The position numbers were made by a program, and so were the translations under genes. From positions 1,901,448-1,965,447 of the forward strand of contig CP054182.1 in NCBI GenBank assembly GCA_015709675.1: a stretch of 64,000 bases of DNA, given 5' to 3'. This document shows positions 1-64,000 of this stretch, piece by piece. Source of the DNA: Ignavibacteriales bacterium (GTDB taxonomy: Bacteria > Bacteroidota > Ignavibacteria > Ignavibacteriales > Ignavibacteriaceae). A model generated the notes under the pieces. That model did no database searches and was not told the origin of the DNA. It saw only the letters and a list, made by a program, of their open reading frames with translations. Numbering within the stretch: the first letter of the stretch is position 1; every line of letters starts with the position of its first letter.

Positions 1-1697
1 GTTTCCTGGCTTCAAAAAAAATCAGGCATGCAGTCCTTTCTCCCGGCTCAAGAAACACTCCCCTTACTTTTGCCGCTGCCGGCAATAAAAAGATTTCAAC
101 ATATTCTTTAATAGATGAACGGGCTGCAGGTTTTTTTGCCTCCGGTCTTGCACGCAGCACAAAAAAACCGGTTATCCTGATCTGCACCTCAGGAACTGCC
201 GCGGCGGAGTATCTGCCGGCAGTTATTGAATCATTCTTTCAGAAAATACCCCTTATCGTTATAACCGCTGACCGGCCTGCTAAACTACGTGGAACAGGAG
301 CCAATCAGACGATTTATCAGAACAATATATACGGAGATCATGTCATTAAGGCATGGGATGTTCCACAGCCGGAGCCTGATCAGCGCTATGCAAGAAAATG
401 GTCCGGAGTTTTGGGTGAACTTTCTGATTTGATTGACCGGGGGCTTAACGGGCCGGTGCATCTGAATCTTCAGTTTGATAAACCATTTGAACCGGATGCT
501 TTTACGGATAATCTCGCTGCAGCAGAAATACGTATGCTGAAAAAATCACTGCGGATTACCAGCAAGTCAGGAAAAAAGCTTCCTCCTGCCTATAAAATGT
601 CTTCTGAACTGAATAAGAAAATTACCTCTGTATTCCATTTTGTAATTTTCTGCGGTCCGGATGCGGTAAAAAGCAAAGAAGATTCAGCATATATCGGCCG
701 GCTGGCTGATGCATTTGGAGCACCGGTTTTGTGTGATGCATTCTCCGGCATCAGCAAGCAGCATCAGAGCAGGCATACATTTCATTCATTTCATTTATAT
801 GCCGGAAATCTTATAAGTGAAATAAAACCTGATATCATCTTTCAGTTTGGAAATCTTCCTGTTTCAAAAGCGGGGGAGGAAATTCTTTCGATGAAAGGTG
901 TTACAAGAGTTGTTGTCAACAGGGAAGGGGAGAAGAGGGGAGATTACGGTAACACGGCAATTGTCTGCACGGCTGATATAGCGTCATTTGCTAAAGAGAC
1001 CATCAGAGCAGCAAAGAATAAGAAATTCTCTGATACAAGTTATTATGAACGGATACATGCACTTGAGCAGGCGGCGGAAGAAGCCAAACGTCACAGTCTG
1101 GAGAGTATTCTGTTTACTGAAGCGGAAATCATTAAAACCGTTGCTGAAAACTGCACTTCCCGCAATCTGCTGATGATTGGGAACTCAATGCCCCCAAGGG
1201 ATCTGGATTATATATCCGGTCTTATCAGAGGCAGTTTGAACCTGTTTCATAACCGCGGGGCAAGTGGTATTGACGGGATTATTGCATCCGCCGCGGGGAT
1301 AGCAGCCGGAAGTGTATCAAGAACGTTTCTGATAATCGGGGATGTATCATTCTTTTATGACCTTACCTCACTGCAGATTATTAAACAAAACAATCTGAAT
1401 CTGACCATTGTGCTTCTGAACAACGGAGGAGGAAAGATCTTTGAGATGCTGCCGGTTAAAAGATTCCCAGAGATGATTCGGCAGTATTATCATACACCGG
1501 CAGGAGTAAATTACCGTAAACTGATTTCCGCTTTTGATATCCGTTATGACAATCCGAAATCAGTTAGCGAACTTACAGAAGTCTTGGGCAGGAGAATTAC
1601 GGGATGCAATGTGATTGAGTGTAAGACTTCGATTAAAGATACCATCCGCCTGAGAAAAGCAGCGGAAGAAAAGTTTTCTTCGAATCTTATAGTGTAA
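1..1697 (+). CDS. menD: MenD, SEPHCHC synthase (5' end outside window)
   Basis: Thiamine-diphosphate enzyme joining 2-oxoglutarate-derived succinic semialdehyde to isochorismate, an early step of menaquinone synthesis in the cytoplasm. The reading frame (codons from base 3) is open from the window edge to the stop, giving about 564 residues; MenD is usually 550-580, so only some 15-20 N-terminal residues are missing. Seen motifs: LSPGSRNTPLT close to the N-terminus, the substrate/cofactor region DERAAGFFASGLA, CTSGTAAAEYLPAVIE, and in the C-terminal third the ThDP-binding stretch IIGDVSFFYDLTSL followed by LNNGGGKIFEML. The TTG at 411 is internal and is not the start. The remaining men genes lie 57 kb away on the other strand, so the pathway is split; menF would be expected just upstream, outside the window. 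The identification is firm. Confidence 0.95.
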   Translation, partial: FLASKKIRHAVLSPGSRNTPLTFAAAGNKKISTYSLIDERAAGFFASGLARSTKKPVILICTSGTAAAEYLPAVIESFFQKIPLIVITADRPAKLRGTGANQTIYQNNIYGDHVIKAWDVPQPEPDQRYARKWSGVLGELSDLIDRGLNGPVHLNLQFDKPFEPDAFTDNLAAAEIRMLKKSLRITSKSGKKLPPAYKMSSELNKKITSVFHFVIFCGPDAVKSKEDSAYIGRLADAFGAPVLCDAFSGISKQHQSRHTFHSFHLYAGNLISEIKPDIIFQFGNLPVSKAGEEILSMKGVTRVVVNREGEKRGDYGNTAIVCTADIASFAKETIRAAKNKKFSDTSYYERIHALEQAAEEAKRHSLESILFTEAEIIKTVAENCTSRNLLMIGNSMPPRDLDYISGLIRGSLNLFHNRGASGIDGIIASAAGIAAGSVSRTFLIIGDVSFFYDLTSLQIIKQNNLNLTIVLLNNGGGKIFEMLPVKRFPEMIRQYYHTPAGVNYRKLISAFDIRYDNPKSVSELTEVLGRRITGCNVIECKTSIKDTIRLRKAAEEKFSSNLIV

Positions 1698-1713
1698 GGG
1701 ATTAACAAATAAT

Positions 1714-1961
1714 CTATGACCGCGTTGCGGTCAGGGGGGCGTTATGGGGATCTGATGTTTCTACCAATCTATGACCACTCTGTGGTCATAGGGAAATTTG
1801 AACCCGGAGGGTTCACAGCTTGGTAGAGCCGATTGCCCGCCCACAACCAGATTGAACCCGGAGGGTTCACAGCTTGGTAGAACCGATTGCCCACCCACAA
1901 CCCACCCGAATCCGGAGGATTCGTAAATTGAACGTGCAATGATGTTATATATCGGTTGAAT
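1714..1961. repeat. Hairpin-rich repeat segment, copy 1
   Basis: Contains short perfect hairpins with 3-nt loops: TGACCGC/GCGGTCA (1717-1733), CTATGACCAC/GTGGTCATAG (1769-1791), GAACCC/GGGTTC (1800-1814 and 1854-1868) and GAATCC/GGATTC (1908-1922). They are joined by conserved connectors such as GATGTTTCTACCAAT and CACAGCTTGGTAGA. The segment is repeated at 1971-2163. An internal duplication of the GAACCC hairpin plus connector makes this copy about 55 bp longer than copy 2. Confidence 0.85.
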
Positions 1962-1970
1962 TTTTTAAAT

Positions 1971-2163
1971 CTATGACCGCTCTGCGGTCAGGGCGGTGTT
2001 ATGGGAATCTGATGTTTCTACCAATATATGACCACTCTGTGGTCAGGAGGAAATTGAACCCGGAGGGTTCACAGCTTGGTAGAGCCGATTGCCCCCCAAC
2101 AACCCACCCGAATCCGGAGAGTTCGCAAATTGAAGGTGCAATGATGTTATATATCGATTGAAA
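1971..2163. repeat. Hairpin-rich repeat segment, copy 2
   Basis: Divergent direct copy of 1714-1961 with the same order of elements: TGACCGC hairpin (1974-1990), TTTCTACCAAT connector, TGACCAC hairpin (2029-2045), GAACCC hairpin (2056-2070), TTGGTAGAGCCGATTGCC connector, and an imperfect GAATCC hairpin (2110-2124). It ends in the shared ATGATGTTATATATCG. Confidence 0.85.
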
Positions 2164-2204
2164 TATCGATTCGGGTTTAGGAGGTGGGAATGAATGTCGT
2201 CTTC

Positions 2205-2450
2205 TATTAACGGGTCACCCGCGCTGCGGGTTCAGGAATTGATCATTTTCGTTGTTTGCTATTAACGGGTCGCCGCTACGCGGCTCATTCCTTTGGGGTG
2301 ATGATGGCTGTTATTAATATGTCATCGCTACGCGGCTGCTGCGGGATTTGCTTTAGCGGAAGTTATTAATATGTCGCCCTGACTCGTCGGGGTTGTGGGA
2401 TGACTGTGATTTTGAATGTTATTAATATATCGCGGCAGTGAGGTTCAGTA
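2205..2450. repeat. TATTAA-hairpin array, period about 52-56 bp
   Basis: Five units start with TATTAA at 2205, 2260, 2312, 2364 and 2420 (spacings 55, 52, 52, 56). Most continue as TATTAAYRKGTC followed by a small hairpin whose sequence differs per unit: ACCCGC/GCGGGT (2217-2231), GCCGC/GCGGC (2272-2284), then CCCTGA/TCGGGG with a G-T pair in the fourth. The third and fifth units are decayed. Confidence 0.75.
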
Positions 2451-2462
2451 AAATTCTTCATT

Positions 2463-2494
2463 TTTCATTGTCCATTGTCCATTATCCATTCTTC
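2463..2494. repeat. AT-rich short-period repeat (TCCATTGTCCATT type)
   Basis: Three imperfect 7-8 bp repeats of the form TCCATTG/TCCATTA just before the terminator at 2514. Related short-period AT-rich tracts occur in six other intergenic gaps of this window. Confidence 0.6.
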
Positions 2495-2513
2495 CTTTCC
2501 TATTCCTAATTAA

Positions 2514-2553
2514 AAAAAATGCCGTCCCGGAAAAAACCGGAACGGCATTTTTT
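2514..2553 (-). terminator. Rho-independent terminator
   Basis: Stem AAAAATGCCGTCCCGG / CCGGAACGGCATTTTT with one mismatch and an AAAAAA loop, flanked by A- and T-runs. It lies directly after the stop of the leftward PorE-like gene. The symmetric runs could also let it work on transcripts from the left. Confidence 0.85.
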
Positions 2554-2570
2554 GTTTAAGCTAATAAAGC

Positions 2571-4997
2571 TTAGAAGGTAACTCCGAGACGGAATCCCAT
2601 GTAATCTATAACATCACCTGAGTTGATGAACAGACCACCCTGGAACATGCCCCAGCGGGCATTCACTCCGAGACGGAGATAAGATGCGTTCTCAATAGTG
2701 TCGGATTTAAGTCCTTCAATATTATAAGCCACATCGTAACCGAGTGTGAATCCGGCAAGCTCATGCTTGTAACGGAGCCCTACCGGTATATCCATATAGA
2801 GGGCAGCATCGTCAATGTTTGAGTATTTCCAGACATTGGCATCAATACCATAAAGGAGGCTGATATCATGTCCAAACCAGTCATAGAAACTCCAGAAATA
2901 GTTGAGGCCAAATCCGCCGCCCCAGTCTACGTTATCTGGTACACCAAAATAATAGTGGAGGAAGAATTCATCTCCTTCACCCATATCAAAGTGAATACCT
3001 GCTCCGGTAAAGCCGCTGTTATCAGCGTTTAGTCCGAAGTTCAGCAGATGAGCGGAGAAGCCGCCAAGAATTTCATTGGAAGGACCGAAATCAATGTCAT
3101 CCCAGTTGGTTTTGGTTGATTTCTTGTAAAGCGGTTTGTCGGCGAAGAAATATGCTTCGTTGGTACAAGGGCTTCCTGAGGGGAGTCCGCCGATATCAGC
3201 AGCATAACGGAGAGCTGCAAGTATATCAAACTTTGCATCTTCTTTTTTCTGTTCTTTGGTTGGTTCTTCAGTAACCACTTCACCGCCTTCTTTTTCAGGG
3301 ATGATCTGGGTTACTTTTACTTCAACACGTCTGTTCTGTGCTTTTCCTTCCGGAGTGCTGTTGTCAGCAATCGGGAATTTTTCGCCGTAGCCAACTGCAT
3401 TGATGCGGTCGGACGGAACTCCTTTGTTTACAAGATACTGTTTTACAGAGTTAACACGGTCCTGAGAAAGCTTTTCATTTGCTTCGTCACTTCCGTCGCT
3501 GTCAGTATGTCCGCCGAGCTCAATAACGATTGCGCTTCTGGTGAGAATGTCAAACAGTTTATCGAGTTCTACGCGTGATTCATCTTTCAGAGTTGCTTTG
3601 CCTGAATCAAAATAGATATTCTTCAGCTCGAACTTAAGACCAACCTGGATCTTCTGAAGAGTGAAGTCTTTTCTTCCTGCCTCATCCTTTACACCCTTCA
3701 GATTCAGTTCTGATGATGTATAAAGGAATCCTCTCATATCAATACTGATGAAGTATTCAATTCCGTAGGGGAGCGTGGTGCTATAGTTGCCGTCAAAACT
3801 GCTGCTGGTTGCAGTAGCAATTTCTTTTCCGGTTGCTTTGTCAAAGAAGTGAATGATAGCCGGAACAGGTTTGCCGTCTTCATCTGAAACTTTACCATAG
3901 ATGGTATATACCTTTTCAGGTCTCATATCATCAGGCAGTTCGAAGTAATAGATATCGGTTTCGCCCTGGTGACCGTCACCTGCTTCTTTTACGTAATAAG
4001 CAACATCACCGGAAGCGGGGATTGAAAAGTCAATTTCATCACCCGGGGTGTTGATATATTTACCGAGGTTAACGGGCTTTGACCACTCAGTCCAGCCGTC
4101 ACCGGTTCTCTTTGAGTAGAAAAGATCAAGACCTCCGAGACCGCCATGGCCGTTTGAAGCAAAGTAGAGAGTCTTTCCGTCTGCAGCCAGGAAGGGATAA
4201 TACTCATTCTGTGAGGTATTGATGGTTCTTCCGAGATTAAGGGGCTTGGTCCATCCGTTTTCGGTGAGCTGGCTGACGTATATATCAGAAGCACCGACGA
4301 TGTCAGAGCGTCCTGAGGCAACAAAAAGAAGGGTCTTTCCGTCAGGGCCGAGGTTTGCCTGTGTTTCCCACTTGCTGGAGTTGATGCTTCCGCCAAGGTT
4401 ACAGGGGATGGTCCAGCGTTCGCCTTTCTTTACGATATAGAAAAGGTCACCGCCGCCGAAGCTTCCTTCGTAGTTGCCGAATGCGATAGCATAGCTTTCG
4501 TCATAGGCAATTGCGAGTATATCTTCGTGAGTTTCGGTATTAAACTGCGGGCCAAAGTTATATGCTTTGCCCCAGCTTCCGTCACTCTGCTTCTTTGATA
4601 CCCATGTATCTTCGCCGCCATAACCGCCTGGTCTGTCATAACCGGTGAAGTAGAGGGTTTTTCCGTCAGGTGAAACTCTAGGAAAGTATTCGCCTGAGGC
4701 TGAGTTGACGTTGCTGCCAAGATTTGCAATCTTCACAGGCTTGTCATCTCTCAGGAGCAAGTCAATTACATCCTGATAATATGCCTTGTCGGCATTGGGG
4801 TCTGCATCGAGGTAATCGCGGTATGCCTGTGCGGCTTCCTCGAACTTTTGCTGCTTAATCAGAACAGTTGCCATATCAAGATACAAAGAGGCAGCCTTCA
4901 CGGTAGCATCGGATTTATCTCCGCGGCCGGAAGTGCCCTTGGCCTCAATGGCGCTGATCAGAATAAACGGCAGAAGAAAAAACAAGAACTTCTTCAT
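2571..4997 (-). CDS. PorE-like OmpA-family protein with beta-propeller and C-terminal barrel-like region
   Basis: 808 residues. A signal peptide (MKKFLFFLLPFILISAIEA) is followed by a TPR-like helical segment (about 35-75), a PD40/WD40-like beta-propeller (about 85-350; repeated SPDGKTLYFTG and GPDGKTLLFVA strands), a carboxypeptidase-regulatory-like domain (about 370-445), and an OmpA_C peptidoglycan-binding domain (about 465-585) with IYFDSGKATL, GGHTDSDG and NRRVEVKV. This TPR-propeller-CRD-OmpA order is that of PorE, the T9SS component thought to link the secretion machinery to peptidoglycan. Unlike PorE as I know it, a further 190 residues follow; they alternate aromatic and polar strands and end in Phe, like an outer-membrane barrel. 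T9SS cargo is encoded at 32462 and 55811. An RBS-like GGAG lies 8 nt before the ATG. Monocistronic, with its own terminator. An ordinary OmpA/PD40 structural protein is the alternative. Confidence 0.8.
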   Translation of the reverse strand: MKKFLFFLLPFILISAIEAKGTSGRGDKSDATVKAASLYLDMATVLIKQQKFEEAAQAYRDYLDADPNADKAYYQDVIDLLLRDDKPVKIANLGSNVNSASGEYFPRVSPDGKTLYFTGYDRPGGYGGEDTWVSKKQSDGSWGKAYNFGPQFNTETHEDILAIAYDESYAIAFGNYEGSFGGGDLFYIVKKGERWTIPCNLGGSINSSKWETQANLGPDGKTLLFVASGRSDIVGASDIYVSQLTENGWTKPLNLGRTINTSQNEYYPFLAADGKTLYFASNGHGGLGGLDLFYSKRTGDGWTEWSKPVNLGKYINTPGDEIDFSIPASGDVAYYVKEAGDGHQGETDIYYFELPDDMRPEKVYTIYGKVSDEDGKPVPAIIHFFDKATGKEIATATSSSFDGNYSTTLPYGIEYFISIDMRGFLYTSSELNLKGVKDEAGRKDFTLQKIQVGLKFELKNIYFDSGKATLKDESRVELDKLFDILTRSAIVIELGGHTDSDGSDEANEKLSQDRVNSVKQYLVNKGVPSDRINAVGYGEKFPIADNSTPEGKAQNRRVEVKVTQIIPEKEGGEVVTEEPTKEQKKEDAKFDILAALRYAADIGGLPSGSPCTNEAYFFADKPLYKKSTKTNWDDIDFGPSNEILGGFSAHLLNFGLNADNSGFTGAGIHFDMGEGDEFFLHYYFGVPDNVDWGGGFGLNYFWSFYDWFGHDISLLYGIDANVWKYSNIDDAALYMDIPVGLRYKHELAGFTLGYDVAYNIEGLKSDTIENASYLRLGVNARWGMFQGGLFINSGDVIDYMGFRLGVTF

Positions 4998-5114
4998 TGT
5001 GTCTCCGTTTGTTGTTATGTGTTTATTAGTTATCAGTAATTATCGTTTGGACTAATACACAAAATCGTAAAAGTGTAACCCTTATTATACCACACTGCCA
5101 TCAATATGTTTCCG

Positions 5115-6263
5115 CTATATCTTTATAAAGATTTTCTTAGCGTAAAAAATCCACATAATGCCGAGCCAGAGCAGCACATAAAAGAGTGCAAAGGCAAAAG
5201 ATGCATTAATGGGGGGGAAGTATGGCGTAAAAAAGGATTCATAGATATAGCCTTTCAGCGTGATAACCTCGCCGGGAACTTTTTCCCAGCGGATGATGGA
5301 CATCATGCGGGCCATAATTCCTGAAAGAAAGAATACGGTTATCGCGTTTGAACCATAAACCAGAAACGGCTTGATCCAGAACGTATAACCTTTCATGTCA
5401 ATCAGCCAGTAGCACATCGCGAAGAAGTGCAGTGCCAGGCCTGTTGTATATAATACGTATGAACTTGTCCAGATGTTTTTATTCATTGGGAACGCCAGAT
5501 CCCAGAATAAACCAAGGACTACAGAAAAATTTGCAAATACGAAAATCCAGATAACCTTGGTCATCTTGTCATTATCGGAAAGGAGCCAGTATCCAAGAAA
5601 AATTCCGCTGAGAGTGGTGGCTATTGCAGGAATTGTTGAAAGGATGCCTTCAGGGTCCCACACTTTTGTTGCTGACCAGAGATGCCCCTGCAGCAGAAGG
5701 TTGTCTATATATGCCGCAAGGTTGGTAGTTGGTTCAAGATTCGCGTAGCCAACACCGGGCACGGGAATCAGTGTCATCAATGCCCAGTATAGCAAAAGGA
5801 AAAATGCGGCTATACCTACCTGCGTTTTAAGTGATGTTTTCAGGAACAACAGCGCTGCAATCAGATAGACCACGCCAATTCGCTGAAGCACTCCGGGAAT
5901 TCTTATCTTTGAGGGATCAAGCCACTCACCGGTGTTAAAATTGTAAAAGGGGAAAGTTGCCAGGATGATTCCGAGTCCGAATAAAATTAACGCTCTTCGG
6001 ATAATCTGTATTATGAGCTGTTTTTGAGAGTCTCCGCGTTCTTTTCTTTTCTTCATGGAGTAGGTGATGGCAACACCAACGATAAAAAGGAAGAAGGGGA
6101 AAATCAGGTCGGTAGGAGTACAACCGTGCCAAGGCGCATGCTTCAGCGGCGGATAAATGGTGCTCCAGGTACCAGGGTTATTTACAAGCACCATCCCTGC
6201 TATGGTTATTCCCCTGAACACGTCGAGCGAAACCAAGCGCTCTGTCTTAACTGGTTCATTCAT
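5115..6263 (-). CDS. NagX/DUF5009-type transmembrane acyltransferase
   Basis: About 382 residues with some ten hydrophobic segments. The N-terminal signature is RLVSLDVFRGITIAGMVLVN, followed by HAPWHGCTPTDLIFPFFLF, as in the heparan-alpha-glucosaminide N-acetyltransferase-like (NagX, YeiB-related) family, which moves acetyl groups across membranes onto glucosamine-type sugars. The open frame extends upstream to 6425, but the extra 54 residues are poorly conserved-looking and lack the family start; I place the start at the ATG at 6263, immediately before NEPVKTERLVSLD. Upstream Shine-Dalgarno is weak. It is divergent from the aldehyde dehydrogenase and not obviously in an operon. The sugar substrate cannot be read from the sequence. 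Confidence 0.8.
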   Translation of the reverse strand: MNEPVKTERLVSLDVFRGITIAGMVLVNNPGTWSTIYPPLKHAPWHGCTPTDLIFPFFLFIVGVAITYSMKKRKERGDSQKQLIIQIIRRALILFGLGIILATFPFYNFNTGEWLDPSKIRIPGVLQRIGVVYLIAALLFLKTSLKTQVGIAAFFLLLYWALMTLIPVPGVGYANLEPTTNLAAYIDNLLLQGHLWSATKVWDPEGILSTIPAIATTLSGIFLGYWLLSDNDKMTKVIWIFVFANFSVVLGLFWDLAFPMNKNIWTSSYVLYTTGLALHFFAMCYWLIDMKGYTFWIKPFLVYGSNAITVFFLSGIMARMMSIIRWEKVPGEVITLKGYIYESFFTPYFPPINASFAFALFYVLLWLGIMWIFYAKKIFIKI

Positions 6264-6446
6264 AGGGGCGTAATTTAGCACAAACAATGCAAAAAACAAC
6301 AAATTAAAAGGATTTCCGTAAATAAAAAATATAATCGGTGAACGATAAAAATGAATGAAATCAAGCACTAGGGATTTCTTGAATTTTGCCGTAATTCGGA
6401 ATATATTTGAAACATTGAATAACATTATTAACTCGCGCAGACGACC

Positions 6447-8036
6447 ATGACACTTCAGGATAATGATCTCCTTTCCGTTCAGGAAGCCCGGAACTTAGCC
6501 CTCGCGGCAAAAGAGGCTCAAAAAGAGTATAAACACTTCACACAGGAGCAGGTTGACCGCATCGTTAAAGCCATGGCGGATGCGGGATACGCACAGGCGG
6601 AGCGGCTCGCAAAACTGGCTGCTGAGGAGAGCGGATTCGGAAAATGGCAGGATAAGGTCATCAAGAATCAGTTCGGCACCCGGAATGTGTATGAGTCAAT
6701 TAAAGACCTGAAAACAGTCGGTGTGATCGAATCACTGCATGGCGGTAAGCTGCTTAAAATAGCAGAGCCAATGGGGGTTGTTGCGGCACTGGTACCTTCG
6801 ACCAACCCGACCTCCACGGCAATGTTTAAGATCCTTATATCCCTGAAGGCCCGCAATTCCGTAGTTATCTCTCCTCATCCCAAGACGGCAAAGTGCACTT
6901 TTGATGCCGCTATGGTTCTTTGTGACGCTGCCGAAAAAGCCGGGGCCCCCAGAGGATTGATTCAATGTATGAAGAATCCGACCCTGGAGGGAACCAGTGA
7001 ATTAATGAAGAACAAAAATATCGCCGTAATTCTTGCCACCGGAAGCAACCCGATGGTCAGAGCAGCATACAGTTCAGGAAAGCCTGCTTACGGAGTAGGG
7101 GCCGGAAACGTGCCTGCATTTATTGAAAAATCTGCCAATTACAAAAAGGCGGTTGCGGATATTCTATACGGTACAACTTTTGATAATGGCACGCTCTGTT
7201 CATCTGAACAGGCAATCGTATGTGACAGAACCATCCGCGAACAGGTAATTAAAGAATGTAAAGAGCAGGGGGGATATTTTGTTAATGCTGAAGAGAAAAA
7301 AAAGCTTTCGGGTTATATACTGAAGGATAAAGGGCTCAACGCAGATATTGTTGGAAAGCCCGCACCATGGATTGCGCAGCACGCAGGATTTAACGTCCCC
7401 GAAAATACCCGGGTCCTTATCGCGGAGTGCAGTGAAGTGGGTAAGCACGAACCACTTTCCGTGGAAAAACTTTCACCCATACTTGCCTTTTATACCGTTG
7501 ACGGCTGGCTTGAAGGATGCCACAAGTGCATTGATTTGCTGCAATTCGGCGGTATTGGACACACGATGGTAATCCATTCCAATGATTCGGATATCATCAT
7601 GAAATTTGCTCTTGAGAAACCTGCATTCAGGATTCTGGTTAATACCGTTTCCTCTGTAGGGGCAGTCGGATATACAACTGCACTGATGCCCTCAATGACG
7701 CTCGGTCCCGGAACCTGGGGAGGTTCAATCATATCAGAAAATGTTACCGCAAAACATCTGCTGAATTACAAACATCTGGCATTTGAGGTGAATCCTGTAA
7801 ATCCTGGGCAGACGCTTACATCAATTGGAAGCAGCAGTGCGGTATCATCGTCAGTACCAAAGAGTTTTATTGATGAAATAGAAGACCGACTGAGGGCCCG
7901 TGCCGGCAACAAACCTGTGCAACAGGATTACAGCATTCCGGAGAAAAAGGAAACCAAACCCGCGGCAAACAAAGCATACGGAGAAGGAATCTCAGAAGAA
8001 GAAATTCAGAAGATCATCAAGGGGTTTAAGGTTTAG
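6447..8036 (+). CDS. CoA-acylating aldehyde dehydrogenase
   Basis: 529 residues of the acylating aldehyde dehydrogenase family (acetaldehyde/propionaldehyde/sulfoacetaldehyde dehydrogenases, also the N-terminal half of AdhE). It would oxidise an aldehyde to acyl-CoA with NAD and CoA, or the reverse. Seen: [17 protein letters not shown], the nucleotide-contact region [20 protein letters not shown], and the catalytic cysteine at residue 251 in [10 protein letters not shown]. The last ~50 residues are a Lys/Pro/Ala-rich linker followed by a short amphipathic helix ([14 protein letters not shown]) outside the catalytic fold. No partner gene (alcohol dehydrogenase, phosphotransacylase, microcompartment shell) is adjacent, so the substrate stays open. 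No clear Shine-Dalgarno. Codon use is like the neighbours. Confidence 0.88.
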
Positions 8037-8105
8037 CAAGATTTCCGGGGACAGAACACCCGTGCAAAGAGGCCAAGACATAAAGGGGGAGTATGAAAAT
8101 TTTTT

Positions 8106-8175
8106 GTAGAGACGTTGCAATCGCCGCCGTGAACATATATCGGTTGCAAAATTTTAACGGCGATTGCAGCGTCTC
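8106..8175. repeat. Type A 70-bp inverted repeat, copy 1
   Basis: Begins GTAGAGACGTTGCAATCGCC and ends CGGCGATTGCAGCGTCTC; the arms pair over about 24 bp around an AT-rich loop. First element of the array, not preceded by a type C element. Confidence 0.9.
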
Positions 8176-8243
8176 AGACCCATCAAAGGCAAACCGTGAA
8201 GATTACAATATCTCAGACCCGTCAAAGGCAAACCTTCGTGCGG
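8172..8243. repeat. Type B direct-repeat tract (2 units)
   Basis: Two units of about 39 bp starting TCTCAGACCCRTCAAAGGCA. The unit's first bases overlap the right end of the type A element. Confidence 0.8.
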
Positions 8244-8273
8244 GTTCACAAATCGTCCCACATATTCGCCCAT

Positions 8274-8430
8274 GAGACGCCGCAAATGCAAAACATCCAT
8301 GAAAATAAAACATCCGGTTAGCATTTGCGACGTCTTTACAAAGGACACATCCGGTTTTTCGTAGAGACGTTGCAATCGCCGCCGTGAATATATATCGGTT
8401 GCGGAATTCTCACGGCGATTGCAGCGTCTC
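8274..8430. repeat. 157-bp C-linker-A block 1
   Basis: Type C inverted repeat 8274-8335 (62 bp; GAGACGCCGCAAATGC...GCATTTGCGACGTCT), a 25-bp linker, and type A inverted repeat 8361-8430 (70 bp). The outer ends are CTGAGACG-like on both sides (CATGAGACG at this copy's left end). Three other blocks have exactly the same length. Confidence 0.9.
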
Positions 8431-8500
8431 AGACCCGTCAAAGGCAAACCGCGATGTTCCAGCGTCTCAGACCCGTCAAAGGAAAACCGCGAAGATTACA
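8427..8500. repeat. Type B direct-repeat tract (2 units)
   Basis: Two units of about 38 bp (TCTCAGACCCGTCAAAGG...), the first ending GATGTTCCAGCG, the second decaying into ACATCACACAAAACCC before the next block. Confidence 0.8.
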
Positions 8501-8530
8501 TCACACAAAACCCGCCACATGTTTTGCCCT

Positions 8531-8687
8531 GAGACGCCGCAAATGCAAAACATCCATGTAAATAAAACATCCGGTTAGCATTTGCGACGTCTTTACAAAG
8601 GACACGTCCGATTTTTTGTAGAGACGTTGCAATCGCCGCCACGGATATATACAGGCCTCCGAATTTTCACGGCGATTGCAGCGTCTC
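8531..8687. repeat. 157-bp C-linker-A block 2
   Basis: Type C 8531-8592, linker 8593-8617, type A 8618-8687. The type A loop differs (ACGGATATATACAGGCCTCCG) while total length and arms are preserved. Confidence 0.9.
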
Positions 8688-8830
8688 AGACCCGTCAAAG
8701 GCAAACCGCGATGTTGCAGCATCTCAGACCCGTCAAAGGAAAATCGTGAAGATTGCAGCGTCTCAGACCCGTCAAAGGCAAACCGCGATGTTGCAGCGTC
8801 TCAGACCCGTCAAAAGGAAACCGCGAAAAT
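8684..8830. repeat. Type B direct-repeat tract (4 units)
   Basis: Longest B tract: units begin at 8684, 8722, 8761 and 8799 (38, 39, 38 bp). Each carries TCTCAGACCCGTCAAA and ends in GATTGCAGCG or GATGTTGCAGCR, which resembles the right arm of type A. Confidence 0.85.
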
Positions 8831-8863
8831 CGTATCACCAAAACCCGTCACATATTTGCCCCT

Positions 8864-9020
8864 GAGACGCCGCAAATGCAAAACATCCATGTAAATAAAA
8901 CATCCGGTTAGCATTTGCGACGTCTTTACAAAGGACACATCCGGTTTTTCGTAGAGACGTTGCAATCGCCGCCGTGAATATATATCGGTCGCGGAATTTG
9001 TACGGCGATTGCAGCATCTC
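8864..9020. repeat. 157-bp C-linker-A block 3
   Basis: Type C 8864-8925, linker 8926-8950, type A 8951-9020. Left flank CCCCTGAGACG. Confidence 0.9.
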
Positions 9021-9125
9021 AGACCCGTCAAAGGCAAACCTTGAAGATTACATCATCTCAGACCCGTCAAATGCAAACCACGAAGATTACATCATCTCAA
9101 ACCCGTCAAAGGCAAACCGCGAAAA
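9017..9125. repeat. Type B direct-repeat tract (3 units)
   Basis: Units begin near 9017, 9056 and 9095. Two end GATTACATCA instead of GATTGCAGCG, so the second half of the unit is the variable part. Confidence 0.8.
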
Positions 9126-9160
9126 TCGTATAACCCAAAACCCATCTCATATTCGCCCCT

Positions 9161-9222
9161 GAGACGCCGCAAATGCAAAACATCTACATAAATAAAACAT
9201 CCGGTTAGCATTTGCGACGTCT
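9161..9222. repeat. Type C 62-bp inverted repeat, copy 4 (no A partner)
   Basis: GAGACGCCGCAAATGC...GCATTTGCGACGTCT. Its right arm runs directly into a type B unit (CTCAGACCCG) instead of the usual linker and type A element. Confidence 0.88.
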
Positions 9223-9285
9223 CAGACCCGTCAAAGGCAAACCGCGATGTTGCATCATCTCAGACCCGTCAAAGGGAAACCGCGA
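9220..9285. repeat. Type B direct-repeat tract (2 units)
   Basis: Units begin at 9220 and 9258, following the type C element at 9161. Confidence 0.75.
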
Positions 9286-9323
9286 AAATCGTATGACCCA
9301 ATTACCGCCACATGTTCTTCCCT

Positions 9324-9385
9324 GAGACACCGCAAATGCAGGAGATCATGGTGAATAAAACATTCGGTTAGCATTTGCGACGTCT
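9324..9385. repeat. Type C 62-bp inverted repeat, copy 5, flanking the transposase
   Basis: GAGACACCGCAAATGC...GCATTTGCGACGTCT followed by CTAC, i.e. GTAGAGACG on the other strand. Preceded by GTTCTTCCCTGAGA, which recurs before the copy at 10042 on the far side of the transposase gene. Confidence 0.88.
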
Positions 9386-9399
9386 CTACAAAAAATTCG

Positions 9400-9951
9400 T
9401 TACCGAGGGGAATCGATTTCCCATTTCAACGGATTCATCCTGATGTATTCTCTTGCCGCGAACAATCCGTTTTCATCACGAATTATTCTGTCATAAAAGC
9501 GTTCCTGCCACTTGAATTGTTTGTTGATTTTTCTTGCCTTACGGGTGACCATGGATTTAAATGTGCCTACAACCCTTGCCAGAGGACCTGCCTTCAATGC
9601 TATTTCTGACATTTTTTCTGAGGAATATCCGGGATTGGGTTCAAAAACCTGATTGTCTATGATGACTTCCTCGCCGGGTGTTTGATTAATCATGATTATA
9701 CCATGAAAATGATCCGGCATTATTACAAAATCATCAATTGAGATATAGGAAAAAAAGCCCGGCAACCTCTCCCAGGTCTCTTTCAAAACTTCACCGCAGG
9801 CGAGTAATTTAACCTCTCCGTTTATAATTTCGGAAAAGAACCTTTCCCGGTTATAGGTGTTTGTTGTTATGAAGTAAATGCCATTACCATAATTCCACCA
9901 ATTGGCTCTGGCGGAGGTGATCCGGTAAAGATTTAAAAATTTATCTGACAT
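9400..9951 (-). CDS. REP-associated tyrosine transposase (RAYT, Y1/HUH family)
   Basis: 183 residues of the TnpA_REP/Y1_Tnp family, single-domain HUH endonucleases that cut and join single-stranded DNA at hairpins. Seen: the HUH pair in MPDHFHGII (His81, His83); a basic helix around FKSMVTRKARKINK; the WQERFYDRIIRD segment; and the candidate catalytic Tyr169 in AAREYIRMNP, equivalent to the Tyr of the family motif YIxxNP. Length and order fit intact RAYTs. The gene sits inside the palindromic array: its stop lies 14 bp from the type C copy at 9324 and its start about 90 bp from the type C copy at 10042, both flanked by GTTCTTCCCTGAGA. RAYTs are typically single-copy and associated with REP/REPIN repeats rather than moving as insertion sequences, so it is likely the enzyme responsible for this array. 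No frameshift seen. Confidence 0.9.
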   Translation of the reverse strand: MSDKFLNLYRITSARANWWNYGNGIYFITTNTYNRERFFSEIINGEVKLLACGEVLKETWERLPGFFSYISIDDFVIMPDHFHGIIMINQTPGEEVIIDNQVFEPNPGYSSEKMSEIALKAGPLARVVGTFKSMVTRKARKINKQFKWQERFYDRIIRDENGLFAAREYIRMNPLKWEIDSPR

Positions 9952-10041
9952 AAGTCATTCATTACCAATATTCATTTTCTCTAAGATGTCAATTGATGAA
10001 TACTTAGCATTTCGTGAAGAAAATAATTCTCGTTCTTCCCT

Positions 10042-10198
10042 GAGATGCCGCAAATGCAATAATCCCGTCACACAAAAACATCCGGTTAGCATTTGCGACG
10101 TCTTTACAAAGGACACGTCCGATTTTTTGTAGAGACGTTGCAATCGCCGCCGTGAATATATATCGGTCGCGGAATTTGCACGGCGATTGCAGCGTCTC
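10042..10198. repeat. 157-bp C-linker-A block 4
   Basis: Type C 10042-10103 (loop diverged, left arm GAGATGCCGCAAATGC), linker 10104-10128, type A 10129-10198. Same total length as blocks 1-3 despite lying beyond the transposase gene. Confidence 0.9.
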
Positions 10199-10265
10199 AA
10201 ACCCGTCAAATGCAAACCACGAAGATTACATCATCTCAGACCCGTCAAAGGCAAACCGCGAAGAT
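10195..10265. repeat. Type B direct-repeat tract (2 units)
   Basis: Units begin near 10195 and 10233 (TCTCARACCCGTCAAA...). Confidence 0.75.
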
Positions 10266-10299
10266 CGTATAACCCAAAACCCGTCACATATTCGCCCCT

Positions 10300-10361
10300 G
10301 AGACGCCGCAAATGCAGGGGATCAACGTAAACAAAACATCTGGTTAGCATTTGCATCCTAT
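10300..10361. repeat. Type C 62-bp inverted repeat, copy 7 (degenerate)
   Basis: Left arm GAGACGCCGCAAATGC is intact; the right arm is altered (GCATTTGCATCCTATCT). Marks the right edge of the array. Confidence 0.8.
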
Positions 10362-10421
10362 CTGCACAAATATCTCCGAATGCGGCCCATTAAATTTTCA
10401 ACTCCCCCTTTTAATGCTCAA

Positions 10422-11891
10422 TTATATTTCGAACATCGTGGTTATCGCCGCGAACTCATGCCCCTTAAAATCTTTGTGGAAAAATTCGTTGCATTCTTTT
10501 TTGTATATATAATCTGCTGAATATTCATCCGCGTGGTCAATAATATCGCGGAGCGCATCGGCAATGTAATAGACCTCATCATCGGTCATGGTGGGGTGGA
10601 GAGAAATACGGACCCATCCCGGTTTTTCGGAGAGATCGCCCTGGTCAATTTTATCCGTAATCCGCTTTGATCGGCTCGGGTCAACGTGCAGCAGATAATG
10701 TCCGTAGGTTCCTGCACAGGAACAGCCGCCGCGGGACTGTATCCCAAACCGGTCATTCAGCAATTTTACCGCAAGATTATAATGCATGTCTTCTATATAA
10801 AACGAAAGTGCGCCAAGCCGGTGGCGGTAATTATCCGCAAGCAAATGCAGTTTTGGAATGTTGTCAAATTCCCTCACAATGATATCTACCAGTTCCTCTT
10901 CACGCTGCAGCATATATTTGCTTTGCATCTCCTCTTTTAGTTTAATGGCGAGCGCTGCCTTAATAGTCTGCAGAAAAGGGGGAGTGCCGCCATCTTCACG
11001 GGCTTCTATATCATTCACAAATTTGTGTTCACCCCAGGGGTTGGTCCAGTCAACCGTCCCGCCGCCGGGGTTATCCGGTATCCGGTTGTGATACAGGTGG
11101 GAGGTGAAAATCAGAACGCCGGGAGTACCCGGTCCCCCGAGGAATTTATGCGGTGAAAAGAATATAGCATCAAGCCGTTCATCGGGATCTTTGGGGTGCA
11201 TATTAATATCAACATAAGGTGCTGAACAGGCAAAATCCACAAAGCAATAGCCGCCGTTCTGATGCATTATTTTAGATAGCTGATGATACGGGGTTTGTAT
11301 CCCCGTAACGTTTGATGCTGCCGTGAACGAGCCAATCTTCAGCCGTCTGTTTTTATACTTCTGCAGTTCAATTTCAAGATTATCGGGATTAATGCCGCCA
11401 TCTTCATCAGGGGGAATCACCACCACATCGGCAATAGTCTCATGCCAGGATGTCTGGTTTGAATGATGCTCCATGTGGGTTACAAATACCACCGGCCGCA
11501 TCGTTTCATCAAGCAAAATGTTATCATAAAACTGCTCGGGCAGGCGCAGTCCGAGAATCCGGATAAACTTATTAACCGGGCCGGTCATGCCAGATCCGTT
11601 ACAGATAAGTACATCTCCTTCGCCGGCATTCACATGCTTTTTGATAATCCTTTTTGCTTCAGCGTAGGATTTTGTCATAAAGGTGCCGGTCACGCTCGAT
11701 TCAGAATGGGTATTCGCAACCCAGGGGCCAAAATCGCGGATCATTTTTTCTTCGATCGGAGCATAAAGCCGGCCGCTGGCTATCCAGTCCGCGTAAAGTA
11801 TTTTCTTTTCTCCATAGGGAGACTGAAAACTATTATCTATACCGATAATATTTTTTCTGAATTTTGAAAAATGCTGCTGAAGATCAGTCAT
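10422..11891 (-). CDS. Class V aminotransferase, cysteine-desulfurase-like
   Basis: 489 residues, PLP fold type I of the NifS/SufS-like class V group. The Schiff-base lysine is in FFSPHKFLGGPGTPG; the cofactor Asp-containing strand is CFVDFACSAPY; the substrate region contains THMEHHSNQTSWHE. Near the C-terminus is SRGGCSCAGTYGHYLL, with cysteines close to the position of the SufS active-site Cys, so a desulfurase or selenocysteine-lyase-like activity is possible but not proven. The frame allows a TTG at 11894; I take the adjacent ATG at 11891. At 489 aa it is longer than SufS (about 406). No Suf/Isc partners flank it: one neighbour is the repeat array, the other the cytochrome operon with its terminator. 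Function beyond the family is unresolved. Confidence 0.8.
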   Translation of the reverse strand: MTDLQQHFSKFRKNIIGIDNSFQSPYGEKKILYADWIASGRLYAPIEEKMIRDFGPWVANTHSESSVTGTFMTKSYAEAKRIIKKHVNAGEGDVLICNGSGMTGPVNKFIRILGLRLPEQFYDNILLDETMRPVVFVTHMEHHSNQTSWHETIADVVVIPPDEDGGINPDNLEIELQKYKNRRLKIGSFTAASNVTGIQTPYHQLSKIMHQNGGYCFVDFACSAPYVDINMHPKDPDERLDAIFFSPHKFLGGPGTPGVLIFTSHLYHNRIPDNPGGGTVDWTNPWGEHKFVNDIEAREDGGTPPFLQTIKAALAIKLKEEMQSKYMLQREEELVDIIVREFDNIPKLHLLADNYRHRLGALSFYIEDMHYNLAVKLLNDRFGIQSRGGCSCAGTYGHYLLHVDPSRSKRITDKIDQGDLSEKPGWVRISLHPTMTDDEVYYIADALRDIIDHADEYSADYIYKKECNEFFHKDFKGHEFAAITTMFEI

Positions 11892-11973
11892 CAAGTAATC
11901 CGTATTTAATTAAGCGAAGTTAGCAAAGGGGAGTGAATCTGAAAAACAGATTTGAGGCAGGGGGCAAAAATAA

Positions 11974-12003
11974 AAAAAGGCCTCCAGCGAGGGAGGCCTT
12001 TTG
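11974..12003 (-). terminator. Rho-independent terminator of the cytochrome operon
   Basis: AAAAGGCCTCC / GGGAGGCCTTTT hairpin with an AGCGA loop, placed 16 bp after the stop of the leftward 7-haem cytochrome gene; on the minus strand the stem is followed by a run of T. Confidence 0.85.
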
Positions 12004-12018
12004 ATCAGAAGCATATTC

Positions 12019-13515
12019 TTAATTTTTCTGATACACTCCGTGGCAGTCAGGGCACTGGTTGTATTCAATTCCCTGATTCAGATTTGAGGGATGGATGAAA
12101 TCCATGCCGTCGAGCGAAACCATTTCCTTTTCATTGGCAATTTTCTGTCCTATGATGGTATGGCAGACATTGCAGTCAGAAGAAATTTTTCTGCCGTCCG
12201 CGGAGGTATGTTTATCATCATGGCAGCGGAAGCATCCTTCATAATACATATGCCCGAGATTATTGGGATATTTTTTCCAGCTGACCTTCATGGTCGGGAA
12301 GTAGTTGTTGGAATAAATTTCCTGAATTGCCTTAATGGATTTAGCAAGATCGGCCTGGCGGGTTTTCATCACATCCGGATAAGAGGCGCTGTAGAAATTG
12401 CTGATATACAGGTCGATTTTCTTTACTGCTTCTTCGGTTGTGTAATAGTCTTTTTCGAGCACATCCATTGCAATACTCTTTATGTAGGGGAGGGTTGGAT
12501 CAATCCGTCCGGAGGACATATAGCGGTTAAGCATTTTATCAGGCTGATTATATATATGAGCAGGGCGGTTGTGGCAGTCAATGCAGTCAAAGCGGCGGAG
12601 CTCTTTATCCGGGGGAGTGAATCCGGCTTTTTCCTTCGTTGTATATACCACTTCTTTGCCTTCCTTGTCTATTACCTTAATCCAGGGAATGGATTGGCGG
12701 CTTTCATCATCGGTGTAGTAAAAGATGTCGTTTGCGATGTTCATGTGATAATGAATGCCGTTTGAAGTGCCTGAGGTTGCAGTTCCGCCCCCGACTTTCA
12801 TAAGCATGGTGAGGGAGTGCAGAGTGTTTGCTTCATCGGTCAGATAGTAATTGCCGGATACTTTCTTCTCACTGAAGAAATGAGCCGGCCAGTGGCACTG
12901 CTCGCAGGTATGCTGAGCAGGGCGCAGATTCTTGATAGGTGTTTCAATCGGACGCGAGTATTTATTGAAAGCAACTGAATAGAGCTGATAGGCACCGGAA
13001 ATCTTTGACTGTACAAACCAGTCAGCTCCAGGGCCGATGTGACACTTAGCGCACCCGACACGGCTGTGTGCAGAGTTAAGATACGCTGTATATTCAGGAT
13101 GCATCACTTCATGGCACATGGTTCCGCAAAACTCATCTGAGTCGGTGTATTCGTATGCCTTAAAGCTGCCGAATGCTGAAAAAACAAGCAAAAGAACCGT
13201 AACAACGGTAATCATGGAAACCGCGGTACGGTGTTTGGGATCATTCAGATCAACTACCGGCATTCTTCTTTCCTTGGCAAGACCCCGCTTTTTAAGCGAG
13301 TGTTCGCGCCAAAGTGCAACAGCTACCAGCAGCAGTCCGCATATCATAATAGCCGGAAGGATGATGAAGGCGATTATGCCCATATAGGGTTTTGTCTCAT
13401 GAGCAAAAAACTCAAGCGTCATGAGGAAGAGGATAAGCCCGAAGGATATCCCTGCAACAGCGAACCCCAGAAGAGCCAGCGGCGAATAAAACGCCTGCGG
13501 TAATTTACCTTTCAT
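12019..13515 (-). CDS. Membrane-anchored seven-haem cytochrome c, NapC/NirT-like
   Basis: 498 residues. Three hydrophobic segments (about 10-32, 40-62 and 95-117) are followed by a periplasmic domain with seven CXXCH motifs in order: CGTMCH, CAKCH, CEQCH, CIDCH, CFRCH, CNVCH, CPDCH. The first membrane-proximal motifs, with HPEY and HSRVGCAKCH, resemble the NapC/NrfH quinol-dehydrogenase type. Such proteins pass electrons between the quinone pool and periplasmic carriers. It begins 12 nt after the stop of the b/c fusion gene upstream and ends at a strong terminator, so the two form an operon and probably one electron-transfer complex. A quinol-oxidising role is inference from the family; the terminal acceptor is not shown by the sequence. 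Confidence 0.85.
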   Translation of the reverse strand: MKGKLPQAFYSPLALLGFAVAGISFGLILFLMTLEFFAHETKPYMGIIAFIILPAIMICGLLLVAVALWREHSLKKRGLAKERRMPVVDLNDPKHRTAVSMITVVTVLLLVFSAFGSFKAYEYTDSDEFCGTMCHEVMHPEYTAYLNSAHSRVGCAKCHIGPGADWFVQSKISGAYQLYSVAFNKYSRPIETPIKNLRPAQHTCEQCHWPAHFFSEKKVSGNYYLTDEANTLHSLTMLMKVGGGTATSGTSNGIHYHMNIANDIFYYTDDESRQSIPWIKVIDKEGKEVVYTTKEKAGFTPPDKELRRFDCIDCHNRPAHIYNQPDKMLNRYMSSGRIDPTLPYIKSIAMDVLEKDYYTTEEAVKKIDLYISNFYSASYPDVMKTRQADLAKSIKAIQEIYSNNYFPTMKVSWKKYPNNLGHMYYEGCFRCHDDKHTSADGRKISSDCNVCHTIIGQKIANEKEMVSLDGMDFIHPSNLNQGIEYNQCPDCHGVYQKN

Positions 13516-13527
13516 GACCGATACTCC

Positions 13528-15732
13528 TTACTGTTTGTTTTCTTCGTTGTTTTCTTCCGGGTCAATGATATCATCTTCGCCGAATTCTTTTTCTTTAAGT
13601 TTATCCTTAATTCTCTGCAGTTCAAGCGGATGCTCTTCAGCCATCTCTTCTTCGGTGATGGTACCCTTCCACCATGCAAGACTCATCGGATACACATCAG
13701 GATTGAACATCACAAAGTAGAAATGCCATACCACAATTGCCAGGAACGCAAGCCAGGCCTCATAATAGTGTATGGTGCGTGCGATATCCCATCCGAGTTT
13801 GGTAAAGAGATTCATAAAGGTATTGTCGAACCACATAATTACACCGGTAACCGTCATGACGATGGTACCCCAGATCAGTGCCCAGTATTCAGCTTTTTCA
13901 ACATAGCTGAACCGGTCAAGAAGCGGTTTATCCTTCTGCAGGCCCAGGTTATACTTAAAGACGCCGATAGCATCTTTTGCATCCTGAAGACGGGGGAGAA
14001 GATCGCGGATAAGCTGCTTGCCCCGGGGCACAAACAGGATGTAATATATATGGTAGAGTGAGACCAGAGTCATCACCACTGCTGCAATACGGTGAATCAG
14101 ACTGCGCAGTTCAAATGCGTTTTCACTGATATTCCGGATGGAAACAACCCACCAAGCATTCGGGAAGCGGAGCATAAATCCTGTGATAACCAGCAGAATG
14201 AAGCTCACGGCAAGCGTTATATGCTGTATCCGTTCATTCTTTGACATTCTGAGATACAGTGCGTGGCTGTGCTTTTCATGAGGAATAAGCCCGCGCTGCT
14301 TCATCTTTTTAATCTTGGACTTCTTAATAAAGTCAATAATATTATGGAAGAACATGCCGCCAATGGTGCCGACGATCATCAGGATATATCCGAACGCGAT
14401 GTAATAGAGAATCGGTTCTTCTTCCTTTTCCAGAGTAACGTGAATTTTTCCAACGGTGAAATTCTCGTTAGCGCCCGGATGGCATGATCCGCAGGTGGCA
14501 ACCAGATTCGATTTGTGAATTGTTGAAGTCGGGTCGGATGATGATTTAATATTGTGCACGCCATGGCATGATGCGCAGTTGGCAACAGATGCCGAACCGC
14601 CTTCAAGAGCCAGTCCGTGATATGTATCCTGAAAGGTTGCAAACCGGTTGGCTGATATGCCATATTTATCAGAAAGCTTAACCGAGTTATGGCATGGAGC
14701 GCAAACCTGGGCAGAAACATTCTGAAACGCAACCGGCGCCTTGGGGTCTTTGGTATCTAATATATTATGTTCGCCGTGACAATCGGTGCAGACTGGTGCA
14801 TCCACATTTCCCTTTGCAACTGCAAGACCGTGAGAACTTTCATTAAACTCTTTAAGAATATCTTCATGACATTTTCCGCAGGTTTCCGGAATGTTTTTCT
14901 TTGCAACCGGAGAAGTTGGGTCTGTACCCTTGTTAATATCATGCGCGCCATGGCAGTCCACGCATCCTGCTGCCTTGGCATTCCCTTTCATGAGGGCTTT
15001 TCCGTGAACACTGTTATCATATGCTTTAATGAATGCCTGGCTGGTGCTGAACTGGCTTCTTACCTCAGGGGCATCAAGGTGACAGCTCAGGCAGAGTTTT
15101 TCTTCAGCGCGTTTTGTGGCAAGAGTATCACCGTTCATTGAGCTCAGGGTAATCGGAGTTGCATGGCAGGACTGGCAGTCGTTAAATGCTTTCACACCTT
15201 TTTCAATGGAGCGGTAATGGGCTGAGTGTTTGAATTCTGCATCCTGCTCAGCATGGCATTTTACGCAGCTCAGATCGCCTGAAGCACCTGCCTTTTTAAC
15301 TCTCTGCACTTCATGAGTACCGTGGCATCCTTTACAGTCGTATGCTTTTCCGGTGCCTTTGCCTCCGGATTTAACCATAAAGGGGTGGAACAGGTGCTTT
15401 ACGGGAGCATTTTTATGGCAGGAGATGCAGTTAACCGGCTGGATGTTTTCTTTATGCGGAACTTCGTCCGGGTCAAAACCGGTATGGCAGGCCACGCATT
15501 CCAGTTTGCCGTGCACTGATGAGTTAATTTTTTTCTCATCGGCAAAAAGGGAAATTTCCTTTCCTTTTTTCTCCATGGTCATGGTGTCGTCAGAGTGGCA
15601 GGTCAGGCAGTCTTCTTTAGTCTGGGCTAAGGATTGGACGGACATCAGACTAAACAAAACAGCAATAAAGAGGCTAATCCGGCAGAAGTTCAAATATGAA
15701 GTTCCAGAGTATTTTTTTGAGTTCAAGGTCAT
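13528..15732 (-). CDS. 13-haem cytochrome c fused to a membrane cytochrome b domain
   Basis: 734 residues. The signal peptide ends near SLAQ (residue 37). A periplasmic region of about 390 residues carries thirteen CXXCH motifs: CLTCH, CVACH, CISCH, CKGCH, CVKCH, CQSCH, CLSCH, CVDCH, CGKCH, CTDCH, CAPCH, CASCH, CGSCH, many with paired HG(A/E/V)H ligands such as CHGAHDI. After a first membrane helix (about 440-460), a cytochrome b561/formate-dehydrogenase-gamma-like domain follows with four or more helices and candidate haem-b histidines in RIQHITL, LIHRIAAV, YHIYYI and VVWHFYF. The architecture recalls the CbcL-type b/c quinone oxidoreductases known from metal-reducing bacteria, but with more haems than CbcL as I remember it. 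It precedes the 7-haem protein by 12 nt. The tail is acidic. Role: inferred exchange of electrons between menaquinone and periplasmic haems. Confidence 0.88.
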   Translation of the reverse strand: MTLNSKKYSGTSYLNFCRISLFIAVLFSLMSVQSLAQTKEDCLTCHSDDTMTMEKKGKEISLFADEKKINSSVHGKLECVACHTGFDPDEVPHKENIQPVNCISCHKNAPVKHLFHPFMVKSGGKGTGKAYDCKGCHGTHEVQRVKKAGASGDLSCVKCHAEQDAEFKHSAHYRSIEKGVKAFNDCQSCHATPITLSSMNGDTLATKRAEEKLCLSCHLDAPEVRSQFSTSQAFIKAYDNSVHGKALMKGNAKAAGCVDCHGAHDINKGTDPTSPVAKKNIPETCGKCHEDILKEFNESSHGLAVAKGNVDAPVCTDCHGEHNILDTKDPKAPVAFQNVSAQVCAPCHNSVKLSDKYGISANRFATFQDTYHGLALEGGSASVANCASCHGVHNIKSSSDPTSTIHKSNLVATCGSCHPGANENFTVGKIHVTLEKEEEPILYYIAFGYILMIVGTIGGMFFHNIIDFIKKSKIKKMKQRGLIPHEKHSHALYLRMSKNERIQHITLAVSFILLVITGFMLRFPNAWWVVSIRNISENAFELRSLIHRIAAVVMTLVSLYHIYYILFVPRGKQLIRDLLPRLQDAKDAIGVFKYNLGLQKDKPLLDRFSYVEKAEYWALIWGTIVMTVTGVIMWFDNTFMNLFTKLGWDIARTIHYYEAWLAFLAIVVWHFYFVMFNPDVYPMSLAWWKGTITEEEMAEEHPLELQRIKDKLKEKEFGEDDIIDPEENNEENKQ

Positions 15733-15996
15733 TGTATTACCAAAATCGGGAATATTTTTCTATAAATGATGAATCTTTGAACAATTTCCGCTCTAACTGT
15801 TGAAAAAACGAGCAAAATTGCAATCCTTAAACGATCATCAGGAATTTTACCAATACTTCACAAAAGTAGTGCCAAACTTTAATCCGGAGCTTTTTACGCT
15901 ATTTTAAAGGAGAAACGGCGGATTATTAGGGATATTTCGTATTTTTAAGGAATTATAAAATCCCTTTGTTCAGCAAAAATTTGCATTGATGGAATA

Positions 15997-16197
15997 ATGA
16001 AGATGAATTCTGATTGGAACCCGGGTAAGGGCGATTACAAGAGAAGCACAGGAAATACCAACACCTCTATAGCAGAGAGGGAGAAGGCAGCCCTGAGAAA
16101 AAAGACCGTACTCTTTTTTGTGCTTTTCTTCATTTTTTTGGGAGCAACATTGCTGGGTAATTATTTATTCTGCAACACACATAAAATTATTCAATAA
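15997..16197 (+). CDS. Small single-span membrane protein, unknown
   Basis: 66 residues: a polar N-terminus (Asn/Gly/Lys-rich), a basic stretch (REKAALRKK), then one hydrophobic segment (TVLFFVLFFIFLGATLLG) and a short tail. No family recognised. It stops 6 nt before the start of the sugar kinase and is on the same strand as the recycling operon, so it is probably the first gene of that transcript. The charge pattern suggests N-terminus inside. It may be real because of its spacing and TM segment, but its small size leaves doubt. Confidence 0.55.
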   Translation: MKMNSDWNPGKGDYKRSTGNTNTSIAEREKAALRKKTVLFFVLFFIFLGATLLGNYLFCNTHKIIQ

Positions 16198-16203
16198 TAC
16201 TCT

Positions 16204-17130
16204 ATGAATTATATCATCGGGATAGACGGCGGGGGCACAAAAACCCATTGTGTTCTTGCCGCAAGAGATAAATCACCCGTTTTTGAATGTTACGGGGGAC
16301 CGGCTAACTTCCTTATGCTCGGAACGGAAACAGTCTCTGCAACCCTGCTTGAGCTTGTGCAGCAGTGCCTTGATGCTCAGAAAATCGGGTTTCATCAGAT
16401 TGATGCCGTGCTGCTTGGAGCAACCGGCGCGGGGAGAAGATCAGATGCTGAAACACTTGAACGGGATTTTCTCTCATTCATTCAGCAGAAGAATATCCGG
16501 ATACGAAACTTTTCCGTTGAAAGCGATGCGCGCATTGCCCTTGAGGGAGCATTTTCCGGGCGTGAGGGTTGTATCCTTATAGCAGGTACCGGCTCAATCC
16601 TCTTCGGAAAGGACAACAAAGACCGTATATACAGAGTCGGCGGTTTCGGAAGATTTATCGGCGATGAAGGCAGCGGATATATGCTTGGTAAACGGGGGCT
16701 GATGGCCGCGGCTAAAAACTTTGACGGCAGAGGGCCTGATACGCTGCTGCTGAATCTTCTTTCACAGGAATTCAAAATATCCTCCCCGGAGGACCTGATT
16801 ACAAGGATATACCGCGAGAACTTTGACATCGCTTCGTTTGCTCCGCTGGTGATTAAAGCCGCGGAACAGGGGGATCATCAGGCGCTGAAGATTGTTGAAG
16901 AAGAGATTGATGAACTTATCCTGCATATTAAAGCTATAAGAAAAAAGATTATTGTCGCTACTTTGCATGTTTCTTTCATCGGGGGACTTATAGCAAATGA
17001 TACGTTTTACTCCCGTACCTTCAGGGAGAAAATTACCAAGACCATGGCTGATGTGAGAGTGATTGATGCTGAGAACAGCCCTGCTTATGGCGCAGTATTA
17101 ATGGCTGCAAAAAAACTTTCAGGCAATTAA
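16204..17130 (+). CDS. BadF/BcrA-type N-acetylglucosamine/muramic acid kinase
   Basis: 308 residues of the ASKHA fold, BadF/BadG family. The phosphate-1 loop IIGIDGGGTKTHCVLA is at the N-terminus; the phosphate-2 region GCILIAGTGSILFG and the GGFGRFIGDEGSGYMLG segment are typical of GlcNAc kinases and MurK. It would phosphorylate cytoplasmic amino sugars released from muropeptides with ATP. The downstream genes encode an AmpG-like permease and two NagZ-type glucosaminidases, which supports GlcNAc and/or MurNAc as substrate; the choice between them cannot be made by eye. Gap to the next gene is 28 bp. Confidence 0.85.
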   Translation: MNYIIGIDGGGTKTHCVLAARDKSPVFECYGGPANFLMLGTETVSATLLELVQQCLDAQKIGFHQIDAVLLGATGAGRRSDAETLERDFLSFIQQKNIRIRNFSVESDARIALEGAFSGREGCILIAGTGSILFGKDNKDRIYRVGGFGRFIGDEGSGYMLGKRGLMAAAKNFDGRGPDTLLLNLLSQEFKISSPEDLITRIYRENFDIASFAPLVIKAAEQGDHQALKIVEEEIDELILHIKAIRKKIIVATLHVSFIGGLIANDTFYSRTFREKITKTMADVRVIDAENSPAYGAVLMAAKKLSGN

Positions 17131-17158
17131 CCATCATAAAATTGTAAAAGAAAACTCT

Positions 17159-19042
17159 ATGGCTTCTGAAAAGGCAACAAAACGTAATCCCTGGGCTTGG
17201 GTACCCTCTCTCTACTTCGCTGAAGGAATTCCCTATATCGTGGTTATGACTCTTTCGGTAATTATGTATAAGCGGCTCGGTGTCTCCAACACTGAGATTG
17301 CCTTATATACAAGCTGGCTGTATCTGCCCTGGGTGATTAAACCGCTGTGGAGTCCTCTGGTTGATCTTACACGTACCAAACGTTTCTGGACTGTTATCAT
17401 GCAGCTGTTTATCGGAGCAGGTCTTGCGGGCATTGCGCTTACCATTCCGGCTGATGATTATATACGCTACACCATGGCATTCTTCTGGCTGCTTGCGTTC
17501 AGTTCCGCCACGCATGATATTGCCGCGGACGGATTTTATATGATTGCTCTTCCTGAACATGAACAGGCGCTATATGTGGGCATCAGAAGCACTTTTTACC
17601 GTGTTGCAAGCATTACGGGCCAGGGACTGCTGGTTATTCTTGCCGGTACTCTTGAAAGTTCAACCGGGCTTCCTCCGGCTGAGTTCTCATTTAGGGCCGT
17701 TAAAGGGGATCAGGCAAATGTCCGCTTCCTGGATGATTCCGTGCAGTTCAGAAGTGTTGCTGCCGGTGATCTGCAGATTCTTGTCTCTGATGCAAAAACT
17801 TCTATATCTCTGGTTCAGACCCCAAAAGAAACAACAGACAGCCTCATCGGTGCGGTTAAGGAATATAATCTTTCCAACGGTTTTTATGGCACACAGGCCG
17901 TACCCGCGCCTGCTGCTGCTGCTGAAGAAGAGGAAGGCTGGTATCAGACGTATATCAGCAAACCGTACAGTGAGTATATCGTCACTCCGCTTGAGGATTT
18001 CCTCCGCACCAATTTTGGTGATGAAGCTAAACAGACTGCGCGTGTGCTGAAAGCCGGCAACGTGGGAATTGTATATATCCGGCTGAGTGAAGCCCCCGGT
18101 CGTGAGACGGTGGTCAATATCTCAAAAAGCGGCGGAGATAATAACTTCACGATGCTTGAAGGGGCGCGCATTGTATTCACCGACAGCAACTGGAATATTC
18201 CTGCCGCTGTCGCAGTACAGACCGATCCGAAGCTCAATTTTGAATCAGCGGCAACATTTCAGGCAGTATCAGGCAATATTCCTCTGGCCTGGAGCATTAC
18301 TTTTTATATCATTGCCGGACTGTTCCTCCTCTTTTTTATCTGGCATAAATTTATTCTTCCTTATCCGGTGACCGATAAAGCAGCGGTGAGCGGCGGGAAT
18401 ATTTTCAAAGAGTTTTTCAGAACGTTTGCTCTCTTCTTTAAGAAGGAAAAGATTGGACTGATACTTGGCTTCCTCCTCTTATTCCGTTTTGCTGAAGCCC
18501 AGCTTGTTAAACTTGCTTCTCCTTTTCTGCTGGACACAAAGGAAGTCGGCGGGCTTGGCCTGACCACTGCTGAAGTGGGATTTGTTTATGGTACTGTGGG
18601 TATTCTTTTTCTGACTCTCGGCGGAATTCTTGGCGGTATCGCGGCTTCCAAAAAAGGACTGAAATACTGGCTGATGATTATGGTCGTTTCGATTAATGTA
18701 CCGGACCTTCTATATGTATATATGGCTTATGCACAGCCGGAAAATTTTCTGATAATTAATATCTGTGTGGCCATTGAGCAGTTTGGCTATGGTTTCGGCT
18801 TTACCGCGTATATGCTCTTCCTGATATATGTAAGTGAGGGAGAACATAAAACGGCACATTATGCCATCGGCACAGGGTTTATGGCTCTGGGCATGATGAT
18901 TCCCGGTATGTTCAGCGGATGGCTTCAGGAACTTATCGGCTATCAGAATTTCTTTGTGTGGGTGATGATTGCAACCATTCCAGGCTTCATTATTGCAAAA
19001 TATCTTCCTGTTAGTCCGACATTTGGCATGAAGAAAGAGTAG
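17159..19042 (+). CDS. AmpG-like MFS permease with large inserted extramembrane domain
   Basis: 627 residues. The N-terminal half matches AmpG/SLC33-like transporters (YFAEGIPYIVVMTLSVIMYKR, YLPWVIKPLWSPLVD, and the ATHDIAADGFYMIAL motif). AmpG imports anhydro-muropeptides into the cytoplasm. Between helices 5 and 6 (about residues 165-375) there is a 200-residue non-membrane insert. It includes an Ala/Glu-rich linker and a stretch (about 303-360) of the form YIRLSEAP...VNISKSGGD...FTDSNWNIPAAVAV, which looks like a secreted beta-sandwich module. The C-terminal half (from about 378) again has six helices. The insert would face the periplasm if topology is as in AmpG. The operon position between an amino-sugar kinase and NagZ enzymes supports muropeptide import. 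Confidence 0.83.
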   Translation: MASEKATKRNPWAWVPSLYFAEGIPYIVVMTLSVIMYKRLGVSNTEIALYTSWLYLPWVIKPLWSPLVDLTRTKRFWTVIMQLFIGAGLAGIALTIPADDYIRYTMAFFWLLAFSSATHDIAADGFYMIALPEHEQALYVGIRSTFYRVASITGQGLLVILAGTLESSTGLPPAEFSFRAVKGDQANVRFLDDSVQFRSVAAGDLQILVSDAKTSISLVQTPKETTDSLIGAVKEYNLSNGFYGTQAVPAPAAAAEEEEGWYQTYISKPYSEYIVTPLEDFLRTNFGDEAKQTARVLKAGNVGIVYIRLSEAPGRETVVNISKSGGDNNFTMLEGARIVFTDSNWNIPAAVAVQTDPKLNFESAATFQAVSGNIPLAWSITFYIIAGLFLLFFIWHKFILPYPVTDKAAVSGGNIFKEFFRTFALFFKKEKIGLILGFLLLFRFAEAQLVKLASPFLLDTKEVGGLGLTTAEVGFVYGTVGILFLTLGGILGGIAASKKGLKYWLMIMVVSINVPDLLYVYMAYAQPENFLIINICVAIEQFGYGFGFTAYMLFLIYVSEGEHKTAHYAIGTGFMALGMMIPGMFSGWLQELIGYQNFFVWVMIATIPGFIIAKYLPVSPTFGMKKE

Positions 19043-19053
19043 CACCCGGTCCG

Positions 19054-21936
19054 ATGAAACGCATAATGTTATTTTTATTTCTGGCGGTAATTGTCTCATT
19101 TCTTCTGACTGCTTCGGTTTCGTATAACCGGCATGATCCAAAGGGAGATGCAGCGTTTATACGCGACACTACGTTTATAAATCCGGGGAATTATCTCTTT
19201 TCACAGCCGGCAAGCAAGTGGGTAAATGAAACACTTGCTTCAATGACTCTGGAAGAGAAAGCCGGACAACTGGTCTTCCCCAACGCAAACGGATTGGATG
19301 CTTCCGACACATCAGCGTCATATATACGCCTGAAACGTCTGGTTGAGGAGTATAAAGTAGGCGGTTTTGTTTTTTTCAGAAGTAAACTTCCGGAAAAAAC
19401 CCTGCTGGTAAATAAACTTCAGAGACTTTCCAAACTCCCGCTTCTGATGGCTGCTGATTTCGAACACGGAGTGGGAATGAGGATAGCCGAAGGCACGGAC
19501 TTTCCCAGTCTGATGGCGCTTGGTGCCGCTGATGACAGCCTGCTTGCCTATGAGATGGGTGCCATTATCGGCAGGGAGTCAAGACGGATAGGCATCCATC
19601 AGAATTATGCTCCCGTTGTTGATGTTAATAATAATCCTGATAATCCTATTATAAACACCCGTTCACCCGGAGAAGACCCTGTGATGGTCTCCCGGATTGC
19701 CGCTGCTCTGATGAAGGGGATGCAGGATGCAAAGCTGGTTGCCACTATTAAACATTTCCCCGGTCATGGAAACACTTCGCAGGATTCACATAACGAAACC
19801 GCGATTATTTCCTCCTCCAAGTCGGAATTTAATTCTACTGAACTGTATCCTTTTCGCCGGCTGATTGATGACGGAGCGCTTTCCGTAATGGTTGGGCATA
19901 TACGGATTCCTGAAGTTTATGCATCTGGTCTTCCTGCAACGCTCTCGCCTGAAATCACCACTGACCTTCTGAAGAAAGATTTGCATTTTAAGGGGCTCGT
20001 GGTAACAGATGCAATGAATATGCATGCCATCAGCAAGGTTTACCCTGATAGTCTCTCCTCACTTATGGCTATAAACGCAGGGAATGATTTAATTCTTTTT
20101 CCTGCTAATCCTGAATCAGTAATTACTGCAATTGCTAATAGTGTGCGGGCAGGACTTATCTCCGAGGAGCGCATTGATGCCTCGGTAAGAAAACTGCTCA
20201 CCATAAAAGAATGGGCAGGGCTTTCTGAGAACCGGCTCATTGATGATGAGGATATCCTTCATTCGGTTAAAAGCGGTTACGCTGAGAAAATTGCATTTCA
20301 GATAGCAAAAAAATCCATTACGCTTGCAAGAGACAAAAAGAATAACATCCCTCTTAAAACAGCCAAAAAGAAGGAATATATTCATCTGATCGTTACCGAA
20401 AATCCTGGTGATAACGGTGCATATTTTGACAGTCTTCTTGTCTCAGCATATCCCGGTACGGAGACGGTCAGACTTAACAAACGTACAACAAACCGCGAAC
20501 TGAAAAAAATGATCGCGGAGCTGAAGAAGCATAAAACGATAATCATTTCCGTTTATAACAGTATTTCATCTTTCAAGGGTACACGGTCATTTGATCCCCG
20601 CATTGAAAAGATGTCGCGGAAGATTAATGCTCTTAATAAAAATAAGATACTTCTGTCGCATGCTGATCCGTATATCACGGATCTTTTCCCTTCAGCCGGC
20701 ACGTATATGCTCAACTATGGAAGTTCCGCTGTATCGGAATTAGCCCTCTTCAAAGCGCTGGCCGGAGAAAATCAGATAACCGGAAAACTTCCGGTTACTA
20801 TCCCTTCTGCAAAACTCAGAAAAGGGGACGGGCTAACCAGGAAATCCGTTCGCATTGAATATATCGCTTCCGAAGATACGATGTTTAACGGAGCAGACAG
20901 GCTCATTCAGCAGGGAATACAGGATTCCGTTGCTCCCGGTATGACCGCCCTGGTGATTAAAGACGGAGATATCGTCTATAAAAGAACCGCCGGCACATTC
21001 ACGTATGATCCTTCCTCAACGCCGGTTACTGACAGCAGTATCTATGATCTGGCCTCTGTTTCAAAGGTCATCGGTACAACCACGGCAGTCATGATTTGTG
21101 TTGACAGAAAACTTTTTTCCCTTGATGACAAGGTGGTTAAATATCTTCCGCAGTTCGGAGCAAAAGGGAAAAAGAATATCACTATCCGTAATCTCCTGGT
21201 ACATAACAGCGGACTTCCGGCGTTTAAAAAATATTATCAACTCGTGAAGAACGGCAATGAACTGCTCAAGGATATTTATAATTCTGAGCTGATATATAAG
21301 ACCGGCGAAAAAATGGTCTATTCCGATCTTGGTATGATCACCATGCAGAAGATCATTGAAAAGGTCACCGGAAAGCGGCTCGATAAATTTCTTCATGCAG
21401 AAGTTTTCAGCAAACTGGGGATGAAGAGCACCATGTATGCACCCCCGGCTTCACTGAAACACCGGATGGTTCCCACAGAACTTGATAATTACTGGCGGAA
21501 CCGGCTGCTCATTGGGGAGGTTCATGATGAAGCGGCGTCCATGCTTGGCGGAATTGCAGGTCATGCCGGTCTTTTTTCAACTGCTGGTGATCTCGCGGTT
21601 TTTCTGCAGATGCTACAGCAGGGAGGAGAGTATGACGGCAGAAGATATATCAAAAATGAAACCGTTGCCCTCTTTATTAAAAGGCAGTCAGATCAGAGTA
21701 CGCGGGCCCTGGGATGGGATACACCGGATGAAAAGTACCCCTCTGCAGGTAAGTTCTTTTCAAAATCCTCCTACGGACATACCGGATATACTGGTACATC
21801 TGTCTGGACCGACCCGGAAAAGAATGTTATTGTAATACTGCTAACCAACCGTGTGCACCCTACAAGGGTAAATTCAAAACTGATGCGCTTCCGGCCTGAG
21901 TTTCATGATGAAATCATGAGGGCACTGGGGTACTGA
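19054..21936 (+). CDS. nagZ: Secreted NagZ-type GH3 glucosaminidase fused to a class C-like serine hydrolase
   Basis: 960 residues with an N-terminal signal-like hydrophobic segment (IMLFLFLAVIVSFLLTASVS). Residues about 50-590 are GH3: KHFPGHGNTSQDSH at 233-246 is the NagZ His/Asp dyad loop, and Asp319 in VVTDAMNM is the expected nucleophile. Residues about 605-955 are a beta-lactamase/esterase-type serine hydrolase: Ser668 and Lys671 in the SxxK box (ASVSK), Tyr756 in YSDLG, and HTG near 909 in place of KTG. NagZ removes GlcNAc from muropeptides; the second domain could act on peptide or ester bonds, but its substrate is unknown. Such GH3-serine hydrolase fusions are known in Bacteroidetes-type genomes. 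The next gene starts 1 nt after its stop. Confidence 0.88.
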   Translation: MKRIMLFLFLAVIVSFLLTASVSYNRHDPKGDAAFIRDTTFINPGNYLFSQPASKWVNETLASMTLEEKAGQLVFPNANGLDASDTSASYIRLKRLVEEYKVGGFVFFRSKLPEKTLLVNKLQRLSKLPLLMAADFEHGVGMRIAEGTDFPSLMALGAADDSLLAYEMGAIIGRESRRIGIHQNYAPVVDVNNNPDNPIINTRSPGEDPVMVSRIAAALMKGMQDAKLVATIKHFPGHGNTSQDSHNETAIISSSKSEFNSTELYPFRRLIDDGALSVMVGHIRIPEVYASGLPATLSPEITTDLLKKDLHFKGLVVTDAMNMHAISKVYPDSLSSLMAINAGNDLILFPANPESVITAIANSVRAGLISEERIDASVRKLLTIKEWAGLSENRLIDDEDILHSVKSGYAEKIAFQIAKKSITLARDKKNNIPLKTAKKKEYIHLIVTENPGDNGAYFDSLLVSAYPGTETVRLNKRTTNRELKKMIAELKKHKTIIISVYNSISSFKGTRSFDPRIEKMSRKINALNKNKILLSHADPYITDLFPSAGTYMLNYGSSAVSELALFKALAGENQITGKLPVTIPSAKLRKGDGLTRKSVRIEYIASEDTMFNGADRLIQQGIQDSVAPGMTALVIKDGDIVYKRTAGTFTYDPSSTPVTDSSIYDLASVSKVIGTTTAVMICVDRKLFSLDDKVVKYLPQFGAKGKKNITIRNLLVHNSGLPAFKKYYQLVKNGNELLKDIYNSELIYKTGEKMVYSDLGMITMQKIIEKVTGKRLDKFLHAEVFSKLGMKSTMYAPPASLKHRMVPTELDNYWRNRLLIGEVHDEAASMLGGIAGHAGLFSTAGDLAVFLQMLQQGGEYDGRRYIKNETVALFIKRQSDQSTRALGWDTPDEKYPSAGKFFSKSSYGHTGYTGTSVWTDPEKNVIVILLTNRVHPTRVNSKLMRFRPEFHDEIMRALGY

Positions 21937-21937
21937 C

Positions 21938-23545
21938 ATGGTATCATATAAAAAGATTTTTCCCCTGAAGGCCGGGCAGAGAACGGCTGTTGAAAGTCTG
22001 ATGGCAAAAATGACTCTGCACCAGAAGATTGGTCAGATGATCTGTCCTGGTTCAGTCGGAGTTTTTCAGTCTTCTGAAAGTGCCGCATACAGAAAAATCA
22101 CTTATCTGATAAAGAACTTGGGTATCGGGGGTATTGTGCTCTTCAGGGGTGATATATATGCCTATTACGAACTGATAGAAGAGCTGCAAAGCATAAGCAG
22201 GATTCCCATTCTTTTTTCCGCGGATTTTGAACGGGGGCTGGCCATGCGGATTACCAATACCCTTTCATTCCCCCTGAATATGGCAATTGCTAAAACCGGT
22301 GATCCCTCACTTGCAGAGCGTATGGGCAAAGCTATTGCTCAGGAGTGCAGGGTGCTTGGCATATCAATGAATTTTGCTCCGGTTGTGGATCTTGCGGGAG
22401 AAAAAAAGAATCCGGTTATTAATACACGGGCTTACGGCCCGGACAAGGAAATTGTAGCTGCGTTTGCCGAAGCATTTATCAAAGGAGCTTCTTCGGAGCA
22501 TATTCTCAACTCGGCAAAACACTTTCCCGGGCACGGATATACCACCATGGACAGCCACCGCGAACTTCCGCTGATTAACCGGACAAAAAAGAAACTGCTC
22601 TCGGATGATATATATCCTTTTCAGAGATGCATTAATGCCGGCGTGCAGAGTATTATGATGGGGCATCTTGAAGTTCCTGCTTTTGAATCACGTGAAGGAT
22701 TGCCGGCTACCTTGTCCCGCTCCATCGTAACAGGACTGCTCAGAGATCAGCTTGGTTTTGACGGGCTGATTGTTTCTGACGCGATGAACATGAACGGTGT
22801 AACCAATTATTTTTCTGCCCGTGAGGCAGCAGTACTGGCCGTTAAAGCCGGCAACGATATGATTCTTCTGCCTCCGGATGAAGAAATTGCTTTTGATGCA
22901 GTTTTGCAGGCAGTTACCGATAAGGTTATTCCCTCAGAACAGATTGACCGGAGTGTAAGCAGAATACTCTATGCAAAAATGTGGTCCGGTTTATTCAGCC
23001 GGCAGAAAAGCTCCATTCATCAGGTAAAAAAGATTGTTTCTTCCGGAAAATCAGCCCGGCTTGCAAGAGAGATTGCCGATAAGTCTGTAACGCTCTCAAA
23101 AGGAGCGATGAAATATCTCCCCGCTAAGCGGAAAAGGCCTCTCTTCTGCATTACCGTGTCAGACAAGAGCCCTTCAGAGACGGAAATGTTTTTTTCCTCC
23201 ACGCTAAAAAAAATTATGCCGGGCACGGAGAACATTTTTATCACACCGTTTGTGAATGAAGAGATGCTGACAAGAATTGCAGGATCACTTTCGCCTGATA
23301 TACAGCCCGTGCTGCCGGTTTTTTACCGGGCAAGATCGTATCAGGGAAGGCTGGAACTGCCTCCCCACCTGCTCCGTTTCTTCGGGCTTGTTGAACAGCG
23401 CTTTCCGGACTGCATATATATCTTTTTCGGGAACCCTTTCCTGAGCGAACAGCTCGGCAGGGGAAAAAATACCATCCTTGCTTATGGCGATGTGCAAATC
23501 TCACAGACTGCCGTTATAGCCAGACTAACCGGAGTTGCTCTCTGA
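21938..23545 (+). CDS. Second NagZ-type GH3 beta-N-acetylglucosaminidase
   Basis: 535 residues, GH3 catalytic domain in the first ~340 residues: FSADFERGLAMRI, NFAPVVDLAG, the KHFPGHGYTTMDSH dyad loop and the nucleophile region IVSDAMNMNGV. A further ~170 residues resemble the GH3 C-terminal domain. No signal peptide, unlike the upstream paralogue, so a cytoplasmic enzyme acting on imported muropeptides is likely. The two proteins share motif order and appear to be a tandem duplication that diverged in location and accessory domain. The stop at 23543-23545 lies 4 nt before the kinase start. Confidence 0.87.
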   Translation: MVSYKKIFPLKAGQRTAVESLMAKMTLHQKIGQMICPGSVGVFQSSESAAYRKITYLIKNLGIGGIVLFRGDIYAYYELIEELQSISRIPILFSADFERGLAMRITNTLSFPLNMAIAKTGDPSLAERMGKAIAQECRVLGISMNFAPVVDLAGEKKNPVINTRAYGPDKEIVAAFAEAFIKGASSEHILNSAKHFPGHGYTTMDSHRELPLINRTKKKLLSDDIYPFQRCINAGVQSIMMGHLEVPAFESREGLPATLSRSIVTGLLRDQLGFDGLIVSDAMNMNGVTNYFSAREAAVLAVKAGNDMILLPPDEEIAFDAVLQAVTDKVIPSEQIDRSVSRILYAKMWSGLFSRQKSSIHQVKKIVSSGKSARLAREIADKSVTLSKGAMKYLPAKRKRPLFCITVSDKSPSETEMFFSSTLKKIMPGTENIFITPFVNEEMLTRIAGSLSPDIQPVLPVFYRARSYQGRLELPPHLLRFFGLVEQRFPDCIYIFFGNPFLSEQLGRGKNTILAYGDVQISQTAVIARLTGVAL

Positions 23546-23549
23546 AATC

Positions 23550-26500
23550 ATGAAAACCACTGGAAGTGAATCTGATCATTTGAAAAAATATACTGCAGTT
23601 AGCGGTAACCGGGGGCTGATTCTGATCGTTTCACTCGTCCTTATTTTTATTATCGTAAATGTCGTTATTGTATTTGATGCTAATCAGGATTTTTACGATT
23701 TCAGGGAAAACTCAGCAATTGTTAAAGTGGTACGCGATCTTGATTCTTCAATAAATTTTAATCATCGAGAAGTTTATACACGGCACGATTCGCTTACCCT
23801 TGCCGAGCAGGGGGAGCACTTCCTTGCACTTGCAAAGCAGTATGAATATGCAGCTGACCTGATCAGCAACATGAATGCCTATGAAAGATTTGGCTTTGAT
23901 ACGGGCCGTATTACCCCTGATATTGATTCAATGAAACGGTATGCGCTGGCACTGTCTGATTTCTCATCATCAGAAAATGCACAGTCGTTATTATATTACC
24001 TGCGGTATTTTGATCACAGGATTCTTGACGCCTTTCACGATTTAGACCGGACCATACGGAGCACACAGCGGGAAAAAGCTGCCAGGCTGAATTATTACTA
24101 TTTGCAGCTGCTGGCAGTTTCATCCTCGGCATGTCTGCTTGCGGTGATTCTGATATTCTTATATACCCGCGTGCGCCGGAATCTGGCAGAACGCCTACGT
24201 ATGCAGGAAGAGCTGAATGCTGAAAAGAATAAGTACCGCAATCTTGCCGAGAGCATGGATGATGCTGTGCTTATTACCGACAAAGAGGGAATTGTTGTAT
24301 TTGCAAACAGTGCCGTAGAGAAGGTGACAGGATATACGCCGGCTGAACTGACGGGAAGAGTCTCCTATAAAACCCTGACTGACTCAGTAACCTGGTCATC
24401 ATCTGAATCCCGGCTGAACGACAGACTTGCAGGGCGGAGTGAAGAGTTTTTCAGCAGGATTATCCGAAAAGACGGAACTCCTCTCCGCGTTTATATTAAA
24501 GGCTCTCCTTTCAGAGATCATAACGGAGTGGTAATCGGTTCAATAGGCGTCATATCCGATCTGAGTGATCAGCTCCGAATGGAACGCGAGGCAACCATAC
24601 ACAGGGAAAACCTTATCGGAGTTATTGAAAACAGCACAGATTTTATCTGGGCGTTTGATCAGGAGCTCAGACTTACCGTCTATAATTCCGCGTTTAAGAG
24701 GGAATTTAAAAATCTGTTTCATGCCGAGACAGAGACCGGCATGCAGATTCTTGATTATGTCGGTGAGGTGCAAAAGCGGGCCTGGCAGAGGATCTGCAGA
24801 AAGGCACTTAAAGGAGAGAGAGTGCGGTTTGATCAGAAGTATGAAATAGACGGCGAACAAAGAGTTTATTCCGTTGCGCTTAATCCTCTTAAGGATCAGG
24901 AGGGGATGATTTCAGGAATAGCATGTTTTATGAGTGATATTACCTCACGCGTAAAAAATGAAGAGGAACTCCGTGCTGCAATGATTACCGCTGAGGAGGC
25001 AACCCGGTTAAAAACCGAGTTCCTTGCCAATATGAGCCATGAAATAAGAACCCCTCTTAACGGAATTCTGGGAATGGCAAATTTGCTGATTGATACCGAG
25101 CTTAATGAATATCAGCGTCTGTATGCCAATTCCATAAAGGAGTCAGGGAGCTCTCTGCTGGGTATTCTTAATGATATCCTTGATATATCGAAAGTTGAAG
25201 CGGGCAAAATTGAAATCTTTACAGAAGAGTTTGACCTGCCTAATCTGGTGGAAGCGCTGGCGGAGATTTATTCAGTTCAGGCAGAAAGCAAGAACATCTC
25301 ATTTTATATAGAATCCTCTCTTTCCGTCCCTCAGAGAATCCGCTGTGACCGGCTCCGGCTGAACCAGATTCTTTCCAATATCCTTAACAACGCGTTTAAG
25401 TTTACCGAAACAGGATATGTTAATCTAGCCGTGAGAGCAGAAATCACGGATGAACTTTCCGGAATCATGCATTTTACCGTTGAAGATACGGGACCGGGTA
25501 TGAATGATGATACTCTCGCTTCAATATTCACTGAGTATGCACAGGCAAATGCTGCCGTGGTCCGTAAGTTCGGAGGTACGGGACTTGGACTAAGTATATC
25601 AAAGAAACTTGCTGAATTAATGGGGGGAACGATTACAGTTGTCTCAGAACCGGGCAGGGGAAGCAGTTTCATGATTTCACTGCCGTTTACGCTCAGCCAG
25701 AAATATATACCGCCTTCACTTCCGCAGCAGAACGGGCGGGTGCTGGTGGTTACCAATGAGAATAAAGGCGGAGATATTATCGCAGGTCTTCTTTCTGCCA
25801 TCGGATATACACCCGTCGTGGTTTTTAATGCCGCCAACGCCTTAGTGAGGTTAACGCGGGCTGCACAGGATGGTTCTGATTTTGAATTTATTCTCTGTAA
25901 CTATACGCTGCCGGGTTATGATGGATTCTCTCTTCTAAAGCAGATTAAAGAAAATTACCCCAGGCATCCGGCTCTCTTTATCCTCATCGGCAGAAAAAAA
26001 TTAGCGCCGCTGAAATCAAAAATAACCGCCGCAGGGATTATGCCCCTTGCCAAACCCTTCTGTATGCGTTCTCTTATGCAGATGCTTGAGGTACTTCATC
26101 CTGCCGAAAGGAAACAGCAGGTCAGAACAGTAGCGGAGAATATACGCCGGCTGAAGATCCTTATTGCTGATGATAACCGGATTAACAGAACTGTGCTTAC
26201 AGGATTCCTGCAAAAACTCGGCCACGATGTAACCGAAACTTCGGACGGGCAGGAGGCTCTTTCAGCATATATGAGCGATACTTTTGATATGATTATGCTT
26301 GACTGCCAGATGCCGGTTCTGGACGGCTATCAGGTCAGCAGAAGAATAAGGGAGTCAGAGGGTGAGAGCGGAAAACGGATTCCGGTTATTGGTGTTACCG
26401 CAAACAGCGGGCATGATGAAAAAGAACGGTGTCTTGCTGCCGGAATGGATGACTTTTTAGTAAAACCCTTTGAAATTTCCGACCTGCGGAGAACTGTTGA

Positions 26501-26891
26501 ACTGAATACCGTTCAAAGCCAGGTTGAGGAATACAGTGACAGCGGCTTCGAAATTAATAATCCACAGATTACTTCTCTCAGAGAGTCTCTTGATAATGAA
26601 ACGGTTGATGAACTCCTGGAACTTTTCCTGAATGATTTCCAGAACTACCTCGGTTCACTTTCGGTACGGATAGAAGCAGGAAACTTTAACGGACTTTCAG
26701 CCGAATCCCACACCATTAAATCCGGCTGCGCAAACATCGGCGCTGAAAAGCTGCGGAAACTGGTTGATAAACTTGAGCAGGAAAGTGATAAATCATCAAG
26801 ATCCGAGATCCGCGCGCTGTTTAACAAACTTGCTGATGAATATATCTACGTCAAGCAGAAGATTAAGAATTATATAACCCTTAACGGGTGA
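23550..26891 (+). CDS. Hybrid sensor histidine kinase (2 PAS, two receivers, HPt)
   Basis: 1113 residues from the ATG at 23550 (the frame also allows a TTG at 23535 inside nagZ2). Order: TM1 (about 20-42), a helical periplasmic sensor (about 45-180), TM2 (about 190-212), coiled coil, two PAS domains (about 225-350 and 350-475), HisKA with phospho-acceptor His497 in MSHEIRTPLNG, HATPase_c (VEDTGPGMND, GGTGLGLSIS), a degenerate receiver (about 730-850) where the acceptor is Asn784 (ILCNYTLPG), an intact receiver with Asp918 (IMLDCQMPVLDG), and an HPt domain with His1054 (SHTIKSG). A BarA/TorS-like phosphorelay without an adjacent output regulator. The 4-nt spacing to nagZ2 places it in the recycling operon, so it may sense cell-wall status; this is inference. 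Confidence 0.9.
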   Translation: MKTTGSESDHLKKYTAVSGNRGLILIVSLVLIFIIVNVVIVFDANQDFYDFRENSAIVKVVRDLDSSINFNHREVYTRHDSLTLAEQGEHFLALAKQYEYAADLISNMNAYERFGFDTGRITPDIDSMKRYALALSDFSSSENAQSLLYYLRYFDHRILDAFHDLDRTIRSTQREKAARLNYYYLQLLAVSSSACLLAVILIFLYTRVRRNLAERLRMQEELNAEKNKYRNLAESMDDAVLITDKEGIVVFANSAVEKVTGYTPAELTGRVSYKTLTDSVTWSSSESRLNDRLAGRSEEFFSRIIRKDGTPLRVYIKGSPFRDHNGVVIGSIGVISDLSDQLRMEREATIHRENLIGVIENSTDFIWAFDQELRLTVYNSAFKREFKNLFHAETETGMQILDYVGEVQKRAWQRICRKALKGERVRFDQKYEIDGEQRVYSVALNPLKDQEGMISGIACFMSDITSRVKNEEELRAAMITAEEATRLKTEFLANMSHEIRTPLNGILGMANLLIDTELNEYQRLYANSIKESGSSLLGILNDILDISKVEAGKIEIFTEEFDLPNLVEALAEIYSVQAESKNISFYIESSLSVPQRIRCDRLRLNQILSNILNNAFKFTETGYVNLAVRAEITDELSGIMHFTVEDTGPGMNDDTLASIFTEYAQANAAVVRKFGGTGLGLSISKKLAELMGGTITVVSEPGRGSSFMISLPFTLSQKYIPPSLPQQNGRVLVVTNENKGGDIIAGLLSAIGYTPVVVFNAANALVRLTRAAQDGSDFEFILCNYTLPGYDGFSLLKQIKENYPRHPALFILIGRKKLAPLKSKITAAGIMPLAKPFCMRSLMQMLEVLHPAERKQQVRTVAENIRRLKILIADDNRINRTVLTGFLQKLGHDVTETSDGQEALSAYMSDTFDMIMLDCQMPVLDGYQVSRRIRESEGESGKRIPVIGVTANSGHDEKERCLAAGMDDFLVKPFEISDLRRTVELNTVQSQVEEYSDSGFEINNPQITSLRESLDNETVDELLELFLNDFQNYLGSLSVRIEAGNFNGLSAESHTIKSGCANIGAEKLRKLVDKLEQESDKSSRSEIRALFNKLADEYIYVKQKIKNYITLNG

Positions 26892-26903
26892 GAGATAAGC
26901 AGT

Positions 26904-27623
26904 TTATTTCTGCTTTTTTTCTTCTTCCTTAAATACTGAATCACTCAGATCGCTGTTAACCTTATAATCTTTATAGGTCACTTTTACACTTCCTTTGGTC
27001 AGTTTGTTCTTCTTATCTTTTTTCTTCTCCCCGTCTTTCGGAGCATCACCGGTAAATCCGCGCGGAATGTTCAGACTTGATACGTCAAAATTAAACTCCA
27101 TGGAAGAGGGAAGAGGAAATTTCTTAAGAAATGCTTCATCATAGGTGAACCTGATCGCAAATGTTCCGGAATTCTTGGTCGTTGATTCAATCTTTCTGAT
27201 GATTGACTGCTCGGTATCAACCCATACCGTGGAGAGAATCACGTTTGAAGAATCTCCAAGGGGAATAACCTTCAGCCGGGCAAGTTTAATGCCGTCAACA
27301 GTTTCTTCCTTTTCATATATGGATGTGTAATTATCCTTCAGAAGGGATGCCGGGGATATGTTAAACCCTTCTCTCGGGAGGAGGGCAAAGCCGTCTGACT
27401 TAATCTTCATCTTGTTAGGCTGTTTGAAATAAAGTTTTCCGGTCACTTTAGGGGTTTTAAGAAACTCAATATCAATATCAACCGTAATGTCAGCGGAATA
27501 ATCCTTGACAGTGTTATATCGGTCCTTTACTTTTTCCAGAATCTTTTGTGCATCCTGTGATTGAAGCGGGAGAATTGAAAAGAGTAAAACAAAAAGTAAC
27601 AGGGTTGTTTTAAAAGTACGCAT
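26904..27623 (-). CDS. LolA-like outer-membrane lipoprotein-sorting protein
   Basis: 239 residues with a signal peptide (LLLFVLLFSILPLQSQ). The body has the pattern of LolA/outer-membrane lipoprotein carrier-like proteins: KVKDRYNTVKDYSADITVDID, GKLYFKQPNKMKIK, a central VWVDTEQSIIRKIE and a conserved-looking ARLKVIPL strand. The tail is Lys-rich. It is last in a leftward operon after an ABC ATPase and permease: its ATG overlaps the permease stop by one base (TGATG), so translation is probably coupled. It may shuttle a lipid or lipoprotein for that transporter. Convergent with the kinase, 12 bp apart. Confidence 0.72.
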   Translation of the reverse strand: MRTFKTTLLLFVLLFSILPLQSQDAQKILEKVKDRYNTVKDYSADITVDIDIEFLKTPKVTGKLYFKQPNKMKIKSDGFALLPREGFNISPASLLKDNYTSIYEKEETVDGIKLARLKVIPLGDSSNVILSTVWVDTEQSIIRKIESTTKNSGTFAIRFTYDEAFLKKFPLPSSMEFNFDVSSLNIPRGFTGDAPKDGEKKKDKKNKLTKGSVKVTYKDYKVNSDLSDSVFKEEEKKQK

Positions 27624-28459
27624 CAGCTTTGTATATCCTTCTTTTTGAAGATATAAAGGGTGATAAGGAAAAATGCGGCAATATGCCCGAGCATTACTGA
27701 AATTGCTGTGCCAAGTTCCGAATAGTCAACCGGCTCGGTGAAGAATATCCGCCATTTGTGCAGATATGCCGTAAACAGATAAGGCCGGATGAAAGCAAAG
27801 AACTCAAGATTAATGCTCTGTAAAATGAGAAACACAATAATGATCGCAAGTGTAGCTACAATCGGCCCGATTGCATTCTCAACCAGCGAAGAGAACATGA
27901 AGCCGAGTGCGGTCACCACACTCATACTCAGGGCGGCATAACCATAGGCAAGCATAAAGCGCCAGACAATATCATCCTTTGCAAAAATGGTTATGGTTTC
28001 ACTTATCACAATCAGTTCTCCCGTTCCGAAGATAATGATGCTCAGGCCGAGACTTATAAGCGCAAGCCACAAGAGAATGATATTTGTGTAAATGATTCCT
28101 GCCAGAAATTTAGATACAATTACTTTAGTACGTGAGACAGGTCTTGTGAGCAGCATTCTGTAAGTACCTGCTGTGGCCTCACCCGCGAGCAAATCACCGG
28201 CAACCAGAGTAATAAGAAACGGAATCTGTAACAGGAGTGCATTCAGGACAAGATTTCCGATGAGATATCCGTTAAGGAAATTCCCCACGAACACGAAATT
28301 CTGCTGAAGGTTCTGTGTCAGGAAATCCAGATACTGCTGCCCGCGAAGCATCAGATCTATCTGAATAACAGGCACCAGCACACCTATGGCAATGAACCCT
28401 ATATATGAGCGCCACTTGCTGAAAATTTTAAATAGTTCGATACGGAGCAGTGTCATCAT
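27623..28459 (-). CDS. ABC-2 type permease
   Basis: 278 residues with six hydrophobic segments and the ABC-2 signature region LVAGDLLAGEATAGTYRMLLTRPVSRTKVIVSKF near residues 85-118, which is typical of NosY/YhhJ-like exporters. It overlaps the ATPase upstream by 4 bp (ATGA) and the LolA-like gene downstream by 1 bp. The transported substrate is unknown. Confidence 0.85.
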   Translation of the reverse strand: MMTLLRIELFKIFSKWRSYIGFIAIGVLVPVIQIDLMLRGQQYLDFLTQNLQQNFVFVGNFLNGYLIGNLVLNALLLQIPFLITLVAGDLLAGEATAGTYRMLLTRPVSRTKVIVSKFLAGIIYTNIILLWLALISLGLSIIIFGTGELIVISETITIFAKDDIVWRFMLAYGYAALSMSVVTALGFMFSSLVENAIGPIVATLAIIIVFLILQSINLEFFAFIRPYLFTAYLHKWRIFFTEPVDYSELGTAISVMLGHIAAFFLITLYIFKKKDIQS

Positions 28460-29379
28460 TTTGCTGATACCTCCGTAAGTTTTAAGAAATACTCCTCAAG
28501 GGATTTCCTCGGACTGATTTCAGAAACCGCCAGACCGTTTTCAATAAATGCTTTGTTAATCGGGGCTATATCCTCCTTGCTGCTTCTGAGCAGGATTTTA
28601 TCGATTGTTATCGAATCAATCGGTACTGAGGGAAACTTATCCCGTAAAATATTTTCTGCTTTCACTACATCATCCACTTCAAAAACAACATTAAGATGAG
28701 TGGCGTCAAGAAGATCCTGAACCGCTCCTTCAATCACGGTAGTCCCTTTATTCAGGATAACCATACGGTTGGCAACTAATTCCACTTCATAAAGAATATG
28801 CGATGAAAGGAAAATGGTTTTCTTTTTATCACGGCTGAGGTGGATGATTAAATCACGGATTTCTTTCATCCCCTGAGGGTCAAGCCCTGTAGTGGGTTCA
28901 TCAAGGATAATCAGGTCAGGATCATGCAGGAGTGCCTGAGCGATGCCGAGCCTCTGCTTCATTCCGTGTGAATAGGTTTTTACTTTGCTTTTGTATCTTT
29001 TTTCCAGCCCGACCAGTTCCAGGATTTCCATGATTCTCTTTTTAGATGTATCACAGCCGGATATACTGCCGAGTATTTCAAGGTTACGGTAAGCTGAGAG
29101 ATAGCCGTAAAAATCCGGCTTCTCAACAATGGCTCCGATTCTTCTGAGAATCTCGTTCCGGTGTGTTTCGAGCGGAAGACCAAACAGCTTTATTGTTCCG
29201 CGGGTTGGTCTGATGAGGGAAAGAAGCATCCGGATTGTTGTGCTTTTACCGGCTCCGTTAGGGCCGAGGAATCCGAATACATCCCCCTTATATACATTTA
29301 AGGTGAGGTTATTCACCGCGGTCAGCTCTTTAAATTCTTTGCTGAGCCCGCTTACTTCAATTATTTTTTCGTTATCCAA
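28456..29379 (-). CDS. ABC transporter ATP-binding protein
   Basis: 307 residues: Walker A GPNGAGKST, Q-loop region, signature SHGMKQRLGIAQ, Walker B LIILDEPTTGLDP, switch His in FLSSH. The ~70-residue C-terminal extension is as in CcmA/NatA-type ATPases that pair with ABC-2 permeases. First gene of the three-gene exporter operon. Confidence 0.92.
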   Translation of the reverse strand: MDNEKIIEVSGLSKEFKELTAVNNLTLNVYKGDVFGFLGPNGAGKSTTIRMLLSLIRPTRGTIKLFGLPLETHRNEILRRIGAIVEKPDFYGYLSAYRNLEILGSISGCDTSKKRIMEILELVGLEKRYKSKVKTYSHGMKQRLGIAQALLHDPDLIILDEPTTGLDPQGMKEIRDLIIHLSRDKKKTIFLSSHILYEVELVANRMVILNKGTTVIEGAVQDLLDATHLNVVFEVDDVVKAENILRDKFPSVPIDSITIDKILLRSSKEDIAPINKAFIENGLAVSEISPRKSLEEYFLKLTEVSAK

Positions 29380-29414
29380 GTTCTGATTTTGCCTTTACTG
29401 CTTATCTAAACCTT

Positions 29415-29445
29415 CCGGATAACTGATTAGTTCAGTTTTATCCGG
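29415..29445 (-). terminator. Hairpin at the 3' end of the outer-membrane protein gene
   Basis: CCGGATAACTGA / TCAGTTTTATCCGG stem with a 2-nt bulge, overlapping the stop codon of the leftward gene at 29438. There is no T-run, so it may be a weak terminator or an attenuator before the ABC operon. Confidence 0.4.
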
Positions 29446-30334
29446 GGAAATCTACCGTGAATCCAATGCCTAACCGGCTGACCCGCTGAGCATAATATTC
29501 ACTAAAAACATCGTTTCCGGTAAAATAGGAGAGGTAAAAGAGGACTCCTTTTTCGCTCCATCTGCCAAACTTAACCCCCGCCTGCGCCTGGGTTGAAAGA
29601 GTGTATTTTGGCAATCCGGTAATATTGGTATTCAAAATCAGAAAAAAATTAACCGGCTGGTTCATGAATGTGCCAAACAGTTCCGGATGATGATATTCGG
29701 CTCCTGCGATAAATGAAGCTCTTTTCAGTTCATCAGGTCTCCTGAGCACAGAATAGCTTCCGCCGCCGTAATAGCGCACCTGAGCCGGGGAATAATCTAT
29801 AACAGGGGCATAAATAACTTCTGCAAAATCGCGGGTGTAGGGAATCGGGAGCCGGTTTTCCTTCCACCAGAGCGTGCTCATATCAAAAGCGCCATCCACA
29901 AGGTGCGCGCTGTTATGAATGTACCGGAAGCGCCAGTAGTCGGTGTTTTTGCCGCGAGGTATCCGGTAAGTCACATTTCCTCCGAAAAAGCCGTCAATTG
30001 CATCAATCTGAAGCCTGTATCCCTTATAGCTGGTTGAGTAGGCATAAGCCATGAATTCCGCCCCGGCTGAAATAAAGCCCTCTCCTCCAAAAGGCTTGTG
30101 ATAACCCAGAATGTCAATCGAGTTTCCCATATCCACTTTGAGATTAGAGGTGGCAAAGTAATAAAGCACCCCCATCTTTGCTTCCTGAGCGTTTCCTCTG
30201 AGCGGAAGAAAATTCAGTCCTTCGGGGAGCAGCACCCAGCCTTTTTCAGGAGTCTGGGCCTCTGTCCGGAAGAATGAGAGAGCCAGGAGTAATAGTAGTA
30301 CACTTTTTAACGGAACCGGGGGGAGTAATGTCAT
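29438..30334 (-). CDS. DUF1207-like outer-membrane protein
   Basis: 298 residues with a signal peptide ending near FRTEAQ. The body alternates short beta strands (YRLQIDAIDGFFGGNVTYRI, FWRFRYIHNSAHLVDGAF), contains the phrase WVLLPEGLNFLPLRGNAQEAKMG near the mature N-terminus, and ends in RLGIGFTVDFPG, a barrel-like end. I think it belongs to the DUF1207 group of outer-membrane proteins, but the assignment is from memory of the N-terminal pattern. It is divergent from metG by about 70 bp and separated from the ABC operon by a hairpin. Confidence 0.65.
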   Translation of the reverse strand: MTLLPPVPLKSVLLLLLALSFFRTEAQTPEKGWVLLPEGLNFLPLRGNAQEAKMGVLYYFATSNLKVDMGNSIDILGYHKPFGGEGFISAGAEFMAYAYSTSYKGYRLQIDAIDGFFGGNVTYRIPRGKNTDYWRFRYIHNSAHLVDGAFDMSTLWWKENRLPIPYTRDFAEVIYAPVIDYSPAQVRYYGGGSYSVLRRPDELKRASFIAGAEYHHPELFGTFMNQPVNFFLILNTNITGLPKYTLSTQAQAGVKFGRWSEKGVLFYLSYFTGNDVFSEYYAQRVSRLGIGFTVDFPG

Positions 30335-30407
30335 ATAGCGGCGGAAAATCCTGTCCTGATTTCTGGTTATATTTAAAATTTGGAATTCGAAAATTACGGA
30401 ATTACGC

Positions 30408-32450
30408 TTGAACGGTGAAAAAATACTGGTAACTGCCGCTCTTCCTTATGCCAACGGAAAAATACACCTTGGGCATCTGGGGGGGGCATACCTTCCTGCT
30501 GATATATTTGTACGCTACAAACGCCTTACAGGGGCAGATGTCCTTTTTATCTGCGGCTCTGATGAACATGGCGTGCCCATCACTATTACAGCCGATAAAG
30601 AAGGCGTTAAGCCGAAAGTTATTATTGACCGTTTTCATTACGCCAACAAAGAAGCATTTGAAAAATTCGGGATGGATTTTGATATCTACTCCCGCACCAG
30701 CATCGAAAAACATCATCAGGTCGCAAAAGAGTTTTTTCTGGAGTATCATAAAAACGGACTTCTGAGTGAACGCAAAACCCAGCAGTTCTATGATGAAAAA
30801 GCCGGGATGTTCCTTCCTGACCGCTATGTTGAAGGAGTCTGCCCCAACTGCGGCTACGAAAGTGCCAGAAGCGATGAATGTGAAAATTGCGGCGCTTTGT
30901 ATGACCCCAATACTCTGATTAATCCTGTTTCAAAGATAACCGGTGAACGTCCGGTGCTGAAGGAAACATCTCACTGGTATTTCCCTCTGGAAAAGTTTCA
31001 GGAGCGGCTGGAGTCATATATAAAAGAATCAGACGAAAAATACGGCTGGAAAGAAAATGTTCTCCAATATTGCCGGGGATGGCTCAAAGGCGGACTGAGG
31101 GAAAGAGCATATACACGCGATCTGGACTGGGGTGTGGCAGTTCCCCTTGAAAACTCCCAGGGCAAAGTGCTTTACGTTTGGTTTGAAGCCGTGCTGGGTT
31201 ATATCTCTGCCACCATGCAGCTATCAGAAGACCGAGGCACTCCTGATCTCTGGAAAGAATACTGGCAGAATCCGGACACCAAATACACTGCCTTTATAGG
31301 AAAGGATAATGTAGTCTTTCACACCATCATCTTCCCCGCGATGCTGATGGCATGGAATGATGTCCACTCGGATAAATATATACTGCCGGCGAACGTTCCA
31401 GCGAACGAGTTCTTGAATTACGAATCAAAAAAGTTTTCAAAGAGCCGCGGATGGGGAGTTGAACTTGAAGAATTCCTCGCTGATTTCAGCGCCGACTCAC
31501 TTCGCTATGCGCTTGCCCTTTCGCTGCCTGAAGCACGTGATACTGATTTCCTCTGGAAGGATTTCCAGGCACGGCATAATAACGAACTTTCTGATATACT
31601 CGGGAATCTGGTTAACAGAACCCTCACCTTCATTCATAAAAACTTTGAAGGTAAACTTCCCGCGCCGGGTGAACTGAATGATCGTGACAGGGAAATCCTT
31701 GCCGTTGCCGCCGGTTACCCTCAGAAGATTTCTGACCTTATAGAGCGTTACCGGCTAAAAGATGCAGCGCTTGAGATGATGAATCTGGCCCGGATTACGA
31801 ATAAATATTTCAATGATTCGGAACCCTGGAAAACGGTAAAGTCTGATAGAACCGCCTGCGGTACAACGCTCTTTGTCAGTTCAAAACTTATTCTCACCAT
31901 AGCCGAGATTTTCAGTCCTGTTATACCGGAAATTGCCAAACGGATTTTTGAATTCTATAGCGCAAAACCGGTCGTCTGGTCTGCCTGCGGAGATTTCCCC
32001 CTTGAGCCAGGTCTTGAACTGAAAACCCCGGAAATTTTATTTAAGAAGATTGAGGACTCCCAGTTGGATAAATATCTCAGCCAGCTAACTCCAAAAGATG
32101 AAACACCGGCACTGCCGGAAGATCCTGAAATCACCATTGATGATTTCAGCAAGGTTAAACTGAGAACCGCAAAAGTGCTTGAGGCGGAAAATGTGCCCAA
32201 GAGTGAAAAACTTCTTAAACTGCAGGTAGAGGTGGGGGGAGTTAAACGACAGATTGTTTCCGGGATTGCAAAATATTACAAACCGGAAGAACTCATTGGT
32301 AAAAGCGTGGTGATTGTTGCTAATCTGAAGCCGGCCAAACTGATGGGACTTGAATCACGGGGGATGATTCTTGCTGTTGAAAATGAGGAGGGAAAACTCG
32401 ATGTTGTGGAGACAGCTAAAAATATTAAATCAGGTACCATCGTAAAATAA
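30408..32450 (+). CDS. metG: Methionyl-tRNA synthetase
   Basis: 680 residues charging tRNA-Met in the cytoplasm. HIGH-type motif HLGHLGGAYLPADI near the N-terminus; zinc knuckle CPNCGYESARSDECENC; KMSKS equivalent KKFSKSRGWG; and a C-terminal EMAP/Trbp-like tRNA-binding domain (from about residue 580, DFSKVKLRTAKVLEAENVPK) as in dimeric MetG. The start is a TTG: the only in-frame codons between the upstream stop (30357) and the conserved KILVTAALPYANG are this TTG and non-start codons, and no ATG or GTG is available. It is followed 11 bp later by the subtilisin gene. Confidence 0.96.
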   Translation: MNGEKILVTAALPYANGKIHLGHLGGAYLPADIFVRYKRLTGADVLFICGSDEHGVPITITADKEGVKPKVIIDRFHYANKEAFEKFGMDFDIYSRTSIEKHHQVAKEFFLEYHKNGLLSERKTQQFYDEKAGMFLPDRYVEGVCPNCGYESARSDECENCGALYDPNTLINPVSKITGERPVLKETSHWYFPLEKFQERLESYIKESDEKYGWKENVLQYCRGWLKGGLRERAYTRDLDWGVAVPLENSQGKVLYVWFEAVLGYISATMQLSEDRGTPDLWKEYWQNPDTKYTAFIGKDNVVFHTIIFPAMLMAWNDVHSDKYILPANVPANEFLNYESKKFSKSRGWGVELEEFLADFSADSLRYALALSLPEARDTDFLWKDFQARHNNELSDILGNLVNRTLTFIHKNFEGKLPAPGELNDRDREILAVAAGYPQKISDLIERYRLKDAALEMMNLARITNKYFNDSEPWKTVKSDRTACGTTLFVSSKLILTIAEIFSPVIPEIAKRIFEFYSAKPVVWSACGDFPLEPGLELKTPEILFKKIEDSQLDKYLSQLTPKDETPALPEDPEITIDDFSKVKLRTAKVLEAENVPKSEKLLKLQVEVGGVKRQIVSGIAKYYKPEELIGKSVVIVANLKPAKLMGLESRGMILAVENEEGKLDVVETAKNIKSGTIVK

Positions 32451-32461
32451 AGGATCCGGAA

Positions 32462-34483
32462 ATGAAGAACAGATTTTGGATTGTTCTTTCAGTCATACTG
32501 CTCACCTCTGCACTTGCCGCGCAGCAGGGAAGCGAAAAACTAACCCCCGGCATGAAAGCCCGTATTGCTGATAACAGCCCCGGCACAAGCCATCTTGTCT
32601 GGATTTATTTTACTGATAAAGGAGATATATCCGTCTTTAAGCAGGGGGACTATACTCCTGTTTCCCCGAAATCTCTTGAACGGAGAAAAAAAGTAACCGC
32701 GCCAGGCACGCTTCCTTATGATGAAAGCGATCTGCCGGTGAATTCACTCTATATAAGCCGTCTTGAGCAGAGCGGAATTCAGATTAAGCATATCAGCCGC
32801 TGGTTTAACGCGGTATCCGCTTATGCCACTGCCGCTCAGCTTCAGTATATACAATCGCTTCCGTTTGTGAAACTTGCGGATCCTGTAGCTCTTCTGAAAA
32901 AACCAGCACGCATCCAGGAAGATGAACCCGTTTCATTATTGAAACAGCCGGATGGAGTGTATGTGTTCAATTACGGCAATTCATTCGCTCAGCTGAACCA
33001 GATAAAAGTTCCGGAAGTGCACAACCTCGGCATCACCGGCCAGGGTGTTACCATCGCGGTTATGGATGCCGGTTTTAACCGTCTGTCGCACGAATCATTT
33101 AATACGATGAATATCATTGCCAAATGGGACTTCGTAAACAATGACCCCGGCGTCGGGGACTCAACGGATATGGGCTACGGCGGACACGGCACACAGACGC
33201 TCTCAACCATCGGCGGATTTAAGGAGGGACAGCTGATCGGTCCGGCATTCTCATCAGCATATATACTGGCGAAAACTGAAAACACCGACTCCGAAACTCC
33301 TATAGAGGAAGATAACTGGATAGCCGCTGCCGAATGGGCTGACAGTATCGGTGCGGACGTCTTCTCCACGTCGCTTGGGTATATCGGTTTTGATGCACCT
33401 TACCCTTCATACACCTGGCAGAGTATGGACGGCAACACAGCGCGCATTACCATAGGTGCAGATCTTGCAGTTAAAAAAGGAATTGTAGTGCTGAACAGTG
33501 CCGGCAATGAAGGATTTCATTCAACACAGAATACACTTGGTGCTCCTTCAGACGGAGACAGTGTTATAGCAGTCGGAGCAGTCGGAAGCACAGGCAACCG
33601 CTCCTCTTTCAGCAGTGTTGGCAACACCGTTGACGGACGCACCAAACCGGATATCATGGCCAGAGGAAGTTCGGTAACCGTGGCTTCTACATCTTCAAAT
33701 ACCGGATATACAACTTCAAGCGGCACATCGTTTAGCTGCCCTCTGGCAGCAGGTGTTGCTGCGCTGGTGCTCTCAGCGAACCCTACGCTCACCCCGATGC
33801 AGGTACGTGATGCTCTCAGAAATACTGCATCCAACGCTGCTGCGCCTAACCGTGAAATGGGTTGGGGTATAGTGAATGCTCTCTCCGCAATATCCTATTT
33901 TGTTACTCCGGTTGAAGGCTGGAGCATGCGAGCTTCATATATATCAGGCCGGCTGAACCTGGAATGGCAGACCACATCAGAAAGTAATAACTATGGTTTT
34001 GAACCGGAGTATTCGTTTGACCGTCTGAACTGGCAGTCCGCAGGATTTGTTGAGGGTGCCGGAACGACCATGCAGGCGAGAGTTTATAATTTTTCCATTC
34101 TGCTGAACACCACAGCATCAAAAATCTTTGTAAGAATAAAGCAGATTGATCTTGGCGGCTCATTCCGCTATATGAACGAAATAGAGATTGATAATATCCT
34201 TCCGGCTGAGTTTGCTCTGCTCCAGAATTATCCGAATCCGTTTAATCCCTCAACCCGGATGAAGGCGGATATTCCAGAGGCGGGAAACCTGAATATTGAG
34301 ATCTATACCGTGACAGGTGAACGTGCAATGGTTCTCTTTAACGGAGCAGTTGCCCCGGGACAGTTCTCAGCTGACTTTACCCCTGCCGACCTTCCCGCAG
34401 GCATCTATCTCGCAAGAGCGGTATTTCAGGGAGTCTCAGGCCAAAAGGTAAGTCAGACAACAAAAATGACGTACTTAAAATAG
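32462..34483 (+). CDS. Subtilisin-like (S8) protease with T9SS sorting domain
   Basis: 673 residues. Signal peptide (VLSVILLTSALAAQ), an inhibitor-like propeptide (about 30-140), then the S8 catalytic domain: Asp in VTIAVMDAGF, His in GYGGHGTQT, the oxyanion Asn region NSAGNEG and Ser in SSGTSFSCPLAAG. A linker domain (about 485-580) precedes a C-terminal type A sorting domain of ~85 residues with LLQNYPNPFNPSTRM and LPAGIYLARAVF, ending TYLK. Such C-terminal domains direct secretion through the type IX system and are normally removed. The gene follows metG closely but ends in its own strong terminator. Confidence 0.93.
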   Translation: MKNRFWIVLSVILLTSALAAQQGSEKLTPGMKARIADNSPGTSHLVWIYFTDKGDISVFKQGDYTPVSPKSLERRKKVTAPGTLPYDESDLPVNSLYISRLEQSGIQIKHISRWFNAVSAYATAAQLQYIQSLPFVKLADPVALLKKPARIQEDEPVSLLKQPDGVYVFNYGNSFAQLNQIKVPEVHNLGITGQGVTIAVMDAGFNRLSHESFNTMNIIAKWDFVNNDPGVGDSTDMGYGGHGTQTLSTIGGFKEGQLIGPAFSSAYILAKTENTDSETPIEEDNWIAAAEWADSIGADVFSTSLGYIGFDAPYPSYTWQSMDGNTARITIGADLAVKKGIVVLNSAGNEGFHSTQNTLGAPSDGDSVIAVGAVGSTGNRSSFSSVGNTVDGRTKPDIMARGSSVTVASTSSNTGYTTSSGTSFSCPLAAGVAALVLSANPTLTPMQVRDALRNTASNAAAPNREMGWGIVNALSAISYFVTPVEGWSMRASYISGRLNLEWQTTSESNNYGFEPEYSFDRLNWQSAGFVEGAGTTMQARVYNFSILLNTTASKIFVRIKQIDLGGSFRYMNEIEIDNILPAEFALLQNYPNPFNPSTRMKADIPEAGNLNIEIYTVTGERAMVLFNGAVAPGQFSADFTPADLPAGIYLARAVFQGVSGQKVSQTTKMTYLK

Positions 34484-34505
34484 ACAGCTTTCGCTACAAA
34501 ATTGA

Positions 34506-34542
34506 GGGAGGAGAATTTTCAAAAATTCTCCTCCCTTTTTTT
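34506..34542 (+). terminator. Rho-independent terminator of the subtilisin gene
   Basis: GGGAGGAGAATTTT / AAAATTCTCCTCCC near-perfect stem with a minimal loop, followed by TTTTTTT. Confidence 0.92.
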
Positions 34543-34720
34543 ATTTGTTGCGTCCTGCTGGGTCAAAATCTGAGATCCTGTTCTTAGAAGCCATTTTGTG
34601 ACGATCCAGGACTTCCCCTGCGATTTTTTCATCATCTGGTGTCAGCCCCGGGGGGAGTAATAATGGATGCCCTTTTAAATCCTCCTCCTGGGGATGAATC
34701 CGGATCCAAAATCCTTGTTT
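34541..34720 (-). pseudogene. Possible small gene or gene remnant (59 open codons)
   Basis: Stop-to-stop open frame on the minus strand within the 380-bp gap. It reads with a balanced, protein-like composition (for example GHPLLLPPGLTPDDEKIAGE and KNRISDFDPAGRNK) but has no ATG, GTG or TTG near its beginning, only an internal ATG. It could be the 3' end of a decayed gene, or chance. No family recognised. Confidence 0.25.
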
Positions 34721-34763
34721 TTAAGCCAAAATCGCAGACTTTTACAATATTTTGTCCCCTCAG

Positions 34764-34795
34764 ATTCATAATTCATACTTTATAATTCATAATTC
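34764..34795. repeat. AT-rich short-period repeat (TTCATAATTCATAC type)
   Basis: Tandem 7-9 bp variants of ATTCATAATTCATACTTTATAATTC upstream of the peptidylprolyl isomerase gene, matching motifs at 40141, 42594, 42994, 45535 and 51130. Confidence 0.65.
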
Positions 34796-34878
34796 TTTTG
34801 CATTGTTTTAATACCCCTTTTTGAGGCATATTTGAGTTTGTACTTTTTTAAGATTCACACATTTTGGAGAACCATACG

Positions 34879-36864
34879 ATGCCCAAGTTAAAAAGATTCA
34901 TTTTCCTCGTTTTGTCAGGAATCATCCTTTACGGCTGCTCCCCTGAACACTCGAAGATTGTCGTAGCGACATACGGTGATTCTCAGATAACCATGGCTGA
35001 ATTCGAAAAAGCGTACGCCAAAAATTCCGGCGGTACCGATAAGGCAAAGGATGATTCCCTTGCCGCTTACAAAAACTTCCTCGATCTCTACGTTAACTTC
35101 AGCATGAAGCTGAAGGATGCCGGAAGAAGAGGGTATGATGCTGATAAGGAAATGCAGGCCGAACTGCTCGACTATAAAAAGAAAGTCGGCGTTACGTATA
35201 TTCAGGAGAAGCTCCTGATTGAACCGAAACTGCTCGAGCTCTATAATATGAGAAAAACCGAGTATAAAGTCAGTCACATTATGATCCGTCCTGACAGCAC
35301 CGGTGATGAAGCAGCCCGCAAAAAAGCTGAAGAAGTGATAGCAAAATACCGCGCAGGTCAGTCCTTTGAGACTCTTGCTGAAGAATATTCTGACGACACA
35401 TATTCCAAAAAACAGGGAGGAGATATATATTATATCACCGCCGGAACCATCATCCCGGAGTTTGAAGATCCTGTGTATGAAACAAAAGTCGGCGAGATTT
35501 ATCCCTCAGCAGTGAAAACCAAATATGGTTATCATATAATTAAAGTTACCGAGATTCGTGAGAGAATTCCGCAGGTTAAAGCAAGCCACATTATGGTTGA
35601 TTTTTTTGATGCTGACGGCAATGCAGATTCAGCTGCAGCAAAAGCCAAAATTGACAGTATCTATCAGCTCGTGTTAAACGGTGCTGATTTTGCTGAACTG
35701 GCACGCCAGCACTCTGAAGATCAGGGAACTGCCCGCAACGGCGGTGATCTCGGATTCTTTGAAAGAAGAATGATGGTTAAAGAGTTTGATGAAACTGCTT
35801 TTAACCTTCTCCCGGGCCAGGTTTCAAATGTTGTTAAAACCGGTTACGGATACCACATTATTACGGTAACTGAACGCAAACCTTACCCCACATTTGAAGA
35901 GGATAAGGAAAATCTGAAACGCATTTACAAGAATACACGCTATGAGCGTGACTACAGCAAACTGATTGCTGACCTGAAAGTGAAATATAACTATACGGTT
36001 AATGAAGCGGTAGTCGACGAAGTTGCCAAAAAAGCAGACAGCACCCGCGTTAATGATGAATTCCGCAATGCTGACTGGCCGGAACTGAAAGCCAAGCCGA
36101 TTCTCAGCTTCGGTACCATTCAGGTTTCTGTAAATGAATTCATGGAAACTCTTATGCCGCTGCCTGAGTTTGCCAACCGCCTGATCAACCGCCTTCTGAT
36201 AGAAGAAGGGCTCAGAAAATTCAGCGGTGACCGTGTTATTGAAATTGATGCTCTTAATCTTGAGCAGACCAACAGTGATTTTGCCGATCTGATGGCTGAC
36301 TATAAAAATGGTATATATATCTTTAAACTGCAGGATCAGGAAGTCTGGAGCAAGATCGAACTTGACAGCACCCGCCTTTATGCATTCTGGGAGAAATCAC
36401 GCGATAAATACCGTTTTGAAAACCGTGTTGAGTTCGCTGAAATCTTTTCAAAGTCTGACTCGGTTATCAGCGTTTATCATCAGATGCTGAAGAACGGCGA
36501 GAACTTTGACTCGCTGGCGGCTAAGTTTACCGAACGCCCCGGTTTTAAGGAGAAAGCTGGCAGATTCCAGCTGCTGAACGTGAACTCATCACAGCAGTCA
36601 ACTGAAGCCTGGAAGCTTTCTAATGAGGGCGAATTCAGTGCACCATTCCAGGTTACTGGCGGCTACTCGATTGTTAAGCTGATCAGAAAAGATCCTGCAC
36701 GTGAAAAAACCTTTGAAGAAGCCCGTGCCGAAGTAAGCGGCGCTTTCCAGGAAGAAGAAAGCAAGCGTCTTGAGAGAAGTTATATTGAATCTCTTGAAAA
36801 AGATTTTAAACCGGTTAAACACTACGAAAAACTTGAATCTGCATTCAAAGGCAGTACTAACTAA
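34879..36864 (+). CDS. Lipoprotein peptidylprolyl isomerase with two parvulin domains
   Basis: 661 residues from the ATG at 34879, chosen over the in-frame TTG at 34864 because a GGAGA Shine-Dalgarno lies 8 nt before it and the signal peptide then starts cleanly. Lipobox ILYGC gives Cys near residue 20. SurA-type chaperone N-domain, then two parvulin-type rotamase domains (about 125-235 VSHIMIRPD...GYHIIKVTE, and 240-350 ASHIMVDFF...GGDLGFFERRMM...GYHIITVTE), then a ~300-residue C-terminal region including a third, degenerate rotamase-like part (FENRVEFAEIFSKSDSVISV). Likely a periplasmic folding factor for outer-membrane proteins, tethered to a membrane. It overlaps the next gene. Confidence 0.88.
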   Translation: MPKLKRFIFLVLSGIILYGCSPEHSKIVVATYGDSQITMAEFEKAYAKNSGGTDKAKDDSLAAYKNFLDLYVNFSMKLKDAGRRGYDADKEMQAELLDYKKKVGVTYIQEKLLIEPKLLELYNMRKTEYKVSHIMIRPDSTGDEAARKKAEEVIAKYRAGQSFETLAEEYSDDTYSKKQGGDIYYITAGTIIPEFEDPVYETKVGEIYPSAVKTKYGYHIIKVTEIRERIPQVKASHIMVDFFDADGNADSAAAKAKIDSIYQLVLNGADFAELARQHSEDQGTARNGGDLGFFERRMMVKEFDETAFNLLPGQVSNVVKTGYGYHIITVTERKPYPTFEEDKENLKRIYKNTRYERDYSKLIADLKVKYNYTVNEAVVDEVAKKADSTRVNDEFRNADWPELKAKPILSFGTIQVSVNEFMETLMPLPEFANRLINRLLIEEGLRKFSGDRVIEIDALNLEQTNSDFADLMADYKNGIYIFKLQDQEVWSKIELDSTRLYAFWEKSRDKYRFENRVEFAEIFSKSDSVISVYHQMLKNGENFDSLAAKFTERPGFKEKAGRFQLLNVNSSQQSTEAWKLSNEGEFSAPFQVTGGYSIVKLIRKDPAREKTFEEARAEVSGAFQEEESKRLERSYIESLEKDFKPVKHYEKLESAFKGSTN

Positions 36865-37657
36865 GATAGCGGTTGCTTCTCTCCTTCTTTTCTCCCTTAC
36901 CGGATGCGAAAAGAAAGAAGATGAAACCGGATATATCGCCCGGGTAAATGATTCGCGGCTGACAGAGTCTGAGCTGTCAGCCGTCATTGATACCTCCTCG
37001 GCAGGCAGGGCCGGCCGTGATGAATATATACGCTCATGGGTGGATGAGGAACTCCTGTTCCAGAAAGCGGAAAAAGCGGGTATAACAGGCGAGAAGGAAT
37101 TTTCGCTGAAACTGAACAGGGCAAAGCGTCAGATGGCAGTGGCTATGTATCTGGAGAGTTACTTTGAGGATGCTTACCGGGAACCTTCGGAAGAAGAGCT
37201 CACGCTTTTTTACAGTTCGATGAAGGAAGCATTCCGGCTGAATAGCAGTGCCTATCTGTTTAACCGGGCAACCCTCAGTAATGAGGATGGGGCAGTGATG
37301 TTCAGGGAACGGCTGTTTAATGATTCCTGGGACCGCGTGGTAAAAACGTTCCCGAAACCTGCGTCAATTCTCTCTTCCCAGGTTGATGTTTTTGAGTATG
37401 ATTTTGAAACATCGGACTTTCAGACCCAGAAATTTCTGGAAAATTTTTCTCCCGGTGAAATCAGCATGATTTTTTCAGCCCGTCCGGGGGAGTATACCAT
37501 CCTTCAGCTAAAGGAAAAGTACCGGAGGAACGATGTGCCGCCGCTGAGCGTCATATCATCATTAGTTATAGAAATGTATAAAGATGCACAAAGAAAAATC
37601 CTTCTTAAAAAACTGATGGATGAACTTTACGCATCAGGTGATATTGAAATAAAATAA
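36833..37657 (+). CDS. SurA-like lipoprotein lacking a clear rotamase domain
   Basis: 274 residues from a TTG at 36833, 32 nt inside the preceding gene; no ATG gives a usable signal peptide. The N-terminus is a lipoprotein signal (LTKIAVASLLLFSLTGC). The following ~120 residues (ARVNDSRLTESELSAVIDT, YIRSWVDEELLFQKAEKAG) resemble the SurA/PrsA chaperone N-domain. The C-terminal half has only a degenerate trace of a parvulin fold (FSPGEISMIFSARPGEYTILQLKEKY). It lies between two genuine parvulin genes, with 7 bp to surA, so the three are one operon. Function presumably as an accessory chaperone. Confidence 0.75.
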   Translation: MNLHSKAVLTKIAVASLLLFSLTGCEKKEDETGYIARVNDSRLTESELSAVIDTSSAGRAGRDEYIRSWVDEELLFQKAEKAGITGEKEFSLKLNRAKRQMAVAMYLESYFEDAYREPSEEELTLFYSSMKEAFRLNSSAYLFNRATLSNEDGAVMFRERLFNDSWDRVVKTFPKPASILSSQVDVFEYDFETSDFQTQKFLENFSPGEISMIFSARPGEYTILQLKEKYRRNDVPPLSVISSLVIEMYKDAQRKILLKKLMDELYASGDIEIK

Positions 37658-37664
37658 ATTATCT

Positions 37665-38936
37665 ATGAAAAAGTTACTGATTCTTCTCTTCCTCTCACTT
37701 GCAGCAAGTCTGCCGGCTCAGGATGTTATTGATAAAATTGTCGCTATTGTTGATAATGAAGTTATCCTCAAAAGCGAACTGGATTTCCAGGTTAATATGG
37801 TCGCAAATCAGCGCAAACTTGATCCCTCGAATCCAAATCTCCGTACACAGGTCCTGAATGCAATGATTGAGGAAAAGCTGTTGTATGCTCAGGCACTGCT
37901 TGATTCCATTGTGGTAAGCGAAGAAGAGGTTCGCCGCCAGATTGATTACCAGATTGAAACCATCATCTCGCAGGTTGGTTCAAAGGAAAAAGTTGAGCAG
38001 ATGTATGGCATGACCATGGAAAAGATTCGCCGCGAAATCAGAGATAATGTCCGCAAGGAAATTCTGGTTAACCGGATGCAGGAAAAGAAGTTCGGCATGA
38101 TCGAATCTTCCAGAAGAGAAGTTGAGGAGTTTTTTACAAAGTTCAAAGATAGTCTCGGGGTAATTCCGGAGAAGGTAAAACTCTCTCATATATTCCGCAA
38201 TCCCCAGACCTCAGCCACTCTTAAACAGAAATACTTTGATCTGGCAAAAGCAATACTTGATTCCATCAAAGCCGGAGCGGATTTCTCCGAAATGGCGAAG
38301 AAATATTCTGAAGACCCCGGCAGTGCAGCAGCAGGCGGAGACCTTGGCTACGTAAAGCGCGGTGTGTTCTATCCTGAATTTGAATCAGCAGCTTTTGCAC
38401 TTGAAGTAAACGAACTTTCTGATATTGTAGAATCACCAGTCGGATATCACATCATACAGCTTATGGACCGCCGCGGTGAATCTATAAGCACGCGCCACAT
38501 CCTGATTAAGATTAAAGCGGACAGCGAGGCTGATCTTGATGCTATTGATTTTTTAACCTCTGTACGTGACAGTGTTCTCAAGGGACATGGTAAATTTTCC
38601 GATTTTGCCCGTAAGTATTCTGATGATCCTGAAACAAAAGATTTCGGCGGTGCATTAGGCACATTCTATATGGAGCAGCTTGATAAAAATCTTCTTGACA
38701 TAGTAACCAAAACAAAAGAAGGTGACATCAGTTACCCGAAACGTATTAATGTCAGCCAGATTAACTACGGTTACCATATCGTCTGGATTGAGCAGAGGAT
38801 TCCCCAGCATAAGCCCGATCTTGATATTGACTTCACCGATCTTAAAAAACTTTCTGATGAATATAAAAAGCAGCGTTTGTATGCTGAATTTGTGTCTGAA
38901 CTGAAATCAAAAATCTTCTGGGAAATTAAAATCTGA
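37665..38936 (+). CDS. surA: Periplasmic chaperone SurA
   Basis: 423 residues. Signal peptide (LLILLFLSLAASLPAQ), SurA N-domain beginning DVIDKIVAIVDNEVILKSEL, an RQIDYQIETIISQ helical region, and two parvulin domains (about 170-265 VKLSHIFRNPQ...GGDLGYVKRGVFYPEFESAAF...GYHIIQLMD; 270-380 SISTRHILIKI...GGALGTFY...GYHIVWIEQ). The size matches SurA (about 430). It escorts outer-membrane proteins such as LptD (encoded at 52797) through the periplasm. Its stop overlaps the moxR start by one base (TGATG). Confidence 0.93.
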   Translation: MKKLLILLFLSLAASLPAQDVIDKIVAIVDNEVILKSELDFQVNMVANQRKLDPSNPNLRTQVLNAMIEEKLLYAQALLDSIVVSEEEVRRQIDYQIETIISQVGSKEKVEQMYGMTMEKIRREIRDNVRKEILVNRMQEKKFGMIESSRREVEEFFTKFKDSLGVIPEKVKLSHIFRNPQTSATLKQKYFDLAKAILDSIKAGADFSEMAKKYSEDPGSAAAGGDLGYVKRGVFYPEFESAAFALEVNELSDIVESPVGYHIIQLMDRRGESISTRHILIKIKADSEADLDAIDFLTSVRDSVLKGHGKFSDFARKYSDDPETKDFGGALGTFYMEQLDKNLLDIVTKTKEGDISYPKRINVSQINYGYHIVWIEQRIPQHKPDLDIDFTDLKKLSDEYKKQRLYAEFVSELKSKIFWEIKI

Positions 38937-39937
38937 TGAACAGTAACCGCGGTGAGAGTATGCAGGATGATGTGAAACAGGCAGAGCGGCTTGCTGAGGC
39001 AGTCGCGTCCATAAAAAAAGAAATCGGAAAGGTTATCATAGGGCAGGAAGCGGTTATTGACCAGCTTCTTATCTCCATGCTCTGCAAAGGACATTGCCTG
39101 CTTGTAGGTGTTCCGGGACTGGCTAAAACTCTTCTCATTAAAACATTCTCGCAGGTCACAGATCTTAAATTCAACCGAATTCAGTTTACGCCTGACCTGA
39201 TGCCTTCAGATATATGCGGAACGGAAATCATTGAAGAAGACCAGGTAAGCAAAAAAAGAAATTTCAGATTTATACCTGGTCCGCTTTTTGCCAATGTGAT
39301 TCTCGCGGATGAAATTAACCGTACGCCTCCAAAGACGCAGTCAGCATTGCTTGAAGCAATGCAGGAGCACAGAATAACCGTTGCAGGGAAGACCTATACA
39401 TTGGATGAGCCATTCTTTGTGCTCGCCACACAGAACCCCATTGAGCAGGAAGGCACCTATCCGCTTCCTGAGGCACAGCTTGACCGTTTTATGTTTAATC
39501 TCTGGCTTGATTACCCGGCCTATGAAGAAGAGAAGGAAATCGTACGAAGCACCACAGGCATGAGTGCTTCAGCGCCTTCTGTAGCAGTAAGCGGATCTGA
39601 GCTGATCGGATTTCAGGAACTGATAAGAAAAGTCCCCGTCGCTGATTCCGTGATTGATTATGCCGTAACCATGGTTGGCAGAACAAGACCACAGTCGGAG
39701 ACTGCACCGCAGTATATAAAAGATTACGTCCGCTGGGGAGGCGGGCCAAGGGCTTCGCAGTATCTGATACTGGCAGCCAAGGCAAACGCCATCATCAATG
39801 GAAGATATACTCCTTCCGAGGATGATGTACGCTTCGCGATGAAACCCGTTCTGCGCCACAGAATCATCACCAATTTCACCGCCGAAGCAGATGGCGTTAA
39901 TTCCACGGAAATCATCCAGAGATTAATCAGCGATTAG
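38936..39937 (+). CDS. MoxR-family AAA+ ATPase
   Basis: 333 residues. Walker A variant GVPGLAKTLL, Walker B VILADEINRTPPKTQSALLEAMQE, sensor ATQNPIEQEGTYPLPEAQLDRF, and a lid domain at the C-terminus. MoxR ATPases act as chaperones in the assembly of enzyme or envelope complexes, usually with DUF58 and von Willebrand A proteins encoded next to them. Here no such partner follows: the gene ends the surA operon and is followed by a repeat element and a convergent gene. The TGATG overlap suggests translational coupling to surA. Confidence 0.93.
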   Translation: MNSNRGESMQDDVKQAERLAEAVASIKKEIGKVIIGQEAVIDQLLISMLCKGHCLLVGVPGLAKTLLIKTFSQVTDLKFNRIQFTPDLMPSDICGTEIIEEDQVSKKRNFRFIPGPLFANVILADEINRTPPKTQSALLEAMQEHRITVAGKTYTLDEPFFVLATQNPIEQEGTYPLPEAQLDRFMFNLWLDYPAYEEEKEIVRSTTGMSASAPSVAVSGSELIGFQELIRKVPVADSVIDYAVTMVGRTRPQSETAPQYIKDYVRWGGGPRASQYLILAAKANAIINGRYTPSEDDVRFAMKPVLRHRIITNFTAEADGVNSTEIIQRLISD

Positions 39938-39988
39938 GAATCAACAGGCCCTCCGCATTCTTCCCTGAGAGCTCCCATGTTCTTACAT

Positions 39989-40050
39989 GAGACGACGCAA
40001 ATGCAAAACATTACGGCGAATAAAGCATTCAGTCAGCATTTGCATCGTCT
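39989..40050. repeat. Solitary type C 62-bp inverted repeat
   Basis: GAGACGACGCAAATGC...GCATTTGCATCGTCT, exactly 62 bp like the copies at 8.2-10.4 kb, with a different loop. TTCTTCCCTGAGA just upstream (39957-39970) also matches the flanks of copies 5 and 6. Lies between convergent moxR and the permease gene; the hairpin may also serve as a transcript end. Confidence 0.88.
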
Positions 40051-40140
40051 CTGACGGTTTTCGAAAATTCATTTATTGATGTGATTGTTTCTGGAAGGAT
40101 TCTTGAACTGTAGTTTCCCCGGGATATTGTGAATTTTAAA

Positions 40141-40166
40141 TTCACACTTCATACTTCATAGTTCAC
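40141..40166. repeat. AT-rich short-period repeat (TTCATACTTCATAG type)
   Basis: TTCACACTTCATACTTCATA motif overlapping the 3' end of the permease gene. Confidence 0.55.
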
Positions 40167-41201
40167 CCTTGTTATCCTGTAATTCTTAAACCCGTTATAT
40201 ATTTCTACCATAAATGTTCTGATAACAGTAGCTGCGGGTACGGCAAGCAGCATGCCAAATATGCCGCCGCTCAGTCCCCCTGCAACAATCAGCGTTATAA
40301 TGGCGACCGGATGCATGTTTACACTCTTTGAAAACACATATGGCTGCACAAAACCGTTGTCAACAACATAAATAATCGCAAGGACCAGCAGAATCTGCGG
40401 TGCATGTGACAGATCACCGAACTGTAATAGTGAAATAATCAATGCCGGAACGCCGCCGATAATCGGCCCGAAATATGGAACCAAATGCCCCAGTCCGGCT
40501 ATAATGCCTAACGTTACATAATTGTTAATGCCAAGGAGGTAAAATCCCAGTCCGCAGGCAAACCCAACAAAAAGTGCATCAAGGAGCCAGCCGCGAACGT
40601 ACCGGCTGAGCTGATATGATACTTTACGGCTTATATAAAAGGACATCTCGAAATATTTATTCGGCAGAATATCCAGAATATTTTTTATGATCTGATCTTT
40701 ATCTTTAAGGAAGAAGAAGGTGGTGAAAGGAAGTATAACAAGAACTGCCAGGACTGAGAATACATTGGTGACAATACCCGCGAACTGATTAAAAATATTC
40801 TCAATAGTGTCACTGATGATAGTCTGCAGCCGGTTGGCGATAAAATCGCGCTCAAGAAAAGGGAATAGCTGATGAATGGTGTTTTCCAGACGGGAGAGTT
40901 CTGTCTCCACTGAAATTCCCTTGAGTGTGGTCATGAGCGCGCCTGATTGCTGCACCAGTGCCGGCACAAGCAGAGTGAGACCCGTATAAATCAGCAATGA
41001 AAGCCCGGTCAGGACGATAAATACTGATGTGGTGCGGGTCATTCGCTGCTTTTCGAAGATATTCACTATGGGATCCAGCACCAGTGCAATCAGCAGCGAA
41101 ATGGCAAGAATCAGGAAGAGTTCAGAGAATATATAAACAAGCCCCGCGGCAAGTATACCCGCTGCTGAAAGTATAATCGTTTTACGGTACTGAGCCAGCA
41201 T
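40149..41201 (-). CDS. AI-2E family (PerM-like) membrane transporter
   Basis: 350 residues with about eight hydrophobic segments. The central region (FPFLERDFIANRLQTIISDTIENIF) and the C-terminal GHLVPYFGPIIGGVPALIISLL and GGIFGMLLAVPAATVIRTF are diagnostic of the AI-2E/PerM family, whose members export autoinducer or act as Na+/H+ antiporters. Third in a leftward set after mrp and the NifU-like gene (26-bp gap). Substrate undetermined. Confidence 0.88.
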   Translation of the reverse strand: MLAQYRKTIILSAAGILAAGLVYIFSELFLILAISLLIALVLDPIVNIFEKQRMTRTTSVFIVLTGLSLLIYTGLTLLVPALVQQSGALMTTLKGISVETELSRLENTIHQLFPFLERDFIANRLQTIISDTIENIFNQFAGIVTNVFSVLAVLVILPFTTFFFLKDKDQIIKNILDILPNKYFEMSFYISRKVSYQLSRYVRGWLLDALFVGFACGLGFYLLGINNYVTLGIIAGLGHLVPYFGPIIGGVPALIISLLQFGDLSHAPQILLVLAIIYVVDNGFVQPYVFSKSVNMHPVAIITLIVAGGLSGGIFGMLLAVPAATVIRTFMVEIYNGFKNYRITRVNYEV

Positions 41202-41227
41202 GGGTATCGGAATGTCCTTTGCTCTAA

Positions 41228-41455
41228 TTACACTGCCTCAACGCGGCGGATGCCGGGTACTTCGCGTATTAATGCACGCTCAACACCGGCGCGCAATGTC
41301 ATCTGAGACATGGGGCATGAACTGCATGCCCCGGTCAGTTTAACTTTTACGATTCCGTCGGGTGATATTGTTATTAATTCAACATCGCCTCCGTCCGCGT
41401 TCAGATAGGGGCGGACGGTTTCAAGGGCTTTTTTTACACGTTCTTCCAGGTTCAT
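41228..41455 (-). CDS. NifU C-terminal-domain (Nfu) iron-sulfur scaffold
   Basis: 75 residues forming just the Nfu domain: KALETVRPYLNADGGDVELI and the cluster-binding CXXC in TGACSSCPMSQMTLRAGVE. Nfu proteins receive and hand on Fe-S clusters. It overlaps mrp by 4 bp (ATGA), another Fe-S carrier, so both probably serve cluster delivery, for example to the many redox proteins. Confidence 0.93.
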   Translation of the reverse strand: MNLEERVKKALETVRPYLNADGGDVELITISPDGIVKVKLTGACSSCPMSQMTLRAGVERALIREVPGIRRVEAV

Positions 41456-42546
41456 TCTTCTATGACGATCTCCATCTTCGGCTTCATGGCAGCGTCAATA
41501 TTTCTGATGCTTATCTGAGCCGCAAGATTTTGTGCTATTGAAATGATGATTTTTGCATTTTCGGAATCCGGATGCTCAACCACGATCGGCTTGCCGTGAT
41601 CCCCGCCCATCCTGATGCGCGGATCAATGGGGATTCCTCCCAGAAATGCGGTGCTGCTCTCTTCAGCTAATTTGCTTCCGCCGTCTGAACCGAATATATC
41701 ATACTTCTTTCCGGTATCAGGGGCTATAAAATAACTCATGTTTTCGACGATTCCCATAATAGGTACATTTACGCGTTCAAACATCTTGAGCGCTTTGCGT
41801 GCGTCTGCGAGTGAGACATCCTGCGGTGTGGTTACGATAACCGCACCGGTAAGGGGGATGGTCTGGCAAAGGGTAAGCTGTATATCACCGGTACCGGGAG
41901 GCATATCAAAAATCAGATAATCCAGATCGCTCCACTCAACATCTGACATAAACTGTTTGACTGCTCCGCTTGCCATGGGACCGCGCCAGATAACCGGGGC
42001 ATTATCATCAATCAGAAATCCGATGGACATCAGCTTTACGCCGAAATTTTCTATCGGGATCATCTTCATGGTATCTTTATCCTGATACACACGCGGCTTC
42101 TCCTTAATGCCGAGCATCAGGGGGATGCTGGGTCCGTATATATCAGCATCAATCAGCCCTACCGAAGCTCCGAGTTTTGCAAGCGAGGCTGCCAGATTAA
42201 CAGCAACCGTGCTTTTACCCACACCTCCCTTACCGCTTGCTACGGCAATAGTATTTTTAACACCGGGGATAATAGAGGCACCAGAGGCCGGGGCTTTCCC
42301 GACAACCCGTGCGCCCATTTTTACATCAATTCCGTCTGCACCCGGGTGGTCTTTTTTAATTTCATTGATGCAGTCCTGCTGGATTTTATCCTTTAATGGA
42401 CAAGCCGGGGTTGTTAATTCAATCTCAACATGGATGACATTGCGGACAATTTTGATATCTTTCACCATATTAAGGGTCACAAGGTCTTTTCTCAGATCCG
42501 GATCATCAACTCTTCTTAGTGAATTTCTTACGCTTTCAATAGTCAT
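41452..42546 (-). CDS. mrp: Mrp/ApbC P-loop iron-sulfur carrier ATPase
   Basis: 364 residues. N-terminal MIP18/DUF59 domain (about 1-80) with TTPACPLKDKIQ, then the ParA/MinD-like ATPase: deviant Walker A VASGKGGVGKSTVAVNLA, DADIYGPSIPLMLG, switch II DYLIFDMPPGTGD, and VENMSYF. The usual CXXC pair near the C-terminus of ApbC is not evident. Cytoplasmic Fe-S cluster carrier. First gene of the mrp-nfu-AI-2E set. Confidence 0.93.
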   Translation of the reverse strand: MTIESVRNSLRRVDDPDLRKDLVTLNMVKDIKIVRNVIHVEIELTTPACPLKDKIQQDCINEIKKDHPGADGIDVKMGARVVGKAPASGASIIPGVKNTIAVASGKGGVGKSTVAVNLAASLAKLGASVGLIDADIYGPSIPLMLGIKEKPRVYQDKDTMKMIPIENFGVKLMSIGFLIDDNAPVIWRGPMASGAVKQFMSDVEWSDLDYLIFDMPPGTGDIQLTLCQTIPLTGAVIVTTPQDVSLADARKALKMFERVNVPIMGIVENMSYFIAPDTGKKYDIFGSDGGSKLAEESSTAFLGGIPIDPRIRMGGDHGKPIVVEHPDSENAKIIISIAQNLAAQISIRNIDAAMKPKMEIVIEE

Positions 42547-42593
42547 GGTTCTTAGTAATTATTTAGAAATAAACTCCAAAAATAAGCATTCTT

Positions 42594-42627
42594 GAATTAT
42601 GAAGTATGAACTATGAAGTATGAATCA
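42594..42627. repeat. AT-rich repeat, left inverted copy
   Basis: GAATTATGAAGTATGAA followed by CTATGAAGTATGAATC. The first 17 bases are the exact reverse complement of 42994-43010. Confidence 0.7.
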
Positions 42628-42661
42628 GGCAAAAATACAGACTGTAATGAGCAGCCCCAAA

Positions 42662-42704
42662 AGCTAAGTTCTTATTTTATAATGACTTAGCAAAAATCGT
42701 GTCA
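42662..42704. repeat. Direct repeat with GCTAAGT/ACTTAGC hairpin, copy 1
   Basis: AGCTAAGTTCTTATTTTATA then ATGACTTAGC; the 7-bp arms GCTAAGT/ACTTAGC form a hairpin. Copy 2 is at 42940-42983. Confidence 0.75.
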
Positions 42705-42939
42705 GGACAAACAGGTCATAATTCAGAGACTCACCCTTTTTCTTGTTTTCGTAATCTGGACTTCATCGTTTTTATTAAACTTCGAATTCAACAAAAAAAC
42801 AATCATTCAGATGAAAATTTGAGATACTCACGAAAACTGATAATACCCGTATTTGAAAAAAATAAGATTTTGAGAATTTTTGGTGAAAACCGCCCATAAC
42901 AAGAGCAGCTGAAGGCAGATTGTAGTACGAATCACTGGA

Positions 42940-42983
42940 AGCTAAGTCCTTATTTTATAATGACTTAGCGAAAAATCCTGTCA
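42940..42983. repeat. Direct repeat with GCTAAGT/ACTTAGC hairpin, copy 2
   Basis: AGCTAAGTCCTTATTTTATA then ATGACTTAGCG, nearly identical to 42662-42704, 278 bp downstream of it. Confidence 0.75.
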
Positions 42984-42987
42984 AATC

Positions 42988-43013
42988 TTATACTTCATAC
43001 TTCATAATTCTGA
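42988..43013. repeat. AT-rich repeat, right inverted copy
   Basis: TTATACTTCATACTTCATAA then TTC, ending at the ppk stop codon. Confidence 0.7.
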
Positions 43014-43014
43014 A

Positions 43015-45168
43015 TTACTTTTTTTTCTTCCTTTTTGCGCTTTTTCTCATGCTTTCGTTCATGAGCCATTCCTGGGAGTCCAGCGGCTTTTCATCCCCCT
43101 TGGGCAGCAAGCGGGTGTAGGTCATATTGCTGTCCAGAACCCGTGCTTTCATGTTATCATTGAGCATTACGAAAAGCACCTTGCTCTTAATGTATTTCTT
43201 GATTGAGGGGTCTTCAATTGGGAAAGCCAGTTCCACTCTGCCATCCAGATTTCTCTGCATCAGATCTGCGCTGCTCAGGTAAATCATCTCGTCACCATTA
43301 TTGTGGATATAGTATATCCGGTGATGCTCAAGGAATCTGCCTACCACACTGATAACACGGATATTTTCTGACAAGCCGGGTACTCCCGGAACAAGACAGC
43401 AGATACCGCGGATAATCAGGTCTATTTTTACGCCTGCGCCGGATGCTTCATACAGAGCGCAGATAATAGCCGGGTCAACAAGCGCATTTGCTTTAAAGAT
43501 AATGCGTGCTTCCCTTCCCTTTGAGGCATGGTCAATTTCAGTATAGATAAGGTCAAGAAGTTTATCCCGCAGACTGAAGGGGGCAACAAAAAGTTTTCTG
43601 AACTGGGTCTGCTTGGAATATCCCGTCAGGAAATTGAAGACCTCAGTTACATCCGAGCAGATATCCTTATCTGTTGTAAAATAACCCATATCCGTGTACA
43701 TGCGCGAAGTGGTCGCGTTATAGTTTCCGGTTGCAAGATGAACATACCTTTTGATTCCTGACTGCTCACGTCTTACAACCAGGGTCATTTTTGCGTGCGT
43801 TTTAAGGCCGAGCAATCCGTAGACCACATGCGCGCCAACCTGCTCAAGTTCACGCGCCCACTTGATATTGTTTTCCTCATCAAACCGCGCCTTCAGTTCA
43901 ACAAGAACCGCTACCTGTTTGCCTGCTTCGGCTGCTTCAATCAGCGCTCGTACCACGGGAGAGTTTGAGCCGACACGATAGAGCGTCTGCTTTATGGCGA
44001 GCACATCAGGATCTGCCGCGGCCTGTTTAATGAAATCAACCACAGGGGAAAATGAGTGATACGGATGATGAAGCAATACTTCATTTTTCTTAATCACCGC
44101 GAATATATCCGTCTCATCCTCAAAGTGCTTATGCTTCTGGCTGAAGAATGGCTTATTCTTAAGGTGAGGAAAGGGGAGATCATAGAGACTCATGATATCG
44201 CTCAGCGCCATAGCACCTGGCAGCAGATGAACACTTTCTCTGCCAATCTCCAGATTTTCAATCAGAAGATCAAGTATATCTTCGGGAATCTTGGACTCAA
44301 CTTCAAGCCGCACAACCTGACCAAATTTCCGTTGTTTGATATTTTTTTCTACAAGGTTCAGCAGATCATCCGCTTCATCTTCAAGAATTTCTATATCAGT
44401 GTCACGTGTAACTCTGAAACGGTAAGCCCCTTCAATGGTCATGCCGGGGAAAAGTTTGTGCAGATTGCACTTAATCAGATCACCAAGCCAGACGAATCTG
44501 ACCGGTCCTGAACGGGCAGCTGAGGATTCAAGTTTTTTATGAAGGATTTCATCCACCCGGTAAAGCCGGTTCATCCCTTTGCCGGCAGGAACTTTCACCC
44601 TTGCGAAATGCTCCTCCCCCTTGGGAGATTTGATTTTGATGGCGAAACTCAGACTCAGATTGGAGATATGCGGAAAAGGCCTTCCGGGATCGGTTGCAAG
44701 GGGTGTGAGAATTGGATAAATATATTTATCGAAGTGGTCATTCATTATTTCCACTTCTTCCTGAGTGAAGCCGTCATGCTGCCTGAGTTCATGGTTAAAG
44801 GCATGAATAACGATTCCTTCCTCAGCGAGGCGGTGGCGCAGTTCATTATTCCAGAGATCATTGGCCTGCATCAGCATTGGCTCAAGATTCCGCTCTATTG
44901 CTTCAATCTGCTGCATGGTATCCATACCGTCAATGGTCTCTTTCTGGCGCTTTTCCAGAATCTGTTCCTTAAGTCCGGAAACGCGGATCATGTAAAACTC
45001 ATCCAGATTACTGAAAAAAATGGAAAGGAATTTCACCTTTTCCAGCAGCGGTGCATCCGGATTCAGGGCTTCTTCAAGCACCCGCCGGTTGAATTCCAGC
45101 CAGCTTAATTCACGGTTAAAGAAATTTGCCGGGGAGTTGTATTTCGCGATAAGTTCCTGAGTTTTCAC
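43015..45168 (-). CDS. ppk1: Polyphosphate kinase 1
   Basis: 717 residues, the usual PPK1 length. Reversible polymerisation of ATP gamma-phosphate into polyphosphate. N-domain FFNRELSWLEFNRRVLEEA; head domain; the catalytic half with DPDVLAIKQTLYRVG, LVELKARFDEENNIKWARELE, the autophosphorylated His in GLKTHAKMTLVV, LATGNYNATTSRMYTDMGYFT, and the second conserved segment RFLEHHRIYY...YLSSADLMQRNLDGRVE. The C-terminus is a Lys/Arg-rich tail (MRKSAKRKKKK). Appears monocistronic, flanked by repeat-rich gaps; no ppx neighbour. Confidence 0.96.
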   Translation of the reverse strand: MKTQELIAKYNSPANFFNRELSWLEFNRRVLEEALNPDAPLLEKVKFLSIFFSNLDEFYMIRVSGLKEQILEKRQKETIDGMDTMQQIEAIERNLEPMLMQANDLWNNELRHRLAEEGIVIHAFNHELRQHDGFTQEEVEIMNDHFDKYIYPILTPLATDPGRPFPHISNLSLSFAIKIKSPKGEEHFARVKVPAGKGMNRLYRVDEILHKKLESSAARSGPVRFVWLGDLIKCNLHKLFPGMTIEGAYRFRVTRDTDIEILEDEADDLLNLVEKNIKQRKFGQVVRLEVESKIPEDILDLLIENLEIGRESVHLLPGAMALSDIMSLYDLPFPHLKNKPFFSQKHKHFEDETDIFAVIKKNEVLLHHPYHSFSPVVDFIKQAAADPDVLAIKQTLYRVGSNSPVVRALIEAAEAGKQVAVLVELKARFDEENNIKWARELEQVGAHVVYGLLGLKTHAKMTLVVRREQSGIKRYVHLATGNYNATTSRMYTDMGYFTTDKDICSDVTEVFNFLTGYSKQTQFRKLFVAPFSLRDKLLDLIYTEIDHASKGREARIIFKANALVDPAIICALYEASGAGVKIDLIIRGICCLVPGVPGLSENIRVISVVGRFLEHHRIYYIHNNGDEMIYLSSADLMQRNLDGRVELAFPIEDPSIKKYIKSKVLFVMLNDNMKARVLDSNMTYTRLLPKGDEKPLDSQEWLMNESMRKSAKRKKKK

Positions 45169-45615
45169 GGTATTTGTTAATTTTTTAATCAGGTAAAATA
45201 CAACAAAAGGGGATTATGAATTGTGCATTTCGCAGTATTGATGGGTCAAGGTAAGGTCGGAAAATTCGGGTAGACTTGGCTGTGTGCATACCATGCTCAA
45301 CGGTCGCTAAGTTCGCAAAGAAAATTTTTGATTTCTTATCAGTACTGCCCTGACATCTGGAGGCGTTCCTAATGGCCTGATTTTCCCAGGCACCAGCCAT
45401 TTTTCAGCGTCAAGGCTTCGGAATAAATTGCAAAATCCTGCGCAGTCCGGAGGATTTAAATTATTACTTGCAGAACTTTCCTCCTTTATTGAGAAATCGT
45501 TCAACTTTCATGAATAATTCCTCATTTATGGCGCAATTCATACTTCATGATTCATAATTCATTTTTGATTCTGTATTTTAATAGGTTATTTTATCATTAT
45601 TTATGGAAGAAAACC
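45169..45615. other. Intergenic region, no gene seen
   Basis: About 450 bp between divergent ppk and pntAA. It holds a degenerate GGTCGCTAAGTTCGCAAAG element (45301-45320) resembling the repeats at 57981 and 58060, and the AT-rich motif at 45535-45562. Short ORFs on both strands show no protein-like character. Confidence 0.6.
45535..45562. repeat. AT-rich short-period repeat (TTCATACTTCATGATTC type)
   Basis: AATTCATACTTCATGATTCA then TAATTCAT. It supplies a spurious in-frame ATG (45547) upstream of the true pntAA start. Confidence 0.65.
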
Positions 45616-46770
45616 GTGAAAATAGGTGTTCCGGTTGAACAATTTACGGGGGAAAACAGGGTGGCACTGGTCCCTGACGTTGTTAAAAAACTGGTGAAGG
45701 ATGGTTTTTCCGTCCTTATCGAAAAAGGCGCCGGGGATCGTGCCTTCTACTCAGATTCAGACTATGTCGCAGCAGGAGCAAAGATTGCTCCCACTGCTGA
45801 AGAATTATACAGTTCATCAAATATTATCTTCAAAGTCCGTCAGCCTCTGACCCAGGCAGAAGGAAAAGATGAGGTATCTCTCCTGAAAAAGGATACGCTC
45901 CTTGTTAGTTTCCTTCAGCCGATGCAGAATACTGCCCTCATGCAGGAATTGGCCGCACGCGGGATAAACGCTATCTCTATGGATTTTATTCCACGTACCA
46001 CCAAGGCTCAGCGGATGGATGCACTCAGTTCGCAGAATAACCTCGCCGGCTATAAAGCCGCTCTGACTGCTGCCAATCATTACGGAAGAATTTTTCCGAT
46101 GCTTATGACCGCGGCTGCGACCATTACCGCGGCAAAGGTTCTGGTAATCGGAGCAGGCGTGGCAGGGCTGCAGGCACTCGGAACCGCACGCCGGCTTGGC
46201 GCTGTGGTTGAAGTGACAGACGTCCGTACTGCAGTGAAGGAGGAGGTACATTCTCTGGGAGGTAAGTTTATTGATATCCTCCCGGGCGCGAATTTACAGG
46301 ATGAGCGCGGTTATGCACGGGAAGCCACACCGGAAGAACTGCAGATGCAGAAGGAAGCTCTTTTGCGGCATGTAAAAGGGAACGATATTATCATTTCAAC
46401 CGCTGTGGTTCCAGGAAGAAAAGCGCCTGAGATCATTACGGAGGAGATGGTGAAAGAGATGAAAAACGGCTCCGTGATTGTTGATCTTGCTGCTGATTTC
46501 GGCGGAAACTGCACGCTCACAAAACCATCACAGACGATCACCGCACATGGGGTAACCATTATCGGGGAATCGAACTTCCCCTCGCAAATGGCACCTCAGG
46601 CAAGTGATCTCTACGCAAAGAATATATACGCACTCATTGAGTATATGAAAGGCAAACAGGAAACACTCACTGTTAACACGGAAGATGAAATCGTAAAAGA
46701 GTCCCTCATCACCTGGCAGGGCAGTGTATTCAACAGCCGTGTACTCAGTCTTATTTCAAAGAATGGTTAA
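45616..46770 (+). CDS. pntAA: NAD(P) transhydrogenase subunit alpha part 1
   Basis: 384 residues, the NAD(H)-binding domain I of proton-translocating transhydrogenase. N-terminus KIGVPVEQFTGENRVALVPDVV, FIPRTTKAQRMDALSSQNNLAGYKA, nucleotide fold VLVIGAGVAGLQALGTARRLGAVVEVTDVR. I choose the GTG at 45616, preceded by GGAAGA, because family proteins start at (M)KIGVP; the longer frame from 45547 begins inside an AT-rich repeat. The alpha subunit is split into AA and AB, as in Rhodospirillum-type enzymes. Followed 3 bp later by pntAB. Confidence 0.94.
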   Translation: MKIGVPVEQFTGENRVALVPDVVKKLVKDGFSVLIEKGAGDRAFYSDSDYVAAGAKIAPTAEELYSSSNIIFKVRQPLTQAEGKDEVSLLKKDTLLVSFLQPMQNTALMQELAARGINAISMDFIPRTTKAQRMDALSSQNNLAGYKAALTAANHYGRIFPMLMTAAATITAAKVLVIGAGVAGLQALGTARRLGAVVEVTDVRTAVKEEVHSLGGKFIDILPGANLQDERGYAREATPEELQMQKEALLRHVKGNDIIISTAVVPGRKAPEIITEEMVKEMKNGSVIVDLAADFGGNCTLTKPSQTITAHGVTIIGESNFPSQMAPQASDLYAKNIYALIEYMKGKQETLTVNTEDEIVKESLITWQGSVFNSRVLSLISKNG

Positions 46771-46773
46771 GAT

Positions 46774-47067
46774 ATGGATTCATTTACCTTTTTAATGTTT
46801 ATTTATGTGTTTGTGCTGGCGATCTTTACCGGTTTCGAACTCATCACTAAAGTACCGCCAAACCTTCACACACCGCTGATGTCCGGCTCCAATGCTATCT
46901 CAGGCATCACCATTGTTGGAGCGCTTATTGCTTCAGGGCTGGAGGATAATCAGGCAGCGCAGATTCTTGGTATGGTTGCTCTCATCTTCGCCACGACAAA
47001 CGTGGTGGGAGGGTATCTGGTTACAGACAGAATGCTGAAGATGTTTAAGAAGAAGGAGAAGAAATGA
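46774..47067 (+). CDS. pntAB: NAD(P) transhydrogenase subunit alpha part 2
   Basis: 97 residues with three to four membrane helices: FTGFELITKVPPNLHTPLMSGSNAISGITIVGAL, which is the conserved domain II alpha core, and a Lys-rich C-terminus. Membrane part of the proton channel. Overlaps pntB by 4 bp (ATGA). Confidence 0.95.
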   Translation: MDSFTFLMFIYVFVLAIFTGFELITKVPPNLHTPLMSGSNAISGITIVGALIASGLEDNQAAQILGMVALIFATTNVVGGYLVTDRMLKMFKKKEKK

Positions 47068-48455
47068 ATACTCCTCTCTTAATAAATATTGTCTACCTTA
47101 TATCATCTGTGCTGTTTATATACGGCATCAAGAAACTCGGTTCACCCAAAACAGCACGGCAGGGCAACTTTCTTTCCGCGCTCGGAATGCTGCTTGCGGT
47201 TGCTTTTACTCTGCTTGATAAGCATATTTTCTCGTTTGAATATATCCTTGCAGGTCTTCTGATCGGTTCGGCAATAGGTGTTATTTTTGCCACAAAAGTG
47301 GAAATGACCGCTATGCCGCAGATGGTAGGTCTGCTGAACGGCTTTGGCGGCGCTGCTTCAGCGCTGGTTGGTCTTGCTGAGTATCTTAAGTTTGATGCCA
47401 TCCCCGGTGATATATCAGCAAAAATCGCCATTACAATCGGCCTCTCAATCTTTATCGGTGCTGTTACCTTTACCGGTTCTCTTGTTGCTTACGGTAAACT
47501 GCAGGGCATTGTATCAGGTAACTCTGTGCAGTATCCCATGCAGCATCCCATTAACGGGCTGCTGATTGTGGGTGTGCTGGTAAGTATGATTTTTATGGTG
47601 CTTTATCCTCATGATAACACCTATGTCTGGCTGATACTTAATATATCTTTGATACTTGGAATTCTGCTGGTTATCCCGATAGGAGGCGCTGATATGCCTG
47701 TGGCTATATCACTGCTGAACTCCTATTCCGGACTGGCAGGCGCTGCTACAGGTTTTGTACTTGATAACAATATGCTAATCATTGCCGGTGCGCTGGTAGG
47801 GGCATCCGGTATCATCCTCACCAATATCATGTGCAAAGCGATGAACCGCTCGCTCATGAGCGTGGTGCTGGGCGGATTTGGCGCAACTTCATCAGGCCCC
47901 TCAAATGTTGCGAAAAAAGACGTGACGGTTAAATCGGTTGATTCCGAAGAAGCAGCTATGATCTTTGATTCAGCTTCATCGGTCATTATCGTTCCGGGAT
48001 ACGGAATGGCCGTTGCACAGGCACAGCATGCGGTAAAAGATCTGATGGATATACTCACGAAAAAAGGAATCACCGTCCGCTTCGCCATTCACCCGGTTGC
48101 AGGAAGAATGCCGGGACACATGAATATCCTTCTTGCGGAGTCTAATATTCCGTATGAGTATATGCTCGCGCTTGAAGATATAAACGAAGATTTCAGAAAT
48201 ACCGATGTCTCTCTGGTTATCGGGGCTAATGATGTGGTGAACCCGGCCGCCAGGCATGATACTTCTTCGCCGGTGTACGGTATGCCTATTCTGAATGTGG
48301 ATTACGGCAAAACCACCATCATTATTAAGCGGTCTATGGCAGCAGGTTATGCCGGTATTGATAATGAGCTCTTTTATCTGCCGAATTCACTCATGTATTT
48401 CGGAGATGCCAAGGAAGCAGTTACAAAGCTTAATAACGCGCTTAAAGCATTATAA
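47064..48455 (+). CDS. pntB: NAD(P) transhydrogenase subunit beta
   Basis: 463 residues: about nine membrane helices (domain II) with MVGLLNGFGGAASALVG and GADMPVAISLLNSYSGLAGAATG, then the NADP(H)-binding domain III from about residue 290 with VIIVPGYGMAVAQAQHAV, RFAIHPVAGRMPGHMNILLAE and VIGANDVVNPAA. Couples hydride transfer between NADH and NADP to proton translocation, supplying NADPH. Confidence 0.96.
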   Translation: MNTPLLINIVYLISSVLFIYGIKKLGSPKTARQGNFLSALGMLLAVAFTLLDKHIFSFEYILAGLLIGSAIGVIFATKVEMTAMPQMVGLLNGFGGAASALVGLAEYLKFDAIPGDISAKIAITIGLSIFIGAVTFTGSLVAYGKLQGIVSGNSVQYPMQHPINGLLIVGVLVSMIFMVLYPHDNTYVWLILNISLILGILLVIPIGGADMPVAISLLNSYSGLAGAATGFVLDNNMLIIAGALVGASGIILTNIMCKAMNRSLMSVVLGGFGATSSGPSNVAKKDVTVKSVDSEEAAMIFDSASSVIIVPGYGMAVAQAQHAVKDLMDILTKKGITVRFAIHPVAGRMPGHMNILLAESNIPYEYMLALEDINEDFRNTDVSLVIGANDVVNPAARHDTSSPVYGMPILNVDYGKTTIIIKRSMAAGYAGIDNELFYLPNSLMYFGDAKEAVTKLNNALKAL

Positions 48456-48464
48456 TTGATTATC

Positions 48465-49181
48465 ATGCTGCCGGATTTCCGTTATATATTCTTCTGCATG
48501 ATCTTCTTTTTAGGGGAGATTACTGCCCAGGAAGAACCTAAGGATAAACCCTTCTGGGTTCTTGAAAACGGCATTATTCTCTTTTTTGACGTTAACGGAT
48601 ACGAAACTGATTCCTATACCTGCGGCGAGGCGTCCGTTTCAGAACTGGATCTGAATTCTGACGGATATGAGGAACTGATCGTAACACAGAAACGGAGAAT
48701 GGGCGGTAATCTTTTTTATTCGCTTGTCCTTTTTGACGGCAGCCGGGTATTCAGTTTTGTGGATTCCATCTACTCCGGGCTTGTTGAACCGGAAGTTGAT
48801 TATCATTCAGAACTGAACTCTTTTGTAATCATCAGCGGCAACCCGGCTATGGACAGCATTTTTCTTTCTAAAGGCGGGCGGGGGAGTTATAACCCTGTCC
48901 GCTATTTTGTCTACGACGGAGAGGGCATTCCTGATGTCAGTACAGATCTCTATGAGGATTACTCCCGCACTAATGAGATGCTGATAGAGATGCTCTCAGG
49001 GCAATATGGCGATGATTCGTATATTTGTGAGGCATCGGAAAAAGTCTTCGGGACGGTGCTGACCATTGTCCTGAATTTCCTTGCCTCTGAAGAGAAGGCC
49101 CTTGCACTGAAATATTTTGAAAAGTTTTACAACTGTCCCGACAAACAAATTATGATAACCAAATTACAAGAATTGAACTGA
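48465..49181 (+). CDS. Secreted protein of unknown function with one VCBS/FG-GAP-like repeat
   Basis: 238 residues from the ATG at 48465 (an in-frame TTG lies 9 nt upstream, at the pntB stop). Signal peptide FFCMIFFLGEITAQ. The motif ELDLNSDGYEELIVTQKRR has the DxDxDG calcium-loop pattern of FG-GAP/VCBS propeller repeats, but only one clear repeat is visible. The C-terminal half is acidic and helical (ASEEKALALKYFEKFYNC). No family recognised. It is 9 bp downstream of pntB and 12 bp upstream of the next gene, so probably co-transcribed. Confidence 0.7.
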   Translation: MLPDFRYIFFCMIFFLGEITAQEEPKDKPFWVLENGIILFFDVNGYETDSYTCGEASVSELDLNSDGYEELIVTQKRRMGGNLFYSLVLFDGSRVFSFVDSIYSGLVEPEVDYHSELNSFVIISGNPAMDSIFLSKGGRGSYNPVRYFVYDGEGIPDVSTDLYEDYSRTNEMLIEMLSGQYGDDSYICEASEKVFGTVLTIVLNFLASEEKALALKYFEKFYNCPDKQIMITKLQELN

Positions 49182-49193
49182 GGAGCTGTATTT

Positions 49194-49433
49194 ATGCAAA
49201 TGGACTGGACCAGTTATATCGGAAAAGTACTCAACATTACCATGCACGAAAATTACGGCATAGTGATGGAGCCGAAATCCAATACTCCCATTTATGAAAT
49301 CGTTTTTAAAAGCGGTCAGCTGGTAGGTGCTTTTTCTGAAGGCCTGCTGCTTGAGACCACACGGGAAAATGAAACCGTAAGAATTTTCATTCCACACAAC
49401 GCCATTAAGTGCGTGGAAATTTTCGGTCTATAA
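49194..49433 (+). CDS. Small cytoplasmic protein, unknown
   Basis: 79 residues, no signal peptide or membrane helix, predicted small beta-barrel-like alternation (IGKVLNITMHENYGIVMEP, PIYEIVFKSGQLVGAFSEG, VRIFIPHNAIKCVEIFG). The pattern, ending in a strand where the phrase 'IPHNAIKCVEIF' is reminiscent of Hfq/Sm-like or RNA-binding small proteins, is only suggestive. Good Shine-Dalgarno (GAGGAG) upstream and 4-bp spacing to the next gene argue that it is real. Confidence 0.7.
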   Translation: MQMDWTSYIGKVLNITMHENYGIVMEPKSNTPIYEIVFKSGQLVGAFSEGLLLETTRENETVRIFIPHNAIKCVEIFGL

Positions 49434-49437
49434 CCAT

Positions 49438-50445
49438 ATGGCTGAAAAACTGAAAGTCGGTGTTATGGGAACCGGACACCTCGGCTCCCTTCATGCAAAA
49501 ATGTTTGCATCAATGGAAATTGCCACTCTCGCGGGTATATATGACGCAAATGCTGACCGCGCTTCGCAGATTGCAGCGGAATACGGCTGCAGGGCCTGCT
49601 CCACTCCGGATGAGCTTTTTACCCTCTGCGATGCAATCTCGATAGCCACTCCGACCACAACTCATTTTGAAACAGCCTCTCTCTGCCTGAAAGCCGGTAA
49701 GGATATTTTTATCGAAAAACCGATAACTTCAGAGATTGCTGAAGCCGAAGAACTGGTCGCTCTTGCGGCAAAACTGAATAAAATTCTTCAGGTTGGTCAT
49801 ATTGAACGTTTTAACCCGGCGCTTTTGTCGCTGGAAAAGTATCTGCTCAATCCTCTGTTCATCCAGACTGACCGACTCGCTCAGTTTAATCCGCGCGGTA
49901 CTGATGTGAATGTGGTGCTCGATCTGATGATTCATGATATTGATATCATCCTCAGTCTTGTTAAAAGCCCGGTGGCCAGGGTTGAAGCAAGCGGAGTGGG
50001 TGTGGTCTCCGACCTGATTGATATCGCGAACGCCCGCATTGAGTTTGAAAACGGCGCTGTGGCTAATGTAACTGCAAGCCGTATTTCACAAAAGAAGATG
50101 CGGAAGATGCGCATCTTTCAGAAGGATAACTATATATCACTGGATTTCACCACAGGAAACTCGGAAGTTTTCCGCATTACTGATGCTGAGGAAAAGATCG
50201 CAACAGGATATATCAGCTTTGGAGAAATAGGCGCGGGTGAAAAGAAAAAGAAAGTGATATACGAACAGCCGGAAGCCCGTGAAGTAAATGCTTTGAAATA
50301 TGAACTTGAGCTGTTTGTCCGCTCGGTACAAACCCGGACCCGCCCGGTGGTCTCCGGCGAGGACGGACTCCGTGCTCTGCAGGTTGCCGCACTTATTAAT
50401 GAAAAAATTACCGAGTCACTTAATAAAATCAGGATGTCGCAATGA
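49438..50445 (+). CDS. Gfo/Idh/MocA-family oxidoreductase
   Basis: 335 residues. Rossmann dinucleotide motif VGVMGTGHLGSLHAKMF, then the family EKPIT motif (DIFIEKPITSEIAEAEEL) with the conserved lysine, and the QVGHIERFNPALLSLEKYL segment. Gfo/Idh/MocA enzymes oxidise or reduce sugars with NAD(P). The GHIERFNPA phrase is shared with UDP-GlcNAc 3-dehydrogenases (GnnA, making diamino lipid A) and WlbA-like enzymes, so a nucleotide-sugar role in LPS is possible; no GnnB-type aminotransferase is adjacent. Overlaps the next gene by 4 bp. Confidence 0.85.
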   Translation: MAEKLKVGVMGTGHLGSLHAKMFASMEIATLAGIYDANADRASQIAAEYGCRACSTPDELFTLCDAISIATPTTTHFETASLCLKAGKDIFIEKPITSEIAEAEELVALAAKLNKILQVGHIERFNPALLSLEKYLLNPLFIQTDRLAQFNPRGTDVNVVLDLMIHDIDIILSLVKSPVARVEASGVGVVSDLIDIANARIEFENGAVANVTASRISQKKMRKMRIFQKDNYISLDFTTGNSEVFRITDAEEKIATGYISFGEIGAGEKKKKVIYEQPEAREVNALKYELELFVRSVQTRTRPVVSGEDGLRALQVAALINEKITESLNKIRMSQ

Positions 50446-51071
50446 CAAGAAATCAGGTGGTGTATTCGTTTATTCTGCTTTTTATATCAGTCTCGGCGCT
50501 TCTGCTCCAATCCTGCTCGGTATATAAAACCCTTGCCAATATAGGACGTCTGCAGTATAAACTGAACGGTGCAGGGAACATTACTGTGGCAGGAATATCA
50601 CTTTCAGGAAAGAACAGTGTATCAGATTTTAACGCCCGTGATATCCTCAGTTTCACCTCAGCGGTGGCGAAGGGAAATCTTCCCATCTCTTTCATCCTGA
50701 ATGTTGATGCAAAAAACCCGAATACCGGAAGCGGCGGTTTCCCGCGTACTAATGCTTCGATTGAGGAGTTTCCTTTCCGGCTCGTGATTAATGGAACTGA
50801 AGTTTTACAGGGTGATATTGCAAGCTCGTTTACCGTTCCTGGTACCGGCGAAACCTCAGTTATTCCGCTGAGTATTTCATTTGATCTGGTTCAGACGTTC
50901 AAGAGCAAGAGTTATGAGTCACTTCTGAATATAGCGCTTTCACTCGCGGGAATCGGCTCAGGCAACTCTTCGGTTGAACTTTTTGCACAGCCCACTATCA
51001 GAACAGAATTCGGATCAATGACTGCACCTAACGAAATCCGCATCATTGACACACAGTTCTCAGACAGATAA
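50442..51071 (+). CDS. LEA type 2/WHy-domain lipoprotein
   Basis: 209 residues. Lipoprotein signal with Cys in LLLQSCSVYK. The mature part has the LEA-14/WHy beta-sandwich pattern: PISFILNVDAKNPNTGSGGFPRTNASIEEFPFRLVINGTEVLQGDIASSFTVPGTGETSVIPLSI, where a conserved NPN and a 'VPG' turn are characteristic. Family members are of uncertain envelope or stress function. Translationally coupled to the oxidoreductase. Confidence 0.8.
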   Translation: MTRNQVVYSFILLFISVSALLLQSCSVYKTLANIGRLQYKLNGAGNITVAGISLSGKNSVSDFNARDILSFTSAVAKGNLPISFILNVDAKNPNTGSGGFPRTNASIEEFPFRLVINGTEVLQGDIASSFTVPGTGETSVIPLSISFDLVQTFKSKSYESLLNIALSLAGIGSGNSSVELFAQPTIRTEFGSMTAPNEIRIIDTQFSDR

Positions 51072-51129
51072 TTTTCAGTGTACAATGTTTAATGATCAAT
51101 GTACAATTAGTAATTTACACTCTCAAGTA

Positions 51130-51159
51130 ATTCATAACTCATACTTCATAATTCATAAT
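51130..51159. repeat. AT-rich short-period repeat (TTCATAACTCATACTTC type)
   Basis: ATTCATAACTCATACTTCAT then AATTCATAATT, directly upstream of the ROK kinase start. A second short-period motif (TGTACAATGTTTAATGATCA) lies just before it. Confidence 0.65.
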
Positions 51160-51167
51160 TGTTTGAT

Positions 51168-52133
51168 ATGGCGACGAAAGAAACAGCAGCAGTAGGCGTA
51201 GATTTAGGCGGTACATCAGTTAAAGTTGGACTGGTTGACAGTAAAGGAAAGATTGTCAGAAAAGCGGTCCTTGATACCTTTGCGGAGGAGGGTCCTGACA
51301 GAGTTGTTAAACAGATTAAGAAATGTATATATGAGGTTCTGAAGCCGGGGGGATATAAGATTAAAGGCATAGGCATCGGAGCCCCCGGTGTGGTACAGCT
51401 GAAAGACGGTACCGTTGAGAATCCGCCGAACTTTCCCGGATGGACAAAGGTGAAACTCGGAAAAAAAATAACCGAGGAATTCAAGCATGCTGCTTTTGTG
51501 GATAATGATGCAAACGCTGCCGCAATCGGTGAACTTATCTTTGGTGCCGGTAAAAAATTTGATTCATTTATTATGATCACTCTCGGCACCGGAGTCGGCG
51601 GCGGTATTGTGCTTGATAAAAAGCTATTCCGCGGAAGCCATGGCTTTGCCGGAGAGATAGGCCATGGTTCCATTGATTATGCCGGACCACAATGCAAGTG
51701 CGGCTCTTACGGATGTATTGAAACCTATGCTGGAAATAATTACCTTACTGCAAGAGTTAAAGATGCTCTGTTGCAGCGTGAGGATAGTCTTATCACCCGC
51801 ATCATGCGTGAAGAACAGATTCCCCTGACTCCCAAACTTATTTCCCGCGCAATGGAAGCCGGTGATGAGTTCGCGATTAGTGTTGTGGATGATCTTGGCA
51901 GAAAACTCGGCTATGCTTTTGCCAATGTTGCCAATATCCTTGATGTCTCCAATTTCGTGGTGGGCGGCGGGGTGGCCGGATTCGGAAAACGGCTCTTCAC
52001 TGCAATGGAAGACGGAATGAAAGACCGGGTGGGTAAATCACTTAAGCCGCTGTGCAAAATAGTTCCTGCTAAATTAAAAAACGAGGCGGGAATCCTTGGC
52101 GCATCTGCGTTAGTCTATTACAAGTACAACTGA
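51168..52133 (+). CDS. ROK-family sugar kinase (glucokinase-like)
   Basis: 321 residues from the ATG at 51168 (an in-frame TTG at 51159 is within the AT-rich repeat). ATP-binding GVDLGGTSVKVGLVD, the sugar-binding VDNDANAAAIGE and GTGVGGGIVLDKKL, and the ROK zinc signature QCKCGSYGCIETY. Phosphorylates glucose or an amino sugar; the lack of a helix-turn-helix makes it a kinase rather than a ROK repressor. Appears monocistronic. Confidence 0.92.
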   Translation: MATKETAAVGVDLGGTSVKVGLVDSKGKIVRKAVLDTFAEEGPDRVVKQIKKCIYEVLKPGGYKIKGIGIGAPGVVQLKDGTVENPPNFPGWTKVKLGKKITEEFKHAAFVDNDANAAAIGELIFGAGKKFDSFIMITLGTGVGGGIVLDKKLFRGSHGFAGEIGHGSIDYAGPQCKCGSYGCIETYAGNNYLTARVKDALLQREDSLITRIMREEQIPLTPKLISRAMEAGDEFAISVVDDLGRKLGYAFANVANILDVSNFVVGGGVAGFGKRLFTAMEDGMKDRVGKSLKPLCKIVPAKLKNEAGILGASALVYYKYN

Positions 52134-52172
52134 TATATATTCTTAATCTGTCAGCAGCTTAGGCAAAAGTCT

Positions 52173-52221
52173 CTCGCGCATAGACTCAAAGAGCTTTATT
52201 CGTACAGACAGATGACAATCT
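52173..52221. repeat. Dispersed intergenic repeat R1 (degenerate copy)
   Basis: CTCGCGCATAGACTCAAAGA followed by CGTACAGACAGATGACAATCT; matches the two 57-bp copies at 57981 and 58060, particularly the last 21 bases. Confidence 0.75.
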
Positions 52222-52254
52222 TTCTTTAGCTAAGCAACATATTCTTCGCACATT

Positions 52255-52299
52255 GCACGCGGATTCTAAGAATGCTTCGCAGCACGGATTTTCGCTGAT
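52255..52299. repeat. Dispersed intergenic repeat R2, copy 1
   Basis: GCACGCGGATTCTAAGAATG then CTTCGCAGCACGGATTTTCGC; about 80% like 58151-58194 and in the same position relative to R1. Confidence 0.7.
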
Positions 52300-52796
52300 C
52301 GATACTATTGCAAACTGCAGTAAAAAATATTCATCCTTCATTATGGTTTGTGCAATGGTTTGCAGTCAGCCGCATTTATAACTCTCCCATGAGTGATATA
52401 ATCTTTTTTGTTTTTATTATTCAGATTACCTGAATATGTATCAGGCAATTCGTGAACTCAGATTCGCGAACCTGAATTTATCAGTGTGGAAAGTCTGGCT
52501 GCGATTGGAGGGTAAACACCGGGCGGAAAGCTTTGGTTTTTTCAGACACACGATTGCTGTGATTTTTTTCTTACCGGCTGCCTCATGGTGTATCCGTCTG
52601 GTGACAGAGAGCATACGCATAATCTCATCCCTGCCAGTCTCACGGCAGATATGCAAATTCACACTTCCTCCCTCGTGATTCCTTTCGTAAATTGCACGTA
52701 CAAATGAAGAAAATCTCAGAAAAAAGCACGAAATCCTCATTTTTTACCGGAAAGTGGCCGGTAATGAGTATCATTTTTGCCTGCGGAAAAAACTCT

Positions 52797-55322
52797 ATGA
52801 TTGTTTTCCCGGCTCTTTTGCTTTTTCTTTCACTTTCACTTCAGGCGCAGGATACCCCGCCGGTTCCCAAGGATGCCCCGGTTGTTACAGATACAGCCAT
52901 TACCGGCCCTGCCCGGAGCGGGGTGGACTCAGTTATTTACACTTCCGCAAAGGATTCCCTCATCTTCTCTGTCTCGAAAAAAAATATGGATCTTTACGGC
53001 TCAGGTAATGTCCGCTATAAAGATACAGAACTGAGCGCGGGAAAGGTATTTATTGATTTTAACAAGAATGAAATTGAGGCGACCGGTGTAAAAACTGATA
53101 CATCAGATGAGCTTTCTGAAAGTCCCGTTCTGAGTGACAAGGGGGAGGAATACCGCGGCTCACGTATGCGTTATAATTACAAAACCACAAAGGGCTTTAT
53201 TACGTATGCAAAGACAAAAGAAGCTGAAACTTCTTACTCCGGTGCGCGAATAAAAAAGGTGACCAAGGATACCTACTTTGTTGAGAATGGTGTATACAGC
53301 ACCTGTGATGCCGATGAGCCTCACTATTACTTCTTCGGCAGTGAAATGAAAGTAATCCAGAAAGAGCAGCTTGTGGGTAAATGGATTTGGCTGGCATTTA
53401 ACAATGTGCCCTTTCCTATTCCGCTTCCGTTCGCTGTGGTTCCGCTTGAGTCGGGCAGGCGTTCAGGATTTCTGGCTCCGGCTTACGGAGAGCGCCAGGG
53501 TTTTGGTAAATATTTCTCCCGCTTCGGCTACTTCTGGGCGCTGAGTGACTACTCTGATGTTAATCTGACCGCTGATTATTATCTGAAAGGGGGATATACA
53601 TTTAACAGCCGGTTCAGATATGCGGAGCGATACAGTTTTACAGGACAACTTGAGGCCAGTTATTCAAATCTCTTTTCAGGAGAGGAGACAGATCCTGATT
53701 TCACCCGTACAACCGAATATAAGGTAAGCTGGAATCATAACCAGACTATTGACCCGACCAGCCGTTTTGACGCCAATATGCAGTTTATGTCAGGAAGCTT
53801 CTACCGGCAGACAAGCGCTGACTATAACCAGCTTCTGACCAATGATATATACTCCAACGCATCCTATTCCAAGAGCTGGGAGGAGTGGGGAAGCAGTATG
53901 TCTGTCAACTATTCACGCCGCCAGAATCTTGAGTCGGGGGATATAAACGAAGTGCTTCCGTCTCTTTATTTCACCAAGTCACAGTTCTATCCGTTCCGCA
54001 CCAGCAAACTGCAGTCAAACCAGAGCTGGTACGAAATGGTTGGCGTCAGCTACAGCGGTCAGTTTCAGAATAAGAGAGATAAAACAGACGGTGACCTGAG
54101 AATCCGCGGCGGTGTGCAGCACACCGCATCCATCGGCGCCTCGCCAAAGCTGGGATATATAAGCATCTCCCCCTCATTTAACTACCGGGAAGCTTGGTAT
54201 AACAAGCAGATCGTGAAGACTGCTAAAGTCTCTGCTTTTTCCGGCAACGACACCGTGGTTACGGATGATGTAAATAAAATATCTATGGTACGGCTTTTCA
54301 GTCTTTCCGCGAACGCGACCACTAAACTTTACGGAGTATTTAACGCTAATCAGCTTGGTATAGCAGCGGTTCGCCACATTCTTCAGCCCTCAATCGGGGT
54401 GAGCTTTCAGCCAGATTTTTCCACTGACGGCTGGGGCTATTATGATCATTACACCCTGAGTGACGGAAGCCGGGTAAAGTATAATAAATATGAGCGTGAA
54501 ATCTTTGGCGGAGCTTCTCAGGGGGAAAGCCGTCTTCTTACCATGCGTCTGGATAATCTCTTTGAAATGAAAACCATGGTTGATCCGACTGATACCACAT
54601 CCAAAGAGAAAAAAATTCAGCTCCTTAACTTTGGTGCTGATCTTAATTATGATATGGCTGCGGACAGTCTCCGCTTTTCCGATTTGCGGCTGAGTTACCG
54701 CACGCAGGTTGGAGATATACTGAATATCAGCGGATTTTCCAGCTACACCTTTTACGACTTTGACCAGAACAAGGGAACAATAAACCGTTTTCTCGCTTCT
54801 GAGGGGCGCGGACTGATGCGGCTGAAATCTCTGAGTTTTTCCATCTCTACAACACTTTCAGGTGACCGGCTGAAACCGGAAACTCCCGCAGGGCAGCAAA
54901 ATCAGGATGAGATTCCGGTTGAAGACCCGCTTTTCAGAGATAACAACGCGAACTACCGCGGTATATATGATGTGCCGGAAGCTGATTTCACCATACCGTG
55001 GAGTCTTTCTCTTAATTATAACTACAGTCTTTCAAAGCCGAGTCCTTCACTCAGCACCTCTTATTCAAACGTCAGCACAAATTTAAATTTTAATCTGACC
55101 AAGAACTGGAAGTTTATTCTGGTCGGCAGTTATGATTTTGACAAGAAACAGTTTGCCGCACCTCAGGTTACCGTAAGCCGTGATCTTCACTGCTGGATTA
55201 TGAACTTCACCTGGAATCCGATTGGCAGCTACACCGGTTACCGCTTTGAAATTAAAGTGAAAGCATCACAGCTTCAGGATCTTAAAATTACCAAGACAGA
55301 CCGCTTCTTCGGAGGAAGATAA
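52797..55322 (+). CDS. lptD: LPS-assembly protein LptD
   Basis: 841 residues from the ATG at 52797, which directly begins a signal peptide (IVFPALLLFLSLSLQAQ); longer starts (ATG 52704, ATG 52764) would add a hydrophilic leader. N-terminal OstA-like beta-jellyroll: MDLYGSGNVRYKDTELSAGKVFIDFNKNEIEA, GSRMRYNYKTTKGFITYAKT. Then the barrel domain starting VPFPIPLPFAVVPLESGRRSGFLAPAYGER, with many aromatic amphipathic strands to the C-terminus. LptD inserts LPS into the outer leaflet. The usual disulfide cysteines are sparse. The NYN gene follows 1 nt after the stop. Confidence 0.87.
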   Translation: MIVFPALLLFLSLSLQAQDTPPVPKDAPVVTDTAITGPARSGVDSVIYTSAKDSLIFSVSKKNMDLYGSGNVRYKDTELSAGKVFIDFNKNEIEATGVKTDTSDELSESPVLSDKGEEYRGSRMRYNYKTTKGFITYAKTKEAETSYSGARIKKVTKDTYFVENGVYSTCDADEPHYYFFGSEMKVIQKEQLVGKWIWLAFNNVPFPIPLPFAVVPLESGRRSGFLAPAYGERQGFGKYFSRFGYFWALSDYSDVNLTADYYLKGGYTFNSRFRYAERYSFTGQLEASYSNLFSGEETDPDFTRTTEYKVSWNHNQTIDPTSRFDANMQFMSGSFYRQTSADYNQLLTNDIYSNASYSKSWEEWGSSMSVNYSRRQNLESGDINEVLPSLYFTKSQFYPFRTSKLQSNQSWYEMVGVSYSGQFQNKRDKTDGDLRIRGGVQHTASIGASPKLGYISISPSFNYREAWYNKQIVKTAKVSAFSGNDTVVTDDVNKISMVRLFSLSANATTKLYGVFNANQLGIAAVRHILQPSIGVSFQPDFSTDGWGYYDHYTLSDGSRVKYNKYEREIFGGASQGESRLLTMRLDNLFEMKTMVDPTDTTSKEKKIQLLNFGADLNYDMAADSLRFSDLRLSYRTQVGDILNISGFSSYTFYDFDQNKGTINRFLASEGRGLMRLKSLSFSISTTLSGDRLKPETPAGQQNQDEIPVEDPLFRDNNANYRGIYDVPEADFTIPWSLSLNYNYSLSKPSPSLSTSYSNVSTNLNFNLTKNWKFILVGSYDFDKKQFAAPQVTVSRDLHCWIMNFTWNPIGSYTGYRFEIKVKASQLQDLKITKTDRFFGGR

Positions 55323-55323
55323 A

Positions 55324-55794
55324 CTGAAAACCTATCTGATAGACGGCAATAATCTGATGCTGAAAATAAAACGTACTGCATCACTCTGGAAGAACTCAAA
55401 GCAGGGAAGCCGGGAACTTCTGGTCGCGCTGCTTCTTGAGTCTCCGCAGCTCCGTAAGGCAAAAGTGAAAATCTTTTTTGACGGCATAGAAAACGGCCGT
55501 ATATCCTCAGGCAGCATGTCTCTTCATTACTCAGGGGGTAAGCCCGCAGACTACTATATACGGAAGGAGATTGAGCAGATAAAGAATCCGAAGCTCGCAT
55601 CTGTTATCTCTTCCGATCATGAAATTATTAACCTGGCTAAGGCATGTCTTTGCACCGTCATTACCAGCGAAGAGTTCAGCCGTTCACTTGAAAAAGAATC
55701 AGAAGACAGCGGTGAGGAGGCTAAAATAAACGCCCTCTCCCGCGAGAATGATGAGATATATCAGCTTCTTTCCCGAAAGAAAAAAACCGAATAA
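55324..55794 (+). CDS. NYN-domain (YacP-like) nuclease, CTG start
   Basis: 156 residues. The N-terminus reads KTYLIDGNNLMLKIKR, whose DGNN is the metal-binding acid of the NYN/PIN fold; a second acid lies in VISSDHEIINLAKA. Starting at the ATG at 55357 would delete DGNN. In frame upstream there is no ATG, GTG or TTG, only the CTG at 55324, preceded by a strong GGAGG Shine-Dalgarno 8 nt away (inside the lptD stop region). I therefore take the CTG. YacP-like enzymes act on RNA. The gene overlaps nothing and the GH18 gene begins 16 bp after it. Confidence 0.82.
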   Translation: MKTYLIDGNNLMLKIKRTASLWKNSKQGSRELLVALLLESPQLRKAKVKIFFDGIENGRISSGSMSLHYSGGKPADYYIRKEIEQIKNPKLASVISSDHEIINLAKACLCTVITSEEFSRSLEKESEDSGEEAKINALSRENDEIYQLLSRKKKTE

Positions 55795-55810
55795 CAACCG
55801 GAGTCCCAAA

Positions 55811-57523
55811 ATGAATAAAATATTACTCATCACCCTCTTTGTTGCTGCAATAAGTTTTGCGCAGGAATACTCTGTCCATAAAGAACATTATCAGCAGTAT
55901 GGCAGTCCCCATAAACTTCCGTCTGAGTTTGATTCACGCGGTAATGATATTATTCCTCTCCAGTTTGATAAAAGCCGGCAGACAAATACCGTAATCTTCG
56001 GTTATCTGCCTGACTGGGAATACGGCCCAAGCCGCCAGTATCTGCGCTATGACATATTAACCCATATCGGTGCATTTGATTTCACGGTGACGGCGACCGG
56101 TTCGATGGGAAATCCTTCAGGCTGGCCCTGGACCGATGTTATTAATACCGCTCATCAGAATGGCGTGAAGGTTATCCTTACCGCAGTAAACTTCGACGCG
56201 GATGATATACGTACCATTATGACCAACCCTACCGTTAAACAGACTTTCTTTAACAATGTAAAGACCAGAATTCAGCAGTATCAGCTTGATGGTGTAAATA
56301 TAGATTTTGAAGGACTCTATTCAGCCGACCGGGGAACCGTGCTGAACACGTTCATGGCAGATCTGTCAGCTTTTCTTAAGTCCTCGATGCCAAACTGTGA
56401 AGTATCTTTTGCCGGACCGGCACTCACTTCAGGGTATAATTTGTCTGGTCTTGCTGCTTCATGCGATTATGTGTTTATCATGGGCTACGCATTCTGGGGA
56501 AGCTGGAGTACAACCTCAGGTGCATGTTCACCTTTGACCGGCGGATCAATTAATATTACAAATACCGTTACCACACAATATGGCTGGATGACAAATAATA
56601 CTCCGCAGAAACTGATTCTGGGGATTCCCTATTACGGACTGAAATGGAAGACACAGACCGACCAGCCACATTCAGCAGTAGTGGATTATATATCTACAAC
56701 CCGTTTTAAAACTGATGTGACCCTGGCGCAGACTTATGGCCGTTTGTGGGCATCAGACCAGCAGGTGCCCTGGTACCGATATCAGCAAAACAATGAATGG
56801 TATCAGGTGTGGTATGATGACGATTCAAGTCTCGGGCTGAAATATGCGCTCGCGCAGTCAAAAAATTATCTCGGTGTGGGAATGTGGGCGCTCGGTTATG
56901 ACGGCGACAGACAGGAACTCTGGAATGAGCTTTACAATCGCTTTTACGCTACCGTGCCGGTTGAGCTTATTTCATTCACCCTGCAGCAGTTTGGTTCTTC
57001 GGTACTGCTGAACTGGAAAACCGCTACTGAAACCAATAACCGCTTATTTACCATTGAGCGCTCAGCGGTGAATCAGGATGCCGGTTATACGGTCATAGGA
57101 ACCGTTGACGGTGCGGGTACAACCGTTTCTTCAAGGCATTATACCGTTACCGATAATCCCGGTACTTTCGGTAATTATATATACCGCATAACCCAGCATG
57201 ATTTTGACGGCACATCGAGGGTAATCGGCACTGAAATGATCCGTCTTGTACCGGATAATCTGGAATATACTCTGAATGATGCCTATCCGAATCCATTTAA
57301 TCCTTCGGTAAAAATTACCTACTCATTGCCGGAGAATGTCCGCGTACGGCTTTCGGTATATAATCAGCTTGGTGAAGAGGTATCGCGCCTCCGTGATGAG
57401 CAGATGGAAGCCGGGGAGTATGAAGAGTATTTCACTCCAACCGGACTTCCCGCCGGTGTTTATATTCTTACTATGCAGAGTCCGCTTGGTGCAGTTTCCA
57501 AAAAACTGGTTTACCTGAAATGA
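55811..57523 (+). CDS. GH18 glycoside hydrolase with T9SS sorting domain
   Basis: 570 residues from the ATG at 55811 (MNKILLITLFVAAISFAQ signal peptide; the frame continues upstream within the NYN gene without family support). GH18 catalytic motif DGVNIDFEG with the acid Glu; other GH18 segments are YLPDWEYG, VILTAVNF, CDYVFIMGYAFWGSW and KLILGIPYYGLKWKT. Likely chitinase or peptidoglycan glucosaminidase (SleL-like). After a linker (from about residue 390) comes a type A sorting domain: YPNPFNPSVKITYSLPENV, LPAGVYILTM, ending LVYLK. The stop overlaps the next start (ATGA). Confidence 0.9.
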   Translation: MNKILLITLFVAAISFAQEYSVHKEHYQQYGSPHKLPSEFDSRGNDIIPLQFDKSRQTNTVIFGYLPDWEYGPSRQYLRYDILTHIGAFDFTVTATGSMGNPSGWPWTDVINTAHQNGVKVILTAVNFDADDIRTIMTNPTVKQTFFNNVKTRIQQYQLDGVNIDFEGLYSADRGTVLNTFMADLSAFLKSSMPNCEVSFAGPALTSGYNLSGLAASCDYVFIMGYAFWGSWSTTSGACSPLTGGSINITNTVTTQYGWMTNNTPQKLILGIPYYGLKWKTQTDQPHSAVVDYISTTRFKTDVTLAQTYGRLWASDQQVPWYRYQQNNEWYQVWYDDDSSLGLKYALAQSKNYLGVGMWALGYDGDRQELWNELYNRFYATVPVELISFTLQQFGSSVLLNWKTATETNNRLFTIERSAVNQDAGYTVIGTVDGAGTTVSSRHYTVTDNPGTFGNYIYRITQHDFDGTSRVIGTEMIRLVPDNLEYTLNDAYPNPFNPSVKITYSLPENVRVRLSVYNQLGEEVSRLRDEQMEAGEYEEYFTPTGLPAGVYILTMQSPLGAVSKKLVYLK

Positions 57524-57942
57524 CCAACGCTGCATCCTCAGTACAGTACTTTCATGAAAGCCGGCAGCTGGTCAGGTTTGAGGACTGTGACCCTGCAGGC
57601 ATAATCTTTTTTGCCAATTATTTCCGCTATGCGCAGGGGGCAATAGCGGAGTATTTTAATGAGACAGGGGAGTTTACTCAGTTTTATGACGGTGCTGAGC
57701 TGGTTTATCCGGTAATTTCCACCGGAGCTGATTTTAAGAAAATGCTACGGCTGGGTGATATGCTGCAGATTTTTATCTCGGTATCACAAATGAAAGAGTC
57801 ATCGTTTGAATTCCTGTTTGAGTTTTTTCATGAGGGGAATAAAACCGCGGAATTGAAAATCGCCCATGTTTGTATATCGAAGAAAACCGGGGCAAAGCAG
57901 AAGCTGCCTGAGTTTTTGAAAAAACTGGGTTCCGGAATTTAA
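57520..57942 (+). CDS. Hotdog acyl-CoA thioesterase (4HBT type), candidate DHNA-CoA hydrolase
   Basis: 140 residues of the 4-hydroxybenzoyl-CoA thioesterase family: RFEDCDPAGIIFFANYFRYAQ is the signature with catalytic Asp, followed by VYPVISTGADFKKMLRLGD. This type includes the Slr0204-like DHNA-CoA hydrolases of menaquinone and phylloquinone synthesis. The men operon begins 310 bp away, convergently, and has no other candidate for that step, so this gene is a reasonable MenI. Co-translated with the secreted GH18 protein, which looks accidental. Confidence 0.82.
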   Translation: MTNAASSVQYFHESRQLVRFEDCDPAGIIFFANYFRYAQGAIAEYFNETGEFTQFYDGAELVYPVISTGADFKKMLRLGDMLQIFISVSQMKESSFEFLFEFFHEGNKTAELKIAHVCISKKTGAKQKLPEFLKKLGSGI

Positions 57943-57980
57943 AAGCAAAGTAAAAGAAGTTTCCTTAAAGGGAGCAGAAA

Positions 57981-58037
57981 CTCGCGCAAAGGCGCTAAGA
58001 CGCAAAGATTTCAATTTGTACAGACAGATGACAATCT
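57981..58037. repeat. Dispersed intergenic repeat R1, copy 1 of a tandem pair
   Basis: 57 bp: CTCGCGCAAAGGCGCTAAGA then CGCAAAG...GTACAGACAGATGACAATCT. Repeated at 58060-58116 and, degenerate, at 52173-52221 and 45301. Confidence 0.85.
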
Positions 58038-58059
58038 AGCGAAACGGCAGATAAAGAAC

Positions 58060-58116
58060 CTCGCGCAAAGGCGCTAAGACGCAAAGAATTCAAATCGTAC
58101 AGACAGATGACAATCT
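58060..58116. repeat. Dispersed intergenic repeat R1, copy 2
   Basis: 57 bp, differing from copy 1 at only a few positions; start-to-start distance 79 bp. Confidence 0.85.
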
Positions 58117-58150
58117 GCCTTCAACTCCCAAACTCGTACTTCGCCAATTG

Positions 58151-58194
58151 GACGCGGATTTTACGGATGCTTCACAGCGCGGATTCTCGCTGAT
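58151..58194. repeat. Dispersed intergenic repeat R2, copy 2
   Basis: GACGCGGATTTTACGGATGC then TTCACAGCGCGGATTCTCGCT; counterpart of 52255-52299, again following R1. Confidence 0.75.
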
Positions 58195-58203
58195 AAAACA
58201 AAC

Positions 58204-58225
58204 TGCGGGCAAATAATCACCCGCA
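58204..58225. terminator. Possible small hairpin between convergent genes
   Basis: TGCGGG / CCCGCA with a 10-nt loop, no T-run; the only hairpin between the thioesterase and menE ends. Weak. Confidence 0.25.
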
Positions 58226-58255
58226 AAGATGCAAAGAAGATCTATGCGGGAAAGG

Positions 58256-59641
58256 TCAGCCGGTCATTCTGATTAGTTTAGCGGTATCGGTTTTTCCTAA
58301 CGCGGTTTTGGGAAGTTCTTTCATAATCAGCCATTTTTTCGGAATCTTAAAGCCCGATAGTTTTTTCTTTAATGCAGCTGTCAGAAATTCTGAACTGATA
58401 CCCTCTGCAGCAACAGCAGCACAGACCATCTCTCCCCAGTAGTCATCCCTGATGCCGAATACCTTAACTGCATTCACGGCGGGAATCTCTGCAAGTGCCT
58501 GCTCCACTTCACTCACGGAGACTTTTTTCCCTCCGGTAATGATGATAGAGTCTGCCCGCCGGGTGATATGAACAAATCCGTCAGAATCAATATATCCCAT
58601 ATCACTGGTGACATAGTATTGTTCTTTGCGGTATTCAAAAAAAGTATCCTTATCACCGTTTGTATATCCTTTGAATAGTCCGGGGGAACTGACAATGATT
58701 CTTCCTTCATTTCCCATGGGAAGAGTTTTTCGATTTTCATCAATCGCCAGAAACCGCACTCCGCGCAGAGGTTTAGTCCCAAGCCTCCTGGGATTTTTTA
58801 CTTCTTCCGGCTGCACCGCTGAACAGAATGCCGCGGTTTCGCTTGAGCCGTAGATAATCTGCGTTGGGATTTTTCTTTTTCTCAGTTTAATGATAATGCG
58901 TTTTTCAACAGGCCCTCCGCCCAGCAGAAGGCATTTCACCTGTTTGAACACTTCCGGTGTTCTGAGCAGTTCAGAGCATTGAGCCGGAACGAGTGAAAGA
59001 TGGGTTATCACTTTTTTTGTCAGCAGTTCCTTCAGATATCCGGCTCCTGATTTCCCGGCAATATATAAGCTGCTTCCGCTGAGCATCGCCCTGAAGAAAA
59101 TCATAAAACCGCCGATGTGATAAAGAGGCAGACTCATCAGCCATTCAGAATTCTTTCCGGAATTCGTGAGCTTATTCTGTAAAGCTGCGGAAGCTGTGAG
59201 GGAACCGAATGTATGGATAATCCCTTTTGGCTTTCCGGTGCTGCCTGAGGTAAAGATAATAACAGCTTCCTTGGCGTTAGGTGGTGTAAACGGCTTTAGT
59301 TTTACTCCTGATGGTATTCCAGCGATTTCTTTTTTGTTCAAAAGCAGTTCAGGATATATTTTTGTTCCTTTTGCAAGCTGGCTTTTGTAATCTTTTTTTT
59401 CATTCGCGGTGGCATCTGGGGAAATCAGAACAGGAGTAAAACCTGCCAGCCAGGAAGCATATATACGGATCAGAGAAACGGCGGAGTTTTTGGCCGGGAG
59501 GATAAGATACGGTGATGTTCTCGCAAATTTTGATTTCAGCTTAACTGATTCAGCTCCGGCAAGTGCCAGGAACCGGCTGCAGGTTAGTTCAGGCCCGTCA
59601 GAAGCTGAAATTCTGAATCCGGAATCAGATACGCAGATCAT
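58256..59641 (-). CDS. menE: O-succinylbenzoate-CoA ligase MenE
   Basis: 461 residues, adenylate-forming ANL family. AMP-binding P-loop IIFTSGSTGKPKGIIHT; A5 region QIIYGSSETAAFCSAV; A8 SDMGYIDSDGFVHITRRADSIIITGGKKVS; catalytic lysine near the C-terminus in LPKTALGKTDTAKLI. Activates o-succinylbenzoate to its CoA thioester. Last gene of the leftward men operon; its start overlaps menC by 17 nt. Confidence 0.93.
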   Translation of the reverse strand: MICVSDSGFRISASDGPELTCSRFLALAGAESVKLKSKFARTSPYLILPAKNSAVSLIRIYASWLAGFTPVLISPDATANEKKDYKSQLAKGTKIYPELLLNKKEIAGIPSGVKLKPFTPPNAKEAVIIFTSGSTGKPKGIIHTFGSLTASAALQNKLTNSGKNSEWLMSLPLYHIGGFMIFFRAMLSGSSLYIAGKSGAGYLKELLTKKVITHLSLVPAQCSELLRTPEVFKQVKCLLLGGGPVEKRIIIKLRKRKIPTQIIYGSSETAAFCSAVQPEEVKNPRRLGTKPLRGVRFLAIDENRKTLPMGNEGRIIVSSPGLFKGYTNGDKDTFFEYRKEQYYVTSDMGYIDSDGFVHITRRADSIIITGGKKVSVSEVEQALAEIPAVNAVKVFGIRDDYWGEMVCAAVAAEGISSEFLTAALKKKLSGFKIPKKWLIMKELPKTALGKTDTAKLIRMTG

Positions 59642-60659
59642 GGGTGTCTATATATCCGTTGCCCGGAATATAATAATCCGGCTCCGGGTCTTGTTCAAAA
59701 AGGAAGCCGGTTGAAAGTCCGTGGCTCATATCAGACTCAATCAGTGCGGCAGTAACAACCGCGGTACGCCTGCCGGCTGCTCCGTCAAGTGAGGTGGTGA
59801 TTACCGTTTCAATTCCGGCATCCTTAGCGAGCTTCGCTATGGCGAGGGATTTTCTGATTCCCCCAATCAGCAGCGGCTTTATAATCATTACATCGGGCAC
59901 GCGGTTCTGGATGAGTGAAACAGCAGTCTGATAATCTTCCACACATTCATCTGCAGCAAGTTTTATTGAGGTATGCTCTCTGAGGCGGCTGAAAAAACTG
60001 CAGTCCCTCACCGGCTGTTCAATATACTCAATCTGATACTTCTCAAACAGCGGAAGATAGATCTTTGCCTCTTCAAAAGACCAGCTACCGTTTGCGTCAA
60101 GCCGCAGCGTTATCTGGTCTTCAAAATGCTCCCGCAGTGCTGATATCTTTGCAATGTCGGATTGTATATCACCCTGACCGGTTTTAACCTTTATTGTGGT
60201 AATACCATTTTGCAGCAGCCGTCTTGCCGCGGCCACACAATGCAGCGGGTCTGAAGAACTGACCACACCGTTAACTTTCACGCGCTCCGCCGGCTTTCTG
60301 TTGAGCAATTCGGCAGGGGAAACCTGAGCAGTATTGCAGATCAATGATATGACTGCCTGTTCGACTGCTGATTCAACCACAGCGGGGAACTGATGCGTGC
60401 CGGTGATCAGGTCTGAAAGTATATCTACCGGATTGCGGTGCATGAGGAATGATTCTGCCTCTAGGAAAAACTTTTCCGCTTCTTCTGCTGAGGGAGTGCC
60501 AAAAGGTGTGAGTATGGAGATTTCACCTTTTCCGGTGAACCGGCCGAAACGGACGGTAAGATGAAAACCTTCTTTGTGTGTGAGGGAATTTCCGCCGAAG
60601 ACAAAGGGCTCTTTGAACTTCAGTGTGAATGGTTCAAACAGCACCTGTTCGATAATCAC
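59625..60659 (-). CDS. menC: O-succinylbenzoate synthase MenC
   Basis: 344 residues, enolase superfamily. Active-site lysine in ITTIKVKTG, metal ligands in LRLDANGSWS, IEYIEQP and KLAADECVED, and the C-terminal lysine in VMIIKPLLIGGI. Dehydrates SHCHC to o-succinylbenzoate. The start codon is GTG, overlapping the menA stop (GTGA), indicating coupled translation. Confidence 0.93.
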   Translation of the reverse strand: MIIEQVLFEPFTLKFKEPFVFGGNSLTHKEGFHLTVRFGRFTGKGEISILTPFGTPSAEEAEKFFLEAESFLMHRNPVDILSDLITGTHQFPAVVESAVEQAVISLICNTAQVSPAELLNRKPAERVKVNGVVSSSDPLHCVAAARRLLQNGITTIKVKTGQGDIQSDIAKISALREHFEDQITLRLDANGSWSFEEAKIYLPLFEKYQIEYIEQPVRDCSFFSRLREHTSIKLAADECVEDYQTAVSLIQNRVPDVMIIKPLLIGGIRKSLAIAKLAKDAGIETVITTSLDGAAGRRTAVVTAALIESDMSHGLSTGFLFEQDPEPDYYIPGNGYIDTHDLRI

Positions 60660-61546
60660 AGCAGAAATCCGAGAGAGTAAGTCAGTCCGTAAGCCGCGGT
60701 GAATTTGGCGGTGTTTTCCAGGGTTTTATTCAGCTCCGGGCCCTGCCGGGTGAGAAATCCCTTAATTATCAGTACTGCGGGAATCAGAAGAAACAGCACC
60801 AGAAACATGCCGTACTCTGCATATCCTTTTGTATATATCCAGAGAGGAACAGCAAACGCAAGAACAAATGAAATGATATACTGGAACTTAGCGAATCCTC
60901 TTCCGAACAGCACAGCCGTGGTTTTTTTACCCGCGGTTTTATCCTGATCGGCATCACGGTAGTTGTTCACGACAAGGATATTGGTGATAAGCAGTCCAAC
61001 CGGAACCGAGGCAATTAAAGAAAGCTGCGTAACAGTTTCGGTATTTACGTAAAACGTTCCTGCCGTGGCGACCAGCCCGAAGAAGATAAACACGAAAATA
61101 TCACCAAGACCGTTATAAGCGAGGGGATACGGGCCGGCTGTATAGGCAAGTCCTGAGATGATGGATATAATGCCGATGGCCAGAAGCCACCAGGAGGTCT
61201 GTACCACCAGAATCATCCCGAGCAGAAACGCTGCCCCGAACACAATATATATAGCCATGCGCATCTGCGGTTCGGTAACCAGTCCTGCGTTCATCACTCT
61301 GAGGGGGCCGACCCGTTTTTTAGTATCAGCGCCTTTCAGGTGATCATAAAGGTCGTTGGTAAAATTGGTGCCGATCTGAATGAGCAGCGCGACAAGCAGC
61401 GCGATAACCGAAGCAGATACTTTAAACGAACCGCTGCGGAATGCCATTGCACTGCCAACAGCAACGGGAACTATAGCCGCGGCAAGAGTTTTAGGCCGAG
61501 CCGCGGCCATCCAGATCTGAAACGGAGAGAGAGCAGTTGAGCTCAT
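60656..61546 (-). CDS. menA: 1,4-dihydroxy-2-naphthoate polyprenyltransferase MenA
   Basis: 296 residues with about eight to nine membrane helices, UbiA superfamily. Prenyl-diphosphate/Mg sites TNFTNDLYDHLKGADT and NNYRDADQDKTAGKKT. Attaches the isoprenoid tail, giving demethylmenaquinone. TAATG overlap with the menB stop. Confidence 0.94.
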   Translation of the reverse strand: MSSTALSPFQIWMAAARPKTLAAAIVPVAVGSAMAFRSGSFKVSASVIALLVALLIQIGTNFTNDLYDHLKGADTKKRVGPLRVMNAGLVTEPQMRMAIYIVFGAAFLLGMILVVQTSWWLLAIGIISIISGLAYTAGPYPLAYNGLGDIFVFIFFGLVATAGTFYVNTETVTQLSLIASVPVGLLITNILVVNNYRDADQDKTAGKKTTAVLFGRGFAKFQYIISFVLAFAVPLWIYTKGYAEYGMFLVLFLLIPAVLIIKGFLTRQGPELNKTLENTAKFTAAYGLTYSLGFLL

Positions 61547-62379
61547 TACGGAAGTTTGGGATACTTGCTGAAATCCGGCTTGCGTTTCTGATTATACGCA
61601 TTCTTTCCTTCCTGTGCCTCTTCACTCATATAGTAAAGCAGGGTTGCGTTACCGGCAAGTTCCTGAATTCCGGCCTGGCCGTCAAGTTCTGCGTTAAACG
61701 CAGATTTTAGCAGACGGATGGCAAGGGGAGATTTCTCCAGGATTTCCTTTGCCCACTGCACACCTTCGGCTTCAAGCTGATCAACCGGTACGACTTTATT
61801 CACCAATCCCATATCCAGCGCTTCCTGTGCATCATACTGGCGGCAGAGATACCAGATTTCCCGCGCTTTTTTCTGACCAACGATGCGTGCGAGGTAGCTT
61901 GAACCGAAACCGCCGTCAAAGCTGCCAACCTTTGGACCTGTCTGGCCAAAAATAGCATTCTCTGCTGCAATGGTCAGATCACAGATAACATGCAGCACAT
62001 GACCTCCGCCGATGGCGTATCCCGCAACCAGCGCGATGACGGGTATAGGCATGCTTCTGATGAGTTTCTGAAGATCAAGAACATTAAGGCGGGGTACACC
62101 GTCACCCCCCATATAACCTTTGTCAACGCGGATTCTCTGATCTCCCCCCGAACAGAATGCATATTTGCCGTCTTTGGATGGTCCTGCTCCGGTGAAGAGC
62201 ACTGCCCCGATTCTCAGGTCTTCGCGGGCATCTGCAAATGCATCATAAAGTTCTTTTACGGTTTCCGGACGGAAGGCGTTTCTTACTTCCGGGCGATTGA
62301 TAGTGATTTTTGCGATGCCATCCATTTTTTCATAGATGATATCGGTATAGTCTTTTACTTTAGTCCAGTTATAGCTCAT
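61546..62379 (-). CDS. menB: 1,4-dihydroxy-2-naphthoyl-CoA synthase MenB
   Basis: 277 residues, crotonase family. [15 protein letters not shown], the oxyanion region [17 protein letters not shown], the loop [47 protein letters not shown], and [21 protein letters not shown], all close to canonical MenB. Ring closure to DHNA-CoA. 14 bp after menH. Confidence 0.96.
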
Positions 62380-62393
62380 AATCGTCTGATTTT

Positions 62394-63218
62394 TTACAAA
62401 TTTTCTGAAAAATTAAACAACAAATTTACGAAATCGGCAGGTTTCTCCAGATGAGTGTTATGCCCTGCACCGGGGATGATGGCGTGACGTCCATCCGGAA
62501 CAAGGCCGCACATCTCCGTGCCTATACGGGTAAATTTCTCATCTTTTTCACCGGTGATTATTATAACAGGAACAGAAATCCTGCCCAGATCATTCCGCAT
62601 ACCTGGCATAACTCCGGTGCCGAAGTGACGGAGATATTCAGCCATCACAGCCGGATTTGCTCTCCTCCTCCGCTCCTTCAGACGTTCAGCGGTTCCCGGA
62701 GGAAGGGCTGCCTGCGAGGAAAAAATTTCCCGGCTTTTCCAGAGTGCTTCAAAATCCTCACCGCTAAGGCGCTCAATGGTATCAGCAAGAGCGTTATCCT
62801 CCTCAATTCTTTTTATTTTTTCAGCGGGGTTGTGTATACCGGGAGTGCCTGATTCAAGCACAAGGCCGGAAATTCCGGGGTTCTGATAGAGGGCAGTATA
62901 TAACGCAAGCCGGGCACCCATTGAGTAACCGCAGAGAATCTTTTTTTGATACGGCAGCTGCGTTAGAAATTCTTTAAGCAGAGCAGCAAGCGCATCCGCG
63001 TCTGGGGTGAAATCTTCGGGAAAATGAGAGTGCCCGCAGCCGGGGAGACTGAGCATATAACAGGTATGGCGCGGTGCAATTGCATAACAGAGCTGTTCCC
63101 ACTCAGCCGCATCGGAGGCAAAACCATGTATAAAGACAAAACAGGTGCCGGAGCCGCTTTCCGATTCATATTCAATGTAGTGCAGATTATGAACGGGCTC
63201 TTGTTCAGAGGTGCTCAA
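62394..63218 (-). CDS. menH: SHCHC synthase MenH, alpha/beta hydrolase
   Basis: 274 residues. Nucleophile elbow [15 protein letters not shown], oxyanion segment [12 protein letters not shown], catalytic Asp region ITGEKDEKF and His in [12 protein letters not shown]. With MenD, MenC, MenA and MenB in the pathway this is MenH rather than another hydrolase. The start is a TTG at 63218, 14 nt inside the HDAC-family gene; no ATG precedes the first conserved strand. Confidence 0.85.
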
Positions 63219-64000
63219 GATGACGCTTCACGCTGTTTGCAAGTGCGGTTAAATTATATCCTCCTTCAAGCATCGAGATAACCGGGATTCCAAGTGAATC
63301 TGCACAGGATTTCAGCAGCTTTGTCATTTCTGCATAGTCCTGCTCATTCAGTGCAACCTGCGCAAGGGGATCATCTTCATGGGCATCAAATCCGGCGGAG
63401 ATGAAAAGGCAGTCCGGCTTAAATTCGTTTATACGGGGGATGATCTGCTCGCGGAGGAGAGCAGTATATACATCACCGGTGGTGTGCGGTTTTACGGGGA
63501 GATTTACCGTATATCCTTTTCCTTCCCCCTCCCCCTGCTCAGAAGCATATCCGGTTCCCGGCCAGAGGGGCATCTGATGGATACTGAAAAAAAGCACTGA
63601 ACTGTCGCTGTAAAAAATATCCTGCGTTCCGTTGCCGTGATGCACATCCCAGTCCACAATGGCTGCCCGCTTTATATATCCTTTACTCTGAGCATAACGG
63701 ACCGCGGCCGCGACATTGCCAAAGTAGCAGAAACCCATCACCCTGTTTTTTTCAGCATGATGCCCGGGAGGCCTGACCGCGCAGAATACTGAATTATATC
63801 CTTCAGTAAAAACTTTGTCAACCGCGGTAATGCCCGCGCCCGCTGCCATGTATGCCGCATCAAGCGAACCGGGGGAAGAGTAGGTATCCCCTTCATCGAG
63901 CAGCTTCGCGCCGGAGATCACGCTGCTGCGTATATACTCAAGATGCGCACGGTCATGGATCTGCAATAACTGCTCATCCGTAACCCGGGGGTAATCATCA
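63205..64000 (-). CDS. Class II histone-deacetylase-family amidohydrolase (5' end outside window)
   Basis: At least 264 residues; the frame stays open to the window edge with a family-like N-terminal segment (PRVTDEQLLQIHDRAHLEYIRS), so the TTG at 63966 is not the true start. Zn-site motifs: AVRPPGHHAEKN (catalytic His pair), IVDWDVHHGNGTQDIFY (Asp/His ligands), ISAGFDAHEDDPLAQ (Asp ligand), and EGGYN. Bacterial members deacetylate small molecules or proteins (AcuC, acetylpolyamine amidohydrolases); the substrate is unknown. It is directly upstream of menH with overlap and so co-transcribed with the men genes. Confidence 0.9.
   Translation of the reverse strand, partial: DDYPRVTDEQLLQIHDRAHLEYIRSSVISGAKLLDEGDTYSSPGSLDAAYMAAGAGITAVDKVFTEGYNSVFCAVRPPGHHAEKNRVMGFCYFGNVAAAVRYAQSKGYIKRAAIVDWDVHHGNGTQDIFYSDSSVLFFSIHQMPLWPGTGYASEQGEGEGKGYTVNLPVKPHTTGDVYTALLREQIIPRINEFKPDCLFISAGFDAHEDDPLAQVALNEQDYAEMTKLLKSCADSLGIPVISMLEGGYNLTALANSVKRHLEHL

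Follow-up and report, generated by a model that had tools for sequence, protein, structure and literature searches.

The locus studied here raises the question of what a domain-sized segment contributes to a membrane transporter that it interrupts. The window (64,000 nucleotides from an Ignavibacteriales bacterium, contig CP054182.1) contains, on the plus strand at positions 17159 to 19042, an open reading frame (ORF) of 627 amino acids for an AmpG-like permease of the major facilitator superfamily (MFS). The initial annotation had placed an extramembrane insert of about 200 residues between helices 5 and 6 of this protein (positions 17652 to 18285, corresponding to residues 165 to 376), had likened part of it to secreted beta-sandwich modules and had considered that it might capture muropeptides or dock on the NagZ-like fusion protein encoded next. 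A passage of PMC4597091 calls it highly unusual for an MFS fold to have domains spliced into it. In the open-access literature we found no paper describing a domain between transmembrane helices (TM) 5 and 6; subscription papers, preprints and the AmpG cryo-EM papers lay outside this coverage.

The permease resembles AmpG

Pfam assigned the ORF to MFS_1. Against the NCBIfam model of the AmpG subfamily (TIGR00901), the ORF scored 159 bits (E 1e-46), below the cut-off of 350. Relatives scored 161 to 166 bits (three with the insert), 180 to 191 bits (three without) and 125 bits (one outgroup sequence); on score, these proteins fall outside strict TIGR00901 membership whether the insert is present or absent. 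A phmmer search of the PDB with the permease matched the AmpG structures 8zgz, 9c3f, 9j9z and 8zbb. The full-length AlphaFold2 model, built from an 80-row alignment (pLDDT 85.3, pTM 0.86), comprised 12 membrane helices by our own reading, and Foldseek ranked AmpG entries 1 to 4 for it (E 3e-8 to 2e-5). The nearest solved structures to the modeled MFS fold are those of AmpG, and the assignment as an AmpG-like permease was borne out, since AmpG gave the best PDB matches both by sequence and by fold. Some substitutions of G29 and A129 reduce the function of Pseudomonas aeruginosa AmpG according to parts of PMC5154545; the corresponding residues of the permease, G23 and A117 (assigned by eye via the primers published in that paper), were invariant across the 80-row alignment. 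Q131 of P. aeruginosa AmpG corresponds to H119 in the permease, and a table of the same paper gives the exchange of Q131 to H as tolerated.

The permease thus shares with AmpG of Escherichia coli and P. aeruginosa (TIGR00901) the MFS fold, two functional positions in TM1 and TM4 and a gene context of peptidoglycan recycling. It differs in the insert: the AmpG chains in the PDB lack any domain between TM5 and TM6. For P. aeruginosa AmpG, PMC5154545 describes, in the part available, 167 extramembrane residues between two six-helix parts, which is a different site.

The permease gene lies in a putative peptidoglycan salvage cluster

The gene upstream of the permease (16204 to 17130, plus strand) codes for a BadF/BcrA-type, NagK-like kinase (119 bits, with a GlcNAc kinase cut-off of 370). 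Downstream, on the same strand, follow a NagZ-like glycoside hydrolase family 3 (GH3) protein fused to a serine hydrolase domain of the beta-lactamase/PBP type (19054 to 21936; 143 bits, cut-off 207) and a second NagZ-like GH3 protein (21938 to 23545; 171 bits, cut-off 207). The window and its relatives have the NagK-like kinase gene first and the permease gene next, often followed by the GH3/beta-lactamase fusion and in some cases by another GH3 gene. In Bacteroidales, the order is GT2, DUF4922, SpoIID, permease and NamZ, with an FAD oxidase in some loci, followed by MurT-like (HGSNAT_cat), MurK-like (BadF, just below the cut-off) and MurQ-like (SIS) genes. We assembled this arrangement from several loci, chiefly L107 and L052. 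As judged from the predicted products, the context of the permease gene is peptidoglycan salvage. Core and gene context together point to import of peptidoglycan fragments.

The Bacteroidales loci resemble the operon of Tannerella forsythia. We take NamZ to be the counterpart of T. forsythia YbbC, and the DUF4922 gene is probably the counterpart of the second glycosyltransferase there. The T. forsythia operon is given, in a section of PMC5388701, as xanthan lyase, two glycosyltransferases, lytB, ampG, ybbC and murTKQ, an order similar to that of the Bacteroidales members, and its AmpG (Tanf_08365) restored uptake in an E. coli reporter (PMC5388701). This AmpG imports GlcNAc-anhMurNAc and GlcNAc-MurNAc, and a strain deleted for ampG could not grow when supplied with digests rich in GlcNAc-anhMurNAc(-peptides) or GlcNAc-MurNAc(-peptides), as reported in excerpts of PMC7670621. 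The descriptions of T. forsythia AmpG in the available portions of PMC5388701 and PMC7670621 mention no extra domain.

Several further genes were noted. Far from the permease, the window's genome encodes an AnmK homologue (G000:C1:3438002-3439135; 314 bits, cut-off 24), which is in line with the use of anhydro-MurNAc. A gene at 23535 to 26891 lies directly downstream of the second GH3 gene and overlaps its end; its product, a hybrid histidine kinase containing PAS, receiver and Hpt domains, could regulate the salvage cluster. A neighboring pair of minus-strand genes at 12019 to 15732 has many CxxCH motifs, and their products resemble multihaem cytochromes with helices in the membrane. Elsewhere, in a record labeled 'Bacteriophage sp.' (MT835805.1, locus L200), SpoIID, an insert-bearing AmpG-like permease, NamZ and an FAD oxidase are encoded one after another; the record looks like a bacterial contig with a phage label.

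The insert is a folded domain between TM5 and TM6

In the AlphaFold2 model, TM5 spans residues 133 to 168 (17555 to 17662) and TM6 residues 374 to 398 (18278 to 18352), and the roughly 200 residues of the initial annotation lie between them as a domain of residues 169 to 373 (17663 to 18277; all features on the plus strand). The alignments with two AmpG chains from the PDB break at residues 162 and 376/378 of the permease, positions that sit only 4 to 6 residues apart in AmpG (167/173 in 8zgz, 170/174 in 9c3f). The domain is predicted to be periplasmic because of the N-in topology, a basic 'DLTRTKR' loop between helices 2 and 3 and an excess of K and R in the putative cytoplasmic loops.

The insert was predicted to fold in the full protein and also alone, with a pLDDT of 84.6 and a pTM of 0.75 (AlphaFold2, alignment of 79 inserts). 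The chain passes from a strand behind TM5 through two short strands and then helices to six strands leading into TM6. A first strand (174 to 181) and linker occupy residues 169 to 206 (17663 to 17776). Residues 207 to 217 (17777 to 17809) form what we read as the first strand of an immunoglobulin (Ig)-like module; its match to strand A was made by eye via L170, a natural Bacteroidales variant whose 122-amino-acid (aa) insert has no helical excursion and in which the Ig-like module is seemingly contiguous. The helical excursion itself (residues 220 to 298; 17816 to 18052) was modeled with lower confidence, the ten-residue means of excursion and linkers falling as low as 51 to 69; it is carried by most members and is shorter in inserts of 164 to 178 aa. 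The remaining six-strand part, an Ig-like beta-sandwich (residues 299 to 373; 18053 to 18277), was the most confident region of the insert model and contains the motif elements GN, LS..P, GD, G.R..F, NW and DPKL. Near-invariant polar positions of the insert are D327, R337, N344 and D356.

Searches with the insert returned few leads. A Pfam scan of 79 inserts, including that of the window, gave no consistent family, and the single matches listed look like chance; NCBIfam gave no match for the insert alone. Neither the insert nor its profile had a convincing match in the PDB by sequence, and by fold the best Foldseek match there had an E-value of 0.03. With VIA, the fold reached Z-scores of at most 7.5, not above background, with rows of PapD, MSP and Calx-beta type at about 5 to 6. 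In the window's own genome, the insert profile found no gene besides the permease at E <= 10.

Modules found in secreted cellulases are kin to the second half of the insert

A tblastn search of plasmid records with the insert yielded one weak match (E 0.007), in a Nonomuraea record. The matched ORF contains CBM_2 and GH6 domains with two tandem modules between them. These modules scored 32.4 and 29.8 bits against the insert profile (HMMER) and a Streptomyces GH9 module scored 19.4 bits. Shuffled modules (6000) reached 11.5 bits at most, and about 2174 other ORFs no more than 6.2 bits. An hhalign comparison of the insert with the secreted modules gave a probability of 96.5% across 57 columns. 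In the reverse direction, the insert-bearing permease rows numbered 109, of which a profile of the three modules listed 108 at E <= 10 and 75 at E <= 1e-3 (Z=200; duplicates included in both counts); among 51 rows lacking the insert it listed a single one, at 0.9 bits. Because the module relatives were drawn from a search of 7.3 Gb, single-comparison E-values overstate the significance.

The stretch in common with the Nonomuraea GH6 and Streptomyces GH9 proteins covers about 60 residues with L..P, GD and F..NW, and the cellulase modules differ in being placed between or beside secreted enzyme domains. Module-bearing records were found twice, both actinobacterial and distant from the permease hosts. 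No Pfam model matched the two Nonomuraea modules above its cut-off, and the sequence of one secreted module had no PDB match at E <= 1 and no phage match at 1e-4. The regular expression F..NW..P was absent from the other ORFs of the examined loci, where the chance expectation is also 0. By these profile comparisons, Ig-like modules from secreted cellulases of actinobacteria are relatives of the insert's second half, and the likeness to secreted beta-sandwich modules that had been suggested for part of the insert holds for this half.

The insert is under constraint but changes more quickly than the core

In six pairs of relatives, the core had dN/dS values of about 0.015 to 0.07, while those of the insert were about 0.07 to 0.25 in five pairs, dS being saturated in the sixth; all of these values are rough, as dS exceeded 1 in several pairs. 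Estimates of this size indicate that the insert is under purifying selection. Compared with the core, dN of the insert was 2.7 to 8.7 times higher in five of the six pairs and 1.7 times higher in the other. Median identity to the window among 102 insert-bearing rows was 67% for the core, 23% for residues 169 to 299 and 43% for residues 300 to 373. The insert is therefore constrained, yet it evolves faster than the core. It is not a product of chance, because it aligned with nearly invariant positions across the window and 78 homologues and because its dN/dS is low.

A single pair chosen from the six (L035:6001-7842 and L016) showed synonymous differences in 21 of 187 same-residue codons within 161 to 360 and in 117 of 400 elsewhere. 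This dip hints at recombination of the insert segment.

Presence of the insert is optional

A scan of genome contigs confirmed at least 592 relatives, of which the best 80 were kept. According to their record titles, these 80 belong to Bacteroidota (48), Ignavibacteriota (8), Fidelibacterota (7), Calditrichota (5), Verrucomicrobiota (4), KSB1 (4), Planctomycetota (2) and Caldisericota (1), with one titled simply bacterium; most are metagenome-assembled genomes, so that single phylum labels may err. All 79 aligned relatives from these best 80 carried the insert, in a ranking that favors insert-bearing rows (L094, split over two frames, was excluded; L105, whose insert is longer, was omitted only from the insert alignment). 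Insert-bearing records include the titles Barnesiella, Dysgonomonas and Muribaculaceae, and the range of the insert extends from Ignavibacteria to Bacteroidales and beyond.

Among 138 sequences (149 proteins, including the window's, minus 11 duplicates), the distance between the anchors flanking the insert was 164 to 255 aa in 103 and 7 to 14 aa in 35. A later, larger set added lengths of 15, 17 and 122 aa, and the one 122-aa form breaks a strictly two-state distribution. Genome surveys gave the same picture of presence and absence. In 97 genomes (the window's and its relatives), the core was found in 95 (E <= 1e-20), and 40 of these 95 were insert-bearing by a frame of at least 594 aa, with G024, split over contigs, as an additional case; here and in the order of L070, frame length alone decided the class of rows without a fetched sequence. 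In that order, the core was present in 36 of 139 genomes (E <= 1e-80), with frames of at least 605 aa in 14 of the 36 and one frame of 545 aa that holds the 122-aa insert. Even a single genus, that of L070 (five genomes), contained a 621-aa frame in two genomes, frames of 420 to 422 aa in two and a fragment in one. In the phylum of L050, the core was found in 19 of 115 genomes (E <= 1e-60), frames being 643 to 645 aa long in two genomes and 543 to 588 aa in three. Finally, a phylum sample of 198 genomes contained the core in 60 (E <= 1e-20) and the insert in 12 (E <= 1e-5), each time in an AmpG-sized frame, a count that may miss more diverged inserts.

The initial annotation had named as the outcome that would undo it an insert common to all AmpG-like proteins of the phylum, with low complexity and no fold. 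The genome surveys rule out one insertion common to all of these proteins, and fold and conservation rule out an origin from low-complexity sequence.

A quick tree of the core requires at least 9 changes in the state of the insert, or 5 if only starred branches are counted; long branches leave some placements unsure, and the direction of change cannot be read from the tree. Insert and core distances agreed, with a Mantel r of 0.68 compared with at most 0.09 after permutation (200 permutations; 108 rows including duplicates). This agreement makes it more likely that the insert was gained once, long ago, and later repeatedly lost or replaced by short alleles than that it was gained many times. 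Relatives with and without the insert occupy the same kinds of operon, and the insert is thus optional.

Length alone can mislead in this family. Relatives of 505 to 530 aa (the L111-L118 clade, e.g., L111:5724-7238) could be taken for forms with a shorter insert, but alignment rejected this: they have no insert between TM5 and TM6, and their about 75 extra hydrophobic residues form a separate segment after TM6 that looks like two added helices.

The insert is not tied to the neighboring GH3/beta-lactamase gene

Insert-less permeases were found in both the NagK-type and the Bacteroidales-type operons and often adjoin the GH3/beta-lactamase fusion too. We compared 52 NagK-type loci, excluding those with less than 3.5 kb downstream, those with SpoIID or DUF4922 neighbors and duplicates. 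Of the 27 loci with the insert, 19 had a GH3 or beta-lactamase homologue no more than 4.5 kb away, as did 12 of the 25 without it. The corresponding odds ratio, 2.6, tends towards an association and is not significant (Fisher p 0.16). Among the scanned insert-bearing loci of other than the Ignavibacteria type, many of them on short contigs, such a homologue was seen only in L037, L077, L079 and L099. Presence of the insert is clearly not contingent on this neighbor.

A periplasmic accessory module is the favored reading

We consider it reasonably probable that the protein is a proton-coupled, AmpG-like permease for peptidoglycan fragments equipped with an Ig-like periplasmic accessory module, which likely serves as a tether or dock. 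This reading builds on the anatomy in the predicted model, the conservation, the kinship and the optional presence, all of which are established. The permease would be an MFS importer of peptidoglycan fragments, with predicted substrate and proton coupling, in an AmpG-like clade found mainly in bacteria of the FCB group. Sitting between TM5 and TM6, the Ig-like module would ride on the N-terminal bundle, outside the gate between the two halves. It would raise the local substrate concentration as a tether or docking surface, with the sacculus or any of several periplasmic wall hydrolases as contacts. A generic tether to wall material or enzymes is preferred because the insert is not tied to one neighbor. 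Taken by itself, the tethering role is a tentative proposal, drawn by analogy. The module is probably dispensable for transport as such, since relatives lacking it are found in operons of the same kinds.

The nearest functional parallel, by analogy and with no claim of homology, is the extracellular domain of the mammalian peptide transporters PepT1 and PepT2 (SLC15). According to sections of PMC4597091, this domain consists of Ig-like folds inside an MFS peptide transporter, binds trypsin and is proposed to cluster trypsin at the transporter. Ig-like folds spliced within an MFS transporter are common to both cases; PepT1 and PepT2 differ in having two Ig domains and in the site, which lies between TM9 and TM10 rather than between TM5 and TM6.

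As an alternative, the insert could be a capture or lid domain that binds muropeptide and alters the specificity or affinity of transport. Its predicted periplasmic side, the occurrence of such modules in carbohydrate-active secreted enzymes and the near-invariance of several polar positions (the four named above) speak for this possibility. A site between TM5 and TM6 belongs to the N bundle, however, and should leave the cleft uncovered; two of the four residues, D327 and N344, lie in the GD and NW motifs common to the secreted modules and may be structural, and the insert evolves faster than the core. On balance we regard a capture function as unlikely. Somewhat less likely still is a passive structural element that aids folding or packing of TM5 and TM6 or protects the loop and is selected for stability only. 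The faster evolution of the insert, the variable or missing helical part and the several changes in its presence would fit such an element, but operons of the same kinds still harbor insert-less forms, and conservation of the module motif extends over many phyla. Docking of the insert on the adjacent NagZ-like GH3/beta-lactamase fusion, which would feed its products to the permease, is very improbable: the neighbor occurs here and in most insert-bearing NagK-type loci, but 12 of the 25 insert-less ones have it too, and it is absent in 8 of the 27 insert-bearing NagK-type loci and in many insert-bearing loci of other groups, so that this suggestion of the initial annotation is left unsupported. 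A more distantly encoded protein or some other partner might still dock there.

Returning to the accessory module as tether or dock, one may speculate, again by analogy and with a good deal of doubt, that a cellulase-type Ig module, having become part of the permease, recruits wall hydrolases or the sacculus to it and that its presence or absence among otherwise similar salvage operons marks wall scavengers versus self-recyclers. The permease provides a bacterial case with a natural series of forms with and without the domain in similar operons, from environmental bacteria and Bacteroidales, and this series makes the contribution of an extramembrane domain to a transporter directly testable. 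The insert bears on the uptake of peptidoglycan fragments that is predicted for these bacteria.
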